Under the pieces are notes generated by a model. It saw only the letters and a program-made list of their open reading frames with translations. It did no database searches and had not been told where the DNA came from. The position numbers and the translations under genes were made by a program. Positions 1 to 64,000 of a DNA stretch of 64,000 nt are shown here, piece after piece. This DNA is from Paenibacillus sp. FSL R7-0204. Lineage in GTDB: Bacteria > Bacillota > Bacilli > Paenibacillales > Paenibacillaceae. Each line of letters opens with the position of its first letter. The stretch's first letter is position 1. The DNA is taken from NCBI RefSeq assembly GCF_038002225.1, contig NZ_JBBOCA010000001.1, positions 2,976,001-3,040,000 on the forward strand. The letters are read 5' to 3'.

Positions 1-707
1 TAGAGGCAGCCTCCTCCTTACTGTTCGAGAATGCGTATTACGTGCTCACGCCCCCGCCAGGCGTACCTGAAGCGGCATACCAGGCTCTGGAGTCGCTCCT
101 GCTACATACGAGAGCACAGATTGTCCGGCTTGATCCGGAGCGCCACGATGAGATTGTTGGAGCGATCAGCCATCTGCCGCATATTATTGCGGTAGCCCTG
201 GTGAATCAGATTCATGCATATGACCATTCGGACTCCTTATACAGCACGCTGGCTGCGGGGGGCTTCCGTGATATTACCCGCATTGCTTCGAGCGATCCGA
301 TCATCTGGCGCGATATTCTGCTGAATAACCGCTCTGTGATGCTGCGGCTGCTGAAGGATTGGAACGATGAGGTGTCCTCGTTCATACATCTGCTGGAGAG
401 CGGGGATGGTGCAGGGATCGAGTCGGCCTTCCAGGAGGCGAATCAATTCCGCAGCCAGCTTCCTGAGCGGCGTAAGGGAATGATCACTCCGCTGTTCGAT
501 CTGCATATTGATGTTCCCGATCACCCCGGCATTATCGGCCGAATTGCTACGGAGCTGGGTGACCAGGGTATCAACCTTAGTAACGTGCAGATTATTGAGA
601 GCCGCGAGGATGTCCCCGGGATCATGCGCTTATCCTTTCGCCAGGAGAATGACATGGAGCGGGCCAGAATTCTGCTGCAGGAGAATGATTATACCGTATA
701 TATGTAA
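1..707 (+). CDS. tyrA: Prephenate dehydrogenase, 3' part (5' end outside window)
   Basis: Oxidises prephenate to 4-hydroxyphenylpyruvate in tyrosine synthesis. The open frame enters from the left edge (first full codon at 3) and has no start here. The visible part begins with the family-typical LLFENAYYVLTP segment that follows the catalytic Rossmann core. It continues through the helical dimerisation region (HLPHIIAVALVNQ) and ends in an ACT domain over about the last 70 residues (FDLHIDVPDHPGIIGRIATE). A C-terminal ACT domain is usual for Firmicute TyrA and is the likely tyrosine feedback site. A strong hairpin terminator follows directly. Confidence 0.93.
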   Translation, partial: EAASSLLFENAYYVLTPPPGVPEAAYQALESLLLHTRAQIVRLDPERHDEIVGAISHLPHIIAVALVNQIHAYDHSDSLYSTLAAGGFRDITRIASSDPIIWRDILLNNRSVMLRLLKDWNDEVSSFIHLLESGDGAGIESAFQEANQFRSQLPERRKGMITPLFDLHIDVPDHPGIIGRIATELGDQGINLSNVQIIESREDVPGIMRLSFRQENDMERARILLQENDYTVYM

Positions 708-710
708 AAG

Positions 711-745
711 TAGAGCCGGGGCTGTATGCCTCGGCTCTTATTTAA
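711..745 (+). terminator. Terminator after tyrA
   Basis: Stem AGAGCCG-GGGC / GCCT-CGGCTCT around a TGTAT loop, followed by TTATTT, directly after the tyrA stop codon. Confidence 0.8.
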
Positions 746-784
746 AATATAAGAATTTATATGTTGCACACGATACATTATCCT

Positions 785-852
785 TCTATTTCTCGCTGAA
801 ACGGTACCGTCCTTTAAAAGGACGGCAAAGCCGTTTCTACTTGTTAAATAGA
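785..852. repeat. Nested-hairpin intergenic element
   Basis: Three nested inverted repeats share one axis. TCTATTT (785-791) pairs with AAATAGA (846-852). GAAACGG (798-804) pairs with CCGTTTC (831-837). CCGTCCT pairs with AGGACGG around TTAAA (807-825). It lies beyond the tyrA terminator and codes for nothing recognisable. It could be a dispersed structured repeat or a processed RNA; no second copy was seen in this window. Confidence 0.5.
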
Positions 853-937
853 GGAAATCCAATTGCTATCAGATGATGCCCCGGCTCCCGCAAAAAACAA
901 GCGCTCAGTAAACACCCAAATGTTCGTAAAAATGGGC

Positions 938-1030
938 AAAAAAAAGACCGCTTACATTATAAGCGGTTACAGTTCACAATCTCTTGGAACCGTGTAGTGT
1001 TTGGATAGGAGTGGAGAGAAACCATACTGT
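938..1030 (-). ncRNA. Candidate small regulatory RNA with anti-Shine-Dalgarno-like seed
   Basis: A complete stand-alone transcription unit is visible on the minus strand. A consensus sigma-A promoter at 1037-1065 predicts a start near 1030. A rho-independent terminator (ACCGCTTA / TAAGCGGT stem, 946-968) is followed by eight U at 945-938. The predicted RNA is about 93 nt. Its 5' part is single-stranded and C/U-rich (minus strand of 1003-1019, UCUCUCCACUCC type), complementary to GGAG-type ribosome binding sites. A second hairpin, ACGGUUC / GAACUGU, comes from 969-993. It encodes no protein. This architecture matches trans-acting C-rich sRNAs such as FsrA or RoxS, but I do not recognise the sequence. 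Confidence 0.72.
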
Positions 1031-1036
1031 ACTTTT

Positions 1037-1065
1037 ATTATATGTATCCGTTTACATTTTGTCAA
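1037..1065 (-). promoter_or_regulatory. Sigma-A promoter of the small RNA
   Basis: On the minus strand, TTGACA (1065-1060), a 17 bp spacer, and TATAAT (1042-1037). Both hexamers match the consensus perfectly, making this one of the strongest promoters in the window. Confidence 0.85.
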
Positions 1066-1151
1066 TACTTTATTCAAAGAAAATAAGACCGCTTTCATCA
1101 GCCTGCCTGTGCTTCTCTCAAAGTCTATTAATTTCCTCCTGTTAGAAAATG

Positions 1152-1160
1152 TGCTATACT
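1152..1160 (+). promoter_or_regulatory. Extended -10 promoter upstream of the ECF sigma leader
   Basis: TGCTATACT is an extended -10 element (TG-N-TATACT). The -35 region is poor. A start near 1167 would give a leader of about 280 nt before the sigma gene. Confidence 0.4.
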
Positions 1161-1183
1161 GAGTTAAGTATGTTTATAGATTC

Positions 1184-1291
1184 CTTCCAAGTATAGGTAA
1201 CCGCTTGCTGAAGAAGTGGAGACGGGCTGTGTTGTCCTTCAGGGAGAATGCTGCCATTCTTCTGTCTAGAAAAGGAATTGAAGGTTGGAAG
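1184..1291 (+). other. Structured leader region upstream of the ECF sigma gene
   Basis: A closing stem CTTCCAA (1184-1190) / TTGGAAG (1285-1291) encloses two hairpins: CTGAAG (1208-1213) / CTTCAG (1237-1242), and AGAATG-ctgc-CATTCT (1245-1260). The layout suggests a folded RNA of about 108 nt. I do not recognise a known riboswitch, 6S or SRP RNA signature in it. It could be a leader or a separate RNA. Confidence 0.35.
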
Positions 1292-1361
1292 CCTTAAATA
1301 ACGGTAAGTTGAATATACATAGGAAGATTGGATTTTTGTGCTGCAAATTTGAAGTAATGCC

Positions 1362-1386
1362 GCAACTTTTTGTTACCTGCCCGGTA
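1362..1386 (+). promoter_or_regulatory. Putative ECF-type (autoregulatory) promoter
   Basis: GCAACTTTT at 1362-1370, then 11-12 nt to CGGTA at 1382-1386, ending 58 nt before the sigma start codon. The -35 block is identical to those at 41557 and 43297, in front of the two amidase genes. The -10 half is weaker than their CGTC. ECF sigma factors normally activate their own promoter, which makes this plausible. Confidence 0.45.
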
Positions 1387-1444
1387 TAAGTAGATACGGA
1401 CCGGACGGGATTACACGTGCAAGGGCGAGGAGGGCCGACTCACC

Positions 1445-2032
1445 ATGACGGATTCCCAGTTGATCCAGCTAATCAAGCAAGGTGATACAGAATTATACTC
1501 GGAACTCATGCGACGATATCAACGCAAGATATTGGCGTTTGTGTACCACATGCTGAAGAACTCCCATATGGAGCTGATTGCCGAAGACCTCTGTTCAGAG
1601 ACCTTCTACAAAGCCTTCCGGAGTCTTCATTCCTTCCGGGAAGTGGATGCTTCTTTCTCCACATGGCTGTACACGATTGCCCGCAATACAGTGCTGAGCG
1701 AACTTCGTAAGAACCGTGCCGGGAATGTGTCGCTTGAAGAGAGCGGCTATACGCCTGTGGCACCGCTTGATGTTGCCCCGGAACAGGCAGCATTGCGTAA
1801 GGAACGGATGGAACTTGTCCGCGAAGCGATTAACAATCTCCCGGAGAAGCAGCGTTCCGCGCTGATTCTGCGTGAATATGATCAGATGGATTACCAGGAA
1901 ATTGCCGTGATTCTGGAGCAGAGCGTCAGCTCAGTGAAGTCACTGCTGTTCCGGGCTAGGAGCAGTGTGAAGCTGCAGCTCGAATCCTATTTCTATGAGC
2001 CTGAAGTTGAAGAGCAGGCTGAGAGGGTGTAA
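1445..2032 (+). CDS. ECF-family RNA polymerase sigma factor (SigW/SigM-like)
   Basis: Alternative sigma factor of 195 residues, the normal ECF size. Sigma-2 covers about residues 20-90, with the core-binding and -10 recognition helices (AEDLCSETFYKAFR, FSTWLYTIARN). Sigma-4 covers about 130-182 (LPEKQRSALILREYDQMDYQEIA followed by the HTH helix SVSSVKSLLFRAR), which reads the -35 element. The gene for a zinc-finger anti-sigma factor follows after 5 nt, so the pair forms the usual stress-release switch. The GCAACTTTT promoter block upstream recurs before two cell-wall amidases, suggesting an envelope-stress role. Which Bacillus ECF factor it matches cannot be settled from sequence alone. Confidence 0.92.
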   Translation: MTDSQLIQLIKQGDTELYSELMRRYQRKILAFVYHMLKNSHMELIAEDLCSETFYKAFRSLHSFREVDASFSTWLYTIARNTVLSELRKNRAGNVSLEESGYTPVAPLDVAPEQAALRKERMELVREAINNLPEKQRSALILREYDQMDYQEIAVILEQSVSSVKSLLFRARSSVKLQLESYFYEPEVEEQAERV

Positions 2033-2037
2033 GGCCT

Positions 2038-2628
2038 ATGAATTGCAGGGAAGCGCAGGATTCCATTCCACACTTGTGGGACGCTCCCCCCACAGATCCC
2101 AGGCGGATTAGACTTGAGAGACATATCGCAACCTGCTCCTACTGCAGTGCCGAATGGGCGCTGTGGCAGGAGACCAGTGAGCTTATGCAGGATACAAGAT
2201 TCGATGTCAGCGATGAGCGGGCAGAAGCGATTAACAGTAAGGTTATGGAGCGGATCTATCTGGAGAGCCCCTGGCTTATGCCTGGTGACGGGAAGTCTGC
2301 GGGGAGTTCAACAGTATTCCGGCATCGCTTAAGCCTATGGATTGCCTGTTTCTTAGCGGTGTTTATCTCCAGCTTCTTATACTTCACCGTGTTCAAGACC
2401 CCCTCGAATACGACGGCGGCACAGAGCGGAATCGTCGAGACAGGTGTGGCAGGTTTAACCCTGGACTGGTCTTCTTCCTATCCGGTGGAGTCTGAGGGCG
2501 GGATCATTGAGCCGCTGGTGGCCAATATGGGCCCTGCACATCCGCAGTACTGGATGGTATTGTCGACGCTGGGCGTCGGATTATCCATATTCCTGCTGGT
2601 CCGTCTGAACCGGTACCGCAGACAATGA
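2038..2628 (+). CDS. Membrane anti-sigma factor with zinc-finger (zf-HC2) domain
   Basis: 196 residues. The N-terminal anti-sigma domain carries the H-x3-C-x2-C zinc motif (HIATCSYC, about residues 30-37) after an N-terminal Cys (MNCREAQ). Two hydrophobic segments follow, at about 100-120 (SLWIACFLAVFISSFLYFTV) and at the C-terminus (MVLSTLGVGLSIFLLVRL), with about 50 extracellular residues between them. It starts 5 nt after the sigma stop codon and is almost certainly cotranscribed. By family analogy it holds the sigma factor inactive at the membrane until an envelope signal releases it. The signal and any site-1 protease are not encoded here. Confidence 0.88.
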   Translation: MNCREAQDSIPHLWDAPPTDPRRIRLERHIATCSYCSAEWALWQETSELMQDTRFDVSDERAEAINSKVMERIYLESPWLMPGDGKSAGSSTVFRHRLSLWIACFLAVFISSFLYFTVFKTPSNTTAAQSGIVETGVAGLTLDWSSSYPVESEGGIIEPLVANMGPAHPQYWMVLSTLGVGLSIFLLVRLNRYRRQ

Positions 2629-2663
2629 GAACCCCCTTCCCGAGTATGGAGAAGAGGGTTTTT
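2629..2663 (+). terminator. Terminator after the anti-sigma gene
   Basis: AACCCcCTTC / GAAGaGGGTT imperfect stem around CCGAGTATGGA, ending in TTTTTG. Confidence 0.65.
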
Positions 2664-2748
2664 GATATTTGTTAAAAAAGAAGACATTTGTTTTCATTCG
2701 TGTTACATTATTAAGCAAACATAAAAGGGAAGGGAACGGTGATAGGCG

Positions 2749-3336
2749 ATGCTGATCGGCTTAATACGCCATGGGCTGACGGATTGGAATGCGGTAGGTA
2801 AAATTCAGGGGCAAAGTGATATTCCGCTGAATGATGAAGGCAGGCGGCAGGCTGAGATGCTGGGCGACCGGCTGCTGCAGGAGCCTTACCATTGGGACTA
2901 TTGTATTACCAGCAGCCTGTCGCGTGCAGCAGAGACCGGCAAGATCGTAGCGGCCAAGCTGGGTGTTCCTCTACTTGAGCCGGATGACCGTATCCGTGAG
3001 CGTGCCTACGGCCAGGTGGAGGGCATGACGGCTGAAGCCCGAGAATCCAAATGGGGAAAGGATTGGAAGCTGCTGTCTCTGGGACAGGAGAGCGATGAGG
3101 CGCTTCAGGTCCGGGGTCTTGCATTCCTGGAGGATATTACGGCCCGCTTCCCGGGTAAGAATGTTCTGGTCATCTCCCATGGAGGATTCCTTGCGCAGCT
3201 CTACACCGCACTTTACAAAGATAAATATTCGGAACGGCTCGGCAATCTCTCACTCACGATTCTGGAGAAGAACGAGCAGGAATGGAATCCTTTATTATAC
3301 AACTGCACCCGTCATATTTTACAAAAACAGCATTAA
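2749..3336 (+). CDS. Histidine phosphatase family protein (phosphoglycerate-mutase-like)
   Basis: 195 residues with the phosphohistidine signature near the N-terminus (LIGLIRHGLTDWN, catalytic His at about residue 8). The distal catalytic His lies in VLVISHGGF near residue 144. The acidic partner is in RERAYGQVEGM, and the S-RAAET segment carries the second substrate Arg. Such proteins are broad phosphomonoesterases (PhoE type) or cobalamin/alpha-ribazole phosphatases rather than glycolytic mutases. The neighbours do not reveal the substrate. The ATG is preceded by GGGAAGGGAACGGTGATAGGCG. A clear terminator follows, so it is probably a single-gene unit. Confidence 0.86.
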   Translation: MLIGLIRHGLTDWNAVGKIQGQSDIPLNDEGRRQAEMLGDRLLQEPYHWDYCITSSLSRAAETGKIVAAKLGVPLLEPDDRIRERAYGQVEGMTAEARESKWGKDWKLLSLGQESDEALQVRGLAFLEDITARFPGKNVLVISHGGFLAQLYTALYKDKYSERLGNLSLTILEKNEQEWNPLLYNCTRHILQKQH

Positions 3337-3362
3337 CCCGACCCTTCGGGTTATTTTTTTTG
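3334..3362 (+). terminator. Terminator after the histidine phosphatase
   Basis: AACCCGA-CCC-TTCGGGTT stem followed by ATTTTTTTT. Confidence 0.85.
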
Positions 3363-3426
3363 CAGCAAAAGGAATAAAAAGGGCTGTATTTCCCATAATG
3401 GTAGTAAAACAGTGAGGCGATGAGAG

Positions 3427-4515
3427 ATGAATCTGGCGGATATGCTCACTTATGCAGACATTGGTCAGCTGACCGCCATTGCGGGACGCTATCAGTGTGA
3501 GTGCAAACGGAATTCCAAACATGATTTGATTCAGAGTATACTGATCACCTTGGGCAGCCGGGAATTCATGGAGTCCCATATTAAGGGGAGTTCCCCGGGA
3601 GAGCTGCGTTTGCTGAACAGCCTGCTCTTTGATGAACGCAGTCACTTCAGCCTGGAGGATCTGCTGGCTGCCGCCAGGCAGGCTTCCTTCGATGCTCCGC
3701 CCGGCAAAAGCGGTGACTACCGCGAGCTGGTCAGCCGGCTTAAGAACAGCGGCTGGCTGTTCAGCGGAGCCTCCCAGCAGAGCCGGTATCTGTTCCAGGT
3801 GCCGTTGGATCTGAAGAAGCGCTTCCGTGAGCAGATGGGCCAGTATTTGCAGCAGCGGATAATTCCTGTCCCGGAGCCGGCGGTGTACAGGGGAGAGGGA
3901 GATTTACTGGCCGGGGATCTGCTGCTGTTCCTGCGGTATGTGAAGGAGAATGAACCTGAGCTGAACCAGGAAGGCGCGCTTTATAAGCGCAATCAGCAAG
4001 GGTTGATGAATGCGCTGCAGATTACGGAGCCTTTGCTTGGCAAGGGCGGCTGGAGGTTCGGCTACGGCAGGGCTTGTGAGCATTATCCGCCGAGATTTGC
4101 CCTGCTGTACGATTATGCCCGCCACCGCCGCTGGATCTCCGAGGAAGGCTACAGGCTGCAGCTTACAGCCGCAGGCGGGCATTTTCTGGCGGAGGGGAAA
4201 TCAGAAAAGCTGATGCAGTTATTCTCCTTTTGGTTAAGACTGTATAAAGGGGCTATTCCCAATTTGCCTTCGCTGGTCTACTGGATCAGTCTAAGTGCCG
4301 GCAGATGGGTGACTACAGCCTCGCTGTCAGAAGGAATCGGCTGGCTGATCAAGCCCTTCTATTACGATGATGCCGCTTCCATTCTCGAGCAGCGCATCTT
4401 GCGGATGATGCTGCATCTGGGCATGCTTAAGCTTGGTGAGGAACCCGCAGGAACAGTAGTCATGATGACACCGTGGGGATGTGAGGCGGCTGTGCCGAAG
4501 CATCTGCTCAGGTAA
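3427..4515 (+). CDS. Conserved hypothetical protein, 362 aa
   Basis: I do not recognise this protein. It is soluble and rich in charged residues and leucine, with no signal peptide or membrane segment. The N-terminal half has a pattern like a helix-turn-helix or winged-helix region (DMLTYADIGQLTAIAGRY, KHDLIQSILITLGS, SLEDLLAAARQ). A second similar region lies near the C-terminus (VTTASLSEGIGWLIKPF, ILEQRILRMMLHLGMLKLGEE). Paired winged helices of this kind occur in helicase-associated modules, but no ATPase motif is present. The ATG follows GAGGCGATGAGAG. Eleven nucleotides separate its stop from the next gene start, implying cotranscription with the hexapeptide-repeat protein. Confidence 0.75.
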   Translation: MNLADMLTYADIGQLTAIAGRYQCECKRNSKHDLIQSILITLGSREFMESHIKGSSPGELRLLNSLLFDERSHFSLEDLLAAARQASFDAPPGKSGDYRELVSRLKNSGWLFSGASQQSRYLFQVPLDLKKRFREQMGQYLQQRIIPVPEPAVYRGEGDLLAGDLLLFLRYVKENEPELNQEGALYKRNQQGLMNALQITEPLLGKGGWRFGYGRACEHYPPRFALLYDYARHRRWISEEGYRLQLTAAGGHFLAEGKSEKLMQLFSFWLRLYKGAIPNLPSLVYWISLSAGRWVTTASLSEGIGWLIKPFYYDDAASILEQRILRMMLHLGMLKLGEEPAGTVVMMTPWGCEAAVPKHLLR

Positions 4516-4526
4516 GGGGGAGAGTG

Positions 4527-5033
4527 ATGCGGATTGCTTATGGGAGTTACATACCGCAGCTTGATGAATCAGTCTATGTGGCGGAAGGCGCTAAGCTCGT
4601 TGGCGATGTAAGGATAAACAAACAATCCAGTGTCTGGTTCAACGCCGTACTTCGCGGTGACCTGGCGCCGGTGATCATCGGGGAGCGCTGCAATATCCAG
4701 GATGGTGTGGTCGGCCATGTGGCGGAAGGATTGCCGCTGGTGCTGGAGGATGACATCTCGGTCGGGCATTCAGCAATCATCCACGGCTGCCGGATAGGCA
4801 AGGGCACATTAATCGGAATGGGTGCAATTGTACTGAACGGAGCAGAGATTGGTGAATATGCTTTAGTAGGAGCCGGCTCCATTGTAACCGAGAACAAAAT
4901 CATTCCTCCGTACACGCTCTCCTTGGGCACACCGGCCAAAGTGGTCCGTGAATTGACTGAGCAGGATCTGCTGAGGATGGCACGCACAAGTGAAAGCTAT
5001 GTGAAAAAAGCATTGGAATACGGAATTTCTTAA
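4527..5033 (+). CDS. Gamma-carbonic-anhydrase-like hexapeptide-repeat protein (YtoA/YrdA family)
   Basis: 168-residue left-handed beta-helix protein. Tandem hexapeptides run from about residue 20 to 140 (VYVAEGAKLVGDVRI, VIIGERCNIQDG, SVGHSAIIHGCRIGKGTLIGMGAIVLNGAEIGEYALVGAGSIV), ending in the family-typical GTPAKVVREL. The metal-binding histidines of the trimer interface are visible at VGHVAEG, SVGHSA and IIHGC. Members bind zinc or iron and some have weak carbonic anhydrase activity; most functions are unknown. GTG at 4524 and ATG at 4527 are both possible starts. ATG is preferred because of its spacing from AAGGGGGAG. Confidence 0.88.
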   Translation: MRIAYGSYIPQLDESVYVAEGAKLVGDVRINKQSSVWFNAVLRGDLAPVIIGERCNIQDGVVGHVAEGLPLVLEDDISVGHSAIIHGCRIGKGTLIGMGAIVLNGAEIGEYALVGAGSIVTENKIIPPYTLSLGTPAKVVRELTEQDLLRMARTSESYVKKALEYGIS

Positions 5034-5051
5034 ACAGCGGAGGTGTATCGA

Positions 5052-5231
5052 ATGGACAAAATGAAGGCTACTTATGAAGTGATGCTGGGCCTGGCTGCAG
5101 AAATGGTGTGGGATGAAGCGTTAAGAAAGCGTCGTACCGACATGTTGTACCTGAAGATCGACACGGCGCTGGCTGCCGGTGATGAGGCGGCTTTCCGGAA
5201 TCTGACTGAAGAACTGAAAAGTTTGGCATAG
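5052..5231 (+). CDS. Small IDEAL-domain protein
   Basis: 59 residues. The core carries the IDEAL signature (DMLYLKIDTALAAGDEAAF, about residues 31-49), named after its I-D-x-A-L residues and found in Bacillales regulatory or binding proteins. The start at 5052 is chosen because AGCGGAGG sits about 8 nt upstream; an upstream GTG at 5043 would overlap that ribosome binding site. Function is unknown. In Bacillus subtilis an IDEAL-domain protein (YpiB) also lies just before ypiF-qcrABC, so position supports a conserved neighbourhood. A terminator follows immediately. Confidence 0.82.
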   Translation: MDKMKATYEVMLGLAAEMVWDEALRKRRTDMLYLKIDTALAAGDEAAFRNLTEELKSLA

Positions 5232-5259
5232 GAAATGCGCCTGGCGCATTTCTTTTTTT
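5232..5259 (+). terminator. Terminator after the IDEAL-domain gene
   Basis: GAAATGCGCC / GGCGCATTTC hairpin followed by TTTTTTT. Confidence 0.88.
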
Positions 5260-5353
5260 GTAATTTAAAGATTGCCAAGCCGCATACACTTGTTTATGAT
5301 GCTTTTAAAAGTAAAAATGCATGCTGCGGGATGCGGCTAGAGGGGGCGAATCT

Positions 5354-5779
5354 ATGAAATTCAGTGATTTTGACAGTAGAGCCTGGGAGACCGATGGACA
5401 ATATTATGATACCTGCATCATTCCGTATAGCGGACTTCAAGGCACGGAGACTCCGCCTGAGACCGCCGCGTTACTGGAACGGCAGCGTGATTTCCTGGAA
5501 TTGGCCGAACAACCGTACAAGGGGAGGGTCGTGACTTATCCGGCGGTACAATATGCAGGGGCTGGAATAACAGTTCTTGTGAATGAACTTTGCCGAAAAG
5601 TCAAATCCAGCGGCTTCCAGTACGTAATCGTGATGTCTGCTAATGAGGAACTGCGCAGGGAGGATATTTATGAAAGCGATTTACTCCTTTGCCTGCCTGA
5701 GATAGCGGCTGATTCCAAGGCTGAGGTAAGCGCGTATGTACGCAGTGAAATCCAGACCTTATGGCAGAATGGGAAATGA
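5354..5779 (+). CDS. ypiF: DUF2487 family protein YpiF
   Basis: 141 residues beginning MKFSDFDSRAWE, with CIIPYSGLQG and VVTYPAVQY as recognisable family segments. It is soluble, with no catalytic motif seen. It is placed as YpiF by sequence type and by position immediately upstream of qcrABC, as in Bacillus. The ATG at 5354 follows AGAGGGGG; an upstream in-frame start at 5321 lacks a ribosome binding site. The gap of 221 nt to qcrA contains its own promoter. Function is unknown; a link to cytochrome bc assembly is inference from position only. Confidence 0.8.
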   Translation: MKFSDFDSRAWETDGQYYDTCIIPYSGLQGTETPPETAALLERQRDFLELAEQPYKGRVVTYPAVQYAGAGITVLVNELCRKVKSSGFQYVIVMSANEELRREDIYESDLLLCLPEIAADSKAEVSAYVRSEIQTLWQNGK

Positions 5780-5852
5780 GTTAAATGTGACGGAAAATCA
5801 ACAATTTATTGAAAAAGCACCGAAAACGCCTGTCACAATTTAGACAATATTC

Positions 5853-5881
5853 TTGACGGGTTTTGGACCCTAAGCTATGAT
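5853..5881 (+). promoter_or_regulatory. Sigma-A promoter of the qcr operon
   Basis: TTGACG (5853-5858), 17 bp spacer, TATGAT (5876-5881). Predicted start near 5888 gives a leader of about 110 nt before qcrA. Confidence 0.7.
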
Positions 5882-5900
5882 TAGGATGAACTTATATGAA

Positions 5901-5918
5901 CTGTGATATTTTTCATTG
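5901..5918. promoter_or_regulatory. Weak Rex-box-like sequence in the qcr leader
   Basis: CTGTGATATTTTTCATTG matches 8 of the 12 defined positions of TTGTGA-N6-TCACAA and lies about 13 nt after the predicted start. A rex gene is in this window. Low confidence: the right half-site is degenerate. Confidence 0.22.
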
Positions 5919-6000
5919 AAAACGGAATTTTTACCTAAAATACCTATGCAACAACTCTGCAGGTGCCTTCTCACATTTTGAAAAGGGGGTTACATACAGT

Positions 6001-6555
6001 ATGAGCAGCCTTAATGAAGAAGAAGAGTCACTTCCGCAAGAACCGCCCAGCCGAAACGAGATGTCACGCAGACAGTTTTTGACCTATACGCTAGGAGGGG
6101 CTACCGCCTTTATGGGGGCCGGCGTTATTTTGCCGATGGTCCGGTTTGCTGTAGATCCGATTCTGCAGAAAAAAGGCGAGGGGGAATTCATCAAGGTAGC
6201 GGAAGCGTCCAAAATTACAGAGGAGCCCCAGGAGTTCACCTTCGAGCTTCCACAGCAGGACGGGTGGTATGCCAGTACAGCGATGCTTACAGCGTGGATT
6301 CGTAAAGACGCGAACGGAGATATTTATGCGCTTTCACCCATCTGCAAGCATCTGGGCTGTACCGTAGGCTGGAATAATAACAAGGCATATCCCGATGAAT
6401 ATCATTGCCCTTGCCATGGCGCCCGCTATACGAAGCAGGGCCGGCAACTGGCCGTGGCCGCCAAGCCGCTTGACCAGTACACCACCAAGATTGACGGAGG
6501 CTGGGTATATCTCGGTGAAATCGTCCCTAATACTGTTTCGGCGAAGGAGGCGTGA
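6001..6555 (+). CDS. qcrA: Menaquinol:cytochrome c reductase, Rieske iron-sulfur subunit
   Basis: 184 residues. It transfers electrons from menaquinol via a [2Fe-2S] cluster in the cytochrome bc complex at the outer membrane face. The cluster motifs are CKHLGC (about residue 115) and CPCHGARY (about 139), giving the two Cys and two His ligands plus the disulfide cysteines. The N-terminus carries a twin-arginine-like signal (SRRQFLTYTLGG) followed by a hydrophobic anchor, consistent with Tat export of a folded cluster protein. The ATG follows AAAAGGGGG. qcrB starts 5 nt after the stop. Confidence 0.96.
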   Translation: MSSLNEEEESLPQEPPSRNEMSRRQFLTYTLGGATAFMGAGVILPMVRFAVDPILQKKGEGEFIKVAEASKITEEPQEFTFELPQQDGWYASTAMLTAWIRKDANGDIYALSPICKHLGCTVGWNNNKAYPDEYHCPCHGARYTKQGRQLAVAAKPLDQYTTKIDGGWVYLGEIVPNTVSAKEA

Positions 6556-6560
6556 ACGGC

Positions 6561-7232
6561 GTGTTCAAAAACGTATATAACTGGATTGATGAACGTCTGG
6601 ATATTACACCGATCTGGAGAGATGTTGCCGACCACGAGGTCCCCGAGCATGTCAATCCCGCACACCACTTTTCAGCCTTTGTCTACTGCTTCGGCGGACT
6701 AACGTTCTTCATCACTGTCATACAGATCCTATCAGGAATGTTCCTGACCATGTACTATGTCCCGGATATCATTAATGCCTACGCCAGTGTGGAATATCTG
6801 CAGACCAAGGTCGCCTTCGGTAAAATCGTCCGCGGCATGCACCATTGGGGCGCGAGTCTCGTCATTGTCATGATGTTCCTTCATACGATGCGTGTGTTTT
6901 TCACCGGTTCGTATAAGGCTCCGCGTGAGATGAACTGGGTGGTGGGGATGCTGATTTTCTTCGTCATGCTGGGACTGGGACTAACCGGTTACCTGCTTCC
7001 GTGGGACAATAAGGCGTACTTCGCCACCAAGGTTACACTGGAGATCGCCAATTCGGTTCCATTCATGGGGCCGGTGCTCAAGGAGCTGATGCAGGGCGGC
7101 AGTATTGCCGGCGCCGAGACGCTAACCCGGTTCTTCGCCTTACATGTATTCTTCCTCCCGGCGGTTCTGCTTATTCTGCTTGTCGGGCACTTCATTATGA
7201 TCCGCAGACAAGGCATATCCGGTCCGCTGTAA
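6561..7232 (+). CDS. qcrB: Menaquinol:cytochrome c reductase, cytochrome b6 subunit
   Basis: 223-residue integral membrane cytochrome b6. Heme-ligating histidines are visible in MHHWGASLVIVMMFLHTMR and in the helix RFFALHVFFLP...GHF. The quinone-site region (GYLLPWDNKA) is present, and a conserved Cys lies in FVYCFGG. GTG at 6561 is chosen because AAGGAGG lies 10 nt upstream and the length then matches Bacillus QcrB (about 224). The in-frame GTG at 6552 would almost touch the ribosome binding site. The middle gene of qcrABC. Confidence 0.95.
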   Translation: MFKNVYNWIDERLDITPIWRDVADHEVPEHVNPAHHFSAFVYCFGGLTFFITVIQILSGMFLTMYYVPDIINAYASVEYLQTKVAFGKIVRGMHHWGASLVIVMMFLHTMRVFFTGSYKAPREMNWVVGMLIFFVMLGLGLTGYLLPWDNKAYFATKVTLEIANSVPFMGPVLKELMQGGSIAGAETLTRFFALHVFFLPAVLLILLVGHFIMIRRQGISGPL

Positions 7233-7255
7233 AATAACGTATAGGAGGCACGGTC

Positions 7256-8131
7256 ATGGCACACGGAGACGACTCCAAAGAGAAGGTGGTATTCGTCGGG
7301 GATTCCCGGGTCCGCAGAGGGAACGGATTCATTACCCCGCCGGATTATACGGCGTATCCGGGCAAATCGGAAGCCTTTATCCCTAACTTTCTGCTCAAGG
7401 AATGGATGGTTGGCGTAGTGGTGCTAGTGGGAATTCTGGTTCTGACCATCTCAGAGCCGGCTCCGCTCGGGTTCCCTGCCAATCCGGCAGCATCGGTTAT
7501 TCCGATTCCTGACTGGTATTTCCTGTTCCTCTATCAGTATTTGAAGCTTCCTTACGCATCCGGTGACTATATTGTGCTGGGGACGCTGGGCGTGACAGGC
7601 GTGGCCTTCGGGGCGTTACTGCTGGCTCCTTTCCTGGATACCGGTCCGGAGCGGCGGTTCTACCGCAGACCGATTGCATCTTCTCTGATGTTCCTGTCCC
7701 TCGCAGCAATCGTCTACTTGACCAACACAGCCTGGACAGAATACAAGCATGAGATGGCTGAAACCGGCCAGATTCCAGAGGATGTTCAGCGCGAGGAGAA
7801 GGCGGCCGAGAACAGGGCTGCGGGCTTGCCAACCACAAGCGCCGTCAAGCCGAAGGATATTGCCATTGTGGACAAGGATGATCCGGCGATGGAGCTCTAT
7901 AAGAAGGCTACCTGCATATCCTGTCATGCGCAAGATATGAAGGGCTCCGGCGGAATTCCCGCGCTTCGCGGTGTAGGCGACAAGCATGATCAGGCGGCGA
8001 TTCTTACTATTATAAAAGAAGGTAAGGGCCAGATGCCGCCGATGTACGAGACGGCTATGGGGGCAGGGCTGACCGAGCAGGATATCGATGAGCTGGCCGG
8101 CTGGCTTGCCAAACAAAAAAGCGGACAGTAA
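7256..8131 (+). CDS. qcrC: Menaquinol:cytochrome c reductase, subunit IV-cytochrome c fusion
   Basis: 291 residues. The N-terminal part resembles subunit IV of b6f complexes (PNFLLKEWMVG, PIPDWYFLFLYQYLK, the PEWY-like motif being PDWY). It has three membrane helices up to about residue 160. The C-terminal extracytoplasmic cytochrome c domain carries CISCH (heme c attachment, about residue 218) and a distal Met ligand in GQMPPM. This fusion is typical of Bacillales. It follows qcrB by 23 nt with a ribosome binding site ATAGGAGG, and a terminator closes the operon. Confidence 0.95.
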   Translation: MAHGDDSKEKVVFVGDSRVRRGNGFITPPDYTAYPGKSEAFIPNFLLKEWMVGVVVLVGILVLTISEPAPLGFPANPAASVIPIPDWYFLFLYQYLKLPYASGDYIVLGTLGVTGVAFGALLLAPFLDTGPERRFYRRPIASSLMFLSLAAIVYLTNTAWTEYKHEMAETGQIPEDVQREEKAAENRAAGLPTTSAVKPKDIAIVDKDDPAMELYKKATCISCHAQDMKGSGGIPALRGVGDKHDQAAILTIIKEGKGQMPPMYETAMGAGLTEQDIDELAGWLAKQKSGQ

Positions 8132-8145
8132 AATAACAGTAACGC

Positions 8146-8177
8146 AAAACCTGATCGTGTATGCGCTCAGGTTTTTG
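8146..8177 (+). terminator. Terminator of the qcr operon
   Basis: AAAACCTGA / TCAGGTTTTT hairpin running into a T-run. Confidence 0.8.
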
Positions 8178-8235
8178 TTATGTCATGAGTGCTGTAATGA
8201 AATGAAGCTGCTACAGTCGGGGGGAAGTTGTATAT

Positions 8236-8883
8236 ATGCCGGGTCAATGGTTTGAGAAGTTATTTAGGGACCGAAGAATAATATGGCTGTTATTTATCGT
8301 GAATCTGCTGGGAACGGTCTACGGATATATGTGGTATGGCAATCAGCTTACGTTCACAGCGCAGACTGAACCGCTCTGGCTGCTGCCGTTCGTTCCCGAC
8401 AGCCCTACGGCCAGTCTGTTCTTCACAGCTGCACTACTGCTGTTGCTCTATCCGCCAAGAGGGCTTGCAGGAACGCTGGTGCGTGAGCTGATTGAAGCGC
8501 TGGCTGTGTTAACATCGGTGAAGTACGGGATATGGGCGGTCAGCATCATTGTGGCCGGCGGTTATCAAGGGGATTCCATCACCTGGAAGGACTGGATGCT
8601 GATGATCTCCCATACCGGAATGGCTGTGGAAGCCCTGATCTATGCCCGGTTCTTCACATTCCGGAGAATGCTGCCTGTAGCGCTTGCGTGGACGTTCGCT
8701 AATGATATAGTGGATTATTCACAAGGTGTGTATCCATGGCTGCCCTCGGTGCTTGATGATGATCTTATCGCTGTTCAGTATTCCACCATGGGGCTTACGC
8801 TGTTCAGTACGGCCGCTGCCTGGCTGTTCTGCGGCCGGACAAGGCGTCCTGCACTTCCGGACAGAACTGCCATGAAGCGCTGA
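8236..8883 (+). CDS. ypjA: DUF1405 membrane protein YpjA
   Basis: 215 residues with about five hydrophobic segments (IIWLLFIVNLLGTVYGYMWYG, LFFTAALLLLLY, and others), so an integral membrane protein. It has the DUF1405 length and hallmark WYGNQL, and lies directly after qcrC as ypjA does in Bacillus. Function is unknown. It precedes ypjB, which is sporulation-associated in Bacillus. The ATG follows GGGGGGAAGTTG. Confidence 0.85.
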   Translation: MPGQWFEKLFRDRRIIWLLFIVNLLGTVYGYMWYGNQLTFTAQTEPLWLLPFVPDSPTASLFFTAALLLLLYPPRGLAGTLVRELIEALAVLTSVKYGIWAVSIIVAGGYQGDSITWKDWMLMISHTGMAVEALIYARFFTFRRMLPVALAWTFANDIVDYSQGVYPWLPSVLDDDLIAVQYSTMGLTLFSTAAAWLFCGRTRRPALPDRTAMKR

Positions 8884-8938
8884 GCCTCCGTTCTAACTCT
8901 TGTCCTTCCGCCATACATTAAGGTGGGAGGGATGTCTT

Positions 8939-9844
8939 ATGCCGCGCAGACAAGTAATCATAATCATACTGTCAGGAATCCTGCTGTGCTGGCTGCTCGC
9001 CGGTATCAGCGGAGGCCGCGTTCAGGCTGAAGCGGGTGATGCTGCTGCAGACCAGGGAAGTACAGCTTACATAGAAGCAGCCGGAAGTGTACCCAGTGAT
9101 CCCGCTGCGCTCACGGCCAGAAGCGGAGCGCAGCGGCTGGAGCAGGCTGCCGAAGCTCTGTACGGCTATGTGCTTGAAGGAGATGTACTGAAGGCCCGCA
9201 AGGAAGCAGAGGAGATCTCGCAGATCTTCATCTCCTCATCCTTCGAAGGGATGACCTCAGTGGAGGGGATCAATGCACTCTCGTCCGTGATCCTGGATAT
9301 GAAGTCTGCACTGGCTGCGGCCCAGCCGTCTCCGGAGAGATGGGAAGCGGCAGCGGCGAAGCTGCGGCTTGCCGCTAACAGCCTCAATCACCCCCGCCAG
9401 CCCATGTGGATGCAGTATTATAAGCTGGTCCGTGAGGATCTGAACGATATGGAGCAAAGCGCCGCCGCGAATGATCTCAAGAGCTGGACAGCGGCGCTGG
9501 CCAGACTTCAGAGCCGGTATGCGAATATCCGGCCTGCAGTGATCATCTCCCGGCCTGCTGAGGCGGTGAGCAGCTTTGATTCATGGATGTCTTACGCAGG
9601 AGGGGTTGCAGGCTCGGAGCAGCCCGTGGAACGGGCCCGCCTGCTGGAGATTGTATCCTATGGGCAGGATGCAGCAAGAGTGATGTTCGGCAAGGACCGC
9701 AGCGAGCCGGTCCTGTCTCTGCCGCTGGCTCCGCAGCAATACGGGGGCTGGGCCCTGCTGGCAGGCGCGTTCATCCTTACGGTGCTGGCATATACCGCGT
9801 ACCGCAAGTACCGCGGCCAGAAGCGGGATCTGAAGCCGGTGTAG
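8939..9844 (+). CDS. ypjB: Sporulation-associated protein YpjB
   Basis: 301 residues. An N-terminal signal segment (VIIIILSGILLCWLLAGISGG) is followed by an extracytoplasmic, largely helical domain and a C-terminal membrane anchor (GGWALLAGAFILTVLAYTAY) with a basic tail. The ATG at 8939 follows AAGGTGGGAGG; the longer frame from TTG 8900 lacks a ribosome binding site and would bury the signal peptide. Family and position match Bacillus ypjB, which is expressed in sporulation, but its biochemical role is unknown. Confidence 0.82.
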   Translation: MPRRQVIIIILSGILLCWLLAGISGGRVQAEAGDAAADQGSTAYIEAAGSVPSDPAALTARSGAQRLEQAAEALYGYVLEGDVLKARKEAEEISQIFISSSFEGMTSVEGINALSSVILDMKSALAAAQPSPERWEAAAAKLRLAANSLNHPRQPMWMQYYKLVREDLNDMEQSAAANDLKSWTAALARLQSRYANIRPAVIISRPAEAVSSFDSWMSYAGGVAGSEQPVERARLLEIVSYGQDAARVMFGKDRSEPVLSLPLAPQQYGGWALLAGAFILTVLAYTAYRKYRGQKRDLKPV

Positions 9845-9875
9845 GGTAGGGCAGAGGTAACAGAGAATACAAAGA

Positions 9876-9922
9876 GGGAGGCCCCCGCAAGCAGCTGTTG
9901 CCGGCTTGCGGGGGCCTCCCTT
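9876..9922. terminator. Bidirectional terminator between ypjB and the YitT-family gene
   Basis: A perfect 16 bp stem (9876-9891 with 9905-9920, GGGAGGCCCCCGCAAG arm) lies between the convergent genes. The T-rich flanks are short on both sides. Confidence 0.8.
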
Positions 9923-9935
9923 ATGTGTGTGCAGA

Positions 9936-10808
9936 TCAGGTCTCCCGGAAGCCTTCGCCGTGAACATCATGAACGTCACTAATAATGACGAAGGCCTTAG
10001 GGTCTACCGATTTCACCAGCAGGCTGAGCCGGCGGATCTCCTGTCTGGAGACCACACAGTAGACCATGTGCTTGGCCTGCTTGGAATAGGCGCCGATTGC
10101 CGGGATCAATGTCACACCGCGCTCCAGCTCTGCGGTGATCAGCTCGGCAATCTGCGGAGCCTCGTCGCTGATGATAGTGAATGCTTTGGCGGCATAGGCC
10201 CCTTCCTGGATGAAATCAATTACGCGTGAGGCGATGAAGACAGCTACGAGCGTATATAGTATTTTTTCGCGGGGAATGTAGAGCAGGGAAGCGCCGATAA
10301 TGAGGATATCCACGGCCAGAATAATCTGTCCCATACTCCAGCCGAACTTGCGTCCAAGTATCCGTGCAACAATATCTACGCCTCCGGTGGTGCCCCCGAA
10401 GCGGAAGACAATCCCCAGACCCAGACCCAGGGTAACCCCTGCATATAATGAAGCAAGAATAAAATCATGCTCGGTACTGAACGTTACAATCCAGCCTGCC
10501 TTAATCATCCGTTCGAATAACCAGAGGAAAAAAGACAGGGAGCCGATGCCGAGTCCGGTATAGACGATCTGATTCGCTCCGAGCACCTTCCAGCCGAGCA
10601 GAAAGAGCGGGAGGTTCAGCAGCAGTGTCGTTAAGAAGATCGGGATGTTAAAGGCGTAATTGAGCAGGATGGTAATCCCGGTAACTCCGCCCTCCATCAG
10701 CTGGTTGGGAATGATGAAATACAGTAGTCCGAATGCGTAGATGGCCGTGCCCAGCATGATGGGGGCCACTGTTTTGCTGACTGTGCTGATTTTAACGGTT
10801 GAACTCAT
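9936..10808 (-). CDS. YitT family membrane protein (DUF2179 C-terminal domain)
   Basis: 290 residues. The N-terminal two thirds contain about five membrane helices (APIMLGTAIYAFGLLYFIIPN, FLTTLLLNLPLFLLGW and others) with the family motif GGTTGGVDIVARIL. The last about 80 residues form a soluble ferredoxin-fold DUF2179 domain (AFTIISDEAPQIAELITAELERGVT). Bacillus has the paralogue ypjC at this place. Function is unknown. It is transcribed against its neighbours and starts with GCGAGGGA 6 nt before the ATG. Confidence 0.86.
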   Translation of the reverse strand: MSSTVKISTVSKTVAPIMLGTAIYAFGLLYFIIPNQLMEGGVTGITILLNYAFNIPIFLTTLLLNLPLFLLGWKVLGANQIVYTGLGIGSLSFFLWLFERMIKAGWIVTFSTEHDFILASLYAGVTLGLGLGIVFRFGGTTGGVDIVARILGRKFGWSMGQIILAVDILIIGASLLYIPREKILYTLVAVFIASRVIDFIQEGAYAAKAFTIISDEAPQIAELITAELERGVTLIPAIGAYSKQAKHMVYCVVSRQEIRRLSLLVKSVDPKAFVIISDVHDVHGEGFRET

Positions 10809-10858
10809 ATAATCCCTCGCCTACGCCTCTAAATGGGCAATTTATATGTAATGATCCC

Positions 10859-10880
10859 CCTGGAGAGCACGTAAGCTCCA
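10859..10880. other. Hairpin between divergent genes
   Basis: CTGGAG-agcacgtaag-CTCCAG lies between the YitT-family gene (minus) and the MazG-like gene (plus). It has no U-run, so it could be an operator or leader hairpin. Confidence 0.3.
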
Positions 10881-10975
10881 GGCGTCATTGCAAAAAAGAT
10901 TTGTCTTCAAAACGTCTTTACGATAACATAGGGGCAAACAGAAGGCAAGAACACACGGGGGTGAAACGACAATTT

Positions 10976-11305
10976 ATGGATAAAAGTCTTGGTGACATTC
11001 AGCGCGAGGTGGATGCCTATATCTCACAGTTTAAAGAAGGCTACTTCAGTCCGCTGTCGATGCTGGCCCGGATGTCCGAGGAAGTCGGAGAGCTGGCGCG
11101 CGAAGTGAACCATCAATTCGGTGAGAAGCCGAAAAAAGCGGATGAAGCCGATAATTCGATTGAGCTGGAGCTGGGCGACATTCTCTTCATTACCGTTTGT
11201 TTCGCCAATTCACTCGGTATAGACTTAACTGAGGCACATAATAAGGTTATGCACAAATTCAATACGCGTGATGCCGGGCGCTGGACACCCAAAAACACCG
11301 ATTAG
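10976..11305 (+). CDS. ypjD: MazG-like nucleotide pyrophosphohydrolase YpjD
   Basis: 109 residues. This all-alpha NTP pyrophosphohydrolase family hydrolyses (d)NTPs to NMP and PPi. The metal-binding residues are visible in EEVGELAREVN (E-x3-E, about residues 38-48) and ELELGDILF (E-x2-D, about 66-74). The C-terminal HKFNTRDAGRW is family-typical. ATG at 10976 gives a length close to Bacillus YpjD; GTG at 10961 is an alternative that would add five residues. It lies ahead of a TPR gene and dapB, as in the Bacillus ypjD-dapB-mgsA order. Confidence 0.88.
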   Translation: MDKSLGDIQREVDAYISQFKEGYFSPLSMLARMSEEVGELAREVNHQFGEKPKKADEADNSIELELGDILFITVCFANSLGIDLTEAHNKVMHKFNTRDAGRWTPKNTD

Positions 11306-11364
11306 GCCTATGCTACATATGCTGTACCAAACGCACGGGATTTAGCCGTAAGGATGGTGAGGAT

Positions 11365-11886
11365 ATGGATCATAATGATTATGTAAAAGCAGCCTACCGC
11401 TCGATACTCCGCAGTGACTTTGCTGAAGCTATCACGCTGTTTGAGGCGGCCATTGCCGCAAGCCCGGATGATGCGGAAGTCAGATACCGCTGCGCTATTA
11501 CCTATGCCCGCAGCGGGATGCTGGACAAAGCGCTTGAACATGCTGTAGCCGCACGCAGACTGGATGGGACGAAGCCGGAGTATCAGCTGCATCTTCAGCA
11601 TCTGCAGGCCCTTAAGCTTGTGCAGGAAGCGAAGCAGCTGCTGGAGGATGAAGCAGCCGAAGGGCTAAATCCGTACCATCCGATTACGCTGCTGAAGGAA
11701 GCTGTATCGCTTGATCCTCTCTACGGGGATGCTTATGTATGGCTGGCGATTGCGCACAGCCGGATGAACGAACATCTGCAGGCGATAGCCGTATTAAAGG
11801 AAGTCATGTCGCTGCACCCGGATGACAGCGGATTGCGTCTGCTGATGAAGGATCTGCAGAAATCGCTGCAACACTATATACAATAA
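11365..11886 (+). CDS. Tetratricopeptide-repeat protein
   Basis: 173 residues made of TPR units: about residues 6-40 (AYRSILRSDFAEAITLFEAAIAASP), 40-74 (YRCAITYARSGMLDKALEHA) and 122-160 (AYVWLAIAHSRMNEHLQAIAVLKEVMSLHP). There is no signal peptide or catalytic domain, so it is probably a cytoplasmic scaffold. It follows ypjD by 59 nt and precedes dapB by 32 nt on the same strand. It is an insertion relative to the Bacillus order. Partner unknown. Confidence 0.78.
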   Translation: MDHNDYVKAAYRSILRSDFAEAITLFEAAIAASPDDAEVRYRCAITYARSGMLDKALEHAVAARRLDGTKPEYQLHLQHLQALKLVQEAKQLLEDEAAEGLNPYHPITLLKEAVSLDPLYGDAYVWLAIAHSRMNEHLQAIAVLKEVMSLHPDDSGLRLLMKDLQKSLQHYIQ

Positions 11887-11918
11887 TAACAGAGCCAGGG
11901 AAAGCGGGGAGAATTCAT

Positions 11919-12722
11919 TTGAGTGACAAGATCAGAGTTATTGTCTCCGGAGCCGGAGGCAGAATGGGCAAAGAGGTTGTGAAGCTGGTATTGCAGGATG
12001 ATGAACTTGAGCTGGCGGCAGCTATCGGTAGATCAGATGCTGACATGGATGCCGGTCGTCTGGTAGGCCTTGACAATTGCGGTGTGCTCGTGACTTCAGA
12101 TCTGGAAGCTGCGCTTGCGGATACTGCTGCTGATGTAATGGTGAATTTCACGATTCCGCAGTTCGCATATGAGCAGACTGCGCTGGCAATCAAGTACGGC
12201 GTCCGTCCGGTTATCGGAACCACCGGCTTCACGCCGGAGCAGATCGCCGGGCTGGACAAGCAATGCCAGGAGCAGGGAATCGGCGGATTGATTGCGCCGA
12301 ACTTCTCCATCGGTGCGATCCTGCTGATGAAATTCGCTGCTCAGGCCGCTAAGTATTTCCCTCATCTCGAAATTATCGAATATCACGGAGACCAGAAGCT
12401 TGATGCTCCGTCAGGAACAGCGATTAAGACGGCAGAGATGATCTCTGAGGCGCGGCAGGAGCTCCGCCAGGGACATCCCGAGGAAGAAGAGATTATTGAA
12501 GGCTCGCGCGGCGGGTATTATAACGGCTTCCGTATTCACAGTGTACGTCTTCCGGGTGTTTTTGCCCAGGAGGAGGTTGTATTCGGCGGGTTCGGACAGT
12601 CGCTGAAGATCCGTCATGACTCCTATGAGCGTGCGGGTTATATGCCGGGAGTCAAGCTCGGGATTCAAAAGGTGATGGGCTATACCGGCTTGATTTACGG
12701 TTTTGAGCATTTTATAGAATAG
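11919..12722 (+). CDS. dapB: 4-hydroxy-tetrahydrodipicolinate reductase
   Basis: 267 residues. NAD(P)H-dependent step of the lysine/diaminopimelate pathway, which also supplies peptidoglycan and spore dipicolinate. The nucleotide-binding glycine motif is [12 protein letters not shown] near the N-terminus. The catalytic [13 protein letters not shown] motif (H about 149, K about 153) is intact, as is the dinucleotide-binding GTTGFT. The gene starts with TTG at 11919, eight nucleotides after GCGGGGA; no better ATG is near the expected start. Confidence 0.96.
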
Positions 12723-12739
12723 ACGGGGAGAGAAACAGA

Positions 12740-13165
12740 ATGTTGAAAATTGCTTTTATCGCACATGACCGCAAAAAAGATGAAATCGTTAATTTCGTAA
12801 CTGCTTATGAGCATGTCTTCGAAGGGCATAAGTTATTCTCCACCGGAACTACGGGCCAGCGTATCATGGAAGTGACCAAGCTCTCCATTCACCGTTACAT
12901 GTCCGGGCCGCTTGGCGGCGACCAGCAGATCGGCTCAATGGTCGCTACAGATGAGCTGGATTTAATTATTTTCCTGCGTGATCCGCTGATGGCCCAGCCG
13001 CATGAACCGGATATTACGGCGCTGCTACGTCTATGTGATGTGTACGGGATTCCGGTGGCTACGAATATTGCTACAGCAGAAATTCTTGTGAAGGCTATTG
13101 ACCGGGGAGATTTCGGCTGGCGTGAGCTGGTACATAAATATAAGCCGGGTGTGGACGAGTCATGA
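12740..13165 (+). CDS. mgsA: Methylglyoxal synthase
   Basis: 141 residues. It converts dihydroxyacetone phosphate to methylglyoxal and phosphate. Phosphate-binding and catalytic segments are present: [33 protein letters not shown] and IIFLRDPL (catalytic Asp region). ATG follows GGGGAGAGAAAC. The last four bases overlap the bshB1 start (ATGA), so the pair is translationally coupled. Linking methylglyoxal production to bacillithiol genes makes sense because bacillithiol helps detoxify methylglyoxal in Bacillus. Confidence 0.95.
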
Positions 13166-13866
13166 AGCTTGACATCCTGGTATTCGGCGCGCATGCGGAT
13201 GATGCTGAGATCGGCATGGCAGGTACGATTGCCAAGCATACTGCCGCCGGTTTCAAGGTGGGAATGTGCGATCTGACCCGGGCAGAGATGTCCTCAAACG
13301 GAACGGTGGAGCTACGGGAACAGGAAGCACAGCAGGCTGCCGCAGTGCTGGGCGCGGCGGTGCGGAGTAATCTGGGGCTGCCTGACCGTGGCCTGTATAT
13401 GACAGAGGGTCATCTGGCGGCTGTAACAGCGGAAATCCGCCGTTATGCTCCGTCCATCGTATTTGCACCTTACTGGGAAGACCGCCATCCCGACCATATT
13501 GCCTGCAGTAAGCTGGTGGAGGAAGCGGTATTTAATGCCAAGCTGCGCAAATATATGCCGGACAAGCCTGCCATCCCGGAGCCACAATTATATTTCTACT
13601 TCATTAATGATCTCGGACGGACGGATCTGATTGTCGATGTGACTGCGCAGTATCCGCTTAAGGAGCAGGCATTGTCCTGTTACCGTTCACAGTTCGGGAT
13701 CGCTCCGGGGGAGGATGCCGTGGCGACTCCTCTGACAGAAGGCTATATTGACCGCGTCCGTTCCAGAGACATGCTGCTCGGCCAGCGCAGGCTCATTCCT
13801 TATGCCGAAGGGTTCGCCGGTAAGGTTCCGTATACTGTAGATCTGTTCAGTGCTGAACGCGGATAA
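13162..13866 (+). CDS. bshB1: Bacillithiol biosynthesis deacetylase BshB1
   Basis: 234-residue PIG-L/LmbE zinc hydrolase that deacetylates GlcNAc-malate in bacillithiol synthesis. The metal motif AHADD (about residues 10-14) and the second His in the DRHPDH segment (about 108-113) are intact. It overlaps mgsA by 4 nt, as in Bacillus. bshA follows 91 nt later with its own promoter-like sequence. bshC is not in the window. Confidence 0.93.
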
Positions 13867-13874
13867 GGCGCAAC

Positions 13875-13902
13875 TCGACAAAGCCCGGAAAACAACTATA
13901 AT
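13875..13902 (+). promoter_or_regulatory. Promoter upstream of bshA
   Basis: TCGACA (13875-13880), 16 bp spacer, TATAAT (13897-13902); a perfect -10 with a fair -35. Confidence 0.55.
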
Positions 13903-13957
13903 TAATTCATATCGTTACTTGAAGTAATAGAGCTAAGTTAAATGAAGGGGCGGAGCT

Positions 13958-15115
13958 ATGGAGCGGCTAAAGATAGGCATCACTTGTTATCCTTCTCTTG
14001 GCGGCTCGGGTGTGGTGGCAACTGAACTGGGCAAGCTATTGGCTGAAAAAGGCCATGAGGTTCACTTTATTACCCACAGCATCCCGTTTCGGCTGGGAAC
14101 GTTTCAGAAGAATATTTTCTACCATGAGGTAGAGGTTAACGATTATTATGTATTCCGCTATCCGCCATACGACCTGGCGTTGGCAACCAAGATGGCGCAG
14201 GTAGCCAAAATGCAAAATCTGGACCTGTTCCATGTGCATTATGCGGTCCCGCATGCGGTATGTGCTTATCTGGCCAAGCAGATCCTTGGTAATGATATTA
14301 AAGTGGTTACCACGCTGCATGGTACGGATATTACAGTGCTGGGCCAGGATGAATCCCTGAAGGATCTGATCCGGCTGGGCATTAACGAGAGTGATGCGGT
14401 GACCGCAGTCTCCCGTGATCTGATCAAGGAGACCCGCAAGGCGCTTGATATTACGCGTGAAATTGATCTGACTTATAATTTCGTGGATAAGCGTGTCTAT
14501 TATCCCCGGGATGTAACGGATCTGCGCGGCGACTTCGCGGCCCCGGATGAGAAGATTCTCATGCATATCAGCAATTTTCGCCCGGTCAAGCGGGTAAGTG
14601 ATGTGGTAGATGTATTCGCCAAGGTGAACCGGCAGGTGCCTTCCAAGCTGCTGCTGGTCGGCGAAGGCCCTGACCTGCCGAAGATTCAAGCCAAGATCAG
14701 CGAGATGGGTCTCGACGATCATGTCCGCTTCCTGGGTAAGCAGGACGAGATTGCCCAGGTGATCTCACTGGCGGACCTGCTGCTGCTGCCTTCTGAGAAG
14801 GAGAGCTTCGGGCTGGTCGCCCTGGAAGCGATGGCCTGCGGCGTTCCGACTATCGGATCGCAGGCCGGAGGGATTCCGGAGCTGATTCAGCATGGCAAGA
14901 CCGGATTCCTTGCGCCAGTCGGCGATACAGAAGCGATGGCAGAGTATGCCGTCCGGCTGCTTTCGGATGAGGCAATGGCTGAGAGCTTCCGGCGCGCTTG
15001 TCTGGAGCGGTCCTGCCATGATTTCAGCAGAGATATGATCACTAATCAATATGAAGATATCTATTACCGTGTGCTGGGGCGCAAGGTATCCGGATTAGAC
15101 CCGATCCGGGGGTAA
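13958..15115 (+). CDS. bshA: N-acetyl-alpha-D-glucosaminyl L-malate synthase BshA
   Basis: 385 residues. This GT4 glycosyltransferase joins UDP-GlcNAc and L-malate, the first step of bacillithiol synthesis. The N-terminal acceptor domain starts with [18 protein letters not shown]. The GT-B C-terminal donor domain has [11 protein letters not shown] (about 205-215), [10 protein letters not shown] and the E-x7-E motif in [18 protein letters not shown] (about 275-293). ATG at 13958 follows AAGGGGCGGAGC. cca starts 10 nt downstream. Confidence 0.95.
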
Positions 15116-15125
15116 GGAGTCCGTT

Positions 15126-16409
15126 ATGGAATGGAGAATGGCACCACCCGGCATGGCGGAAGCCGCCGGAACTGTTGTTGCCGGCCTGCTGGCAGGCGGT
15201 CATGAAGCTTATTTCGTCGGCGGCTGCCTGCGCGATGAGCTGCTGGGCCGTCCGGTGCATGATATAGACATCACTACCTCCGCATTGCCGGAGGAGGTGA
15301 TGGCCCTGTTTCCGCGCTGTGTCCCTACCGGACTGGCGCATGGCACGATCACTGTGCTGCAGGAGGGCTACAGCTTAGAAGTTACGACCTACCGGACGGA
15401 GAGCGGTTATGCCGATCACCGGCGTCCGGAGCATGTCGTATTCGTCAGGAATGTGCGGGAGGATCTCCGCCGCCGTGACTTCACGATCAACGCCATCTGC
15501 TGCAGCCTTGACGGCAGGCGGATTGACCCTTTCGGGGGGGAGCGTGATCTCAAGCTCCGCGTGATCCGTTGTGTGGGCGAAGCGGAGGAACGCTTCGAGG
15601 AGGATGCGCTGCGGATGCTGCGCTGCGTACGTTTTGCTTCCGTGCTGGATTTCGCGATTGCGAAGAATACCTGGCGCGGTCTGCTGCGCCAGCGTGACAA
15701 GCTGGCGCATATTGCTGTGGAGCGGGTGCGCGCCGAGGTGGAGCGCATCGTGGAAGGCCCGCACCCGCAGCGCGGGCTGGGGCTCCTGCTGCGCAGCGGC
15801 CTGCTGCCGCGCGGCAAAGCGCCGTTCCCCTGGACCGGCAGTGACCTGGCGGCTGCCGCCGCCCGCCTCGCCGGTCTCGGGGACCTGGAGAGCGCCCGCC
15901 TGCGCTGGGCGCTCCTGCTGCATGCCCTGGGATCGTCGGCGCAGTGCGCCGATGAGCTCCTGCGGGCATGGACGTTCCCGGGGGCGACGCGCACTGGCGT
16001 CGTCGCCGTGCTCCGCGTCCGCGAAGCCTGGGACGCGGCGTTGTCTGCGGCGCGTCCGGAGGCTTCCGGCGCCGGGGAGCAGCTGCGGCGGCATTGGATC
16101 GCCGCCGTGCTGGGCCATGGCCAGTCAGCCGCCGAAGGGTGGCTGACGCTGCTTGAGGCGGCGGGGGCTGACGCCGCGTCCGCTGTCACCACCAGACTCC
16201 TGCGGTCCTGGACCGCAGAGATGAAGGTCCGTACGCTCGCTGAGCTGGCGGTGAGCGGCCATGAGGTGACAGCGGCGCTGGAGAAGCGTCCCGGCCCGTG
16301 GCTGGGCGTATTGCTGCACCAGCTTCTTCTGGCTGTCGCGTCAGGTGATCTTGTCAATGACACCCAATTATTGCTGCAAGCAGCACAAAGGATGGATAGA
16401 GATGAATAG
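15126..16409 (+). CDS. cca: CCA tRNA nucleotidyltransferase
   Basis: 427 residues, class II nucleotidyltransferase that adds or repairs the 3'-CCA of tRNA. Catalytic head: GGCLRDELLGRPVHDIDITTSA (about 32-54, metal-binding D-x-D). Nucleotide-selecting neck motif: RRDFTINAICC (about 116-126). RNA-binding region: EEDALRMLRCVRFAS. The head and neck are well conserved. The C-terminal half is alanine/arginine rich and locally very GC-rich (about 15.73-16.10 kb). Its end overlaps the biotin ligase start by 8 nt, as in the Bacillus bshA-cca-birA order. Confidence 0.94.
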   Translation: MEWRMAPPGMAEAAGTVVAGLLAGGHEAYFVGGCLRDELLGRPVHDIDITTSALPEEVMALFPRCVPTGLAHGTITVLQEGYSLEVTTYRTESGYADHRRPEHVVFVRNVREDLRRRDFTINAICCSLDGRRIDPFGGERDLKLRVIRCVGEAEERFEEDALRMLRCVRFASVLDFAIAKNTWRGLLRQRDKLAHIAVERVRAEVERIVEGPHPQRGLGLLLRSGLLPRGKAPFPWTGSDLAAAAARLAGLGDLESARLRWALLLHALGSSAQCADELLRAWTFPGATRTGVVAVLRVREAWDAALSAARPEASGAGEQLRRHWIAAVLGHGQSAAEGWLTLLEAAGADAASAVTTRLLRSWTAEMKVRTLAELAVSGHEVTAALEKRPGPWLGVLLHQLLLAVASGDLVNDTQLLLQAAQRMDRDE

Positions 16410-17202
16410 CGGTCATACGCAGCGTCCCGGCGTCTTGATGCGGGAGGGGTTCGTTCCCGGCTGGTCCAAGGGAATTCAGCGGCTGGATACAGTCGGTTCG
16501 ACACAGGAGGAAGCCAAAATACTTGCCGAGGGCGGCGCCCCGGAAGGAACAACAGTCATGGCTGAAGCGCAGACCGGCGGGCGCGGACGGATGGGCCGCA
16601 AATGGCACTCCCCCCACGGCAAAGGAATCTGGATGAGCCTGGTGCTGCGTCCGGATCTGCCGCTGGCCCTGACTCCGCAGCTGACACTGCTGGCCGGAGT
16701 GGCTGTCTGCACAGCAATCCGTGAGGTTACCGGAGTGCCGGCCGGTATCAAGTGGCCGAATGACCTGCTGGCCGGCGGCCGCAAAATCTGCGGAATCCTG
16801 CTGGAATCCTCGCTTCGGGAGGGCGGGCTGCATTATTGCATCGCCGGTATCGGCATCGCTGCCAATCTGACCGGGGAAGACTACCCGGAGGAGCTGCGCG
16901 GGATTGGTACATCACTGCTGATCGAAGGCGGAGGCATTCCTGTAGACCGCACGAGGCTTGCGGAAGCTGTGCTGGTGGAACTCGAATATTTGTATCGTGT
17001 CTATCTGGAGCAAGGCTTCCAGCCGGTGAAGGAGTTGTGGGAGTCGATGTCGGTAACACTGGGGCGTCAGGTATGCGTAAATACTCCCCAAGGCCGCACC
17101 GAGGCCACTGCTGTAGGACTTAGCGACAATGGCGGGCTGCTGCTGCGTAACGAATCCGGTGAGGTAGTGAGCGTACTGTCCGGCGAAATTGAAATGATTT
17201 AG
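16402..17202 (+). CDS. birA: Biotin-[acetyl-CoA-carboxylase] ligase, without N-terminal DNA-binding domain
   Basis: 266 residues. It activates biotin with ATP and transfers it to the acetyl-CoA carboxylase carrier protein. The catalytic core is complete: STQEEAK, QTGGRGRMGRKWHSP (biotinyl-AMP loop, about residues 54-68), KWPNDLLAGGRKICGIL (about 117-133), and the C-terminal SH3-like domain. Only about 25 residues precede the core. The winged-helix that lets Bacillus BirA (about 325 residues) repress biotin genes is absent, and the upstream DNA is cca coding sequence. This one should therefore be a ligase only. ATG follows GGATGGATAGAG. Confidence 0.92.
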   Translation: MNSGHTQRPGVLMREGFVPGWSKGIQRLDTVGSTQEEAKILAEGGAPEGTTVMAEAQTGGRGRMGRKWHSPHGKGIWMSLVLRPDLPLALTPQLTLLAGVAVCTAIREVTGVPAGIKWPNDLLAGGRKICGILLESSLREGGLHYCIAGIGIAANLTGEDYPEELRGIGTSLLIEGGGIPVDRTRLAEAVLVELEYLYRVYLEQGFQPVKELWESMSVTLGRQVCVNTPQGRTEATAVGLSDNGGLLLRNESGEVVSVLSGEIEMI

Positions 17203-17270
17203 AAGAGCATCAGATTTAAATTTTACATTTTTTCCATGCGGGGGTTGTTCTTTAAGGCGTTTGGCTTAGC

Positions 17271-17455
17271 ATAACGGACTGAGGTGCTCTTATGCATAAA
17301 GAAAGTCGTCACTTGGGCGATTAACGGACCGCAAGGACCTTATCACCTGCAATTCAGCTCCAAAACGTCTTTCAGAAAGATGATAAGACCTCCTGAGTCC
17401 GTTACGCTGCAAAAAGGGGCGTTATCGTGGGAATAAGATCTCTTCGGTCCGTTAG
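17271..17455. repeat. Four-copy intergenic repeat array (TAACGGAC family), two direct and two inverted
   Basis: Four copies of a ~24 nt sequence of the form TAACGGAC-Y-S-N8-CTTAT: 17271-17293 (+), 17321-17344 (+), 17382-17405 (-) and 17432-17455 (-). The two plus copies are exactly 50 bp apart and the two minus copies are also 50 bp apart. The set is symmetric about 17363, but the 26-37 nt between copies are not complementary. No coding potential. The following 17456-17579 shows nothing else I can name. Confidence 0.75.
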
Positions 17456-17579
17456 ATTTTTGGGAATGATAGGGTTTCGTTACACGAACTCCTGAGAGGA
17501 AAGTCTTCCGCTTCACTGTTGTTATTTGTACATACTACACTTATCTCTCTTTTAACTATGAACGCAGCTTTGTACTTTA

Positions 17580-17628
17580 CCTTGTTAGAATGCCAACAAG
17601 GCCGCTCCTCACAACCACGAGGGCGGCC
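17580..17628 (+). other. Two adjacent hairpins in the birA-panB gap
   Basis: CCTTGTT-agaatgcc-AACAAGG (17580-17601) and GGCCGCTCCTC / GAGGGCGGCC (17599-17628). The second could end the birA transcript, though the T-run after it is weak (ATGTCATATTTT). Confidence 0.4.
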
Positions 17629-17644
17629 ATGTCATATTTTAAGG

Positions 17645-17673
17645 TGTTTATTTTTGTGTTTTTTTGGTATACT
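17645..17673 (+). promoter_or_regulatory. Possible promoter of panBCD
   Basis: TATACT at 17668-17673 with TGTTTA 17 bp upstream. The -10 is good and the -35 poor. A start near 17680 would give a leader of about 245 nt containing a terminator. Confidence 0.4.
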
Positions 17674-17877
17674 GTGCTCATGAGGCGGCATCGCATGGCG
17701 AGCTGTACTCACGTAATTGTTTTCTTTGTTTTACCGGATGTACCTTCATAACTGGATGTAACGGTTACGTTGGATTCTGCTCTGAGCCGTAAGGACCGAG
17801 ACAGAAGGGACGATCGCGAGTGACTCTTTTTTGCCCTTCGGACCTTTTTAGCGGACCATGCTAAAAGGTTTTTTTGT
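17674..17877 (+). promoter_or_regulatory. panB leader with an internal intrinsic terminator (putative attenuator or riboregulator)
   Basis: Between the promoter-like TATACT and the panB start lies a GC-balanced leader ending in a strong terminator. The stem is CCTTTTTAGC / GCTAAAAGG around GGACCAT, followed by TTTTTTTG (about 17845-17877), only about 48 nt before panB. A terminator there implies conditional read-through. The pan RNA motif is known upstream of Firmicute panB operons, and this leader is a candidate, but I could not confirm its conserved bulged adenosines by eye. Confidence 0.5.
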
Positions 17878-17924
17878 TTGCGCGGAGAACGCGTATTTTG
17901 ATGGAAAAGGGGAATGAGAGCGAC

Positions 17925-18791
17925 ATGGCAGAAAAACACGCACTGAATATTATCAAAATGAAAAAAATGAAAACGGACGGTGTGCCCCTGAGCATGCTGA
18001 CCGCTTATGACTACCCTTCAGCCCTGCTGGCGGAAGAAGCCGGCATTGATCTGATTCTGGTCGGAGATTCCCTGGGTAACGTCGTGCTTGGTTATGACAC
18101 CACGCTGCCGGTTACCATTGAGGATATGGTCTACCATACCCGGTCGGTGAAGCGCGGGGCGCCTAATACTTTTATAGTGGCAGATATGCCGTTCATGACC
18201 TACCACGGAAGCGTGGATGAGACCTTGCGCGGTGTGCGCAGACTGATGCAGGAAGGCCAGGCCCATGCGGTCAAAATGGAAGGCGGCCTCGAAATCTGCT
18301 CCGCAGTGTCCGCTGTTGTCGCAGCAGGAGTTCCGGTGCTCGGCCATATCGGCCTGACCCCGCAGTCGGTTAATATGATCGGCGGCTACCGGATTCAGGG
18401 GAAGGATACCAAGGATGCACAGCGGCTGATGGACGAAGCGAAGGCGCTGGAAGCCGCCGGGGCCTTCGGTATTGTGCTGGAGCTGGTGACGGAAGAGGTG
18501 GCTGAGGCGATCTCCCGGGCGGTCAGCATACCGACCATAGGTATTGGTGCCGGGCGTTACTGTGACGGACAGGTTCTGGTATTCCATGATGTCCTGCGGT
18601 ACGCCTCTCCTTACCGGGAGAAAAAATTCGTCAAAACCTACGCCGATGTAGGCTCTCTGATCCGTGAAGGCATCACCAGCTATGTTCAGGAAGTGAAGGA
18701 CCGCTCATTCCCTGCGGAAGAGCATGTGTTTAATGCGGACGAGACCGTCCTGGAATCTTTATACGGCAATGCCGGCAAAGGAGCGAAATAA
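17925..18791 (+). CDS. panB: 3-methyl-2-oxobutanoate hydroxymethyltransferase
   Basis: 288 residues. It makes ketopantoate from alpha-ketoisovalerate and 5,10-methylene-THF, the first step of pantothenate synthesis. Conserved segments: LTAYDYPSALLAEEAGID, LVGDSLGNVVLGYDTT (metal/substrate site), VKMEGG, GHIGLTPQS, and IGIGAG near residue 205. The start at 17925 gives the usual MAEKHALNI N-terminus; the frame is open upstream but lacks the family's sequence. The TAA is one base before the panC ATG. Confidence 0.96.
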   Translation: MAEKHALNIIKMKKMKTDGVPLSMLTAYDYPSALLAEEAGIDLILVGDSLGNVVLGYDTTLPVTIEDMVYHTRSVKRGAPNTFIVADMPFMTYHGSVDETLRGVRRLMQEGQAHAVKMEGGLEICSAVSAVVAAGVPVLGHIGLTPQSVNMIGGYRIQGKDTKDAQRLMDEAKALEAAGAFGIVLELVTEEVAEAISRAVSIPTIGIGAGRYCDGQVLVFHDVLRYASPYREKKFVKTYADVGSLIREGITSYVQEVKDRSFPAEEHVFNADETVLESLYGNAGKGAK

Positions 18792-18792
18792 A

Positions 18793-19683
18793 ATGAGAGT
18801 GATCCGAACGATTGCTGAATTGCGCGAAGCGCTTGAATATATGCGTGAAGGGGGCCATGGCCCTGTTGGTTTTGTGCCTACCATGGGATATTTGCACGAA
18901 GGACATGCCAGTCTGCTTCGTAAGGCAGGGGAGAAGAGCGGCACGGTGGTCATGAGTATTTTTGTCAATCCGCTGCAATTTGGCCCGAATGAGGACTTTG
19001 CTTCCTATCCGCGGGATGAACAGCGTGATCTGGAGCTGGCCGAACGCGAAGGTGCGGACCTGGTGTTCATCCCCAGTGTAGAGGAGATGTATCCACAGCC
19101 GATCCGTACAGGTGTATCGGTCTCCTCGCTTACGTCGCAGCTCTGCGGCGCTTCGCGTCCGGGACATTTTGACGGAGTAACCACTGTGGTCAGCAAGCTG
19201 TTTCATATCGTGCAGCCGGATTACGCCTTCTTCGGACTGAAGGATGCCCAGCAGGTAGCTGTTCTCCGCCGGATGGTATCTGATCTTAACATGAACGTGG
19301 ACATTATCGCCTGTCCTATTGTGCGCGAGGAAGACGGGCTGGCGCTTAGCTCCCGCAATGTCTATCTAAGCAGCGAGGAGCGCAGACAGGCGCTGGTGTT
19401 ATCGCGTTCCCTGCGTGAAGTGCGCCAGGCTATGGAAGAGGGCAGCATTCGTACGGTAGATGAAGCACGCAGCCTGCTGGTCTCGGTCATTTCTGAATCG
19501 CCGCTTGCGGTCATTGATTATGCGGAGATTCTAACCTTCCCTGATCTGGAAGAGCTGGAAGGCAGCAGCAGGCTGACGGATGCAGGCGGAGAGGTTATAA
19601 TGGCTCTGGCCGTGAAGTTCGGCAGAACCCGTCTGATTGATAATAATGTATTTATTCCTAAGGAGGCGCACGCTCTTGTTTAG
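18793..19683 (+). CDS. panC: Pantoate-beta-alanine ligase
   Basis: 296 residues. It condenses pantoate with beta-alanine using ATP. HIGH-type motifs: [14 protein letters not shown] (about 27-40) and the KMSKS-like [11 protein letters not shown] (about 185-195). Pantoate-binding [13 protein letters not shown] is present. ATG lies 9 nt after AAAGGAG within the panB end. Its last 8 nt overlap the panD TTG start, so translation of panB, panC and panD is likely coupled. Confidence 0.96.
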
Positions 19684-20059
19684 ACATATGATGAAATCCA
19701 AGATCCACCGGGCAACGGTCACTGAAGCCAATCTCAATTATGTGGGCAGCATTACCATTGATGAGGATCTGATGGAAGCCGCTGACCTGCTGGAGAACGA
19801 GAAGGTGCAGATCGTGGATAATAATAACGGTTCCCGTCTGGAGACTTATGTCATTCCAGGTCCGCGCGGCAGCGGCGTCATTTGTCTGAACGGGGCAGCG
19901 GCACGTCTGGTACAGCCCGGCGATACCGTGATTATTATTTCCTACGCTGTGGTATCCTCTGAAGAGCTGGCGGCACATAAGCCGACAGTGGTGTTCGTAG
20001 ATGAAGGCAACAAGCCGGTGAAGCTGGCGGATCATGAGATTCACGCAACAATTGCCTGA
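19676..20059 (+). CDS. panD: Aspartate 1-decarboxylase (pyruvoyl enzyme)
   Basis: 127 residues, exactly the usual length. It makes beta-alanine from aspartate. The proenzyme self-cleaves between Gly24 and Ser25; with the TTG start at 19676 these are Gly24-Ser25 of NYVGSITID, which confirms that start. TAAGGAGG lies about 9 nt upstream. Active-site Tyr and Arg regions ([17 protein letters not shown]) are intact. With panB and panC it completes the pantothenate branch. Confidence 0.96.
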
Positions 20060-20113
20060 ACCCCGCGCTTTGAGCCATGTAATCAATGGCAGGGATGAAG
20101 ACCCCTGTACTTG

Positions 20114-20156
20114 CTGATAATGAACTTAGGCAAGCTTAAGCTGACTTCATTATCAG
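20114..20156. repeat. Perfect 11 bp inverted repeat before the TPR gene
   Basis: CTGATAATGAA (20114-20124) and TTCATTATCAG (20146-20156) with a 21 nt loop holding CTTA-GGCAAGC-TTAAG. It ends 17 nt before the proposed GTG start at 20174 and has no U-run. It may be an operator or an mRNA stem near the ribosome binding site. Confidence 0.45.
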
Positions 20157-20173
20157 TAAGGGTGGGATGTCCG

Positions 20174-20812
20174 GTGTTTCAACATTTATTTGCTGAGATG
20201 AACAAGATGCTCCAGGAGATCAAAGCCGACTATCCTACTGCGGAGGGTGCCCGCCGAAGCGATCTTTTATCCAAGTATAATATGCTCCACCGAATCAGTG
20301 ATAATGTAATGGATGAGTGGCTGCTCTTCGCCGAGAAGCTGAGCGAGTTCCGGGAACAGGCCGATTTCCAGACTCCGCCAGAGGAGTTGCCGGAAGAGGA
20401 AGCGCCCGAGCTTGGGATGGATGCTTTTGTCAGGGGCCAGGGCTATTACAAGCTGCTGATGTACCGCAAGTGCATTGAACAGTTCAGGGAAGTTACGGCA
20501 CAATATCCGGACAGCCTCGCTGCCCGCCTGTATCTGGCCATGGCTTATCTCCAGGAAGGGGAAGGCGACACCGCCTGGGGACATCTGAATCACATGCTGG
20601 GCCTGATTCGTGAGGTGAAGCTGAAGGCGATGATCTATAATGCGCTGGGCTGTATCCGGGCCTCCCAGGAACGCTTCAATGAAGCCAGTGAGCTGTTCAG
20701 CCTGTCGCTGCTGCATGACCCGGATCTGCCGGAGCCGAATGTGAATCTGGAGGTATGCCGCAGGCGGGGCGGGAAGCTGGAGTTTGGCCATCAGCTGGTT
20801 TCGCTTTTATAA
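20174..20812 (+). CDS. Tetratricopeptide-repeat protein
   Basis: 212 residues. An N-terminal helical region (HLFAEMNKMLQEIKADYP) leads into TPR-like pairs from about residue 95 (GYYKLLMYRKCIEQFREVTAQYPDS, LAARLYLAMAYLQEGEG, NALGCIRASQERFNEASELFSLSL). No enzymatic domain. GTG at 20174 is chosen because GGTGGGA lies 6 nt upstream; the first ATG is eight codons further in. It lies between panD and dinG with its own terminator. Function unknown. Confidence 0.72.
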   Translation: MFQHLFAEMNKMLQEIKADYPTAEGARRSDLLSKYNMLHRISDNVMDEWLLFAEKLSEFREQADFQTPPEELPEEEAPELGMDAFVRGQGYYKLLMYRKCIEQFREVTAQYPDSLAARLYLAMAYLQEGEGDTAWGHLNHMLGLIREVKLKAMIYNALGCIRASQERFNEASELFSLSLLHDPDLPEPNVNLEVCRRRGGKLEFGHQLVSLL

Positions 20813-20831
20813 CTTATCCTCGGTTTCTTTA

Positions 20832-20872
20832 GGCGATGCGCCCCACTTCCCGGGGTGTGCATCGCCTTTTTT
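20832..20872 (+). terminator. Terminator before dinG
   Basis: GGCGATGC-gCCCC / CGGGG-GCATCGCC long stem followed by TTTTTT. Confidence 0.9.
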
Positions 20873-20927
20873 CGTAACTTCTGTTATGCTGATAAAGAGT
20901 CTCAAGTGAAAGGGAATAGAACTTATA

Positions 20928-23789
20928 ATGAAATTTGCCGTGCTTGATTTTGAAACTACGGGAACCCAATCTGTGGGAGAGATCATCCAGGTTGGCCTTG
21001 CCATTATAGAAGAAGACGGGACGATTTCCCGGGTGTATGGTTCCTACGTCAAGCCCGGAGCACCAATTCCTCCTTTTATTACGGGCCTGACCGGAATTAC
21101 AGACAGTGATGTACAGGATGCGCCGGAGCTTGATGAGATGATGATGGAACTGGTGCCGCTGCTGGATGATGTCGTTCTCGTCGGACACAATGTAGCGTTT
21201 GATTTTCATTTTTTGCAGAATGCGCTGGACCGATGCGGCTACCTGCCGTTTCAGGGGCGGATTCTGGATACCATCGATTTTCTCAAAATATGCTTTCCCT
21301 CGCTGAGCACGTATCAGTTAGGCGCGGTAAGCAGCCACTTCGGCATTACGCATGACCGTCCCCATCAGGCGGACAGTGATGCACTTGCCACGGCTATTGT
21401 GCTGCTCAAATGTCTGGAAGAGCTGCACAGTCTGCCGCTGCTGACCATTCAGCGGCTGAATGAGCTGTTCGCAGACGAAGACAGTGATTTGGCCTGGTAC
21501 TTCGACGGTCTGCTGCGGGAGCGGGAGATGGAGACCTTTCAGCCGGAAGGGGAGCTGAGCTTCTACCGCCAGCTTGCGCTGGCTGTGGGGGACTGGGCAG
21601 AGCTGGCTACGCCCCGGGAGGAAGGAAGCGTTAATCCGCTGGAGAATGTTTCCTTTGCAGAGTATATGGATGAGGTAACCAAGCGGCTGAAGGCTGTTCT
21701 TCCCCAGTACGAAAGCCGTGAAGCCCAGGAGCTGATGATCCATGAGGTCATTACAGCGCTTGAGCAGGACAAGCATCTGCTGATTGAAGCGGGGACAGGC
21801 ACCGGCAAATCGCTGGGTTATCTGCTTCCGGCCATCTACCATAGTGTGAAAAGTGATCAGAAGGTGATGGTCAGCACTCATACCATTAACCTTCAGGACC
21901 AGCTGCGTGAACGGGATATTCCGCTCTTAACCAGCGTTGTGCCGTTCCCGTTCAAGGCCTCCATCTTTAAGGGAAGAGGGCACTATTTGTGTCTGCGCAA
22001 GTTCGAACATCGAATGAACAAAAAGGACTTTACGAGTCCAAGAGAAGAAGCGCTCACCGCTGCGCAAATGCTCGTCTGGCTGACCCAGACAACGACTGGC
22101 GATGATGAGGAGCTTAACTTAAGCGGACGGGGCGGGGATTTCTGGGAGACTGTAGCCAGTGATACCGACTCCTGCCTGGGACGCGCCTGTCCCTGGTTCC
22201 GCAAATGCTATTACCACCGTGCTAAGCATGAAGCCGGGATCTCCGATGTAGTGGTCACCAATCACTCCAAGCTGTTCGCAGATGTCAAAGCCGGGCATCA
22301 GCTTCTTCCGGCTTATGACCATCTTGTGATTGATGAAGCCCATCATTTGGAGGATATTGCCGGCAAGCATCTTGGCATGCAGATGAAATATTTCACATTC
22401 GCCCATACCCTCACCCGTCTCTACAAGGATAGCCGGAGCGGGCAACTGCCTGCCCTCCGGCAGAGTCTGCAGTCTTCGGGCAGTGAGCAGGCTTCCGAAT
22501 GGAGCGGCGTGATCGACCGGATCTATCCCGATCTGCTGACGGTCAAGGAATCCTGGGATGCACTCAGCGACCGGCTCTTCAGCCTGCTGCCCGAGCGCAG
22601 CGATGCCGGGGCCGGTGAAGCAGGCCAGCTGGTGGCTCGCCTGCAGCCGGGCAAGAAGCCGAAGGATTGGGAGGAGCTGGCTGCGCTTGAGAATACGCTG
22701 AACCTCAGTCTGAGCGATATCATCCGCAAGGGTGACAAAATGCTCAGTGAGATGCGTGACACGGACAGCCAATCCTCATCGGACAGTCTTGTGACCGATA
22801 TCGGCGGGTTATTCAAGGATCTGGCATCCATCAGAGAGCAGATCCGCTTCTTCATGAGCCTGAACGATGAGAATATCGTGTATTGGCTGGAGGGAAGCGG
22901 TAATTATAAAGGCAAGTCGCTGCAAATGTCTGCCGTTCCTGTAGATGTCAGTACTCAGCTCAGGGAGCTGTTCTTCGACAAGAAGAAAAGTATTGTCCTG
23001 ACCTCGGCCACCTTATCCGTGGATAAGTCCTTCCAGTTCATGATTGATAATCTGGGCCTTGGTGAAGCTGCGGAGCAGGGGCGTCTGATGACTGCTCTGC
23101 TTCCTTCGCCGTTTAAGTACCGTGAGCAGGCGCTCCTGGTCATTCCCCGCGACTTCCCCAGTGTCAAGGGAAGTATAGGGGATGCCCGTTTTGTGGACAC
23201 GCTTGTACACTCCCTTGCCGAGACTGCTGTAACTACACGTGGGCGGATGCTGGTGCTGTTCACCTCCTACAAGATGCTGCGGCAGGTGTATGACCCCCTT
23301 AAGGAGGCACTTGCCTCCCAGGATATCGCGGTGCTCGGACAAGGTGTGGAGGGCGGCAGCCGGAGCAAGCTGATCCGTCGCTTCCAGGACAGCCCGGCTT
23401 CGGTTCTGCTGGGTACCAGCAGTTTCTGGGAAGGGGTAGATATTCCGGGAGAAGCATTGACCTGCCTGGCGATTGTCAGATTGCCGTTCCAGCCGCCGAA
23501 TCACCCGCTGGCAGAAGCGAAGTCGGAGTTGCTTCAGGCACAGAAGAAGAACCCGTTCATGAAGCTGTCCGTGCCGCAGGCTGTCATCCGCTTCAAGCAG
23601 GGCTTCGGGCGGCTGGTCCGCACGGCGCAGGACCGGGGCATCGTAATTGTGTACGATACCAGGGTAATTGAATCGTATTACGGAAAGTACTTCCTGTATT
23701 CGCTCCCCGGTCCCAAGATGGAGCATATGCTCACCGAGCAGATGGTCCCGAGAATTGCTGAATGGCTGGAAGACGGCGGGGTTTCCTAA
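20928..23789 (+). CDS. dinG: DinG-type XPD-like helicase with N-terminal DEDD exonuclease domain
   Basis: 953 residues. The N-terminal DnaQ-like 3'-5' exonuclease (about 1-175) has DFETTG, GHNVAFDFHFL and HQADSDA. The superfamily 2 helicase follows from about residue 265: Walker A EAGTGTGKSLGYLLPA, DEAH box VIDEAHH, and motifs V/VI TSSFWEGVDIPG and QGFGRLVR. Four cysteines lie between Walker A and DEAH (YLCLRK near 354; SCLGRACPWFRKC near 416-426). This arrangement can hold a 4Fe-4S cluster as in XPD and E. coli DinG. Likely works on blocked DNA or R-loops. Bacillus has the same exonuclease-helicase layout after panD. Confidence 0.92.
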   Translation: MKFAVLDFETTGTQSVGEIIQVGLAIIEEDGTISRVYGSYVKPGAPIPPFITGLTGITDSDVQDAPELDEMMMELVPLLDDVVLVGHNVAFDFHFLQNALDRCGYLPFQGRILDTIDFLKICFPSLSTYQLGAVSSHFGITHDRPHQADSDALATAIVLLKCLEELHSLPLLTIQRLNELFADEDSDLAWYFDGLLREREMETFQPEGELSFYRQLALAVGDWAELATPREEGSVNPLENVSFAEYMDEVTKRLKAVLPQYESREAQELMIHEVITALEQDKHLLIEAGTGTGKSLGYLLPAIYHSVKSDQKVMVSTHTINLQDQLRERDIPLLTSVVPFPFKASIFKGRGHYLCLRKFEHRMNKKDFTSPREEALTAAQMLVWLTQTTTGDDEELNLSGRGGDFWETVASDTDSCLGRACPWFRKCYYHRAKHEAGISDVVVTNHSKLFADVKAGHQLLPAYDHLVIDEAHHLEDIAGKHLGMQMKYFTFAHTLTRLYKDSRSGQLPALRQSLQSSGSEQASEWSGVIDRIYPDLLTVKESWDALSDRLFSLLPERSDAGAGEAGQLVARLQPGKKPKDWEELAALENTLNLSLSDIIRKGDKMLSEMRDTDSQSSSDSLVTDIGGLFKDLASIREQIRFFMSLNDENIVYWLEGSGNYKGKSLQMSAVPVDVSTQLRELFFDKKKSIVLTSATLSVDKSFQFMIDNLGLGEAAEQGRLMTALLPSPFKYREQALLVIPRDFPSVKGSIGDARFVDTLVHSLAETAVTTRGRMLVLFTSYKMLRQVYDPLKEALASQDIAVLGQGVEGGSRSKLIRRFQDSPASVLLGTSSFWEGVDIPGEALTCLAIVRLPFQPPNHPLAEAKSELLQAQKKNPFMKLSVPQAVIRFKQGFGRLVRTAQDRGIVIVYDTRVIESYYGKYFLYSLPGPKMEHMLTEQMVPRIAEWLEDGGVS

Positions 23790-23912
23790 TTCATCTGCTA
23801 TTGCTATTATTAATAAGTCATGATGTACCTGAAGATCCGTTCCCGCTTGCCCTGCCACTCCGGCAGGCGGCGGGATACGGTTGCTATAACCGGCATTATT
23901 TAAGAAGCGAAT

Positions 23913-23930
23913 TTGTGATGTTACATCAAC
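23913..23930. promoter_or_regulatory. Rex-like inverted sequence before rex
   Basis: TTGTGATGTTACATCAAC: left half TTGTGA is a perfect Rex half-site, and the right half read in reverse is GTTGATGT. It ends just before the ribosome binding site AAGGAGG of rex, a reasonable place for autoregulation. The right half departs from TCACAA. Confidence 0.35.
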
Positions 23931-23947
23931 TTTAAGGAGGAGAATAC

Positions 23948-24598
23948 ATGAAATCGGATAAAATATCGGAGGCCGTCGTGCGCAGGCTCCCAGTGTACCT
24001 GCGTTTCCTGAACGATCTCCAAAAACGTGAAATCTCCACAGTCTCTTCTCAGGAGCTGGGCCAGAAGCTTGATCTGAATCCCGCCCAGATCCGTAAGGAT
24101 TTGGCTTATTTCGGTGATTTCGGCAGAAAGGGCATCGGCTATGATGTATCTTATCTGATTGAGAAGATCCGCCATATCCTGAAGCTTGACCAGCAAATTA
24201 ATGTTGCCCTCGTTGGAGCCGGTAATCTGGGTCATGCCTTGTCTAACTACAACGCTTACTTAAAGGATACTATGAAGATTACTGCGATCTTCGATGCCTA
24301 CCCGCCTAAAGTGGGCCAGCAGATCAACTCGCTGGTTGTGCAGCCGATGGAGGAGCTAAGCAGTACCATCCGCTCGCAGGGCATCCGGATCGGGATTATT
24401 ACCGTACCTGACAGCGAAGCCCAGAATGTAGCTGATATTCTTGTGGACTCCGGCATCGAGGCGATTCTGAACTTCGCACCGGTTATTCTCAAGACACCTG
24501 CCAATATCCGGATTCATGCCGCAGATTTCACCACAGATCTGCAGAGCCTGGCCTATTATTTGCATGACGGAAAGGATGAGGCAGAAGATGAGCAGTAA
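23948..24598 (+). CDS. rex: Redox-sensing transcriptional repressor Rex
   Basis: 216 residues. An N-terminal winged helix (about 1-80, RRLPVYLRFLNDLQKRE, LNPAQIRKDLAYFGDFGRKGIGYDV) binds operator DNA. The Rossmann domain (VALVGAGNLGHALSNY, about 87-102) senses NADH/NAD+. The C-terminal swap helix (ADFTTDLQSLAYYL) is typical. It represses respiratory and fermentative genes when NADH is low. qcr, hbd and ackA are in this window but have no strong Rex box. ATG follows AAGGAGGAGAATAC. The next gene overlaps the end by 11 nt. Confidence 0.96.
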   Translation: MKSDKISEAVVRRLPVYLRFLNDLQKREISTVSSQELGQKLDLNPAQIRKDLAYFGDFGRKGIGYDVSYLIEKIRHILKLDQQINVALVGAGNLGHALSNYNAYLKDTMKITAIFDAYPPKVGQQINSLVVQPMEELSSTIRSQGIRIGIITVPDSEAQNVADILVDSGIEAILNFAPVILKTPANIRIHAADFTTDLQSLAYYLHDGKDEAEDEQ

Positions 24599-25889
24599 GA
24601 TCACAATAATTAAGAACGGGTACTTTCTGGTTCCGGGCAGCGATAAGCCGGTTCTAAGCGGATATATGACCCTGGAGAATGATCTGATTACTTACATAGG
24701 TGAAGCTGAGCCGGTAGTGGAGGATGGCGCTCAGGTCGTAGACGGCAGCCGTCTGCTGTTCATGCCTGGTCTGGTCAACACCCATGGACATACTGCCATG
24801 TCACTGCTGCGCGGATACGGCGACGATATGGTGCTTCAGACTTGGCTGCAGGAGAAGATGTGGCCGATGGAAGAGAAATTCACTGGTGATGATGTATATT
24901 GGGGAACCTCATTGTCCGTACTGGAAATGCTGAAGGGCGGTACAACCACCTTCCTCGATATGTATGATCATATGGACCGGGTAGCGGAAGTAACTGAGCA
25001 GTCCGGTATTCGTGCGGTGCTGATGCGCGGCGTAATTGGGCTGTGCCCGGAAGAGGTACAGCAAGCGAAGCTCGCTGAGGCGATTGCTTTTGCCCGTAAC
25101 TGGCACGGTAAGGCTGACGGCAGAATCACTACCATGCTCTCGCCGCATGCCCCGTACACCTGTCCTCCAGAGTTTTTCATGAAGTTTGTGCAGGCTGCCC
25201 ATGATCTGGACCTGCCAATGCACACCCATATGTCCGAGACGCGCCATGAAGTGGAGCAGAACGTGGCCGACTACGGTCTTCGTCCAGTCGCGCATCTGGA
25301 GAAGCTGGGGATGTTCACCCGTCCTTCGCTCATTGCCCACGGGGTTCATCTGAACGATGAGGAAATCGGGATTCTGGCCCGCCATAACGTTGGCGTGTCG
25401 CATAACCCCGGCAGTAACCTGAAGCTGGCCAGCGGAGTTGCGCGTGTTCCTGAGCTGCTGCGAGCCGGGGTTAAGGTCTCCCTGGGTACAGACGGCGCGG
25501 CAAGCAACAACAATCTGGATATGTTCGAAGAGATGAGGCTGGCGGCTCTGATCCACAAGGGCGTAAGCGGTGATCCCACAGCGGTACCGGCTCCTGAAGC
25601 GCTGCTGATGGCTACGGAGTATGGGGCGCAGTCTATTTTCCTGAGCGGAGTAGGCCGGCTTGCAGCAGGGATGAAGGCTGACTTCATCGCACTTGATATT
25701 GACCAGCCGCATCTGCTGCCGCATACCGATCTGCTCTCCCATGCCGTTTATTCGGCCAGCGCCAAGGATGTGGAGCATGTATGGGTGAACGGCCAGCAGG
25801 TTGTGAAGCATGGACAATGCCTGACACTTGATGAAGAAGCCATCCGCCGCAAAGCACAGGAGACGTTCGAGAGCCTGCTTAAACGGTAA
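24588..25889 (+). CDS. mtaD: Amidohydrolase, MtaD-like 5'-methylthioadenosine / S-adenosylhomocysteine deaminase
   Basis: 433-residue amidohydrolase. The first metal motif is NTHGHTAMSLLRG (H-x-H near residue 65). Further metal ligands lie in MHTHMSETRHE, the His of IAHGVHL and the Asp of LGTDGAASNN. The WLQEKMWPMEEKFT segment is typical of the MtaD/TrzN subgroup that deaminates adenosyl compounds. ATG at 24588 overlaps the rex end by 11 nt with AAGGATGAGG upstream, so it is cotranscribed with rex. Precise substrate (MTA, SAH or 5'-deoxyadenosine) cannot be told from sequence. Confidence 0.86.
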   Translation: MSSKITIIKNGYFLVPGSDKPVLSGYMTLENDLITYIGEAEPVVEDGAQVVDGSRLLFMPGLVNTHGHTAMSLLRGYGDDMVLQTWLQEKMWPMEEKFTGDDVYWGTSLSVLEMLKGGTTTFLDMYDHMDRVAEVTEQSGIRAVLMRGVIGLCPEEVQQAKLAEAIAFARNWHGKADGRITTMLSPHAPYTCPPEFFMKFVQAAHDLDLPMHTHMSETRHEVEQNVADYGLRPVAHLEKLGMFTRPSLIAHGVHLNDEEIGILARHNVGVSHNPGSNLKLASGVARVPELLRAGVKVSLGTDGAASNNNLDMFEEMRLAALIHKGVSGDPTAVPAPEALLMATEYGAQSIFLSGVGRLAAGMKADFIALDIDQPHLLPHTDLLSHAVYSASAKDVEHVWVNGQQVVKHGQCLTLDEEAIRRKAQETFESLLKR

Positions 25890-25915
25890 TTCAGGGGAAC
25901 AGGAAAGGAAGCAGC

Positions 25916-26440
25916 GTGGTGAAGAAGAAGAGGAGAAAATGGATCTGGCTGGGGATTACCGTAGTGCTGCTCCTTCTGTTCGGACTAAGCCAGTTCTATG
26001 CCTATATTATGAAGGACCAGTGGAACGAGCGGAGTGAGGCCAAGGAGCTGGCCCGGGCGCGTGCCGGACTAACAGAGGTTACCAAGGCCCAGAAATCCGT
26101 CTGGAATGAGAATGAGATCTACTGGGTGCTGACCGGTAAAAATGAAGCGGGAAACGACCTGATGGTGTGGGTCCGTTTCACCTTGGAGGGCAAGCCTGCC
26201 GGAGGCGACAACGACCTGTATGCCGAAGAGCTGAGCAATGGCACCTCGGAAGAGAAGATGCGCGGAATCATAGCCGAACGGCTGCCGGATGTTAAGATCG
26301 AACGGCTGCTGCCCGGTGTATACAACGGGGAATATGCCTGGCAGCTATTTTACAAAAAAGACGGGCGATTCTATTACAACTTCTACCGCTTCAAGGATGG
26401 CAGCGCCATCGGTGAGGGGTACAGTCTGCCGAACCGTTAA
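25916..26440 (+). CDS. ypmB: YpmB-like membrane-anchored protein (DUF5590/PepSY-like)
   Basis: 174 residues. A basic N-terminus (KKKRRK) and one membrane helix (WIWLGITVVLLLLFGLSQFYAYI) are followed by an extracellular domain with a PepSY-like pattern (EIYWVLTGKNEAGNDLMVWV, GEYAWQLFYKK). Position between dinG/rex and asnS matches Bacillus ypmB, although the partner ypmA and aspB are missing here. GTG start at 25916 (or 25919) after AAAGGAA. Function unknown; possibly an envelope regulator or inhibitor. Confidence 0.75.
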   Translation: MVKKKRRKWIWLGITVVLLLLFGLSQFYAYIMKDQWNERSEAKELARARAGLTEVTKAQKSVWNENEIYWVLTGKNEAGNDLMVWVRFTLEGKPAGGDNDLYAEELSNGTSEEKMRGIIAERLPDVKIERLLPGVYNGEYAWQLFYKKDGRFYYNFYRFKDGSAIGEGYSLPNR

Positions 26441-26471
26441 GCTAAGCGCTCAGCGGCAGAATACACTACGG

Positions 26472-26503
26472 GGGAACAGATTATCTGTTCTTCCGTTTTT
26501 TTT
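26472..26503 (+). terminator. Terminator after ypmB
   Basis: GGAACAGA-tta-TCTGTTC hairpin, then TTCCGTTTTTTTTT. Confidence 0.85.
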
Positions 26504-26633
26504 ATATCCATCATGTCTAAAATAATCTGGAACTTGAGATACATCGATTTATATACTTTAATTGATATACTGATTGTATTCCCCGAATGCTATCGCAAAC
26601 CTGCATATATGTCTCACAAGGAGGATGTTGAAA

Positions 26634-27395
26634 TTGGAAATTTTAGCATATTTGGATCAGGCAGTGGATTTGTTCAAGGAAGAGCTTGGGGATAATCTGT
26701 CGGGGATTTATCTGCACGGCTCCCTGGCCATGGGTTGTTTTCAACCGGGTTCAAGTGATATTGATCTGCTGATTGTCGTAGAGGACAAGTTGCCCGCAGA
26801 GGTCAGTCAGAGACTTGCCGGACGTATCGTAGCTTTTCATGACAGTCTGCCGAATAAGCGCGGAATAGAACTGTCTATCGTCCTGAAGACATACCTGCGC
26901 AACTTTGTGTATCCTACGCCATTTGAATTTCACTTTTCAGAAGCTCATTTAGAGCGGTATAGAACGGATGAGAATTATCTGTGCGGCGGCTTTGAGGATG
27001 CTGATCTGGCGGCGCATTTTGCAGTAGTCTACCATCGCGGGTTTATCTTGTACGGGGAGCCGATCCGCGAGGCTTTTGCGCCGGTAGACCGCAGGTACTA
27101 TCTGGATTCTATTATCCGGGATATCGATGATGCGCCGCAGAATATTGGGAATGCTCCACTCTATTACACACTGAATCTATGCAGGGTTCTCTACTATGTG
27201 CAGGAAGGTCATGTCGCTTCCAAGAAGGAAGGCGGGGAGTGGGGACTGCAGTGTTTGCCGGAACGCTATCACGGGCTGCTGAGAGGGTGTCTGAAGGAAT
27301 ATAGCGGTGCGGCCGTCGCCGAAGGCTATGAACTGGAGCTATTAACTGATTTTGCGGAATATATGTTGGCTGAAATCCAGCGGACTCCGAACTAA
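26634..27395 (+). CDS. Nucleotidyltransferase-domain protein, aminoglycoside adenylyltransferase-like
   Basis: 253 residues. Minimal nucleotidyltransferase core near the N-terminus with the GS-x10-D-x-D pattern (YLHGSLAMGCFQPGSSDIDLLIVV, about residues 20-43). A C-terminal helical domain follows (NAPLYYTLNLCRVLYYVQEG, GGEWGLQCLPERY), like the DUF4111 region of AadA/ANT(9) enzymes. TTG at 26634 is the likely start: AAGGAGG ends 9 nt upstream, while ATG 26625 touches it. Family members adenylate streptomycin or spectinomycin. Whether this chromosomal copy gives resistance is unknown. It has its own terminator-bounded unit and no mobile-element flank. Confidence 0.78.
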   Translation: MEILAYLDQAVDLFKEELGDNLSGIYLHGSLAMGCFQPGSSDIDLLIVVEDKLPAEVSQRLAGRIVAFHDSLPNKRGIELSIVLKTYLRNFVYPTPFEFHFSEAHLERYRTDENYLCGGFEDADLAAHFAVVYHRGFILYGEPIREAFAPVDRRYYLDSIIRDIDDAPQNIGNAPLYYTLNLCRVLYYVQEGHVASKKEGGEWGLQCLPERYHGLLRGCLKEYSGAAVAEGYELELLTDFAEYMLAEIQRTPN

Positions 27396-27520
27396 TAATT
27401 GGCTGAGCAAAAATGATAAGCGCATGAAACATCCAGAAATTAGTATCAAAAATTTTAAATATATTCACAACTTTATGTAAAATCGTATATACACCTGTGA
27501 TATACTACTACTTGTATCAG

Positions 27521-27540
27521 GACATGCTTAAGAGCATGTC
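27521..27540 (+). other. Perfect hairpin in the leader of the FtsH-like operon
   Basis: GACATGCT-taag-AGCATGTC, 80 nt before the first gene and 15 nt after an extended -10 sequence TGATATACT (27498-27506). It may cap the 5' end of the transcript. Confidence 0.4.
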
Positions 27541-27620
27541 AGTCTCGGAGGGGCGCTAGACACGCTGGATGGTCTTTATTATAGAGTTATGCTCGGTCAT
27601 TTTTGAGAGGAGGACGTTTC

Positions 27621-28163
27621 TTGAAACTGCGTCTTATGCCTGTACTGCTAACGTCTCTGCTGTCTGCTGCATTATTGTTTGGTGGCTGGTATTCTTACCG
27701 TCAGTTTGCGGTGCAGGAGCCGCTTCAGAAGCTGGTATCATCCTACGAGGGAGTGAAGGATTCCCATATTACTATTAAACGCAATGAGGTCACTTTGAAA
27801 CTGGATTTGCAGCCGGGCACGAAATTACGTGAGCTGGTGCAGTACGTATCGAGAGAAGGCAGCACTGCTATTGACGGCAGGACCCTTAAGCTGGATGTGG
27901 AACAGAAGCCGAGTGAACTGCTGGATGAGTATTGGGATAAAGCGATGTTCTCTGTAGCAGAAGCGATGGAGAGCCGGAAGTATACATTGATACCAGCGAA
28001 GCTGGACGGATTGAAGGAGCAGGACAGCAAGTACAGCGGGGTTACAGCTACCACAGAGATTGACGACAACAATGTGTATGTAAGCCTGAGCAACGGCACT
28101 GAGAGCAAATTTATCATTCTGCCGCGTGCAGCAGCCAAGATGGGAGTGTGGAATAATGCCTAA
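27621..28163 (+). CDS. Membrane-anchored hypothetical protein, partner of the FtsH-like protease
   Basis: 180 residues that I do not recognise. One N-terminal membrane segment (MPVLLTSLLSAALLFGGWYSY) is followed by an extracytoplasmic soluble domain of about 150 residues (KLVSSYEGVKDSHITIKRNEVTLKLDLQPGT type beta-rich stretches). TTG at 27621 is chosen for GAGGAGG 7 nt upstream. Its last 8 nt overlap the ATG of the FtsH-like gene, so the two are translationally coupled. A role as a substrate or regulatory subunit of that protease is inference from this overlap. Confidence 0.7.
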   Translation: MKLRLMPVLLTSLLSAALLFGGWYSYRQFAVQEPLQKLVSSYEGVKDSHITIKRNEVTLKLDLQPGTKLRELVQYVSREGSTAIDGRTLKLDVEQKPSELLDEYWDKAMFSVAEAMESRKYTLIPAKLDGLKEQDSKYSGVTATTEIDDNNVYVSLSNGTESKFIILPRAAAKMGVWNNA

Positions 28164-29658
28164 GTACTGGAAAGAGGTTGTAGCCGGATTCGTTCCGGTC
28201 ATGCTGATTTTTATGGCTTTTGTGGGGATTAATATCTTCCCTGTCATTATAGCGCTGGGCATGGTTGCCGCGCTCCTGTTCATTGCCCATGCCCGCGGCG
28301 GTCTGGCCGTCAATGCAGGTGCAGATAAGAAGCGCAAGAAGAACGGCCCCTCCAAGCTGACCTTTGAAGAGATCGGGGGACAGGACAATGCCAAGCAGGA
28401 GCTGCGTGAAGCGCTGGACTTCCTGATCCGGCATGAAGAAATCAGCAAGTTCGGGATTCGCCCGCTTAAGGGGATTCTGCTTACCGGCCCTCCGGGAACA
28501 GGAAAGACGCTGATGGCCAAGGCTGCGGCGCATTATACCGACTCTGTGTTTGTAGCTGCTTCAGGCAGTGAATTCGTTGAGATGTATGTCGGTGTGGGCG
28601 CAGGACGCGTACGCGATTTGTTCAAGGATGCCCGCACGCGCGCGCTCAAGGAGAATAAGCAAAGCGCCATTATTTTCATCGATGAAATTGACGTTATCGG
28701 CGGGAAGCGCGAAGGCGGACAGCAGCGTGAATATGATCAGACCCTCAACCAGCTGCTGACGGAGATGGACGGGATTTATAACAATGATACACCGCGTATC
28801 TTGCTGGTAGCTGCAACGAACCGCAAGGAGATGCTTGATTCCGCGCTGCTGCGCCCGGGGCGTTTTGACCGCCACATTCAGGTGGATATGCCTGACAAGA
28901 AGGGCCGCAAGTCGATTCTCGACCTGCATGCCAAGAACAAGCCCCTGCATGACACCGTGAATCTGGATAAAATCGCCGAAGAAGCTTACGGCTTCTCGGG
29001 TGCACAGCTGGAGAGTGTGATGAACGAAGCGGCAATCTACATGATGCGTGAGAATCTGACCCTGGTGGAGCAGCGTCATCTGTCGATGGCGATCGACAAG
29101 GTCATGATGGGTGAGAAGACCGACCGTGAGACCAACCATGAAGAGAAGAAACGGGTAGCGATTCATGAGCTTGGACATGCTATTATGGCTGAATTGCTGC
29201 GCCCCGGAAGCGTTAGCCAGGTAACACTGACCCCGCGCGGTCAGGCTCTAGGGTATGTCCGGCATAATCCGCAGACCGAGCAGTATCTGTATACGAAGGA
29301 TTACCTGGAGAACCAGATCATGATTGCCCTTGGCGGAGCGGCTGCCGAAGAGATGTATTACGGCGGACGCAGTACCGGTTCCCGTGGAGACTTTGATCAG
29401 GCGCTGAATATCGTCGAGACCATGATGAAGTCAGGGCTCACCTCGCTCGGGATTGCGAATCTGCAAATGGTTACCACAGAAGAATTAATGAAGGAAAACA
29501 GTAAGATACTGGATGAGCTGATGATCCGTACGAAGGACCTGCTGGAGCAGCAGAGAAATATATTTGATTACTCCCTTGACATTTTAATGAAGGAAGAAGT
29601 TCTCTCCGGAGAGCAATTTCGTTGTCAATTTCGTGACAGTGTCCTTTTACCGGCATAA
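28156..29658 (+). CDS. FtsH-like membrane AAA+ zinc metalloprotease (paralogue)
   Basis: 500 residues. Two closely spaced membrane helices (VPVMLIFMAFVGINIF, VIIALGMVAALLFIAHA) have almost no external loop, unlike housekeeping FtsH with its roughly 70-100 residue external domain. AAA+ module: FEEIGGQDNAKQELREAL, Walker A GPPGTGKT, pore loop FVEMYVGVGAGRVRDLF, Walker B IIFIDEIDVIGG, arginine-finger region LRPGRFDRHI. Zinc protease: HELGH near residue 337 and the downstream Asp ligand region (SRGDFDQALNIVE). It likely degrades membrane or cytoplasmic proteins together with the coupled upstream protein. Shorter C-terminus than usual FtsH. Confidence 0.86.
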   Translation: MPKYWKEVVAGFVPVMLIFMAFVGINIFPVIIALGMVAALLFIAHARGGLAVNAGADKKRKKNGPSKLTFEEIGGQDNAKQELREALDFLIRHEEISKFGIRPLKGILLTGPPGTGKTLMAKAAAHYTDSVFVAASGSEFVEMYVGVGAGRVRDLFKDARTRALKENKQSAIIFIDEIDVIGGKREGGQQREYDQTLNQLLTEMDGIYNNDTPRILLVAATNRKEMLDSALLRPGRFDRHIQVDMPDKKGRKSILDLHAKNKPLHDTVNLDKIAEEAYGFSGAQLESVMNEAAIYMMRENLTLVEQRHLSMAIDKVMMGEKTDRETNHEEKKRVAIHELGHAIMAELLRPGSVSQVTLTPRGQALGYVRHNPQTEQYLYTKDYLENQIMIALGGAAAEEMYYGGRSTGSRGDFDQALNIVETMMKSGLTSLGIANLQMVTTEELMKENSKILDELMIRTKDLLEQQRNIFDYSLDILMKEEVLSGEQFRCQFRDSVLLPA

Positions 29659-29681
29659 TTCTTTATGCCGGTTATTTTTTT
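29649..29681 (+). terminator. Terminator overlapping the stop codon of the FtsH-like gene
   Basis: ACCGGCATAA / TTATGCCGGT stem, whose left arm contains the stop codon, followed by TATTTTTTTTT. Confidence 0.9.
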
Positions 29682-29790
29682 TTACTTTTCAGACATGCTA
29701 AGATATCATTATATGTCGGGCTACTTATTTTTTTCGACAGACAAGGTACAATACAGAAGTATAGATACCTGAAAGGATGGAGACTTTTAC

Positions 29791-30663
29791 ATGAATTTTA
29801 AGAAGATCGGTGTCATCGGCGGAGGCACAATGGGACAAGGGATTGCCGAAATGCTGGCAGCCAAAGGCCTGGATGTCATGCTGGTGGAAAAAACTGCAGA
29901 ACGGCTGAACTACTCCTACGAAATGATCGAGACCAGTCTCGACAAGCAGCTGGAGAAATGGGCGATTACCCAGGCGGAGAAAAAGCTGATCCTGGCCCGC
30001 ATCCAGAAGGTTACACACTTCGCTGAATTGAGCTCCTGCGATATGGTCATTGAGACCATCGTTGAAGATCTGGAAGCCAAGCAAAAGGTATTCAATCAGC
30101 TCGATCAGGTGTGTCCGAGCCACATTATTCTTGCCAGCAATACGTCAACGCTTAGCTTGACTGAGCTTGCAAGCTCTACAATGTATCCGGAACGCGTTAT
30201 CGGCATGCACTTCATACACCCTGTAGGTAAAGTGGATCTGGTTGAAATCGTGCGCGGTCTGAAAACCTCGGACAGCACATTTGAAGATACCAAAGCCTTT
30301 GTCGATGAGATTGTAGAGAAAAAAGGCGTTATGATCTACGAATCCCCCGGATTTGTATCTTCACGCCTCATTTGCCTGTTCATTAACGAGGCTATGCATG
30401 TGCTCCAGGAAGGGGTTGCCTCTCCTGAAGATATTGATGACGCTATGCGCATCGGTTACCAGTTCCAGAACGGGCCGCTTGAAATGGCAGACCGCTTCGG
30501 TCTGGATTCCGTTCTTGCCGCACTTGAGAACATGTTCCGTGAATACGGAGAGCTCAAGTACCGTCCTTCGACAATCCTCAAGAAGATGGTGCGTGCAGGA
30601 CAACTGGGTACGAAATCGGGCGAAGGCTTCTTCAAGTATGACAAGGATGGTGACCGTATATGA
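29791..30663 (+). CDS. hbd: 3-hydroxybutyryl-CoA dehydrogenase family protein
   Basis: 290 residues. NAD-binding GxGxxG motif at the N-terminus (IGVIGGGTMGQGIAEMLA). Catalytic His in GMHFIHPVGKVDLVEIV (about 140), with the Asn/Ser of SNTSTLS and NEAMHVLQEG. The C-terminal helical domain is complete (GTKSGEGFFKYDKDG). It interconverts acetoacetyl-CoA and 3-hydroxybutyryl-CoA or a related acyl-CoA. Its stop overlaps the ackA start by 4 nt (ATGA), an unusual pairing that hints at acyl-CoA overflow metabolism. No thiolase or crotonase is nearby. Confidence 0.9.
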   Translation: MNFKKIGVIGGGTMGQGIAEMLAAKGLDVMLVEKTAERLNYSYEMIETSLDKQLEKWAITQAEKKLILARIQKVTHFAELSSCDMVIETIVEDLEAKQKVFNQLDQVCPSHIILASNTSTLSLTELASSTMYPERVIGMHFIHPVGKVDLVEIVRGLKTSDSTFEDTKAFVDEIVEKKGVMIYESPGFVSSRLICLFINEAMHVLQEGVASPEDIDDAMRIGYQFQNGPLEMADRFGLDSVLAALENMFREYGELKYRPSTILKKMVRAGQLGTKSGEGFFKYDKDGDRI

Positions 30664-31868
30664 ATATCTTAGTAATTAACTCCGGCAGTTCCTCATTGAA
30701 ATATCAGCTGTACAACATGACAGATGAATCCGTACTCGCTAAAGGGCTTGTAGAACGTATTGGAATGGATTCCTCTATTCTGAATCACAAGCCGACAGGC
30801 AAACAGGAAGTAACCGAAGTAAGCGAAATTCTGGAGCACAATACAGCGATCCGTAAAGTGCTTGCTTGTCTGACTGACAAGGACCATGGGGTTATTGGCT
30901 CCACTGACGAGATCAATGCTGTGGGCCACCGTGTAGTACACGGGGGGGAATTCTTCAAGGCTTCCGCTCTTGTAGATGCAGATGCGAAGACCAAGATCCG
31001 TCAGCTGTTCGACCTTGCACCGCTGCATAATCCTGCTGCGATGATGGGGATTACCGCATCTGAAATTAACATGCCGGGTGTACCGCAGGTTGTTGTATTT
31101 GACACTGCCTTCCACCAGACAATGCCTGAGAGTTCTTATATGTACGCCATTCCTAGAGTGCTGTACAACAAATACAAAGTCCGCCGCTACGGTGCGCATG
31201 GTACTTCCCACGATTTCGTCAGCAAAGCCGCTGCAGATTATCTGGATCGTCCGCTTGGCGAACTCAAAATCATCACCTGTCACATCGGTAACGGCGCCAG
31301 CGTGACTGCAGTTAACGGCGGCATTTCTGTTGACACTTCGATGGGGATGACTCCGCTGGAAGGTCTGATGATGGGTACCCGCAGCGGTGACCTTGACCCG
31401 GCAATTGTTCCTTATGTGATGAACAAGGAAGAGCTGTCTGTAGGTGAAGTGAACTCCATGCTGAACAAGCACAGCGGACTTCTGGCAATCTCTGGCGTGA
31501 GCAGCGACATGCGTGATATTATTGACGGTGCGGAGAAAGGCGAGCCTAATTCCACGCTTGCTTTTGAAATGTACGAGTACCGTCTGCGTAAATACATCGG
31601 TTCTTATGCAGCAGCCATGAACGGTGTAGACGTAATTGTGTTCACCGCCGGTGTCGGCGAGAATGCTTCCCTGCTGCGTGAAAAAGTACTGAACAATCTT
31701 ACGTTCCTCGGAATTGAACTGGATGCGGAAGCCAACAAGGTCCGCTCAGGCGATCCGCGCCGCATCTCTACAGCTGATTCCAAGGTACAGGTGCTTGTGG
31801 TTCCGACAAACGAAGAGCTTGTCATTGCACGCGATACTTACAGTATTGTGCAAGGAATTAACGGCTAA
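30660..31868 (+). CDS. ackA: Acetate kinase
   Basis: 402 residues, canonical length. It converts acetyl-phosphate and ADP to acetate and ATP. ASKHA-fold signatures: NILVINSGSSSLKYQL at the N-terminus, HRVVHGG, FDTAFHQTMP, RRYGAHGTSHDFV, HIGNGASVTAV and FTAGVGENA. All catalytic residues appear intact. Translationally coupled to hbd (4 nt overlap). asnS follows after 21 nt. The related butyrate kinase is shorter, so the acetate assignment is preferred. Confidence 0.95.
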   Translation: MNILVINSGSSSLKYQLYNMTDESVLAKGLVERIGMDSSILNHKPTGKQEVTEVSEILEHNTAIRKVLACLTDKDHGVIGSTDEINAVGHRVVHGGEFFKASALVDADAKTKIRQLFDLAPLHNPAAMMGITASEINMPGVPQVVVFDTAFHQTMPESSYMYAIPRVLYNKYKVRRYGAHGTSHDFVSKAAADYLDRPLGELKIITCHIGNGASVTAVNGGISVDTSMGMTPLEGLMMGTRSGDLDPAIVPYVMNKEELSVGEVNSMLNKHSGLLAISGVSSDMRDIIDGAEKGEPNSTLAFEMYEYRLRKYIGSYAAAMNGVDVIVFTAGVGENASLLREKVLNNLTFLGIELDAEANKVRSGDPRRISTADSKVQVLVVPTNEELVIARDTYSIVQGING

Positions 31869-31889
31869 ATTAGAGGAGAGATCTTAGGC

Positions 31890-33185
31890 ATGGCTAACAA
31901 GAGTGTAATCAAGAACGTGAATGAGCATGTTGGAGAGAGTGTTGTTATCGGCTGTTGGGTTAACAACAAGCGCTCCAGCGGTAAAATTCAGTTCCTGCAG
32001 CTTCGGGATGGTACAGGTTATATCCAGGGGGTTGTGGTGAAATCTGAAGTCCCTGAGCAGGTCTGGGATGATGCCAAGAGCCTCACCCAGGAAAGCTCGC
32101 TGTACGTGACCGGAATTATCCGCGAGGAGTCCCGCAGCCAGTCAGGCTTTGAAATGACGGTTACAGGAATCGAGGTCTTGCATATTACCGAGAATTACCC
32201 AATTACACCCAAGGAGCATGGCGTCGATTTCCTGATGGACCACCGTCATCTCTGGCTGCGTTCCTCTAAGCAGCGGGCGGTAATGGTCATTCGTGCGGAG
32301 ATTATCCGTGCGGTTCAGCAGTTCTTCAATGAGCGCGGCTTCACGAAGGTGGACCCGCCGATTCTGACACCAACGTCAGCAGAAGGCACGACTAACCTGT
32401 TCCATACCAAGTACTTCGAAGAGGACGCCTATCTTACCCAAAGCGGACAGCTGTACATGGAAGCCGCAGCTATGGCTCTGGGTCGCGTCTATTCGTTCGG
32501 GCCTACCTTCCGTGCAGAAAAATCCAAGACCCGCCGCCACTTGATTGAGTTCTGGATGATTGAGCCGGAAATGGCCTTCACCGATCATGAAGAGAGCCTA
32601 TGCGTGCAGGAGGATTTCATCAGCTTCGTCGTGCAGTCCGTGCTTACGAATTGCCGCGCCGAGCTGGAAGCGGTGGGCCGCGATGTCTCGAAGCTTGAGA
32701 ACATCAAAGCTCCGTTCCCGCGTATCAGCTATGACGATGCGATTAAGTTCCTGAACGAAAAAGGCTATGAAATTGCCTGGGGCGATGATTTCGGGGCTCC
32801 TCATGAAACGGCGATTGCCGAGATGAGCGACAGACCGGTCTTCATTACCCACTACCCGGCTTCCTTTAAGGCCTTCTATATGAAGCCGCATCCTGATCGT
32901 CCTGAAGTGGTGCTGTGCGCAGATATGATCGCTCCTGAAGGCTATGGGGAGATCATCGGGGGATCACAGCGTATCGATGATCCGGCGCTGCTGGAAGCCC
33001 GCTTCAAGGAACACAACCTGTCGATGGATACCTACAAATGGTATATGGATCTGCGCACCTACGGCACGGTTCCACACTCCGGCTTCGGTCTGGGGCTGGA
33101 GCGTACAGTAGCCTGGATCTGCGGTCTGGACCATGTCCGTGAGACCATTGCCTTCCCTCGTACACTGTACCGTCTTTACCCTTAA
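31890..33185 (+). CDS. asnS: Asparaginyl-tRNA synthetase
   Basis: 431 residues, class IIb synthetase. The N-terminal OB-fold anticodon domain (about 1-115, [23 protein letters not shown]) precedes the catalytic core. Motif 2: [24 protein letters not shown]. Motif 3: [13 protein letters not shown] near the C-terminus. The GSQRIDD loop favours AsnRS over AspRS. No T-box leader lies directly before it, and only 21 nt separate it from ackA. In Bacillus it follows aspB and precedes dnaD; here aspB is not present. Confidence 0.95.
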
Positions 33186-33210
33186 AGAAATAGGGAAAGG
33201 GGGCTTAAGT

Positions 33211-33978
33211 ATGGACGGAAAAGGTTGGAATACCTGGGGCGAGGGCGTAGCTTTCGGCCTGGAGAACGGAATGGCCATCATTCCTTATGCACTCCTGAAA
33301 TATTACCGGAAGCTGAATCTGACCGGCAGCGAATCCTTGCTGCTGATTCATCTGCTCTCCTTCAGACAGGTGGAGGGAATTGATTTCCCTTCCCTGGAGG
33401 AGCTGCAGGCAGTAACCGGGCGTAGTATTCCGGTGATTGCCGGAGAGCTCCAGAAGCTTATGAAGGAAGGGTTCATCAGCATCGACGGAGATAATGACGA
33501 GCTGAGGGACATCCATTATGAGCGCTACAACTTCTCCGGCCTATACGCGAAGCTGGGAGCTTATCTGGCAGAACTCTCGCGGGAGAATGCCAAAGAGAAG
33601 CCCAGCCAGAGCGGGCGGGAGCCGGGTGCCCGGGCAGTGGCTCATTACTCCGGGGCTACCGCACCGGACGGCGGATATGGCCGCCCGGCTGTGCCGGGTG
33701 ACAAGGAGTCAGAGGACGGACGCAGTCTGTTCAGCATTTTCGAGAAGGAATTCGGGCGTCCGTTATCCCCCATGGAATGTGAAACCATTTCCGGCTGGGT
33801 GGATGAAGACCGCTATCCCGAGGAGCTGATCCTGCTCGCGCTGAAGGAGTCGGTCTTTGCAGGAAAGGTTCATTTCCGTTACATTGACCGCATTCTGCTG
33901 GAATGGGCCCGCAACCGGGTGAAGAATGCCCAGGATGTCAAAGCCTATTCCCAGAAATTCCGGGGCGGCGGACGATGA
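33211..33978 (+). CDS. dnaD: Primosomal/replication initiation protein DnaD
   Basis: 255 residues. N-terminal winged-helix oligomerisation domain (about 1-110, MAIIPYALLKYYRKLNLTGSESLLLIHLLSF, LQAVTGRSIPVIAGELQKLMKEGFI). A low-complexity linker (about 130-170) follows. The C-terminal DnaB_2 domain (SIFEKEFGRPLSPMECETISGW) ends in the YIDRILLEWARN motif that binds DNA. Acts with DnaA, DnaB and DnaI in primosome loading. ATG at 33211 follows AAAGGGGG. Here nth is not adjacent, unlike Bacillus, but lies 15 kb away. Confidence 0.93.
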   Translation: MDGKGWNTWGEGVAFGLENGMAIIPYALLKYYRKLNLTGSESLLLIHLLSFRQVEGIDFPSLEELQAVTGRSIPVIAGELQKLMKEGFISIDGDNDELRDIHYERYNFSGLYAKLGAYLAELSRENAKEKPSQSGREPGARAVAHYSGATAPDGGYGRPAVPGDKESEDGRSLFSIFEKEFGRPLSPMECETISGWVDEDRYPEELILLALKESVFAGKVHFRYIDRILLEWARNRVKNAQDVKAYSQKFRGGGR

Positions 33979-34030
33979 GCGGAGCGAGGTAGATATATGC
34001 CGGTCCAGAGCAAGTCCCTGCCGGTTAAGG

Positions 34031-34071
34031 TGTCCCTTAAGTCATGTATGTGGCTTAAGGGGCATTTTTTT
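34031..34071 (+). terminator. Terminator after dnaD
   Basis: TGTCCCTTAAG / CTTAAGGGGCA stem followed by TTTTTTTT. Confidence 0.88.
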
Positions 34072-34078
34072 ATTGATT

Positions 34079-34110
34079 AGGAAATTATGATTTTCGTCCG
34101 ATGTGGATAA
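34079..34110 (+). repeat. 32 nt intergenic repeat, copy 1
   Basis: Starts AGGAAATTATG and ends GATGTGGATAA. It matches 49709-49740 at 28 of 32 positions. Both copies lie within about 10 nt after the T-run of an intrinsic terminator. Confidence 0.65.
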
Positions 34111-34230
34111 GTCGTGCATAAAGTTAGATAAGTGTCTTGTAGCCTCGGCAGGATGATTATATTCTGGATCAGTAATAGGAACGACTTCGCTGATTTCATC
34201 GAACACATGGACAGCGCGTGGTCGTCTGGG

Positions 34231-34307
34231 CCGAATGTGGTCGAAAACCCGACTACATTCGGTGTGGCGGATGGTGCGAGGGGGGGATGTGGTCGAAAAA
34301 CCGATCA
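34231..34307. repeat. Palindromic GTGGTCGAAAA repeat, two copies
   Basis: Copy 1 is a 13 bp hairpin, CCGAATGTGGTCG (34231-34243) / CGACTACATTCGG (34250-34262), loop AAAACC. Copy 2 (34286-34307) repeats ATGTGGTCGAAAA, followed by a weaker right arm. ATGTGGTCGAAAA occurs at 34235 and 34287, a 52 bp period. The ORF spanning it has no credible start or composition. 34111-34230 shows nothing else identifiable. Confidence 0.6.
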
Positions 34308-34467
34308 GAATGGGGATGCCGCAGGCATTTTGTTCTTTGATGCATGGGAGTTAGCTGAAAATGTGCGGAGAGAGGGAGAAGGGCAGAAGTGCTCCTGAAA
34401 TCAGCAAAAGTGGCATAACGAGCAAAATGAAGGGTATAAATGCACTTGACTTCACCACTCCCAGCAC

Positions 34468-34508
34468 ACAGCCCGCAGTCCCTTCACATCGAAGGAACTG
34501 CGGGCTGT
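34468..34508. terminator. Large palindrome between the dnaD and proC ends (possible convergent terminator)
   Basis: Stem ACAGCCCGCAGTcCCTTC (34468-34485) with GAAGGaACTGCGGGCTGT (34491-34508), 18 bp with one mismatch, loop ACATC. It lacks a clear U-run on either strand, so its terminator role for proBAC is uncertain. Confidence 0.5.
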
Positions 34509-34558
34509 TATGTTGTCGTAAGAAGTTGTGGAAAGTAATCAATAACTAGACCAAAAAA

Positions 34559-35425
34559 TTAGTGCAGCTCCTGCTCCAGAGCCGAGCCCATCTCCCGGGA
34601 ACGTTCCGCACAGCGGTTGACGGCGGAAATGACGGTCTCGAAGAAATCGCCGCGCTCCAGCACTTCAATGGCCGCTTGGGTAGATCCATTCGGCGAGGTG
34701 ACCTTCTTGCGCAGAGAGGCGGGCTCTTCACCGGTCTGCTGTACCATCCGGGCTGCGCCCAGCACGGTCTGGACAGTCAGCTCACGGCTCTGCGCAAGCG
34801 GCAGCCCTCCGCGGATGCCTGCAGCAATCATCGCTTCCATCATGTAGTAGATGTAAGCTGGTCCGCTGCCGGAGATCCCGGTTAAGGTCTCCATCCGTTC
34901 TTCGTCAATAACCGCCGTCAGGCCAACCGCTTCGAAGATATTAAGTGCTGTACGGCGGCTCTCTTCGCCAACCTCCTTGGAGAAGGCAATCCCGGTAGCA
35001 CCGAGGCCGATGGAACTGGAGGTGTTCGGCATGGTGCGGACCACAGGCTGCGGATTACCCAGTAAACCTTGCATTGTACGGATGGTCAGCCCGGCAATCA
35101 CGGAGATGACGAGCTGATCCGGCGACAGCAGCGGCCCCAGTGAACGGAGCGCTTCGGCAGCGTCTTTGGGCTTCATGGCTAGAACGATGACCGGCGCAGT
35201 GCGCAGAGCTTCGAGCTTGGATTCGGGAGCGTTATAGCCAAGCACGCCGTAACGGCTGCGGAGTTCAGCGAGGCGCTCGCTGCTGCTGCGGTTCAGCATA
35301 ATAATTCGGCCCGATTCCACTACATTCCGGGCGATCAATCCCCGCACAATGGCCTCAGCCATCGAGCCTGCGCCGTAAAAAACGATATTATGATTGATGA
35401 GCGGAATTGCTGGTTGCTGGCACAT
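34559..35425 (-). CDS. proC: Pyrroline-5-carboxylate reductase
   Basis: 288 residues. NAD(P)H-dependent last step of proline synthesis. Rossmann motif FYGAGSMAEAIVRGL at the N-terminus. Conserved RTMPNTSSSIGLGATGIA (about 127-144), and the P5CR signature around TGISGSGPAYIYYMMEAMIAAGIRGGL with KVTSPNGSTQAAI. It is the third gene of proB-proA-proC on the minus strand, 30 nt after proA with AGGGGGA before the ATG. The T-box leader in front of proB probably controls it as well. Confidence 0.95.
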   Translation of the reverse strand: MCQQPAIPLINHNIVFYGAGSMAEAIVRGLIARNVVESGRIIMLNRSSSERLAELRSRYGVLGYNAPESKLEALRTAPVIVLAMKPKDAAEALRSLGPLLSPDQLVISVIAGLTIRTMQGLLGNPQPVVRTMPNTSSSIGLGATGIAFSKEVGEESRRTALNIFEAVGLTAVIDEERMETLTGISGSGPAYIYYMMEAMIAAGIRGGLPLAQSRELTVQTVLGAARMVQQTGEEPASLRKKVTSPNGSTQAAIEVLERGDFFETVISAVNRCAERSREMGSALEQELH

Positions 35426-35455
35426 GGCTGGCAGTCCCCCTATAAGTTGAGTGAG

Positions 35456-36703
35456 TTAACCTCTGATTTGGCCGGAGCCGTGAATCATATATTTGCTTGA
35501 AGTCAATGCAGGCAGTCCCATTGGCCCGCGGGCATGGAGCTTCTGGGTGCTGATGCCGATCTCGGCGCCGAAGCCGAACTCAAAGCCGTCCGTAAACCGG
35601 GTAGATGCGTTGTGGTACACCGCCGCAGCGTCAACCTCCTGCAGGAAGCGTGCAGCATTCGCCGCGTCTTCAGTCACAATACATTCGGAATGCTTGGTGC
35701 CGAACTTTGCGATATGGCCAAGAGCCTGTTCCAGCGTGTCCACGATACGAATATTGAGAATATAATCGTTATATTCTGTAGCGAAGTCCTCCGGTGTGGC
35801 AGGCACAGCCCAAGGAATAAGAGCAACGGTATCCTGGCACCCGCGCAGTTCCACACGAGCCTCGCGGAAGGCTTCAGCAAGTGCGGCGAGATGTTCTTCA
35901 GCGTAAGCACGGTGCACCAGCAGTGTCTCCATTGAATTGCAGACCGAAGGCCGCTGAGCCTTCGCATTCACGCTGATGCGCCGGGCCATTTCCGGATTGG
36001 CACTTGCATCCAGATAAGTATGGCATATGCCTGCCCCTGTTTCAATAACCGGTACGGTGGCATTTAGAACCACATTCTGAATCAGGGAGCTTCCTCCGCG
36101 CGGGATGATGACGTCCAGCAATCCGTTCAGCTTCAGCATTTCATCCACGGAGGAGCGGTTAGGATCTTCGATCAGCTGCAAGGCATCCGGCGGAAGAGCG
36201 GTACCCGCAAGTGCGCGGTGCAGCACCTCGGCGATGGCGCGGTTGGAGGAGAGGGCGGAGGAACCGCCGCGCAGCACCACAGCATTGCCGGTCTTGAGGC
36301 ATAGTCCGGCAGCGTCAACGGTGACGTTGGGGCGTGCTTCATAGATAATGCCGATCACCCCAAGCGGCACCCGAACCTTCTCGATGTGCAGGCCGTTCGG
36401 CCGTTCGATCGTCTCCAGATTGTCTCCAACCGGATTAGGCAGTTCGGCAATCTGCTGCAAGCCTTCGGCTATGCTGTCAATCCGGCCCGCATCCAGGGCC
36501 AGCCGGTCGAGCATCGACTCCGGTGTCCCGTTCTGCCGTCCGCGCTCCAGGTCTTCGGCGTTGGCGGCAATAATGTAATCAGCTTCGGCACGCAGGGCGG
36601 CAGCCATTACCAGCAGGGCTTCATTCTTCTGGGCGGTAGTCAAGCTTGCGAGTACCCCTGTGGTTGCTTTGGCCAGCGTTGTCTTGTTAACCACTTCACT
36701 CAT
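35456..36703 (-). CDS. proA: Glutamate-5-semialdehyde dehydrogenase (gamma-glutamyl phosphate reductase)
   Basis: 415 residues. NADPH-dependent reduction of gamma-glutamyl phosphate. Aldehyde-dehydrogenase fold; VPLGVIGIIYEARPNVTVDAAGLCLKTGNAVVLRGG is the cofactor region. The catalytic Cys lies in AQRPSVCNSMETLLVH (about 255). DNYILNIR-type (NDYILNIRIVD) and RFTDGFEFGFGAEIGIST close the family pattern. ATG follows AGGAGGA. It lies 55 nt after proB; the product of ProB is unstable and channelled to ProA. Confidence 0.96.
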   Translation of the reverse strand: MSEVVNKTTLAKATTGVLASLTTAQKNEALLVMAAALRAEADYIIAANAEDLERGRQNGTPESMLDRLALDAGRIDSIAEGLQQIAELPNPVGDNLETIERPNGLHIEKVRVPLGVIGIIYEARPNVTVDAAGLCLKTGNAVVLRGGSSALSSNRAIAEVLHRALAGTALPPDALQLIEDPNRSSVDEMLKLNGLLDVIIPRGGSSLIQNVVLNATVPVIETGAGICHTYLDASANPEMARRISVNAKAQRPSVCNSMETLLVHRAYAEEHLAALAEAFREARVELRGCQDTVALIPWAVPATPEDFATEYNDYILNIRIVDTLEQALGHIAKFGTKHSECIVTEDAANAARFLQEVDAAAVYHNASTRFTDGFEFGFGAEIGISTQKLHARGPMGLPALTSSKYMIHGSGQIRG

Positions 36704-36758
36704 GGCAATTCCTCCTAAAAGTTATGTTGGCATAGGGAGATACAATATGTTTCGTAAA

Positions 36759-37862
36759 TTAACGAAGCGTGATCCATTCGTCCCGGTGGATAACCTCAAG
36801 CCGGTGTACTTCACCGAGCTTGGGCACAATCTCACGGCTGGGAAGCCCCTGAATGCTGCGGAGCTGGGTGTCATCATAATTGACGATACCCCGCCCAAGC
36901 AGCTTCGCATCCGGGCCGAGCACCTCGACGACATCCCCCGAATGGAAGCTGCCCTCAATACGCCTAACCCCGACGGGCAGCAGGCTATGGCCTCCGTGGA
37001 GCAGCGCTTCAACAGCACCATCGTCGACATACAGGGATCCGAGCGGGGTGGACATGAAGCCCAGCCATTGCTTTTTGACCGGCAGAGAAGAGAGGGTGGT
37101 GGCAAAATAAGTGCCTTTGCCTGTTCCGGCTGCGGCCTGCGATAAATCCCCCGGCTCCTTAACCTGGCCTACGAAGACCGGAACGCCGCCCCGCGTGGCA
37201 ATCTTGGCCGCATCGATCTTGGAGCGCATGCCGCCGGTTCCTACGCTTGAGCCTGCACCGCCTGCAATGGCATAGATCTCAGGCGTAATCTCTTCTATGT
37301 GCTCATACCGTACAGCATCCGGGTGCTTGCGGGGATCGCCGCTGTAGACGCCGTCCATATCCGTCAACACCAGCAGGTGCGAGGCCTTCAGCAGATTGGC
37401 AACCAGCGCCGATAACGTATCGTTGTCACCGAACTTCAGCTCATCCACCGATACGGTATCGTTCTCGTTGAACACAGGCACGGCGCCTTGGCGGAGCAAT
37501 TCTTCCACCGTCATCATGGCGTTGTTCATGGCCCGGCGGCTGCAGAAGTCCGTACGGGTCAGAAGAATCTGAGCAGTGGGTAGACCGTGGCCTGCGAAGG
37601 CCTCCTGATAAGCCTGCATTAGCATAACCTGTCCTACTGCCGCCGCCGCCTGTTTCTCATGCAGCAGCCTTGGTCGGGAAGCATAGCCGATGCCCCGGAA
37701 TCCCGCTGCGACCGCCCCGGAGGTGACCAGCAGTACTTCACAGCCGTCCTTGCGGAGTGCGGCGATCTCGGCGGCGAAGAAGGCGACCGCCTCACGATTG
37801 AGGCCGCCTTCGGGACCCGTGAGCGAACTGCTGCCGATTTTGACCACAATTCTTGTCGTCAT
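36759..37862 (-). CDS. proB: Glutamate 5-kinase with C-terminal PUA domain
   Basis: 367 residues. Phosphorylates glutamate to start proline synthesis and is the usual feedback-inhibited step. The amino-acid-kinase domain (about 1-260) has VVKIGSSSLTG, LLVTSGAVAAGF, VPVFNENDTVSVDELKFGDNDTLSALVA and LTDMDGVYSGDPR. The PUA domain occupies about 275-360 (GSLYVDDGAVEALLHGGHSLLPVGVRRIEG). The enzyme is the complete two-domain form. Immediately upstream lies a T-box leader, so expression should rise when tRNA-Pro is uncharged. Confidence 0.96.
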   Translation of the reverse strand: MTTRIVVKIGSSSLTGPEGGLNREAVAFFAAEIAALRKDGCEVLLVTSGAVAAGFRGIGYASRPRLLHEKQAAAAVGQVMLMQAYQEAFAGHGLPTAQILLTRTDFCSRRAMNNAMMTVEELLRQGAVPVFNENDTVSVDELKFGDNDTLSALVANLLKASHLLVLTDMDGVYSGDPRKHPDAVRYEHIEEITPEIYAIAGGAGSSVGTGGMRSKIDAAKIATRGGVPVFVGQVKEPGDLSQAAAGTGKGTYFATTLSSLPVKKQWLGFMSTPLGSLYVDDGAVEALLHGGHSLLPVGVRRIEGSFHSGDVVEVLGPDAKLLGRGIVNYDDTQLRSIQGLPSREIVPKLGEVHRLEVIHRDEWITLR

Positions 37863-37874
37863 TGTCTTTCACTT

Positions 37875-38162
37875 TCCTCTCGAATTGAAATGCCTGTAAC
37901 GCCCGAAAATGACAAAAAGCCCCCATCCTTAGACTTAGCAAAGGACGAAAGCTTGATTAACTTCCGCGGTACCACCTTCATTGATGAGGGTTCATCCGAC
38001 TTCATTCTCATAACGGGAGTATCCGTCCTGCAGGGCAGGCCGCTCAGGGGTAGGATTCGGAAAGGACCTTCGCGGTAAATTCTCCCAGCCTTCAGGAATT
38101 TACTCTCTGCACACGAATATACGTCCATTCTTACTGGTCCCGTCAGCACGTTTCACTATTTG
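37875..38162 (-). promoter_or_regulatory. T-box riboswitch leader of proBAC (proline type)
   Basis: Read on the minus strand, the leader has the T-box core AAGGTGGTACCGCGG (37978-37964). Stem I elements include AGAGAG and GGCTGGGAGA. A specifier region GAAT-CCT-ACCCCTGAGC places a CCU proline codon at 38054-38052. The core is followed by a terminator-type hairpin (GTCCTT / AAGGAT) and GGGGGCTTTTT around 37943-37911. Uncharged tRNA-Pro should bind and stabilise the antiterminator. The specifier agrees with the downstream proline genes. Confidence 0.93.
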
Positions 38163-38168
38163 TCACTT

Positions 38169-38197
38169 AGGATACCATGGGGCAGCAGGGTTTGCAA
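38169..38197 (-). promoter_or_regulatory. Promoter of the proBAC T-box transcript
   Basis: Minus strand TTGCAA (38197-38192), 17 bp, TATCCT (38174-38169). Predicted start near 38162, about 300 nt before proB. Confidence 0.6.
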
Positions 38198-38302
38198 AGA
38201 GCCGCAGACAAATTTTTTCATGCAACGCAGGCAGCACGATTTATGTTTATCCTGTGGGGCAGAGGACCTGTGGATGAGAGCACCGCCGCTTGCTTGCTAT
38301 GA

Positions 38303-39214
38303 CTAGTTATCGGTCAAACCGGCCACGGTTGCCTTGAAGGTCTCGATAAAAGCTTCGGCTGCACGGGATAAGTAACGTCCGCGCCGGTAGGCAATGACCA
38401 GCGTCCGGCCTGGGACCGGCTCAGCCAGCGGAAGGTAGACCGGTACGAATTCACTCCTCGCAGCGCGTGCAATAAAGTGGGGCACCAGGGTAACGCCCAT
38501 CCCGGCAGCAACCAGCGACTGGACTGTCTCCATATTGTTGCTCTCGAAAACAATCCGTGGCTCAAATCCGGCCTGGCGGCATAACTCCACGGTCATTTTA
38601 CGGAAGCCTTGGCCTTCCTTAAGTACGATAAAGGGTTCATCCTTAAGCTCGGCCAGGCTGGTGCGTATGCCCTGCGGTTCACGGCCGGCCAGCAGATGCC
38701 CCGGCGGAACGGCAAGATCGATCCGCTCTTCACCAAGCACCTCGTAGGCCAGGGTCGGAATTTCGAGCGGCAGGGAGAGCAGGCTGAGATCGGTCTGGCC
38801 GCTGGCTGTCAGCTTCTCCAGGTTCATAGACGAGTCCTCCAGCAGGGTGATTTCAACCTCGGAGTATTTGCTCTTGAACACAGGCAGTACATGCGGGAGC
38901 AGATGCGCTCCGGTGATCGGCATACTGCCGACCATTACGCGTCCTGTACGAAGCTGGGAGATATCGGACATCTCCTGCCGCAGCAGTTCAACAGCATCGA
39001 TGATCCCCTGAGCTTGTTCAACGAATTTCTCGCCGGCATAGGTCAGCTCCACAGAGCTGGTATTCCGCTGGAAGAGAAGCACACCGAGCTCCTTCTCCAG
39101 CTTGGAGAGCTGCTGGCTGAGGGAGGGCTGCGCGATATGCAGCTTCTCTGCTGCGCGTGAGAAGTTCCGTTCGGCGGCGATCTGCAGCGTATATTGCAAT
39201 TGTCTGAGTTCCAT
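38303..39214 (-). CDS. LysR-type transcriptional regulator divergent from leuCD
   Basis: 303 residues. N-terminal winged HTH (LQYTLQIAAERNFSRAAEKLHIAQPSLSQQLSKLEKELG, in two halves across about residues 6-45). A linker helix and the periplasmic-binding-like effector domain follow (VGSMPITGAHLLPHVLPVF, FEPRIVFESNNMETVQSLVAAGMGVTLVPH). Resembles the CynR/YofA/CysL-type LTTR group rather than a named leucine regulator. It is divergent from leuC with 165 nt between starts, the usual LTTR layout, so it probably controls leuCD and itself. Effector unknown; 2-isopropylmalate is one possibility. Confidence 0.9.
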   Translation of the reverse strand: MELRQLQYTLQIAAERNFSRAAEKLHIAQPSLSQQLSKLEKELGVLLFQRNTSSVELTYAGEKFVEQAQGIIDAVELLRQEMSDISQLRTGRVMVGSMPITGAHLLPHVLPVFKSKYSEVEITLLEDSSMNLEKLTASGQTDLSLLSLPLEIPTLAYEVLGEERIDLAVPPGHLLAGREPQGIRTSLAELKDEPFIVLKEGQGFRKMTVELCRQAGFEPRIVFESNNMETVQSLVAAGMGVTLVPHFIARAARSEFVPVYLPLAEPVPGRTLVIAYRRGRYLSRAAEAFIETFKATVAGLTDN

Positions 39215-39244
39215 ACTTATGCTCCTTTAAGAGTAAGTCTTCTG

Positions 39245-39265
39245 TTTATAAGTATAACCTATAAA
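39245..39265. promoter_or_regulatory. Inverted repeat in the lysR-leuC intergenic region (candidate LTTR operator)
   Basis: TTTATA-N9-TATAAA, a 21 bp interrupted palindrome containing T-N11-A type spacing. It lies 19 nt upstream of the leuC -35 element. Confidence 0.45.
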
Positions 39266-39283
39266 CCCTATAGAAATCATATC

Positions 39284-39313
39284 TTGGAATTATAAACACA
39301 CCGATGTTATATT
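39284..39313 (+). promoter_or_regulatory. Promoter of leuCD
   Basis: TTGGAA (39284-39289), 18 bp, TATATT (39308-39313). A hairpin AAGAGAG-actccacg-CTCTCTT follows in the leader at about 39328-39350. Confidence 0.5.
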
Positions 39314-39379
39314 TAGAACATTCAAGAGAGACTCCACGCTCTCTTCATAGGAACGATTCTACTATATGAGGTGAAATTC

Positions 39380-40804
39380 ATGAGCAAGAAGACAATGTTT
39401 GAGAAGATTTGGGAGAATCACGTTATCCATCAGGAAGAAGGCAAGCCGAGCATTATTTATATCGATCTTCATCTGGTTCATGAAGTGACTTCCCCGCAGG
39501 CGTTTGAAGGACTGCGCCTCAGCGGCCGTAAGGTCCGCCGTCCGGGACTTACCTTTGCGACAATGGATCATAACGTGCCTACCAAGGACCGCTTCAATAT
39601 TACCGATCCGATCTCCAAGCAGCAGATTGATACACTTTCGCAGAACTGCCGTGATTTCGGCGTAAGATTGTTTGACCTGAATGATATTGACCAAGGTGTC
39701 GTTCACGTCATGGGTCCTGAGATTGGCCTGACCCATCCCGGCAAGACGATTGTCTGCGGGGACAGCCATACCTCCACTCACGGAGCCTTCGGTGCACTGG
39801 CCTTCGGGATCGGCACCAGCGAAGTTGAGCATGTGCTTGCCACCCAGTGTCTGCAGCAGTCCAAGGCCAAGACTATGGAAGTGCGCTTCACTGGCAAACG
39901 TAATCCGGGTGTGACTGCCAAAGACATGATTCTCGGCGTTATTGCCAAATACGGAACTGATTTTGCCACCGGTTATGTTATAGAGTATACAGGCGAAGCT
40001 ATTCGTGAGCTGTCGATGGAAGAGCGTATGACCGTCTGCAACATGTCGATTGAAGGCGGAGCAAGAGCGGGCCTGATCGCACCGGACGAGACAACCTTCA
40101 ACTATCTGCGCGGACGTCAATATGTGCCGCAGGGTGAAGCGTATGATGCCGCTGTCGAGACCTGGAAGGGCCTTGTTAGTGACGAAGGCGCCCAGTATGA
40201 TACTGTGGTCGAATTCGATGTAGAAACACTTATTCCGCAGGTTACCTGGGGAACTAGCCCTGGTATGGGAACAGATATCAACTCAACCGTACCGAACCCT
40301 GCTGATTTCACTACCGAGAATGAACGCAAAGCAGCCGAGAAGGCGCTTGAATATATGGATTTGACTCCAGGCACGCCAATGTCCGAGATTGGAATTGATT
40401 ATGTCTTCATCGGCTCCTGCACCAACGGCCGGATTGAGGATCTGCGGGCCGCGGCTGAAGTAGCCAAAGGCCATAAGGTATCCGGCAAGGTTACAGCAAT
40501 CGTGGTGCCTGGCTCCGGGCGCGTGAAGATGCAGGCCGAGAAGGAAGGTCTGGACAAAGTGTTCACCGAAGCGGGTTTTGAATGGCGTGAAGCCGGCTGC
40601 AGTATGTGCCTGGCGATGAATCCGGATGTTCTGCAGCCGGGACAGCGCTGCGCCTCTACTTCTAACCGTAACTTCGAAGGACGCCAGGGACGCGGCGGAC
40701 GCACGCATCTGGTCTCTCCTGCCATGGCGGCTGCGGCAGCCATCAAGGGACGCTTCACGGATGTGCGTGACTGGAACTACAAGACGGAAGCCGTCAACTC
40801 ATAG
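39380..40804 (+). CDS. leuC: 3-isopropylmalate dehydratase large subunit
   Basis: 474 residues. Aconitase-family [4Fe-4S] enzyme that isomerises 2- to 3-isopropylmalate in leucine synthesis. Cluster cysteines are in [13 protein letters not shown] and [12 protein letters not shown], plus the first Cys in [62 protein letters not shown], read as consecutive blocks, matches the substrate-binding end. ATG at 39380 follows TGAGGTG. The other leu genes are not in the window. Confidence 0.96.
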
Positions 40805-40833
40805 AATAATTGAGAGAGCAGGAGGATACAGTA

Positions 40834-41436
40834 ATGGAAGAATTCAAGAAGTTAACAGGAATTGTAGCCCCGGTAGACCGGGTTAATGTAGATACGGATG
40901 CGATTATCCCTAAGCAGTTCCTGAAACGGATTGAGCGCACAGGCTTTGGACAATTTCTATTTTACGAATGGCGTTTTGATGAAGCAGGGAATGACAATCC
41001 GGCATTCGAAATGAACAAACCGCGTTATGAGGGGGCTTCAGTGCTAATCTCACGCGCGAATTTCGGCTGCGGCTCCTCCCGGGAGCATGCGCCCTGGGCC
41101 ATCATGGATTACGGATTCAGAGTGGTCATCGCACCATCCTATGCCGACATCTTCTATAACAACTGCTTCAAGAACGGCATTCTGCCGATCAAGCTCTCGG
41201 AATCCCAGGTAGACGATCTGTTCAGCCGCACTGCAGAGCATGAGGGCTACACACTTACAGTGGATCTGGAGAACAACAAGCTGAGTGATGAGTATGGCCT
41301 TGCCATTACCTTTGAGCTGGATGAGCACCGCCGCCAGTTCCTGCTGCAAGGGCTGGACGATATCGGCCTGACACTTCAGCATGCTGATGAGATTGCCGCT
41401 TACGAAGAGCGTCATGCAGCTAAGCTTTTTGCCTAA
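40834..41436 (+). CDS. leuD: 3-isopropylmalate dehydratase small subunit
   Basis: 200 residues, the swivelling small-subunit domain that pairs with LeuC. Conserved [21 protein letters not shown] (two parts) near the N-terminus, and the [15 protein letters not shown] motif (about 72-86) that contacts substrate. [16 protein letters not shown] is also present. ATG at 40834 follows GCAGGAGGATACAG; an upstream in-frame start lacks a ribosome binding site. 29 nt after leuC, with a perfect terminator downstream. Confidence 0.96.
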
Positions 41437-41488
41437 GAGCTAAGATAAGCTAAAGGCTGAGTCATATTTATTCTTAGTATTTACACAA

Positions 41489-41527
41489 AACTTCTATTTC
41501 CGGGTGTCGGAAATAGAAGTTTTTTTG
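41489..41527 (+). terminator. Terminator of leuCD
   Basis: AACTTCTATTTCC-gggtgtc-GGAAATAGAAGTT perfect stem, then TTTTTTT. Confidence 0.93.
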
Positions 41528-41556
41528 CTATAATCGAGATATTATTGCCTGCGAAG

Positions 41557-41581
41557 GCAACTTTTGGGGATTATTGTCGTC
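41557..41581 (+). promoter_or_regulatory. ECF-type promoter of amidase gene 1
   Basis: GCAACTTTT (41557-41565), 12 nt, CGTC (41578-41581). The same blocks at the same spacing occur at 43297-43321 before the second amidase, and the -35 block also occurs before the ECF sigma gene at 1362. Confidence 0.6.
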
Positions 41582-41627
41582 TTAATCTTATCTGCAAATC
41601 TATCAATGGACCAAAGGAGAGGAAAGG

Positions 41628-43205
41628 ATGAAGAAAGCCGGACAACGGGTGTTGCTTCTACTGCTGCTGCCACTGCTCCTCCTGTCATTCGCCGGCCACA
41701 AAGCTGCGGCAGCCGGAACAACCCCCGGTAAGATCGTGATGGACAGCAAGGAACTCGCATTGCCCAAGGGGGTAATCCTCGAGAATGTGAATGGAAGCGT
41801 TATGATTCCGATCCGTGTAGTGGTGGAGAATCTGGGCTTCGAAGTGCTGTGGGAACAGAGCAGCCGCAAGGTAACTGTCCAGCAGGACGGCAAGTCTGTA
41901 CAGCTTGCAGTCGGCAGCACCACCGCACAAGCTGATGGTGTTAACCTGACTCTTAATGCTGCACCCAAGCAGAACGGCGGGACGGTACTGGTGCCTATCC
42001 GCTTTGTCAGCGAGCAATTCGGTCTTAGCGTCGGCTGGGACAATACGGATAAGACGGTGTATTTGAGCGGAGGGGCAACGGAGGCTGCGCCAGTCACTCC
42101 AGATCCGCTGCCTTCAGCCACCGCAGCTCCATCCGTGTCACCCGGAGCCGCTCCAGTAGCTGTTCAGTCCCCTGTACCAACCACTCCGCCTCAGAGCGGC
42201 ACAGAGACTCTGGAGGAATTGGACGGGAGTGTTATAGTTACTCCAACTCCGCCAGCTACATCACCAGTGGTGAAAGGGGCGGTATTCAGCGAGAACCGGC
42301 TGATTGTAGCCGCTGCGGGAGGAGCCAAGGCTACGGTTACGAGAGTTACCGGACCCGACCGGATTGTAGTGGATTTTGCCGGAGCGGCATTTGCCCCTGA
42401 TTTCAGCGGGAGCTTCCCTGGCGTATCTACGGGAGGAAGTCCGCAGGGCAAGCTGGATGTGAGCGGCTACCCGCTTGTATCTGAAATACGTTATGCGTTG
42501 TTCAGTACGAATCCCCCGACGGTCAGGTTTGTAATCCAGACTACAGGTTACCAGAATTATCAAGTAAGTACGGATGAGAGTACAGGACTAGTCACAATCG
42601 ATCTGAATGTAACAGGCAATGAAACGGGTGCACCTGTGAATCCGGGATTTACCGGAAGACCGATTATTGCGCTGGATGCCGGACACGGGGGCAAGCAATC
42701 GGGTGCTGTCAGTCTTACCGGCAAACTGGAAAAGACCTTCAATCTCGCGGTCATCCTCAAAGCCGGAGCTATTCTGACGCAGGAAGGCTGGGCCGATGTC
42801 ATTTACACCCGTACATCGGATATTACTCTGGGTCTCCAGGATCGTGTGAAGATTGCCCAAGCAGCGAATGCTACGTTGTTCGTATCCCTTCATGCCAATT
42901 CACTCGATGTATCCTATCCGAACCGGAGCAAAGTGAATGGCAGTGAGACGTACTATAGCCGCAGTGAGAGCCTGCCGCTTGCCGAGATCATGCAAAAGCA
43001 TCTGGTAGCGGGAACCGGCCTCAAAAACAATGGAGTGCGCTCGAAAAGCCTGCATGTGACCCGGGAGACCCGGATGCCTGCAATTCTGCTGGAGGCGGGG
43101 TATCTGACCAATCCAGGAGATGAAGCAGCCCTGTACAGCGAACAGATGCAGGATAACCTCGCGCGGGAGATTGTAGCAGGAATTAAGGAATATCTTGGGT
43201 TGTAA
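41628..43205 (+). CDS. N-acetylmuramoyl-L-alanine amidase with copper-amine-oxidase-like and AMIN domains (1)
   Basis: 525 residues, secreted. Signal peptide (VLLLLLLPLLLLSFAGHKAAA). A copper-amine-oxidase N-terminal-like stalk domain runs from about 35 to 145 (VMIPIRVVVENLGFEVLWE, VLVPIRFVSEQFGLSVGW). A Pro/Thr/Ala linker (about 150-210) leads to an AMIN-like domain (about 215-335, binds cell wall). The Amidase_3 catalytic domain runs from about 345 to the end: IALDAGHGGKQSGA (zinc His), GKLEKTFNLAV (Glu), VSLHAN (His), AILLEAGYLTN (Glu). Cleaves the peptide from muramic acid. ECF-like promoter upstream. Tandem duplicate of the next gene. Confidence 0.93.
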   Translation: MKKAGQRVLLLLLLPLLLLSFAGHKAAAAGTTPGKIVMDSKELALPKGVILENVNGSVMIPIRVVVENLGFEVLWEQSSRKVTVQQDGKSVQLAVGSTTAQADGVNLTLNAAPKQNGGTVLVPIRFVSEQFGLSVGWDNTDKTVYLSGGATEAAPVTPDPLPSATAAPSVSPGAAPVAVQSPVPTTPPQSGTETLEELDGSVIVTPTPPATSPVVKGAVFSENRLIVAAAGGAKATVTRVTGPDRIVVDFAGAAFAPDFSGSFPGVSTGGSPQGKLDVSGYPLVSEIRYALFSTNPPTVRFVIQTTGYQNYQVSTDESTGLVTIDLNVTGNETGAPVNPGFTGRPIIALDAGHGGKQSGAVSLTGKLEKTFNLAVILKAGAILTQEGWADVIYTRTSDITLGLQDRVKIAQAANATLFVSLHANSLDVSYPNRSKVNGSETYYSRSESLPLAEIMQKHLVAGTGLKNNGVRSKSLHVTRETRMPAILLEAGYLTNPGDEAALYSEQMQDNLAREIVAGIKEYLGL

Positions 43206-43296
43206 TGCTGCATAAGCGGAGCTGTCTGTAACCGCACTACATACCTTTTAGCTATAGGGAATACACAGACATTTCCACGTTAGTTGGGATTTATTC

Positions 43297-43321
43297 GCAA
43301 CTTTTAAGTTCTACGAACGTC
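43297..43321 (+). promoter_or_regulatory. ECF-type promoter of amidase gene 2
   Basis: GCAACTTTT (43297-43305), 12 nt, CGTC (43318-43321), 83 nt before the start codon. Identical in block sequence and spacing to that of amidase 1. Confidence 0.6.
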
Positions 43322-43404
43322 TACACTATGTCGAAGGTTGTCAGTTGGCATGCCATCAAGAACGCTCGATTGGGGGCGGAATACTAGAGTCTTAGAGGTG
43401 AAGA

Positions 43405-44844
43405 ATGAAGAAATTTGCTTTTATGCTGTTGCTGCTGCTCTTTGTTGTGGTGCTGCCAGGGCATGGACAAGCCGCTGCTGGCCAGAACAAGATCTTCCTG
43501 GATGGCCAGGAACTGAATGCAGGACAAGACGTTCCGGTGGAAAATGTAAATAACTCCATCATGGTGCCGCTAAGAATGATCGCTGAGAACCTTGGATACA
43601 AGGTGGATTGGAATCAGACAAGCAAGACCATCAAGATTGAACAGCAGGGAAAGACCATTCAGCTGATCGTAGATCAGACTGCGGCATCCGTCGATGGCAA
43701 GACGGTAATGATGTCAACGGCCCCTCTCCTGCGGAACGGCACGACGCTCGTACCGATCCGGTTCATTGGTGAGCAGTTCGGACTTACGGTCAAATGGGAT
43801 AATACGAAGAAGGTTGTAGATCTTATTACCCCGTCCATTCCCGAGCCTAACATTGACCCGGGACAAAGTAATGGGGACGGAGGGACGGTTGTAGTGCCGC
43901 CGGGAGAACCCTCAAGCAGCCTGAGCATGATTAACGGCATCAGCTTCAATGAGAACCGGTTCACGATTGCCATAGACGGCAATGCCGAGCCGAAGGTCTC
44001 CAAGATCAGCGGACCGGACCGCATCATCATTGATCTGCCGAATGCGACGTTCTCGGATATATTCGGAACAGGACAAATCCTTGATCCTGACCTGAACGGG
44101 AACCTGACAGTTACGGATTATCCGGATGTCTCCGGTATCCGCTATTCGCTGTATAGCACTAATCCTTATACTGTCCGATTTGTAATTGATCTTAATACCC
44201 CCAAAAATTATAGCGTAGAGGTATCGGGAGATTCCTCAAAGCTCATTGTCATTGATTTGAATGCACAGGCTCCAGGCGACACTTCCACGCAGCCGGGCAA
44301 CAGCGGGCGCAAGCTGGTTGTGCTCGATGCCGGACATGGCGCGAAGGATTCAGGAGCTGTAGGCATTACCGGCAAATACGAGAAGAATTTCAACCTCGCT
44401 GTGATTCTTAAGGCGGCTGCACTGCTCAGGCAGGAGAACAAGATTGACGTGGTGCTGACGCGCAGCGATGATACTTTCCTTGAACTGAAGGAGAGGGCGG
44501 CAATGGCCAATAATCTCGGTGCAGATTTATTCATATCTGTCCATGCCAACAGCAGCGGATCAGCGGCTTCAAGCGGAACGGAGACCTACTATCAGCGGGA
44601 CGCTAGCAAGGCTCTGGCCAATGTGATGCACAAGTATCTTGTGCAGGCTACCGGACTTAGCAACAGGGGAGTTCGCTACGGCAACTTCCATGTGATACGC
44701 GAAACGAAGATGCCTGCGGTGCTGCTTGAGGTTGGCTATCTCAGCAATAAGAAGGACGAGGCTCTGCTGTTCACTGAAGCACTGCAGAACAATGTGGCCG
44801 CATCGATGGTCAGCGGGATTAAAGAGTATCTAGGGATTCAATAA
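43405..44844 (+). CDS. N-acetylmuramoyl-L-alanine amidase with copper-amine-oxidase-like and AMIN domains (2)
   Basis: 479 residues with the same order as the preceding gene: signal peptide (FMLLLLLFVVVLPGHGQAAA), stalk domain (IMVPLRMIAENLGYKVDW, TLVPIRFIGEQFGLTVKW), a shorter linker, an AMIN-like domain (SFNENRFTIAIDGNAEPKV, YTVRFVIDL), and Amidase_3 (VVLDAGHGAKDSGA, YEKNFNLAVILKAA, ISVHAN, VLLEVGYLSN). All zinc ligands and the catalytic Glu are present. The two genes clearly arose by tandem duplication and have diverged mostly in the linker. Each has its own ECF-like promoter. Confidence 0.93.
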   Translation: MKKFAFMLLLLLFVVVLPGHGQAAAGQNKIFLDGQELNAGQDVPVENVNNSIMVPLRMIAENLGYKVDWNQTSKTIKIEQQGKTIQLIVDQTAASVDGKTVMMSTAPLLRNGTTLVPIRFIGEQFGLTVKWDNTKKVVDLITPSIPEPNIDPGQSNGDGGTVVVPPGEPSSSLSMINGISFNENRFTIAIDGNAEPKVSKISGPDRIIIDLPNATFSDIFGTGQILDPDLNGNLTVTDYPDVSGIRYSLYSTNPYTVRFVIDLNTPKNYSVEVSGDSSKLIVIDLNAQAPGDTSTQPGNSGRKLVVLDAGHGAKDSGAVGITGKYEKNFNLAVILKAAALLRQENKIDVVLTRSDDTFLELKERAAMANNLGADLFISVHANSSGSAASSGTETYYQRDASKALANVMHKYLVQATGLSNRGVRYGNFHVIRETKMPAVLLEVGYLSNKKDEALLFTEALQNNVAASMVSGIKEYLGIQ

Positions 44845-44852
44845 CAACGGGC

Positions 44853-44923
44853 GGCAGCAGGGGCCGCAGAGTCGGATGTAGACCCTATATTGCGGTCAAA
44901 AGGACTTTGCGGTCCCTCCTGCC
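44853..44923 (+). other. Long-stem hairpin between amidase 2 and the GerMN lipoprotein gene
   Basis: GGCAGCAGGGGCCGCA (44853-44868) pairs with TGCGGTCCCTCCTGCC (44908-44923), 15 of 16 positions including one G-U. The 39 nt loop has its own GACC..GGTC pairing. There is no U-run. It is a candidate attenuator, processing site or mRNA stabiliser. Confidence 0.5.
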
Positions 44924-44949
44924 CATATTCATCTGAGGGGGTTAATCAA

Positions 44950-45609
44950 ATGAACAAGAAATTGACATATGCAGGAATCGCTGCGATGCTGCTTCTCGTA
45001 ATTTCGGGCTGCGGCGATAAACCTACTGCTGCACCGGCCGATGCGTCCGGTCAGGATTCAACCTCGGTATCCAGCGGCGCGGAAGGCAATAATGCCGCGA
45101 ATGACACTCCCACTGCCACACCGGCAGCTACAAGCACGCCTGAGCCTACAGCAACTGTGACTCCGGCGGCTACGGAAGCACCGGAGGTACCGGCGGTACC
45201 TGAGAAGCAGAGTCTTAAGATCAAGACGTATTATACAGACCTGCAACAGAACGACTTGGTTCCGGCTGAAGTCTCCATCACCTTCAAGGATGCGAAGGAG
45301 AAATATACGGAAGCCTTCAAAACACTCCAAAAGAGCGATAAGGCTGACCAGATTCCGCTGTGGAACAAGATTGAACTGAAATCACTTGAATTCTCGGGCG
45401 GACAGATTGTGATGGATATTCATAAGCCGGATGAGGCGCAGCTTGGCGCAGGCGGCGAAGCCCTGGCGATCGGCGCATTGTCCCAGATGTTCTTCCAGTT
45501 CGATGAAGTGAAGAATATCGATGTGCTGGTAGACGGAGAACAGGTGGAGAGCCTGATGGGGCATGTGGATCTTGTGCATCCAATCACCCGCGAGAACAAC
45601 GGATTGTAG
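44950..45609 (+). CDS. GerMN-domain lipoprotein
   Basis: 219 residues. Lipoprotein signal peptide with lipobox ending in VISGC (Cys about residue 22). A long Ala/Thr/Pro-rich linker (about 25-90) follows, then one GerMN domain (about 95-210, LKIKTYYTDLQQNDLVPAEV ... NIDVLVDGEQVESLMGHVD). Bacillus GerM has two such domains and is needed for spore germination and septal peptidoglycan. This single-domain form is probably anchored outside the membrane. Downstream of two amidases and 82 nt before the SLH gene, it belongs to a cell-wall cluster. ATG follows GAGGGGG. Confidence 0.85.
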   Translation: MNKKLTYAGIAAMLLLVISGCGDKPTAAPADASGQDSTSVSSGAEGNNAANDTPTATPAATSTPEPTATVTPAATEAPEVPAVPEKQSLKIKTYYTDLQQNDLVPAEVSITFKDAKEKYTEAFKTLQKSDKADQIPLWNKIELKSLEFSGGQIVMDIHKPDEAQLGAGGEALAIGALSQMFFQFDEVKNIDVLVDGEQVESLMGHVDLVHPITRENNGL

Positions 45610-45691
45610 GCATTAGGCAGGAATAAGCCGGATGGCTGACGAAATTACCAACATAGAAATCCAGATAAGCCATAGAGAGGGGAATATCGAA

Positions 45692-48448
45692 TTGTCCGGT
45701 CCAAAACGATTAAAGCGTACGGTTCAATCTTATTCTGTAAAAGCGGTCTCTGCCGTTCTGGCCGGTGCGATGGTACTTGGCGGGGCAGGCGCTGCCTTTG
45801 CTGACAACGCTCCAACCGGAGCAACTGTTGCTGCTGTAGCTTCGCAGACGCCTGTAACTGGTTCAGGGATCTTCAGTGATGTCAAGACGGGCTTCTGGGC
45901 CGAAAAGCATATCTATAAGCTGGCAACCCAGGGAATTGTGGTCGGCAATAACGGACTGTTCCGTCCTGGTGATTCTGTGACCCAGCAGGAAGCGGTGCTG
46001 ATGGCGCTGCGCTTCATGAAGCTGCAGGGGAATGTGAACACCAGTACCGAAGTTGCGCTGCCTAATGATTTTGTGGTTACGAACTATTACAAGCCATATG
46101 TAATCCTAGCCTTCCAGCAAGGTCTGCTGGACAAGACCACTGAGATGGCTGCAGATAATCTTAAAAGCTCGTGGGGAGAGCGCAAGGCCAGCCGTGAATG
46201 GGTCGCGGAGCTGCTGATCCGTGCGCTTGGCCAGAGTGCATCAGCTTCTGCGGCCGCAAGCCGGCCGACAGGCTTTGCCGATGATGCCAAAGTGTCCGCG
46301 AACAAACGCGGCTACATTAACACAGCGGTGGAGCTGGGACTCGCGAACGGGCTAACCGGCAACCGCTTTGATCCGCAAGGCGCTGTGACCCGTGCGCAGC
46401 TGGCTACCTTCTTCAGCCGTGCTGAAGCGCATAATAGCCTGGAATACGACAATACGTTCAAAGGAACGGTCAGTTCACTCAAGGACGGCAAGCTGGGATT
46501 GTACACTAACGGCAGTACGCTGGAATTCAATCTGAATGCCAATACCGCCTACTATACCAGTACCTCCGAGAACCGCATCTCATTGAACGAGATCCAGCCT
46601 TATACGAAAGTTACAGTAATTGGAGCTACCTATAGCGCAGCTTACGTAGAGCTGACAGATCCGGCAGTTCAGGTTGAGCAGGCGGAAGGTGTATTCACCA
46701 AGCATACACCCGGTATTATCTGGGTAGATTCCGCGAACGGATACGATCAGTATCCCTACGATTCAGGCACGGCCTTCCTGGATGTGAACGGAGCGGTTAT
46801 TCAGCCTGCTTCTATTACCGCCGGCAGCAAGCTTACGCTGCTGCGTGAAACCTTTACCGGTTCCCGGAAGGTTGTGAAGGTGCAGGTCACTTCCGGTATT
46901 GTAAACAAGACGGCTAAAGGTACGATTCAAAGCGTTGACACTGCTGCCAAGAGCATCGCGTTCAAGAATGCTGACGGCACAGTAGAAACCTTCAAATGGG
47001 AAGAAGGGACTACGCTGTTCAGCTCCCAGAATTCTATTATTCAGCCCGCAGAGCTGAAAGCCGGTGCTGCTGTCTCTTATACCATCAAGGATAATACGAT
47101 CCGCTCCGTGGAAGTAACCTCAGGAGTGGAGCGCATAGTGAAGGGCTTCATCTATGAGCTGACAGATTCTACGATTGTCTATCAGAAGAGTGATGGCACA
47201 CGTGAGGTTAATCTGCTTGCTGCTACCCCGGCCATTGTGATTCCGAACGCCGTAAATCCGGTAATCGACGATCTTATCGCTGACAAAACTAGCGGAGACA
47301 ATGTGCAGCTTACGCTGAACAGTAATGATCAGGTGACCAAGATTGAGGTGCTCAGCCGTCAGATCGAACAGTATGCAGCTGCTACCGTTGTTGATTATAA
47401 CGCCAAGACCCAGTACCTGACCTTCACGGACAATAACGGTAAGGCTCATGTGGTCAAAATGGATGAGAAAACAAAGATGTCTTACGGCGGACTGATTACC
47501 ACTTCGCTCACCACCATGGGGTTCAGACTCGTTGAGAACCGCAAAATTGATGTGACCTTGATTAATGAGCGTGCAATGTCTGTTGAATTGACAACCAAAT
47601 ATTCCGGCACCTTGACGGCTATCAATACTACAGCCAGAACGATTGTGATTAAGCAGGGCAACGGACAATTGCTGACGATGTCTTATCCGCAGGCCATTGA
47701 AATGATTGGCAAAAGCGGCGCAGTCATCACCGATGTTCCGCTCAATGTGCCGGTAACGGCAGTACTTAGCAGCACTCAGGAGTTCATCTCCGTGCTGCGG
47801 GTGAACGGGTCATCGCAGTTCGAGATTGCTACCATCAATGCGGGCACTAGCAAGATGACCGTGAAGCTTGAGGGAGGCAGTATCAGCAGCGAGTTGAACT
47901 TGGCGAATGTGCCTCTTACCAACGAAGCGGGCCAGAAGATCGCCCTGACTGAGCTGAAGGCCGGAGATTTCGTGAACCTCAGCTTCGACGGTTCCACACC
48001 GCTGTCCCTGCAGTCGGTTAAACAAGTTGCCGGACAGGTAACGGTAGTAGATGCGGCATCAGGTACGTTCACAGTGAAGGATTACACAGGAGCCTCCCAG
48101 CCGTTCACTGCCGGCAGTGGAGTGAGAATACTCCGGGACGGTGTTACAACGAACGCGTTAAGCGGTCTTACCACAACAGACCGGGTATTGGTGCGTAAGG
48201 ATGCCGCCGGTGTAGTAATCATCTCCGTGTTCAGTCAACTGAACCGGACATTCGCCCGTTATGAGAGCGCAACGAATGAAATATTAACCAAACGAGCCAC
48301 GCTGAATGACAATTATAAGTTTGGACTTGCTCCAAATGTATATATTCATCAAGGTGACACGACTTTACCCGTGCAATCTCTCAAAGAAAATGATAATATT
48401 ATAATGTATTTCAACAACGACAAGGTTGTAGAAATTGTGAAACAATAA
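45692..48448 (+). CDS. S-layer-homology (SLH) domain surface protein with repeated beta domains
   Basis: 918 residues. Signal peptide (SVKAVSAVLAGAMVLGGAGAAFA). Three SLH units to about residue 250 (FSDVKTGFWAEKHIYKLATQGIV, FRPGDSVTQQEAVLMALRFM, FADDAKVSANKRGYINTAVELG, FDPQGAVTRAQLATFFSRAE) anchor it to secondary wall polymers. The rest is a series of about 60-70 residue beta-repeats with a G-x-V/I-x2-VD...I-x-V/F-K pattern (KGTIQSVDTAAKSIAFKNADG, SGTLTAINTTARTIVIKQGNG, AGQVTVVDAASGTFTVKD). TTG at 45692 is preferred to ATG 45632: it follows GAGAGGGGA and puts the signal peptide near the start. Function beyond wall attachment unknown. Confidence 0.88.
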   Translation: MSGPKRLKRTVQSYSVKAVSAVLAGAMVLGGAGAAFADNAPTGATVAAVASQTPVTGSGIFSDVKTGFWAEKHIYKLATQGIVVGNNGLFRPGDSVTQQEAVLMALRFMKLQGNVNTSTEVALPNDFVVTNYYKPYVILAFQQGLLDKTTEMAADNLKSSWGERKASREWVAELLIRALGQSASASAAASRPTGFADDAKVSANKRGYINTAVELGLANGLTGNRFDPQGAVTRAQLATFFSRAEAHNSLEYDNTFKGTVSSLKDGKLGLYTNGSTLEFNLNANTAYYTSTSENRISLNEIQPYTKVTVIGATYSAAYVELTDPAVQVEQAEGVFTKHTPGIIWVDSANGYDQYPYDSGTAFLDVNGAVIQPASITAGSKLTLLRETFTGSRKVVKVQVTSGIVNKTAKGTIQSVDTAAKSIAFKNADGTVETFKWEEGTTLFSSQNSIIQPAELKAGAAVSYTIKDNTIRSVEVTSGVERIVKGFIYELTDSTIVYQKSDGTREVNLLAATPAIVIPNAVNPVIDDLIADKTSGDNVQLTLNSNDQVTKIEVLSRQIEQYAAATVVDYNAKTQYLTFTDNNGKAHVVKMDEKTKMSYGGLITTSLTTMGFRLVENRKIDVTLINERAMSVELTTKYSGTLTAINTTARTIVIKQGNGQLLTMSYPQAIEMIGKSGAVITDVPLNVPVTAVLSSTQEFISVLRVNGSSQFEIATINAGTSKMTVKLEGGSISSELNLANVPLTNEAGQKIALTELKAGDFVNLSFDGSTPLSLQSVKQVAGQVTVVDAASGTFTVKDYTGASQPFTAGSGVRILRDGVTTNALSGLTTTDRVLVRKDAAGVVIISVFSQLNRTFARYESATNEILTKRATLNDNYKFGLAPNVYIHQGDTTLPVQSLKENDNIIMYFNNDKVVEIVKQ

Positions 48449-48477
48449 CCGTTTTGGTGATTTTCCGTATGAAACAC

Positions 48478-48520
48478 CGTCTTGATCCTTGGTTTACCCT
48501 CGGATCAAGGCGTTTTTTTT
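48478..48520 (+). terminator. Terminator after the SLH gene
   Basis: CTTGATCC / GGATCAAG stem then GCGTTTTTTTT. Confidence 0.9.
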
Positions 48521-48547
48521 GAAATATAAGGGCAGCACGGTGTTCGC

Positions 48548-48576
48548 TTGAACGCTACGAAAGTATACGATATAAT
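48548..48576 (+). promoter_or_regulatory. Sigma-A promoter of nth
   Basis: TTGAAC (48548-48553), 17 bp, TATAAT (48571-48576). Confidence 0.75.
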
Positions 48577-48660
48577 GTATCTTTGCTTATATTTCGTCAG
48601 ATTTGAGAAGATATGCTGCAAGTGGACTTGCAGTCATACCTGCTCCGTGGAGGGGACGCT

Positions 48661-49368
48661 ATGAAAGCTGCAGAGGTCCGCCACATCCTGGACACTATCG
48701 GAGGCATGTTCCCTGATGCACATTGCGAGCTGAATCACAGCAACGCTTTTGAGCTTACCATTGCCGTGCTGCTCTCAGCCCAATGTACGGATGCAACAGT
48801 GAATAAGGTGACCGAGGACCTGTTTCAGAAGTACAAGGCTCCGATCGACTATATCTCAGTACCGCTGGAAGAGCTGGAGCTGGATATCCGGCGGATTGGT
48901 CTATTCCGCAATAAGGCCAAGCATATTCAGAACCTCTGCACCATCCTGATTGAGCAGTACGGGGGTGAAGTGCCGCAGGCCCATGATTTGCTGGTAACTC
49001 TGCCTGGTGTCGGACGCAAGACTGCGAATGTGGTCGTATCGAATGCGTTCGGAGTGCCGGCGATTGCCGTGGATACTCATGTGGAACGGGTAGCCAAACG
49101 GCTCGCACTTGCGGGCTGGAAAGATTCCGTGCTGGAAGTGGAGAAGAAGCTGATGAAGGCGGTGCCGCGTGACGAATGGACGCTGACGCATCACCGGCTA
49201 ATCTTTTTCGGGCGATATCACTGTAAAGCTCAGAATCCCGCATGCCAGATCTGTCCGCTGCTGGATGTATGCCGGGAGGGCAAAAAACGTATGAAAACTG
49301 CTGTAATCAGGAAAGCTAAGGATCATACGAAAGCTAACCAAGAATTAGAGAAGAAGAGGATGGGATAG
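48661..49368 (+). CDS. nth: Endonuclease III (DNA glycosylase/AP lyase)
   Basis: 235 residues. Removes oxidised pyrimidines and nicks at abasic sites. Helix-hairpin-helix LPGVGRKTANVV with the catalytic Lys (about 120), and the catalytic Asp in AVDTHVERVAKRL (about 138). The 4Fe-4S loop C-x6-C-x2-C-x5-C is CKAQNPACQICPLLDVC (about 187-203). The C-terminus is extended and basic (KKRMKTAVIRKAKDHTKA). ATG at 48661 follows GGAGGGG; the in-frame upstream start at 48613 lacks a ribosome binding site. A small gene follows after 2 nt. Confidence 0.95.
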   Translation: MKAAEVRHILDTIGGMFPDAHCELNHSNAFELTIAVLLSAQCTDATVNKVTEDLFQKYKAPIDYISVPLEELELDIRRIGLFRNKAKHIQNLCTILIEQYGGEVPQAHDLLVTLPGVGRKTANVVVSNAFGVPAIAVDTHVERVAKRLALAGWKDSVLEVEKKLMKAVPRDEWTLTHHRLIFFGRYHCKAQNPACQICPLLDVCREGKKRMKTAVIRKAKDHTKANQELEKKRMG

Positions 49369-49370
49369 AG

Positions 49371-49637
49371 ATGAAGTGCATTTCTGTATATACCGATAAT
49401 TTTGAAGCATTTTCCGATATTTTTGACCGCGTAGTGGACAGCCCGATGGAAGAGAACGAAGAGCAGGAAGTGGAAGGCATCACCATCAGCCATTCCGGCG
49501 ATGTGCCTGAGTTCTATCTGGAGCGCATGTCTGCGAAGCCAGAGGTTGTCGTAATGAAAGACAAATCCCGTGGCCTGACCATTCTGCAGCACGGCAAAGT
49601 CTTTGAAATCCTGCTTCCAGTGCTGGAAACAGCTTAA
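49371..49637 (+). CDS. Conserved small protein, 88 aa
   Basis: I do not recognise this protein. 88 residues, acidic, no membrane segment (begins MKCISVYTDNFEAFSDIFDRV, ends VFEILLPVLETA). Compact alternating hydrophobic pattern suggests a small alpha/beta domain. It starts 2 nt after the nth stop, so the two are coupled. A terminator follows. Real gene judged by ribosome binding site (GGATGGGATAGAG), codon use and operon fit. Confidence 0.72.
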   Translation: MKCISVYTDNFEAFSDIFDRVVDSPMEENEEQEVEGITISHSGDVPEFYLERMSAKPEVVVMKDKSRGLTILQHGKVFEILLPVLETA

Positions 49638-49656
49638 TTCGGTTGGAGTTGACTAG

Positions 49657-49707
49657 AGAGGTTGTCCCATAGCCATGAAGTGGCTGACGGGACAGCCTCT
49701 TTTTTTT
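49657..49707 (+). terminator. Terminator after the nth operon
   Basis: AGAGGTTGTCCC / GGGACAGCCTCT long stem with an inner AGCCA..TGGCT pairing, then TTTTTTT. Confidence 0.9.
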
Positions 49708-49708
49708 C

Positions 49709-49740
49709 AGGAAATTATGCTTCTCATCTGATGTGGATAA
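49709..49740 (+). repeat. 32 nt intergenic repeat, copy 2
   Basis: Matches 34079-34110 at 28 of 32 positions, with the ends AGGAAATTATG and GATGTGGATAA identical. Begins 2 nt after a terminator T-run. The rest of the gap to 49939 shows no supported gene. Confidence 0.65.
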
Positions 49741-49939
49741 AATGTATGCGGAAATCCGAATACAATGGGTGCTGTTGCGATGAAGTGTGGGCCCCATGCT
49801 CCGCAACACGTAACATTTTAGAGAAATCCTGCAAGAAATACAACAATGAGGCACCAGTATCCTTCACCCGTAATGGCATCTGCGAAATCTTGTTTTTCGT
49901 GAAGGTTTATAGCTGATTTTGTAAATGTGGATATTTGAT

Positions 49940-49967
49940 TTGTGACGATCTGATGATAAAATATAAT
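49940..49967 (+). promoter_or_regulatory. Promoter of the dynamin gene
   Basis: TTGTGA (49940-49945), 16 bp, TATAAT (49962-49967). Confidence 0.5.
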
Positions 49968-50050
49968 TATTCTATTCTTGCAGTGAGATAAATCATACAA
50001 ATGTAATAATAATGAAAGAAGCTATAGATTGCAGCGGAGGCGGGGATGTA

Positions 50051-51832
50051 GTGGGAGCAGAACGGGAAAGAGTGAAGCAGGTTACAGCGGGGTCATCAGC
50101 GCTTAGGCTGCTGGAGGAGCGGCTGAAGCAATGGGGAGAACAGAAGAGTGCGCAGATCGTAGCGGATCTAAAGGTCAAGGAGCAGGCAGATGAGCTGACG
50201 CTGGCGTTCTGCGGACATTTCTCGGCGGGGAAGTCGAGCATGATTAACAAGCTCTGCGGTAAGGCTGTGCTGCCTGCGGGTCCGGTTCCAACCAGCGCCA
50301 ATATTGTATCGATCCGCAGCGGAGCACCGCAGGTACTGCTTCATCCGGTGGACGGAAGCACGGGAGGGAATTCTGGGGTGATCCAGACTACGCCTGACCG
50401 GCTTCAGGATTACTGCCGCCAGGGGACTGAATATTCGGCGATTGAGGTGTGGGAGGATGTCCCGGTGCTTGGGAATCACGGGGTACTGATGGATACGCCC
50501 GGCGTAGATTCGACAGATGAGGGGCATCAGGCGGCGACCCGCTCGGCGCTGCATCTGGCAGATGCCGTGTTTTATGTGATGGATTACAATCATGTGCAGT
50601 CGGAGAATAATCTGGCGTTTGCCAAAAGCCTTAGCGACTGGGGCAAGCCGCTCTACCTGATCATCAATCAGATCGACAAGCACAGGGAGCAGGAAATCCC
50701 GCTGGAGGAATACCGGCAGCAAGTGGAAAGCGCTTTCCGGGGATGGGGGATTCATTCTGCGGGGCTGTTGTTCACTTCGCTTAAGGTGGAGGGACATCCG
50801 CTGAATCAGTGGAAGGATCTGCTGGCGTTGATCTCCGGTCTACTGGAGCAGCGGCAGGAGCTGCTCGAATACAGCTTGTCCCGCTCTATGCATCATACGG
50901 CGGATGCTGTCCTGGCGGATTATCGTGAGCAGCAGCAGGAGGAGAGGGCTGCGCTGCTGGAAGAGGCAGGCGGTGCAGCGGCTGAAGATGTGGAAGCAGA
51001 GCTGCTGGCAACTATGCAGGAGGAATCGTCACTGGATGCGCTGCCTGAAGAGGCGCGGCTTGAGCTGCGCAGCAGGCTGGATGCCTTGCTCGGCAACACG
51101 AATCTGATGCCGGCCGATCTGAGGGATGCGGCAGGAGCGTACATTGAGAGCCTCCAGCCCGGCTTCCGGCGCGGCCTGCTCTTCACCGCTGCGAAGCGGG
51201 AGAAGGAGCAGGGAGCGCGGCTGCTGCACTGGCACAGCCTTCAGCAGAGAGAGATCACTGCCCAGTTGGAGTGGCACACTCTCCAGCTCGTGCGCGAATG
51301 GGCTGAAGGCCTGGAGCTGTGGCAGGAGGAGGCGGAGCCGCTGCTGAAGCAGGCTTTCCCGGCGGTGAGCCAGCAGTGGCTGGCAGATCAGGTGAAGCCG
51401 GGAACCGGGGCTTCGGGCGAGGCGCTGCTTAATTTCTGCCGCACGCTTGCGGCTGAGATTAAGGCGCAGTTCCGCCGCGCGGTCCTGGCCTTCGGCGAGC
51501 CGCTGCTGGCTGCGCTGCCGCCGCTGGTGGAGGAGCGGCGCGCGGAGCTCACGCGCCGCCGGGCGGCCCTGCAGCGGCAGGCGCATGCGCTCGCCGCGCT
51601 GGCCTCCCTGGACCGCGCGGCTGCCGCCCGCGCGGACGCCCTTACGGCGCTGCTGCCGCCGCGCCGCACCCTCACCCCCGGCGCGCTGCCGGGGGTGCCG
51701 CCCCTGGCGGCTGGCGCGCTCAGCGCCGCCAGCCCGAATTGCCGCCGCGCGTGGCAGCGGCGGCAAGCCTGGGCGCCGCCCCGGCCTGGGCGGCGGGTAC
51801 GGCAACGCCGGCGGGCGGGCGCCGCCGGCTGA
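50051..51832 (+). CDS. dynA: Bacterial dynamin DynA, N-terminal half (first GTPase), ending at a frameshift
   Basis: 593 codons. First dynamin GTPase: G1 CGHFSAGKSSMINKL (about residues 54-68), G2 threonine region PTSANIVSI, G3 MDTPGVDSTD, and a G4-like INQID. A long helical stalk follows (many Leu/Glu/Ala heptads, about 260-560). The last about 30 residues (CRRAWQRRQAWAPP...) are Arg-rich and out of character. The second GTPase continues in the -1 frame, so this is the front half of a tandem dynamin like Bacillus DynA (about 1190 residues), which protects and fuses membranes. GTG 50051 follows GCGGAGGCGGGG; ATG 50012 is the alternative. Confidence 0.82.
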   Translation: MGAERERVKQVTAGSSALRLLEERLKQWGEQKSAQIVADLKVKEQADELTLAFCGHFSAGKSSMINKLCGKAVLPAGPVPTSANIVSIRSGAPQVLLHPVDGSTGGNSGVIQTTPDRLQDYCRQGTEYSAIEVWEDVPVLGNHGVLMDTPGVDSTDEGHQAATRSALHLADAVFYVMDYNHVQSENNLAFAKSLSDWGKPLYLIINQIDKHREQEIPLEEYRQQVESAFRGWGIHSAGLLFTSLKVEGHPLNQWKDLLALISGLLEQRQELLEYSLSRSMHHTADAVLADYREQQQEERAALLEEAGGAAAEDVEAELLATMQEESSLDALPEEARLELRSRLDALLGNTNLMPADLRDAAGAYIESLQPGFRRGLLFTAAKREKEQGARLLHWHSLQQREITAQLEWHTLQLVREWAEGLELWQEEAEPLLKQAFPAVSQQWLADQVKPGTGASGEALLNFCRTLAAEIKAQFRRAVLAFGEPLLAALPPLVEERRAELTRRRAALQRQAHALAALASLDRAAAARADALTALLPPRRTLTPGALPGVPPLAAGALSAASPNCRRAWQRRQAWAPPRPGRRVRQRRRAGAAG

Positions 51833-53712
51833 CGCAGGCCGCAGCAGCGCTGCACGCGGCGGCCGGGGTGCTGCGGAGCGAGCCGGCCATGGCCTCGGCT
51901 GCGCGCAGCCTGGCGGCGCGGGCGGAGGATCTCGCCGGCGGCCGCTTCACGATGGCGCTGTTCGGGGCGTTCAGCGCCGGCAAATCCTCCTTCGCCAACG
52001 CTCTGCTGGGCGAAGAGGTGCTGCCCGTGTCGCCGCATCCGGCAACGGCGGCCGTCGGGCGGATTCTGGCGCCGGAGGGCGGCTTCGCCCACGGGACGGC
52101 GGCCATCACCATGAAGCGGGCGGAGGAGGTCTGGGAGGACATCCTCCATTCCTTCAGCGTGCTGCAGCTGGCGCCGCCGCAGCACGAGTCGTGGACCGCA
52201 GCCGTGGCCCGGCTGCAGACCGGCGGGCTCCATCCGTCCGCGCTGCCGCATGCCGGCTTCCTGCGGGCAGCTGCCGCCGGATGGGAGGAATCCCGTCCGC
52301 TGCTCGGAACAGAGCGGACGGTCAGTCTGGCGGAATACCGCAGCCTGGTCGCAGACGAGAAGCACGCTTGCTTTGTGCAGAGTACGGATCTGTATTATGA
52401 CAGCCCGCTGACACGGAGCGGCATTGTATTAGTAGACACCCCAGGTGCGGATTCCTTGCATGCCCGGCACACCGGTGTAACCTTCGGTTACATGAAGAAT
52501 GCCGATGCTATCTGCTTCGTGACCTACTATAACCACGCCTTTTCCAAGGCTGACCGCAGCCTGCTTGCCCAGCTTGGTAGAATCAAGGACAGCTTCGCGC
52601 TCGACAAAATGTTCTTCATCATCAACGCCTCAGACCTCGCTGCAGACGAGGCCGAGCTTGAAGAGGTGAAGCAGCATGTGGCGCAGAATTTGCGGGCCGG
52701 AGGCCTGACCTCGCCGCGGATCTACAGCGTGTCCAGCCTGCTGGCGCTTGAGGGCAAATCAAGCGGAGCCAGCGAGGCTTATGAGGCCTCCGGCTTCGGC
52801 AGCTTTGAAGCGGCACTCTCCGAATTCGCCGGAGAGGAGCTGCCGGGATTGTCCCTGGCAGCGGCCAAGGACAGCCTAAGCTCGGTGCGTGGGCGCGCCG
52901 AAGAATGGCAACGGCTGGCGCTGATGGAGGCAGACCAGCAGGAGGAGGGAATGAAGCAGTTCCGGCAGCGCCGCGAAGCGGCTAATCTGCGGCTGGCCGT
53001 ACTCGCGCAGGAAGACCGGCCGCTCCGGGACCTGCGCCGTGAAGGTGCGGAGCTGCTCTATCATGTCCGGCAGCGGATTGCTTTTTCCTTCGGGCGTTCC
53101 TTCCAGGAGTCCTTCCATCCTTCCATTCTCCGGGAAGACGGAGGTAACCTGAAGGACATCTTCATCGCCTGCGGGCGGGAGCTGGAGCGCAGTATTCTGC
53201 GTGAACTGGAGCAGGAGCTGTGGGCAACAACCCTGCGGCTGGAGTCGGCAGGACGCAGATTCGTGACCCAGGCGGCTACAGCGGCTGCAGCCGAGCTGTC
53301 CATCCCGGATCAGGAGCTTCAGCTGCTGGATGATCCGGATGAGCGCTGGCCGGCACCGGCGAAGCTGGACTGTGTACTGGCTCCGCTGGACTGGGCCGGA
53401 CTGTGGAGCCGCTTCAAATCTCCGCGCCACTTTTTCGAGGGACCGGGCCGGGCAGAGATTCGCGCAGCTGCTGAGCCGTGGTTCAAAGAAGCAGTAGCTG
53501 CGGCGGCGCAAGGACAGGAGGACTCTCTGCTGACATTCTATACCGATGCGGCGGCAGCCGCCTTATCCCAGGCCGCAGACCAGCTGCGTGAAGGCCTGTC
53601 CGAACAGGAGGCAGCCATGTCGGCGCTGCTGAAAGGGGGTGATGGTGCGCAGCATTGGGGCCGGATCGCCGAAGAATTACGGCTTCAGGAGCAGGCTTTC
53701 GCCGTTGTGTAG
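51739..53712 (+). CDS. dynA: Bacterial dynamin DynA, C-terminal half (second GTPase), different frame
   Basis: Up to 657 codons. Second GTPase: G1 FGAFSAGKSSFANALLG (about 77-93), G3 VDTPGADSLHARHTG, and a G4-like INASD. A helical stalk follows to the end (RGRAEEWQRLALMEADQQEEGMK, LREGLSEQEAAMSALL). It overlaps the N-terminal half by about 94 nt in the -1 frame within a very GC-rich stretch. No convincing ribosome binding site or ATG lies near the frame opening (only TTG 51739), so it is probably not an independent gene. Either the assembly has an indel, the gene is really broken, or it is expressed by a programmed shift. Confidence 0.72.
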   Translation: MPPRVAAAASLGAAPAWAAGTATPAGGRRRLTQAAAALHAAAGVLRSEPAMASAARSLAARAEDLAGGRFTMALFGAFSAGKSSFANALLGEEVLPVSPHPATAAVGRILAPEGGFAHGTAAITMKRAEEVWEDILHSFSVLQLAPPQHESWTAAVARLQTGGLHPSALPHAGFLRAAAAGWEESRPLLGTERTVSLAEYRSLVADEKHACFVQSTDLYYDSPLTRSGIVLVDTPGADSLHARHTGVTFGYMKNADAICFVTYYNHAFSKADRSLLAQLGRIKDSFALDKMFFIINASDLAADEAELEEVKQHVAQNLRAGGLTSPRIYSVSSLLALEGKSSGASEAYEASGFGSFEAALSEFAGEELPGLSLAAAKDSLSSVRGRAEEWQRLALMEADQQEEGMKQFRQRREAANLRLAVLAQEDRPLRDLRREGAELLYHVRQRIAFSFGRSFQESFHPSILREDGGNLKDIFIACGRELERSILRELEQELWATTLRLESAGRRFVTQAATAAAAELSIPDQELQLLDDPDERWPAPAKLDCVLAPLDWAGLWSRFKSPRHFFEGPGRAEIRAAAEPWFKEAVAAAAQGQEDSLLTFYTDAAAAALSQAADQLREGLSEQEAAMSALLKGGDGAQHWGRIAEELRLQEQAFAVV

Positions 53713-53867
53713 GAACCTATAGTTTCCTCCTGTTGTGGCCAAGGTGTGCGTAAATTTGTGGTTGGGAGTATTTTGAATGATGCGTAGAGTGACTGTGGCT
53801 GAATGTGGCTGAAGACTCGCCGTGAGGAGCAGGAGTGTATCTGATCTCACCGGTTAAAGGCGGAATG

Positions 53868-53945
53868 TATGTGAAAAACAGCATACATTGTGCTCTCAAG
53901 CAGGTTCATGGCTCAAATATATGTGAAAAACAGCATACATTGTGC
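53868..53945 (+). repeat. 26 nt direct repeat, each copy a hairpin, 52 bp period
   Basis: Copies at 53868-53893 and 53920-53945 are identical over 26 nt. Each carries TATG-tgaaaaacag-CATA; with flanks, copy 1 forms AATGTATG / CATACATT. The following 53946-54130 contains nothing else I can name. Confidence 0.75.
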
Positions 53946-54151
53946 CGCCCCTAAAAGGGACAGTAGAACCGTTCTCACAAGTCTGTTGAACAGCTATCTG
54001 TGAAGTTTGTAGGAAAATGTCGAAGAACACTTGCAATCTGGTGGATGATGGATGAAAATAAAGAAGACTGAAAATTTACAATCAAACTGCGACATTTTAC
54101 AGAAACAGAGAAGTCAGCAGACAAATTTGCGAAAAGAGGTTGGAGTCGACA

Positions 54152-55342
54152 ATGTGGGGAGCTCCTTTATCAGCCCGGAGTAAAAAGCTGCTGCTGCTCG
54201 GCAGCGGTGAACTGGGTAAGGAAGTCATTATCGAAGCTCAGCGCCTTGGCGTAGAGACCGTAGCTGTGGATCGTTATGAAGCGGCACCCGCGATGGGTGT
54301 GGCCCACCGCTCTTATGTACTGGATATGCTGGATGCAGAGGCACTCAAGCAGCTTATCCGTACAGAGAAGCCCGATTTGATTGTACCGGAGATTGAAGCT
54401 ATTGCTACCGGGGCGCTGGTAGAGCTGGAGGAAGAAGGGTTCCTCGTTGTCCCTACTGCCCGTGCTGCACGGCTGACCATGGACCGTGAAGGCATCCGCC
54501 GTCTGGCGGCAGAAGAGCTGGGACTGCCTACAGCGGCTTACCGGTTCGCTGACAGTCTGGATGAACTGCGCCAGGCAGTGTCGGAGCTGGGAACGCCTTG
54601 TGTGATTAAGCCGATCATGAGCTCATCAGGCAAAGGCCAGAGCGTGTGCAGAACACCAGAGGATGCGGAAGGCTGCTGGAATACGGCGCTTGAAGGCGCA
54701 CGTGCGAAGGGGACACGCGTCATCGTGGAGGCTTTTGTTACATTTGAGAGTGAGATTACACTGCTTACCGTCCGTTCGGTTAGCGGAACTGTGTTCTGTC
54801 CGCCGATCGGCCACATCCAGCAGGATGGCGATTATGTAGAGTCCTGGCAGCCGCATCAGATGAGCGGGGCGCAGCTGGAAGAGGCTGAGGCCATCGCCCG
54901 GAAGGTTACCGATCAGCTTGGCGGTTATGGAATTTTTGGTGTGGAGCTGTTCCTCACCGCGGATGGGGTTCTGTTCAGTGAAGTGTCCCCCCGGCCGCAT
55001 GACACAGGTATGGTTACAATGATTACGCAGGATTTGTCGGAATTTGCTCTGCATGTCAGAGCCATTCTTGGATTTCCGCTGGAAGCGGTACGTTTGTTGA
55101 CACCGGGAGCTTCGGCCACCCTGAAGACTGATGGAACCGGACAAGCTTTTGCAGTGACCGGGATTGAAGAGGCATTGGCCCTTCCCCGCACGCAGGTCCG
55201 GGTATTCGGCAAGCCGGAGATCCGCCCAGGACGGCGGATGGCAGTAACACTCAGTTCAGCGGAAGATATTGAAATCGCGCGGATGACGGCCAAGCAGGCT
55301 GCGTCTAAGCTACAAGTGGAGGTATACAAGGATGAACAGTAG
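54152..55342 (+). CDS. purT: Formate-dependent phosphoribosylglycinamide formyltransferase
   Basis: 396 residues, ATP-grasp enzyme. It uses formate and ATP to formylate GAR in purine synthesis, an alternative to folate-dependent Pur[23 protein letters not shown] and [17 protein letters not shown] (N-terminal domain), [16 protein letters not shown], and the ATP-grasp loop [13 protein letters not shown] (about 150-162). The metal site is [16 protein letters not shown] at 54152 follows GGTTGGAG. No purine riboswitch was seen upstream. Its end overlaps the acetyltransferase start by 11 nt. Confidence 0.95.
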
Positions 55343-55796
55343 TACTCAGGAGCAGGTACTGCAAATTCGCAAATGCGGCATGAATGATCTGGAGAGAGTG
55401 ACAGCCCTTTTGCGTGAATTCGGCTATCCGACAACGCTTAGCGTGATGAAAGAGAGAATGGAAGGCATGGAGCATGATCCGTTCCACTGCACACTGGTCG
55501 CAGAGCTCAATAACGAAGTTGTGGGAATGATCGGTTTACGGCAGGTGAAGTCCTACTACAAGCATGCCGATTGTATTACGGAGATTACCGCGCTGATCGT
55601 ATCTGAGGAGCTTAGAGGACAAGGCCTTGGCAAAAGACTCGTAGCTGCAGCGGAAGAATGGGCACGCCATCAGGGCTGCTGCCAGCTGTTCCTGCGGAGC
55701 GGCAACCGCGTTGAACGTGCACCTGCACATGCGTTTTACCGCCATATCGGCTTTGAAAAGACAACAGGCTACCGCTTCAACAAAGCCCTGCTATAA
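55332..55796 (+). CDS. GNAT-family N-acetyltransferase
   Basis: 154 residues. Acetyl-CoA-binding motif A is [27 protein letters not shown] (R/Q-x2-G-x-G/A type loop RGQGLG, about residues 96-101). Motif B/C covers [29 protein letters not shown]. Substrate unknown. ATG 55332 has GGAGG 9 nt upstream inside purT, so it is cotranscribed and coupled with purT. A terminator follows. Confidence 0.87.
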
Positions 55797-55820
55797 TCCT
55801 ATACGTGTAACCGAACATCC

Positions 55821-55850
55821 CCATCCCGGCGTAATCGGGATGGTTTTTTT
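55821..55850 (+). terminator. Terminator after the purT operon
   Basis: CCATCCCG-gcgtaat-CGGGATGG, then TTTTTTT. Confidence 0.9.
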
Positions 55851-55934
55851 GGAGATAGTGCGGCAACCCCGCCACTATTGGTCTGGAATGCTCCCCGTTC
55901 CGCCTTCACCCAGAGGCTTCCCCCAGGAATTTAG

Positions 55935-56004
55935 TGGAAAAAGTGCATCTATTTCACCCGAAATTGCCCTGTCCAGAACAGCAGTTGGAAAAAGTACATC
56001 TATT
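55935..56004 (+). repeat. 19 nt direct repeat pair, 51 bp period
   Basis: TGGAAAAAGTGCATCTATT (55935-55953) and TGGAAAAAGTACATCTATT (55986-56004), 18 of 19 identical. Intergenic, no coding potential. Confidence 0.65.
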
Positions 56005-56163
56005 CGTCCATATTCCCCGTGTTATGAGCAAATCCACAGAAATAAATGGCGTTTATCCACTTAAAATATCCTAATTGGTTAAAATAATCAAATTAAGTGT
56101 ACAAAATCCACTTGTTGATTATAAAAACTAGAACTCAAAGCTTAGTCGCCGCTGCGGTGAACA

Positions 56164-56317
56164 TTTGGCCCTCCGGCCGCTGCCCAATTTAGATTTCCTG
56201 ATTTGAACCGCTCTTCACGGTAGAAATCTAAATACAGCTTTTGCTTACGATGCGAGCTTTCCTTCGGAAAGCTTTCAGGCGGACGCTATCGCTCCTACAG
56301 TTCCAAATTACCCCTCC
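56164..56317 (-). repeat. Structured dispersed repeat, copy A
   Basis: On the minus strand it reads GGAGGGG-x-AATTTGGAACTG ... AGGAGCG ... CCGCCT ... GATTTC...GAAATCT ... GGGCAGCGGCCGGA...CCAAA, the same landmarks in the same order as 61128-61243. Inside is a perfect 10 bp stem, TTTAGATTTC (56188-56197) / GAAATCTAAA (56223-56232). An extra hairpin AGCTTTCC-ttc-GGAAAGCT (56255-56273) lies in a segment that copy B lacks. Confidence 0.75.
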
Positions 56318-56323
56318 GCTTCT

Positions 56324-56607
56324 TTTTGCTTTTTGTTAACTTCTTAAGTGCCTCTAACCTATGTACATAATTTCCGCTTGCGTTATATCAGGCCACGCTA
56401 TATAGTGAATTGCTCCTATTCACTACAGTTGTCACTCTGTCAGTAACTAAATCAGTCACAATTAATTCCACTATACATGTCACTATTTCAGTCGCTATAG
56501 TTGCCCCCTGACCCGCAGCCTTCTCTATATAAACATAGATTGGGCCATTTGAATCAGCTATTATAGTTCTGTGAACCTCCATATCCTATGCCGAAGAGGG
56601 ATGACGA
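56324..56607. other. AT-rich gap before the response regulator gene
   Basis: No supported gene. A 64-codon minus-strand ORF (56388-56582) has no ribosome binding site and repetitive sequence. The region just before 56608 has AAGAGGGATGACGA as the ribosome binding site of the response regulator. No clear sigma-A promoter could be chosen. Confidence 0.4.
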
Positions 56608-58257
56608 ATGTACAAACTAATACTCGCCGAAGACGAGGAAGATGTAAGAGAAGGCATTATCGCCCAGATTGACTGGGAGCAGTACGGCTTCGAGGTCGTT
56701 GAGCAGGCCGAGAACGGGCGGGAGGCGGCGGATGCGATCGACCGGCTGCTGCCGGATGTGGTGGTTACCGATATCCAGATGCCTTTTATGAATGGCCTGC
56801 AGCTCGCAGAATGGATACGCAGCCGCCATCCGAATACGAAGATTATCATTCTGACCGGCTATGATGAATTCGAATACGCTCAGAAGGCGATCAAGCTGCA
56901 GATTGATGAATATATCCTGAAGCCTTTCTCGTCCCAGGAGCTGATTGATGTTCTGCTTAAGGTTCGCGACACGATTGAGACCGAGATCGCCGAGAAGGAA
57001 AATGTGTTCGTGCTGAGCGAGCATTACCGCAAGAGCCTGCCGGTTCTGCGCGAGCAGTTCCTCTCCACCCTGGTGTCCCGCCGCCTGCGCTCCGCAGAGA
57101 TCGCTGAGAAAAGCACAGAGTATGGCATCCCCCTCACCGGTGAATTGTTTCAATCCTCGGTGATCAGCATCGATTATATCCGTCCGGACCGTTCGCCCGG
57201 GCTTCAGGAAGGGCGGCCCGTGTCCCTGCGGGATACCGGGGACCGTAATCTCCAGCTCTATGCTGTGCTGAACATCGCGGAGGAGATCTGCCAAAAGCAT
57301 GGCTTCGGCAAGGTGTTCATCCACCGGGATGATGTTGTGCTGCTCTCAGTCAGCCAGAGCCCGGAGGAGAGTGACATCACCGCCAGAACCTTCGCCATTC
57401 TCGAAGAGATCTGCCAGAATGTGCAGCGCTTCCTGAAGCTGACGGTAACCGCGGGGGCCGGAACCGTCTGCAAGGCACCTTCCATGCTGTTCCATTCTTT
57501 CGGGGATGCGCTGCAAGCGCTTGATTACCGGCTGATCCTCGGCAACAACCGGGTCATCTGGATTGAGGATGTGGAGTCCCGCTCCAGCCGGATGCTGGAC
57601 TATGATGAGTTGACTCAGCAATCGCTGATCCGCACGATCAAGCTGGGCACCGTCCAGGAGCTGCGCGAGGTCGTGGACGAGCTGTTCCGGGGACTGGATA
57701 CGGAGCAGGTCTCGGCGCAGGATTATCAGATCTTCCTGCTGGAGATCATCACCTCCATTCTGCGGGTAGCCAAGGAATCCGGGAGCGGGACGAATGATTT
57801 TATCGGACCCGGCCTGACCTCGCTAAGCGATATGAACAAATTCAACAACCTGGAAGAAGCCCGGCAGTGGATTATTACCGTATGTACCCGGCTGATGGAT
57901 TCCATTGCATCGGGGCGCCAGTCGAGCTACAAGCAGCTCATCGACCAGGCTAAGGAATATATCCGTAGCCACTATGAAGAATCCGATATGTCTATTGGCA
58001 GGGTATGCCAGCATCTGCATATCAGCACAGGCTATTTCAGCAGCATTTTCAAAAAAGAAATGAAGATGACCTTCGTCAGCTATCTGCTGCAAATCCGGCT
58101 GGAGGCCGCGAAGGAGCTGCTTCGTTCCACCGAGCTGAAGGCGTTCGAGATCGCCGAGCGGATCGGTTTTGCCGACCCGAACTATTTCAGCTTCTGCTTC
58201 CGCAAGAAATATGGACATTCCCCCAAAGAGTATAAGAACAGCGCGCGGGGAGAATAG
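56608..58257 (+). CDS. AraC-type response regulator (YesN family)
   Basis: 549 residues. Receiver domain at about 1-120: acidic pocket EDEED near the N-terminus, phospho-acceptor Asp in VVVTDIQMPFMNG (about 55), Thr in ILTGYDEFEYA, Lys in ILKPFSSQEL (about 108). A central region of about 320 residues has no recognised domain. The C-terminal AraC DNA-binding domain (about 450-545) has two HTH motifs (SIGRVCQHLHISTGYFSSIFKKEM, AFEIAERIGFADPNYFSFCFRKKYG). It is followed by its cognate YesM-type kinase after 2 nt. Likely activates the downstream sugar transport genes. Confidence 0.94.
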   Translation: MYKLILAEDEEDVREGIIAQIDWEQYGFEVVEQAENGREAADAIDRLLPDVVVTDIQMPFMNGLQLAEWIRSRHPNTKIIILTGYDEFEYAQKAIKLQIDEYILKPFSSQELIDVLLKVRDTIETEIAEKENVFVLSEHYRKSLPVLREQFLSTLVSRRLRSAEIAEKSTEYGIPLTGELFQSSVISIDYIRPDRSPGLQEGRPVSLRDTGDRNLQLYAVLNIAEEICQKHGFGKVFIHRDDVVLLSVSQSPEESDITARTFAILEEICQNVQRFLKLTVTAGAGTVCKAPSMLFHSFGDALQALDYRLILGNNRVIWIEDVESRSSRMLDYDELTQQSLIRTIKLGTVQELREVVDELFRGLDTEQVSAQDYQIFLLEIITSILRVAKESGSGTNDFIGPGLTSLSDMNKFNNLEEARQWIITVCTRLMDSIASGRQSSYKQLIDQAKEYIRSHYEESDMSIGRVCQHLHISTGYFSSIFKKEMKMTFVSYLLQIRLEAAKELLRSTELKAFEIAERIGFADPNYFSFCFRKKYGHSPKEYKNSARGE

Positions 58258-58259
58258 CC

Positions 58260-60086
58260 ATGAACAAGCCGAAGGGTTATTTCTTCCCGCTGCGGCCGGG
58301 GCCTGGCAAGAGCGGCAGGCTGCGCCTGTCCTCGAAGCTGCGGAGCATTCAGCTGATTATCACGCTGACCTTCATGGCGGTGACTGCGGCGGTAGCGGTG
58401 ATCGTCAGTGTGATGCTGTACGGCAAGTTCGCCAACACGGCGGAGGAGAATGCCAATCTCAACATGCAGCAGATCATCGAACAGGTGAACTATAACCTGG
58501 AGCTGTATGTGAAGGGGATGGGCAGTATTTTTGCGACCGCCGAGAAGCAGATTACCTCTACGCCCTCCATCGATTCCCCGCTGCTCTATGAACGGATGGA
58601 TACACTGATGAGCAGCCGCGAGGATCTGGTGTCTGTGGCTGTTTTTACCCCGCAGGGGCAGTATGTCGTAGGAACGCCGGGGCAGACGATGCGGATGAAC
58701 ACGGGGCTGGAGAGCCAGAGCTGGTTCACCACAGCTAAGCGCACCTCGGAGATCTCCTATTCCGCCCCGCATATCCAGAATCTGTTCAAGGGCAGATATA
58801 CCTGGGTGGTCTCCATTTCCAAGCTGATTCAATATAGGGAGAACGGGGAGCTGAGAACCGGTGTGCTGCTGCTGGACTTCAATTTCAGAACGATTGACGA
58901 ACTCAGCAAGCAGGTCAAGCTGGGCAAAAGAGGTTACGCCTACATCCTCGATCCGCTCGGCAATATCGTCTACCACCCGCAGCAGCAGCTCATCTACGCC
59001 GGGCTGAAGTATGAGAATGTGGAGCCGGTGCTGGAATACGCCTACCGCAGCTATCTGGACGAATCAACCGGGGAGAAGCGGTTTATTACCGTACGCACGC
59101 TGGCGCAGACTGGCTGGAAGATTGTCGGGGTAGCCTATTACGATGAGATTGTCACCACCAAGCGGGATCTCAATCAGTTCCTGGCGTGGTTTCTTGGTGT
59201 TGTTCTCGTCTGTGTTATTGCGGTGTCGGTCTTCCTGTCCTGGCTGATAGCCAGCCCGATCCGCAAGCTGGAGCGTACCGTGAAGCAGGTGGCGGAGGGG
59301 GATCTGAATACGCCGATTAATGTCAGCGGAGCCTATGAGGTAGAGCAGCTGTCGAGGCGCTTCAACATGATGCTCCAGCGTATCCGCCAGCTGATGGAGC
59401 AGATCATTTATGAGCAGGAGACGAAGCGGAAGGGCGAGCTTGAGGTGCTGCAATCGCAGATCAACCCGCACTTTCTGTACAATACGCTAAATTCGGTCAT
59501 CCGGCTGGCAGAACGCGGCAAAACGGATGAAGTCGTCACCATGATCCAGTCGCTCTCGAGATTTTTCCGCATCAGCCTCAGCAAAGGCAAGAATATTATC
59601 ACCATCCAGGAAGAGCTGGACCATATCCGCCATTACCTGGTGATTCAGAGCTTCCGCTTCAAGAATAAATTCCGTTATGAGATCACGGCGCAGGAGGAAG
59701 TCCTGCAGTACCAGACAATCAAGCTGATTCTGCAGCCTATCGTGGAGAACGCGCTCTATCACGGAATCGAAATGCTGCCGGATGAGGGGCTGATCTCGAT
59801 CACCGCCGGGCTTCAGGACGGGTTAATCATCATTAAGGTCAGCGACAACGGCCTCGGGATGTCCAAGGATACGGTCAACGGCATTCTAAGCGGAAGCGTC
59901 AAAAGCACCAGCGGATCAGGGGTCGGCGTCCGAAATGTGCACGAACGGATCGGCCTGTATTACGGGCGGGAGTACGGGCTTGCTTTTGAGAGTGAGCTGG
60001 AAGAGGGGACGGTTGTTACGATTGTGTTCCCGGCCCGCCCGGCGGGAGAGGCTATGGATGAGCAGAAGGAGGAGACGAACCTGTGA
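58260..60086 (+). CDS. YesM-type sensor histidine kinase
   Basis: 608 residues. First membrane helix at about 31-54 (LIITLTFMAVTAAVAVIVSVMLY). A large extracytoplasmic dCACHE-like sensor domain (about 55-300, LVSVAVFTPQGQYVV, GYAYILDPLGNIVYHP). Second helix at about 305-328. HAMP (ASPIRKLERTVKQVAEGDL). The His_kinase domain has phospho-acceptor His in QSQINPHFLYNTLNSVIR (about 405). HATPase has ILQPIVENALYHGI, DNGLGM and GSGVGVRNVHERI. The stop codon overlaps the next start by 4 nt, coupling it to a sugar-binding-like lipoprotein that may bind its sensor domain. Confidence 0.95.
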   Translation: MNKPKGYFFPLRPGPGKSGRLRLSSKLRSIQLIITLTFMAVTAAVAVIVSVMLYGKFANTAEENANLNMQQIIEQVNYNLELYVKGMGSIFATAEKQITSTPSIDSPLLYERMDTLMSSREDLVSVAVFTPQGQYVVGTPGQTMRMNTGLESQSWFTTAKRTSEISYSAPHIQNLFKGRYTWVVSISKLIQYRENGELRTGVLLLDFNFRTIDELSKQVKLGKRGYAYILDPLGNIVYHPQQQLIYAGLKYENVEPVLEYAYRSYLDESTGEKRFITVRTLAQTGWKIVGVAYYDEIVTTKRDLNQFLAWFLGVVLVCVIAVSVFLSWLIASPIRKLERTVKQVAEGDLNTPINVSGAYEVEQLSRRFNMMLQRIRQLMEQIIYEQETKRKGELEVLQSQINPHFLYNTLNSVIRLAERGKTDEVVTMIQSLSRFFRISLSKGKNIITIQEELDHIRHYLVIQSFRFKNKFRYEITAQEEVLQYQTIKLILQPIVENALYHGIEMLPDEGLISITAGLQDGLIIIKVSDNGLGMSKDTVNGILSGSVKSTSGSGVGVRNVHERIGLYYGREYGLAFESELEEGTVVTIVFPARPAGEAMDEQKEETNL

Positions 60087-61105
60087 AAAGCCTGCGTGTA
60101 TGGCTCACCGTGCTGCTGTGCGGAGTGCTGTGGATCTCTGTGTCCTCTTGCTCGGGTGCCTCGCCAGACTATATCAGCACCAGCAAGACACGGAATATCC
60201 ATCTGATTGTCAAGATGAACAAAGGGGATTACTGGAACACCCTGAAGCTCGGAGCAGAGGCTGCGGCGAAGGAATTCAATGTCAATCTGACGTTCAAGGC
60301 GCCGGATTCGGAGAGTGATATTGAGGAGCAGGTCGTCATGGTGGAGGAGTCCATTAAGGAGAAGGCGGATGTGATTATACTCGCGGCCAGCAGTTATATG
60401 GGACTGGCGCAGGTGGTGGACCAGGCGGCGTATTCCAGAATTCCGGTGATCTCAGTCGATGCGGAGGTCGGCTCGGCCAAGGTTCGGACTTACGTGGGAT
60501 CGAACGGGTACGAGGCTGGACAGAAGTCCGCCGAGCGGCTGATTGAGCTACTGGGGGGCTTTGGCGAGATCGGGATCATTAACTTCACCAATTCGTCGCT
60601 TACCCCGGACTCCGGCAAGAGTGGCAGCATCGACTACGGTGCGCGGGATGCAGATGAGCGGGAAAAGGGTTTTTTGAATTATGCCGCCCGCTTCCCTAAC
60701 GTTAAGGTCGTACAGATCGCCTACACCTCCTCCAGCACCTCTGACGCTGAAAGTCTGACCCGTGAGATGCTGAACAAGTACCCCCAGCTGCGTGGCATTG
60801 CCACTCTGAATGAAATTGCTTCACAGGGCGCGGCCAGAGTGATTCAGGGCCTGAAGAGGGATAGTGTGAAGATGATTGCTTTTGACAGCTCGCCCTCCAT
60901 GATGGAATCGCTTCAGGATGGCACTGTGCAGGCGACCGTAATCCAGAATCCGTTCAGCAACGGGTATCTGGCAGTGAAATATGCTGTGGAGGCACTCGAA
61001 GGTATGGATATTCCCGAACGTGTGGACACGGGCACCAAGCTCATCGATCTGGAGAATATGCTGTGGCCGGAGAATCAGAAGCTGCTGTTCCCGTTTGTCC
61101 GGTAG
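60083..61105 (+). CDS. Periplasmic-binding-protein-like lipoprotein coupled to the kinase
   Basis: 340 residues. Lipoprotein signal (VWLTVLLCGVLWISVSSCSG, lipid Cys about 23). A type I sugar-binding fold follows (HLIVKMNKGDYWNTLKLGAEAAAKEF, VIILAASSYMGLAQVVDQAA, IPVISVDAEV, YVGSNGYEAGQKSAERL, GIATLNEIASQGAARVIQGL). It starts with GTG at 60083 inside the kinase stop (GTGA). It is in the regulator operon, not in the transporter operon. In Clostridium XylFII-LytS-YesN, such a lipoprotein is the actual sugar sensor for the kinase. A similar role here is inference. Confidence 0.88.
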   Translation: MKSLRVWLTVLLCGVLWISVSSCSGASPDYISTSKTRNIHLIVKMNKGDYWNTLKLGAEAAAKEFNVNLTFKAPDSESDIEEQVVMVEESIKEKADVIILAASSYMGLAQVVDQAAYSRIPVISVDAEVGSAKVRTYVGSNGYEAGQKSAERLIELLGGFGEIGIINFTNSSLTPDSGKSGSIDYGARDADEREKGFLNYAARFPNVKVVQIAYTSSSTSDAESLTREMLNKYPQLRGIATLNEIASQGAARVIQGLKRDSVKMIAFDSSPSMMESLQDGTVQATVIQNPFSNGYLAVKYAVEALEGMDIPERVDTGTKLIDLENMLWPENQKLLFPFVR

Positions 61106-61127
61106 GAGAAGTTAAAGGAAAAGTGGC

Positions 61128-61243
61128 GGAGGGGAATTTTGGAACTGGAGGAGCGGTAGCGACCGCCTTTGTCTGCGGATTTCAACCGTTAAAAACGGAG
61201 AAAATCAAGAAATCTGCAGAAGGGCAGCGGCCGGAAGTCCAAA
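61128..61243 (+). repeat. Structured dispersed repeat, copy B
   Basis: Begins GGAGGGGAATTTTGGAACTG and ends GGGCAGCGGCCGGAAGTCC. Contains CTGCGGATTTC ... GAAATCTGCAG (10 of 11 paired) around CCGTT-aaa-AACGG, and GCGGTagcgACCGC. Same family as copy A at 56164-56317 but in opposite orientation. Lies just after the kinase-associated lipoprotein gene. Confidence 0.75.
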
Positions 61244-61340
61244 ACTTCTCTGGAGTCACGGTTAATCCCAAAACATAAAAAACCATTAGTTCAATGTATA
61301 TTGATATTAGAATTTTCATGAAAATGAGTAGGATTTTATA

Positions 61341-61369
61341 TTCGCAACCGTTTTCACGTAGGGCATAAT
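61341..61369 (+). promoter_or_regulatory. Promoter of the mgl-type sugar transport operon
   Basis: TTCGCA (61341-61346), 17 bp, CATAAT (61364-61369). Start near 61376. Confidence 0.45.
61343..61356. promoter_or_regulatory. CcpA cre site overlapping the -35 of mglB
   Basis: CGCAACCGTTTTCA matches the cre consensus TGNAANCGNTNNCA at all defined positions but the first. Its place on the -35 region predicts repression in the presence of preferred carbon sources. Confidence 0.68.
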
Positions 61370-61371
61370 AA

Positions 61372-61401
61372 GGATGTACCCGGGACACACCGGGATCATC
61401 C
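61372..61401 (+). other. 5' leader hairpin of mglB
   Basis: GGATGtaCCCGG-gacaca-CCGGGatCATCC at or next to the predicted transcript start. No U-run; may stabilise the abundant binding-protein mRNA. Confidence 0.45.
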
Positions 61402-61435
61402 AAATAAAGAAATATCCTCAGGAGGTCAATTAGAC

Positions 61436-62506
61436 ATGAAAAAAATCACTTCCGTTTTACTTGCCAGTGCATTGCTGGGTGCTGCTCTCGCAGGCTGCGG
61501 CGGCAACAATAACAAGGCGGCTGACTCTGCTAACACAGGAACTGCGGCTAACACAGCGAATTCCGGTTCTACTGAGACTCCGAAGGTCGGCGTAGCGATC
61601 TATAAATTCGACGACACGTTCATGACGGGTGTCCGCAACGCCATCGATGCTGCTGCCAAGGGCATTGCCACGGTTGATATCGTAGACAGCCAGAATTCCC
61701 AGCCCACACAGAACGATAAGGTGGATCTGTTCATCACCAAGAAATATAACGGCATGCTGATCAATCCGGTAGACCGCACTGCTGCTGGCGTCATCATTGA
61801 CAAGGCTAAGACAGCGAACATTCCGGTGGTATTCCTGAACCGCGAGCCGCTGCCGGAAGATATGAAGAAATGGGATAAGGTCTACTATGTAGGCGCCAAG
61901 GCTGAAGAGTCCGGCACCATGTCCGGCCAGCTGATCGTGGATTACTGGAAGGCACACCCTGAAGCGGACAAGAACGGCGACGGCGTGCTGCAATATGTCA
62001 TGCTGAAGGGCGAACCGGGACATCAGGATGCCGAGCTGCGCACCACATATTCCATCCAGGCAATTGAAGATGCAGGCATCAAGGTAGAGAAGCTGGCAGA
62101 AGATACCGCTATGTGGGATCGTGTAAAAGGCCAGGAGAAAATGGCAGCCTTCCTCGGCTCCCACGGCGACAAGATTGAAGCCGTGCTGGCCAACAACGAT
62201 GACATGGCACTAGGCGCCATCGAAGCTCTGAAGGCTCAAGGCTACTTTAGCGGCGACAAATACATGCCGGTTGTAGGTGTGGATGCAACAGCTCCTGCGG
62301 TTCAGGCTTTGCAGGATGGAACCATGCTCGGTACCGTACTGAACGATGCCAACAACCAAGGTAAAGCAGCGATCACCCTGGCCGCTCTGCTGGCCAAAGG
62401 CGAAACACCAACCAAAGAGAATGTAGGCTTCGACATCACAGACAACCAGTTTGTATGGATCTCCTACAAAAAGATCACCAAAGACAACGTAGCGGACGCG
62501 CAATAA
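61436..62506 (+). CDS. mglB: Galactose/glucose-type sugar ABC transporter, substrate-binding lipoprotein
   Basis: 356 residues. Lipoprotein signal (VLLASALLGAALAGCGG, Cys about 21) and an Ala/Asn/Thr linker. Sugar-binding fold resembles MglB: KVGVAIYKFDDTFMTGVRNAI, ITKKYNGMLINPVDRTAA, VFLNREPLPE, and the calcium loop DKNGDGVLQYVMLKGEPGHQ. ANNDDMALGAIEALK and VVGVDATAPAVQALQDGTM complete it. ATG follows TCAGGAGG. CcpA site and promoter lie upstream; the ATPase gene follows. Galactose or glucose is the likely ligand from the MglB-type loop. Confidence 0.92.
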   Translation: MKKITSVLLASALLGAALAGCGGNNNKAADSANTGTAANTANSGSTETPKVGVAIYKFDDTFMTGVRNAIDAAAKGIATVDIVDSQNSQPTQNDKVDLFITKKYNGMLINPVDRTAAGVIIDKAKTANIPVVFLNREPLPEDMKKWDKVYYVGAKAEESGTMSGQLIVDYWKAHPEADKNGDGVLQYVMLKGEPGHQDAELRTTYSIQAIEDAGIKVEKLAEDTAMWDRVKGQEKMAAFLGSHGDKIEAVLANNDDMALGAIEALKAQGYFSGDKYMPVVGVDATAPAVQALQDGTMLGTVLNDANNQGKAAITLAALLAKGETPTKENVGFDITDNQFVWISYKKITKDNVADAQ

Positions 62507-62560
62507 ATCCGTTAACGGGTGCAGGGCTACAGATACAGATACGTATCATAGATACCAGTC

Positions 62561-62588
62561 CCGGAGGGCGCTGCATAGCGCTCTCCGG
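62561..62588 (+). other. Intercistronic hairpin between mglB and mglA
   Basis: CCGGAGGGCGCT-gcat-AGCGCTCTCCGG, a 12 bp stem with one G-U pair, no U-run. Such stems after binding-protein genes protect the upstream mRNA and lower expression of the ATPase gene. Confidence 0.6.
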
Positions 62589-62668
62589 AATTCCTTACGG
62601 GTAGGGAGCAGGATGGAACCGCTGTGCCTCTCATGGAAAAAGAAAAAAAGCGTAGGGGGCGTAACAAC

Positions 62669-64000
62669 ATGGCAAATACGGAATTTTTGCTGGAAATGAA
62701 CGGTATTACCAAAGAATTTCCCGGCGTGAAGGCGTTGGATGGAGTCAGCATTAAGGTTCGTCCGGGCTCGGTTCATGCACTTATGGGCGAGAACGGTGCA
62801 GGCAAGTCCACACTGATGAAATGTCTCTTTGGAATCTATTCACCGGATGCCGGTGAGATCTTCCTGGATGGCCAGAAGGCCTCCATCTCCAATTCGAGCG
62901 AAGCACTGAAGCACGGCATCTCGATGATCCATCAGGAGCTGCACCCTGTACCCTTCCGCAGCGTGATGGAGAACATCTGGCTGGGACGTTTTCCAACCAA
63001 GGGCATCGGGCCGCTTCAGTTCATTGACCACAAAAAAATGTTCACAGACACAGAAAATTTATTTAAAGATCTGGATATCGACCTGAATCCCGAAATGCTG
63101 GTGGGCAAGCTGTCTGTATCCAAGATCCAATCCATCGAAATCGCGAAGGCGGTCTCTTTTCACTCCCGCGTGATTGTTATGGATGAGCCAACCTCGTCCT
63201 TAACGAGCGTGGAAGTGGAGCATCTGTTCCGGATCATCCGGGACCTGCAAAAAAGAGGCGTAGCTATTATCTATATATCTCACAAAATGGAAGAAATCCT
63301 GGAGATCTCCGATGAAGTGACGATTATGCGTGATGGTAAAAAGATCGGCACCTGGCCTTCAGCCGAGCTGACCACGGACCTGATTATCTCCAAGATGGTC
63401 GGACGCGATCTGACGAACCGTTTCCCGGAGCGCACCAATGTTCCAGGCAAGGTGTTCATGAAGGTAGACGGTCTGACCTCACCTGAGCCCAGATCCTTCA
63501 AGGACGTGTCCTTCGAGCTGAGACGCGGGGAGATTCTGGGTGTCGGCGGTCTGGTCGGCGCGCAGCGAACCGAGGTTATTGAGGCGTTGTTTGGACTGCG
63601 CGCGGTGAAGTCCGGCTCCATCTCGATTGACGGCAAGAAGGTGAAGATTAACTCTCCGCAGGATGCCAAAAAACACGGGCTGGCCCTGTTGACCGAGGAG
63701 CGCCGCGTGACGGGGATTTTCCCGGTGCTGTCTGTGCATGAGAATGGAGCCATCGCCAACCTGGACCGTTACAAGACCCCTTATCTGCTGCTGAACGGCC
63801 GCAAGAAGAAGGTTGAAGTCGATAAAATGATTGAAAAGCTGCGCACCAAAACACCAACGACCAAGACGCAGATTATGAACCTCTCCGGCGGGAATCAGCA
63901 GAAGGTGCTGCTGGCCAGATGGCTGCTCACTGAGCCTGAGGTGCTGCTGCTCGATGAGCCGACACGCGGGATTGACGTCGGTGCGAAGTTCGAGATCTAT
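62669..64000 (+). CDS. mglA: Galactose/methyl galactoside-type ABC transporter ATPase (3' end outside window)
   Basis: 444 codons to the window edge. Double ABC ATPase of the monosaccharide (MglA/RbsA/XylG) type. First domain: Walker A MGENGAGKSTLMK (about 43), a degenerate signature LSVSKIQSIEIAKA in place of LSGGQ, and Walker B VIVMDEPTSSL. Second domain: a degenerate P-loop (VGGLVGAQRTEVIEALFG), signature LSGGNQQKVLLARWL and Walker B VLLLDEPTRGID. The asymmetry is normal for the family. ATG at 62669 has AGGGGG 9 nt upstream. The permease gene (mglC) presumably follows beyond the edge. Confidence 0.95.
   Translation, partial: MANTEFLLEMNGITKEFPGVKALDGVSIKVRPGSVHALMGENGAGKSTLMKCLFGIYSPDAGEIFLDGQKASISNSSEALKHGISMIHQELHPVPFRSVMENIWLGRFPTKGIGPLQFIDHKKMFTDTENLFKDLDIDLNPEMLVGKLSVSKIQSIEIAKAVSFHSRVIVMDEPTSSLTSVEVEHLFRIIRDLQKRGVAIIYISHKMEEILEISDEVTIMRDGKKIGTWPSAELTTDLIISKMVGRDLTNRFPERTNVPGKVFMKVDGLTSPEPRSFKDVSFELRRGEILGVGGLVGAQRTEVIEALFGLRAVKSGSISIDGKKVKINSPQDAKKHGLALLTEERRVTGIFPVLSVHENGAIANLDRYKTPYLLLNGRKKKVEVDKMIEKLRTKTPTTKTQIMNLSGGNQQKVLLARWLLTEPEVLLLDEPTRGIDVGAKFEIY

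Follow-up and report, generated by a model that had tools for sequence, protein, structure and literature searches.

The minus strand of the window, the 64,000-nucleotide stretch of Paenibacillus DNA analyzed here, carries what is, judging by sequence comparison, a real and very conserved small RNA (sRNA) gene, with its expression as a prediction. The product is probably a stand-alone, trans-acting sRNA that is controlled by CcpA, carries an anti-Shine-Dalgarno seed and fills the niche of RsaE/RoxS. In the Paenibacillus order, CcpA would bind a cre box between the -35 and -10 hexamers and shut the promoter when a preferred sugar is present, so that the RNA would be made under sugar shortage. 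Through its unpaired UUUCUCUCCACUCCU block it would then base-pair with several mRNAs at AGGAGUGGAGAGAAA-like ribosome-binding sites and stop their translation, and its hairpins would serve for termination and protection. The literature searched, most of which was available without full text, yielded neither a description of this RNA nor any publication combining RsaE, RoxS and Paenibacillus.

Anatomy of the RNA gene

The gene and its neighbors in the window consist of the following features.

3..707, plus: tyrA (prephenate dehydrogenase), 3' part; the usual neighbor, convergent with the RNA here
938..1031, minus: predicted small RNA of about 93 nt, from promoter and terminator positions and fold
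938..945, minus: terminator U tract, eight T, from the sequence
947..967, minus: terminator stem-loop, a stem followed by C and eight T; pair changes in alignment A3
969..993, minus: first hairpin, from the predicted fold and compensatory changes
1003..1028, minus: near-invariant 5' block AGTATGGTTTCTCTCCACTCCTATCC, 26 nt, from order-wide conservation
1007..1021, minus: class-wide core TTTCTCTCCACTCCT, 15 nt, predicted anti-Shine-Dalgarno seed; exact in class genomes and predicted unpaired
1037..1042, minus: -10 hexamer TATAAT, promoter match
1041..1057, minus: predicted CcpA cre box ATGTAAACGGATACATA in the promoter spacer, perfect match
1060..1065, minus: -35 hexamer TTGACA, 17-bp spacer to the -10 hexamer
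1445..2032, plus: ECF sigma factor gene; divergent neighbor, not part of the RNA gene

A preliminary description of this DNA had proposed a perfect sigma-A promoter on the minus strand, and TTGACA, the 17-bp spacer and TATAAT are all present: 12 of 12 hexamer positions match, at the only such site in 3 kb. The terminator said to follow it is there as a stem with eight U, at a distance of about 70 nt and not 60. The RNA 5' end at 1031 is placed by its spacing from the -10 hexamer. Folding of the 93-nt RNA gives a minimum free energy of -22.6 kcal/mol against a shuffled mean of -14.1 (z = -3.0), and bears out the RNA of about 93 nt that had been described, with a largely open, C/U-rich 5' part, then a hairpin, then the terminator. 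The interval had been called free of open reading frames; it holds one ATG frame of 22 codons (1025-957), whose start would lie some 5 nt into the predicted RNA and which is not conserved as a reading frame. The gene thus has the marks of a base-pairing sRNA, namely a promoter and a terminator of its own and no conserved reading frame. Its location between tyrA, which is convergent, and the ECF sigma gene, which is divergent, was likewise given correctly.

Two other elements were observed in the window. Just upstream of the sRNA promoter, a second terminator-like site (1104-1086, minus) has the AAGCGGTCTT letters of the sRNA terminator and is possibly the remnant of a duplicated copy. At 17682-17808 (plus), an Rfam pan motif (36.9 bits, gathering threshold 36.2) sits upstream of the reading frames at 17874 and 18724, which look by eye like panB and panC.

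Conservation in the order and the class

The 26-nt block was found, with up to three mismatches, in 388 of 392 genomes of the order, one copy in each, and all but three of the matches listed are exact. Because the reversed block gave no match in the same 392 genomes, chance does not account for this conservation. The four genomes lacking a match are G046 (which has a diverged copy), G062 (a 1.4-Mb genome), G071 (81% complete) and G180. A DNA search of 60 genomes, the window's own and its relatives, recovered the RNA gene in all 60, G046 giving a weak match (locus L060, the diverged copy); TTGACA is present in 58 of the 60 order loci, and one of the two misses is N-masked (L022). Promoter, seed and terminator are therefore all kept in related genomes, as the preliminary description had asked to be checked, and its reading of a stand-alone sRNA with an unpaired anti-Shine-Dalgarno C/U seed is supported and fits the conservation observed. 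For the RNA in these 388 genomes, a regulator, a seed and targets can be named as candidates.

The spread of the gene through the class Bacilli, and its usual place behind aromatic amino acid genes, had not been noted in the preliminary description. The exact 15-nt core occurs in 190 of 398 class genomes, the reversed word in three. By eye, each of 39 class loci from outside the order combines the core with a stretch that resembles a promoter and an end that resembles a terminator; loci were viewed in about half of the 30 core-bearing families, and elsewhere presence rests on the exact word. A 16-mer of the block is absent from all 164 genomes outside the class (the search covered 169 genomes, five of which belong to the class, four of these five matching). 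A 21-nt version matched 110 stretches in a named collection, including Aneurinibacillus, Shouchella clausii, Halalkalibacterium halodurans, Alkalihalophilus pseudofirmus, Fictibacillus, Marinococcus, Melghirimyces and Kroppenstedtia. One exact match (L246) comes from a metagenome bin labelled Spirosoma, which belongs to another phylum, and is likely contamination or mislabelling. No family of Rfam 15 matches the RNA. The gene is spread class-wide, with its letters almost unchanged in many Bacilli, and is probably controlled by sugar.

Two core matches are present in 16 of the 398 class genomes, and in six of these the additional match is a second copy of the RNA (L127/L128 in G433, L135/L136 in G622, L455 in G590, L456 in G558, L457 in G529, and one in G539). 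L135 consists of hardly more than block and terminator, and in one family the second copy starts with TCAGG, not TATGG, ahead of an identical core.

Gene neighborhood and fold

The anatomy of the gene was compared across 209 loci, seven of which repeat another locus: 60 from the order, 19 from group f16, 20 from a mixed class set and 110 from the named collection. In 187 of them tyrA, aroA or hisC lies within 1.5 kb (51/60, 19/19, 15/20 and 102/110, respectively), these genes having been named through one NCBIfam-identified representative each. The aromatic gene is upstream and co-oriented in 138 of the 187, and the unit is inverted in the other 49, the window included; among the order loci, inversion relative to tyrA occurs in 19 of 60 with the parts kept. 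In many Bacilli loci (L130, L153 and similar; cluster 2) the next gene encodes a protein of about 290 amino acids, and the single one tested has no Pfam match.

The core is predicted to be unpaired at a probability of at least 0.7 in 205 of 208 RNAs (group means 0.84 to 0.94). On the 3' side of the block the sequence varies and pairing is kept. RNAalifold gave no useful structure for a 52-row alignment because the hairpins do not align, and two subsets were therefore aligned. Among 18 close relatives, a G-C to A-U exchange is seen in the first hairpin, 99.1% of cells pair, and the covariation score is 0.120 against 0.096 in shuffled alignments. For 25 more distant RNAs (alignment A3) it is 0.194 against 0.102, and five terminator pairs are altered on both sides (27 cells versus 9.1 in shuffles). 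Neither score was reached by any of 500 shuffles, although kinship inflates both.

These data bear on two other ways of reading the locus. The block contains an ATG at the same place in 184 of the 208 RNAs, from which a tiny peptide (MVSLHSYP...) might be encoded. However, the frame closes inside the RNA in 93 of the 184 and runs past its end in 91, the lengths are very mixed, and every base of the block is near-invariant, wobble positions too. Group f16 lacks the ATG in 19 of 19 RNAs and keeps the C/U core, and the ATG of the window, so close to the predicted start, has no preceding Shine-Dalgarno sequence. Since the ATG defines no conserved frame, the peptide reading was rejected and retains only a very slight probability. 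The RNA could instead serve the next gene, which is co-oriented in many genomes, as leader or attenuator; yet that gene differs from clade to clade, and in 49 of the 209 loci the RNA unit faces the 3' end of tyrA, aroA or hisC. A leader role was rejected because of this variable and variably oriented neighborhood, and is highly improbable. An independent sRNA gene is thus the preferred reading.

Predicted control by CcpA

The cre box in the promoter spacer had gone unmentioned in the preliminary description. The site at 1057-1041, scored against the cre consensus, is the only perfect match in the 64 kb, where 0.06 would be expected. An exact 14-base cre lies in the promoter at 59 of the 60 order loci (expected 0.15), the exception being the N-masked L022. 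When one mismatch is permitted, the promoter contains a cre in 19 of 19 f16 loci (expected 0.20) and in 23 of the 110 named-collection loci (expected 0.80). In the latter set the transcribed part contains one in 89 (expected 2.2), and 68 of these 89 fall within the last predicted hairpin. The mixed class set (n = 20) has three in the promoter and 10 in the transcribed part (expected 0.25 and 0.50). Counting both places and permitting one mismatch, a cre is present at 183 of the 209 loci; the other 26, including those of Aneurinibacillus, Melghirimyces, Kroppenstedtia and f58, have none at this threshold. A predicted CcpA site is therefore usual and not universal, and its position appears to have moved. 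The placement of the cre suggests repression by CcpA.

The terminator stem-loop itself contains a cre-like palindrome in L129-L139 and many of L143-L250, and one stretch may serve there as both CcpA site and terminator. If true, this would be an unusual regulatory site, one that has moved and apparently kept its job.

Distribution relative to RsaE/RoxS

The RF01820 covariance model (RsaE/RoxS) has a match in 112 of the 398 class genomes, 82 of them over the cut-off, and so in only part of the class. It has none in the window, in the window's own genome or in any of the 190 core-bearing genomes, and a comparison by hand of the same 398 genomes found none with both RsaE/RoxS and the core. By family (n = 59), 17 have RsaE, 30 the core, none both and 12 neither. 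Fisher's test gives p = 5e-41 by genome and 2e-7 by family, both ignoring kinship, so that the real independence is far lower, and a single ancient event, or a few, may lie behind the non-overlap. The RF01820 search, run with stricter filters, and the word search for the core differ in kind, and weak copies of either may be missed. The earlier comparison of the RNA with RsaE/RoxS is strengthened by this distribution. Given the cre sites, and given that the two RNAs were never found together in the sampled genomes, the new RNA may do the job of RsaE/RoxS where RsaE is missing.

A wider scheme can be put forward tentatively, with the balance slightly against it. Bacilli would be split between two non-overlapping metabolic master sRNAs, the redox-controlled RsaE/RoxS and the CcpA-controlled new RNA, each post-transcriptionally steering carbon flow; the CcpA site would have moved from the promoter, its place in the Paenibacillus order, to the terminator stem-loop in other families, with control kept. 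Two testable questions are raised: what replaces RsaE/RoxS in Bacilli that do without it, and by which route carbon-catabolite control reaches translation there.

Candidate targets

The preliminary description had suggested comparing the seed with start-codon regions. Exact complements of the core stand ahead of a start codon in seven genomes and are absent from the window genome, where the sole exact core match is the RNA itself and wobble matches number 193 against 181 for a reversed control. These seven come from eight class genomes that have one further listed core match other than a second RNA copy; the remaining two of the 16 two-match genomes, G490 and G523, are without listed places. 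The complements cover the ribosome-binding site of an acyl-CoA dehydrogenase gene in three genomes of one genus (AGGAGTGGAGAGAAATG) and of a HAD hydrolase gene in two genomes of another, and one lies at the start of metH in a single genome. In G094, of the window's genus, the site AGGAGTGGAGAGAAACCATG is complementary over 19 nt (-36.9 kcal/mol) and belongs to a PTS lactose/cellobiose IIA gene, which seems to open a lactose/cellobiose PTS operon; such a target would agree with the predicted control by CcpA as well as with the proposed RsaE/RoxS niche. The eighth match, in G105, has an equally strong predicted duplex (-36.7) and no reading frame with a start codon after it.

An identical search of the 208 class genomes without the core word found no exact start-codon site, versus 7 of the 190 carriers (p = 0.005, ignoring kinship and the larger genomes of the carriers). 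The seven sites represent four independent genes, and by a rough estimate purine-rich ribosome-binding sites could yield several exact complements by chance. Because the genes are so few, gene starts are purine-rich and the window genome has no exact site, we regard these genes as candidates. Across 15 genomes there are 80 occurrences of GGAGTGGAGA with an ATG in the next 12 bases, against 34 for a permuted and 19 for a reversed word; one of the 80 is the RNA's own complement, a few sites were counted with two ATGs, and a single permuted control is thin. Searches for seed complements returned scattered genes, with no target conserved across the group; galE, the names being read by eye, came up in two of 15 genomes, about chance level by a rough estimate.

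The gene sucC is a confirmed RoxS target. Its sites were compared between 46 genomes with the new RNA and those with RsaE (28 of 30 loci usable). The two groups are alike in their complementarity to the new seed (means -15.8 and -15.2, p = 0.62), sites in genomes lacking RsaE are less complementary to the RsaE segment (p = 0.002), and the relative preference shifts between the groups (p = 1.7e-5, kinship ignored). The sequence GATAGGAG, found in 19 of 46 and 7 of 28 sites, respectively, is to some extent common to sucC sites at large. In the window genome the sucC site is weak (-11.8), and sucC as a target there is not supported.

Two further explanations accept the RNA and question its function or its origin. 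The C/U block might mainly be a protein-binding or decoy site, with an RNA chaperone, a G-rich sponge RNA or the ribosome as its partner, and not an mRNA seed: it is conserved order-wide, exceeds in length and invariance what a seed for many targets requires, and has no group-wide conserved target among those searched. Against this stand the exact core complements over ribosome-binding sites in seven genomes and the excess of the shorter complement ahead of ATG over one permuted word, and we consider such a function improbable. That the RNA is a diverged RsaE/RoxS, and not an unrelated replacement, is somewhat less improbable, though still unlikely. The non-overlapping distribution would agree with divergence, as would the resemblance of UUUCUCCCAUCCCC in RsaE to UUUCUCUCCACUCCU, but likeness between two short C/U-rich stretches is weak evidence. 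Moreover, the stricter RF01820 search detected no RsaE in the core-bearing genomes, and no shared neighbor gene was seen at four RsaE loci, all from one family. Membership in any Rfam family was rejected for want of a match. A CcpA-controlled anti-Shine-Dalgarno sRNA, distinct from RsaE, remains the best explanation.

Comparison with known small RNAs

The known sRNAs are compared here as described in passages from PMC8216469, PMC8464778, PMC6435200, PMC5419742 and PMC9217828. FsrA, compared by description only, is also small (84 nt) and acts by inhibiting translation, as is predicted for the new RNA, but is under Fur/iron control. SR1 is repressed on glycolytic carbon, partly by CcpA, a trait that is predicted for the new RNA; unlike it, SR1 is 205 nt long and codes for SR1P, whereas the new RNA has no conserved frame. 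RosA of Bacillus subtilis is stand-alone and CcpA-repressed, again a property predicted here, yet it is a G-rich sponge of RoxS and FsrA with species of 92-225 nt, and so of opposite base composition. RsaI (RsaOG) of Staphylococcus is CcpA-regulated, as the new RNA is predicted to be, and uses a C-rich region for mRNAs (PMC8216469). It differs in having two G-rich regions that bind RsaE, its Rfam family does not match the new RNA, and the passage from PMC8216469 describes it as conserved in Staphylococcus and not in Bacilli.

The closest likeness is to RsaE/RoxS (RF01820), which those passages present as a Bacilli sRNA of central metabolism with a terminator and an open C-rich region, UUUCUCCCAUCCCC, that acts on ribosome-binding sites. 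An open C-rich anti-Shine-Dalgarno region of this type is present, predicted unpaired, in the new RNA, as a single 5' block, whereas RoxS has four C-rich regions. RoxS is under ResD/Rex control and the new RNA has cre boxes; the new RNA also sits behind aro genes and is unmatched by RF01820. On these features it is an RNA predicted to work like a C-rich anti-Shine-Dalgarno sRNA that, by the Rfam test, stands outside the RsaE family.
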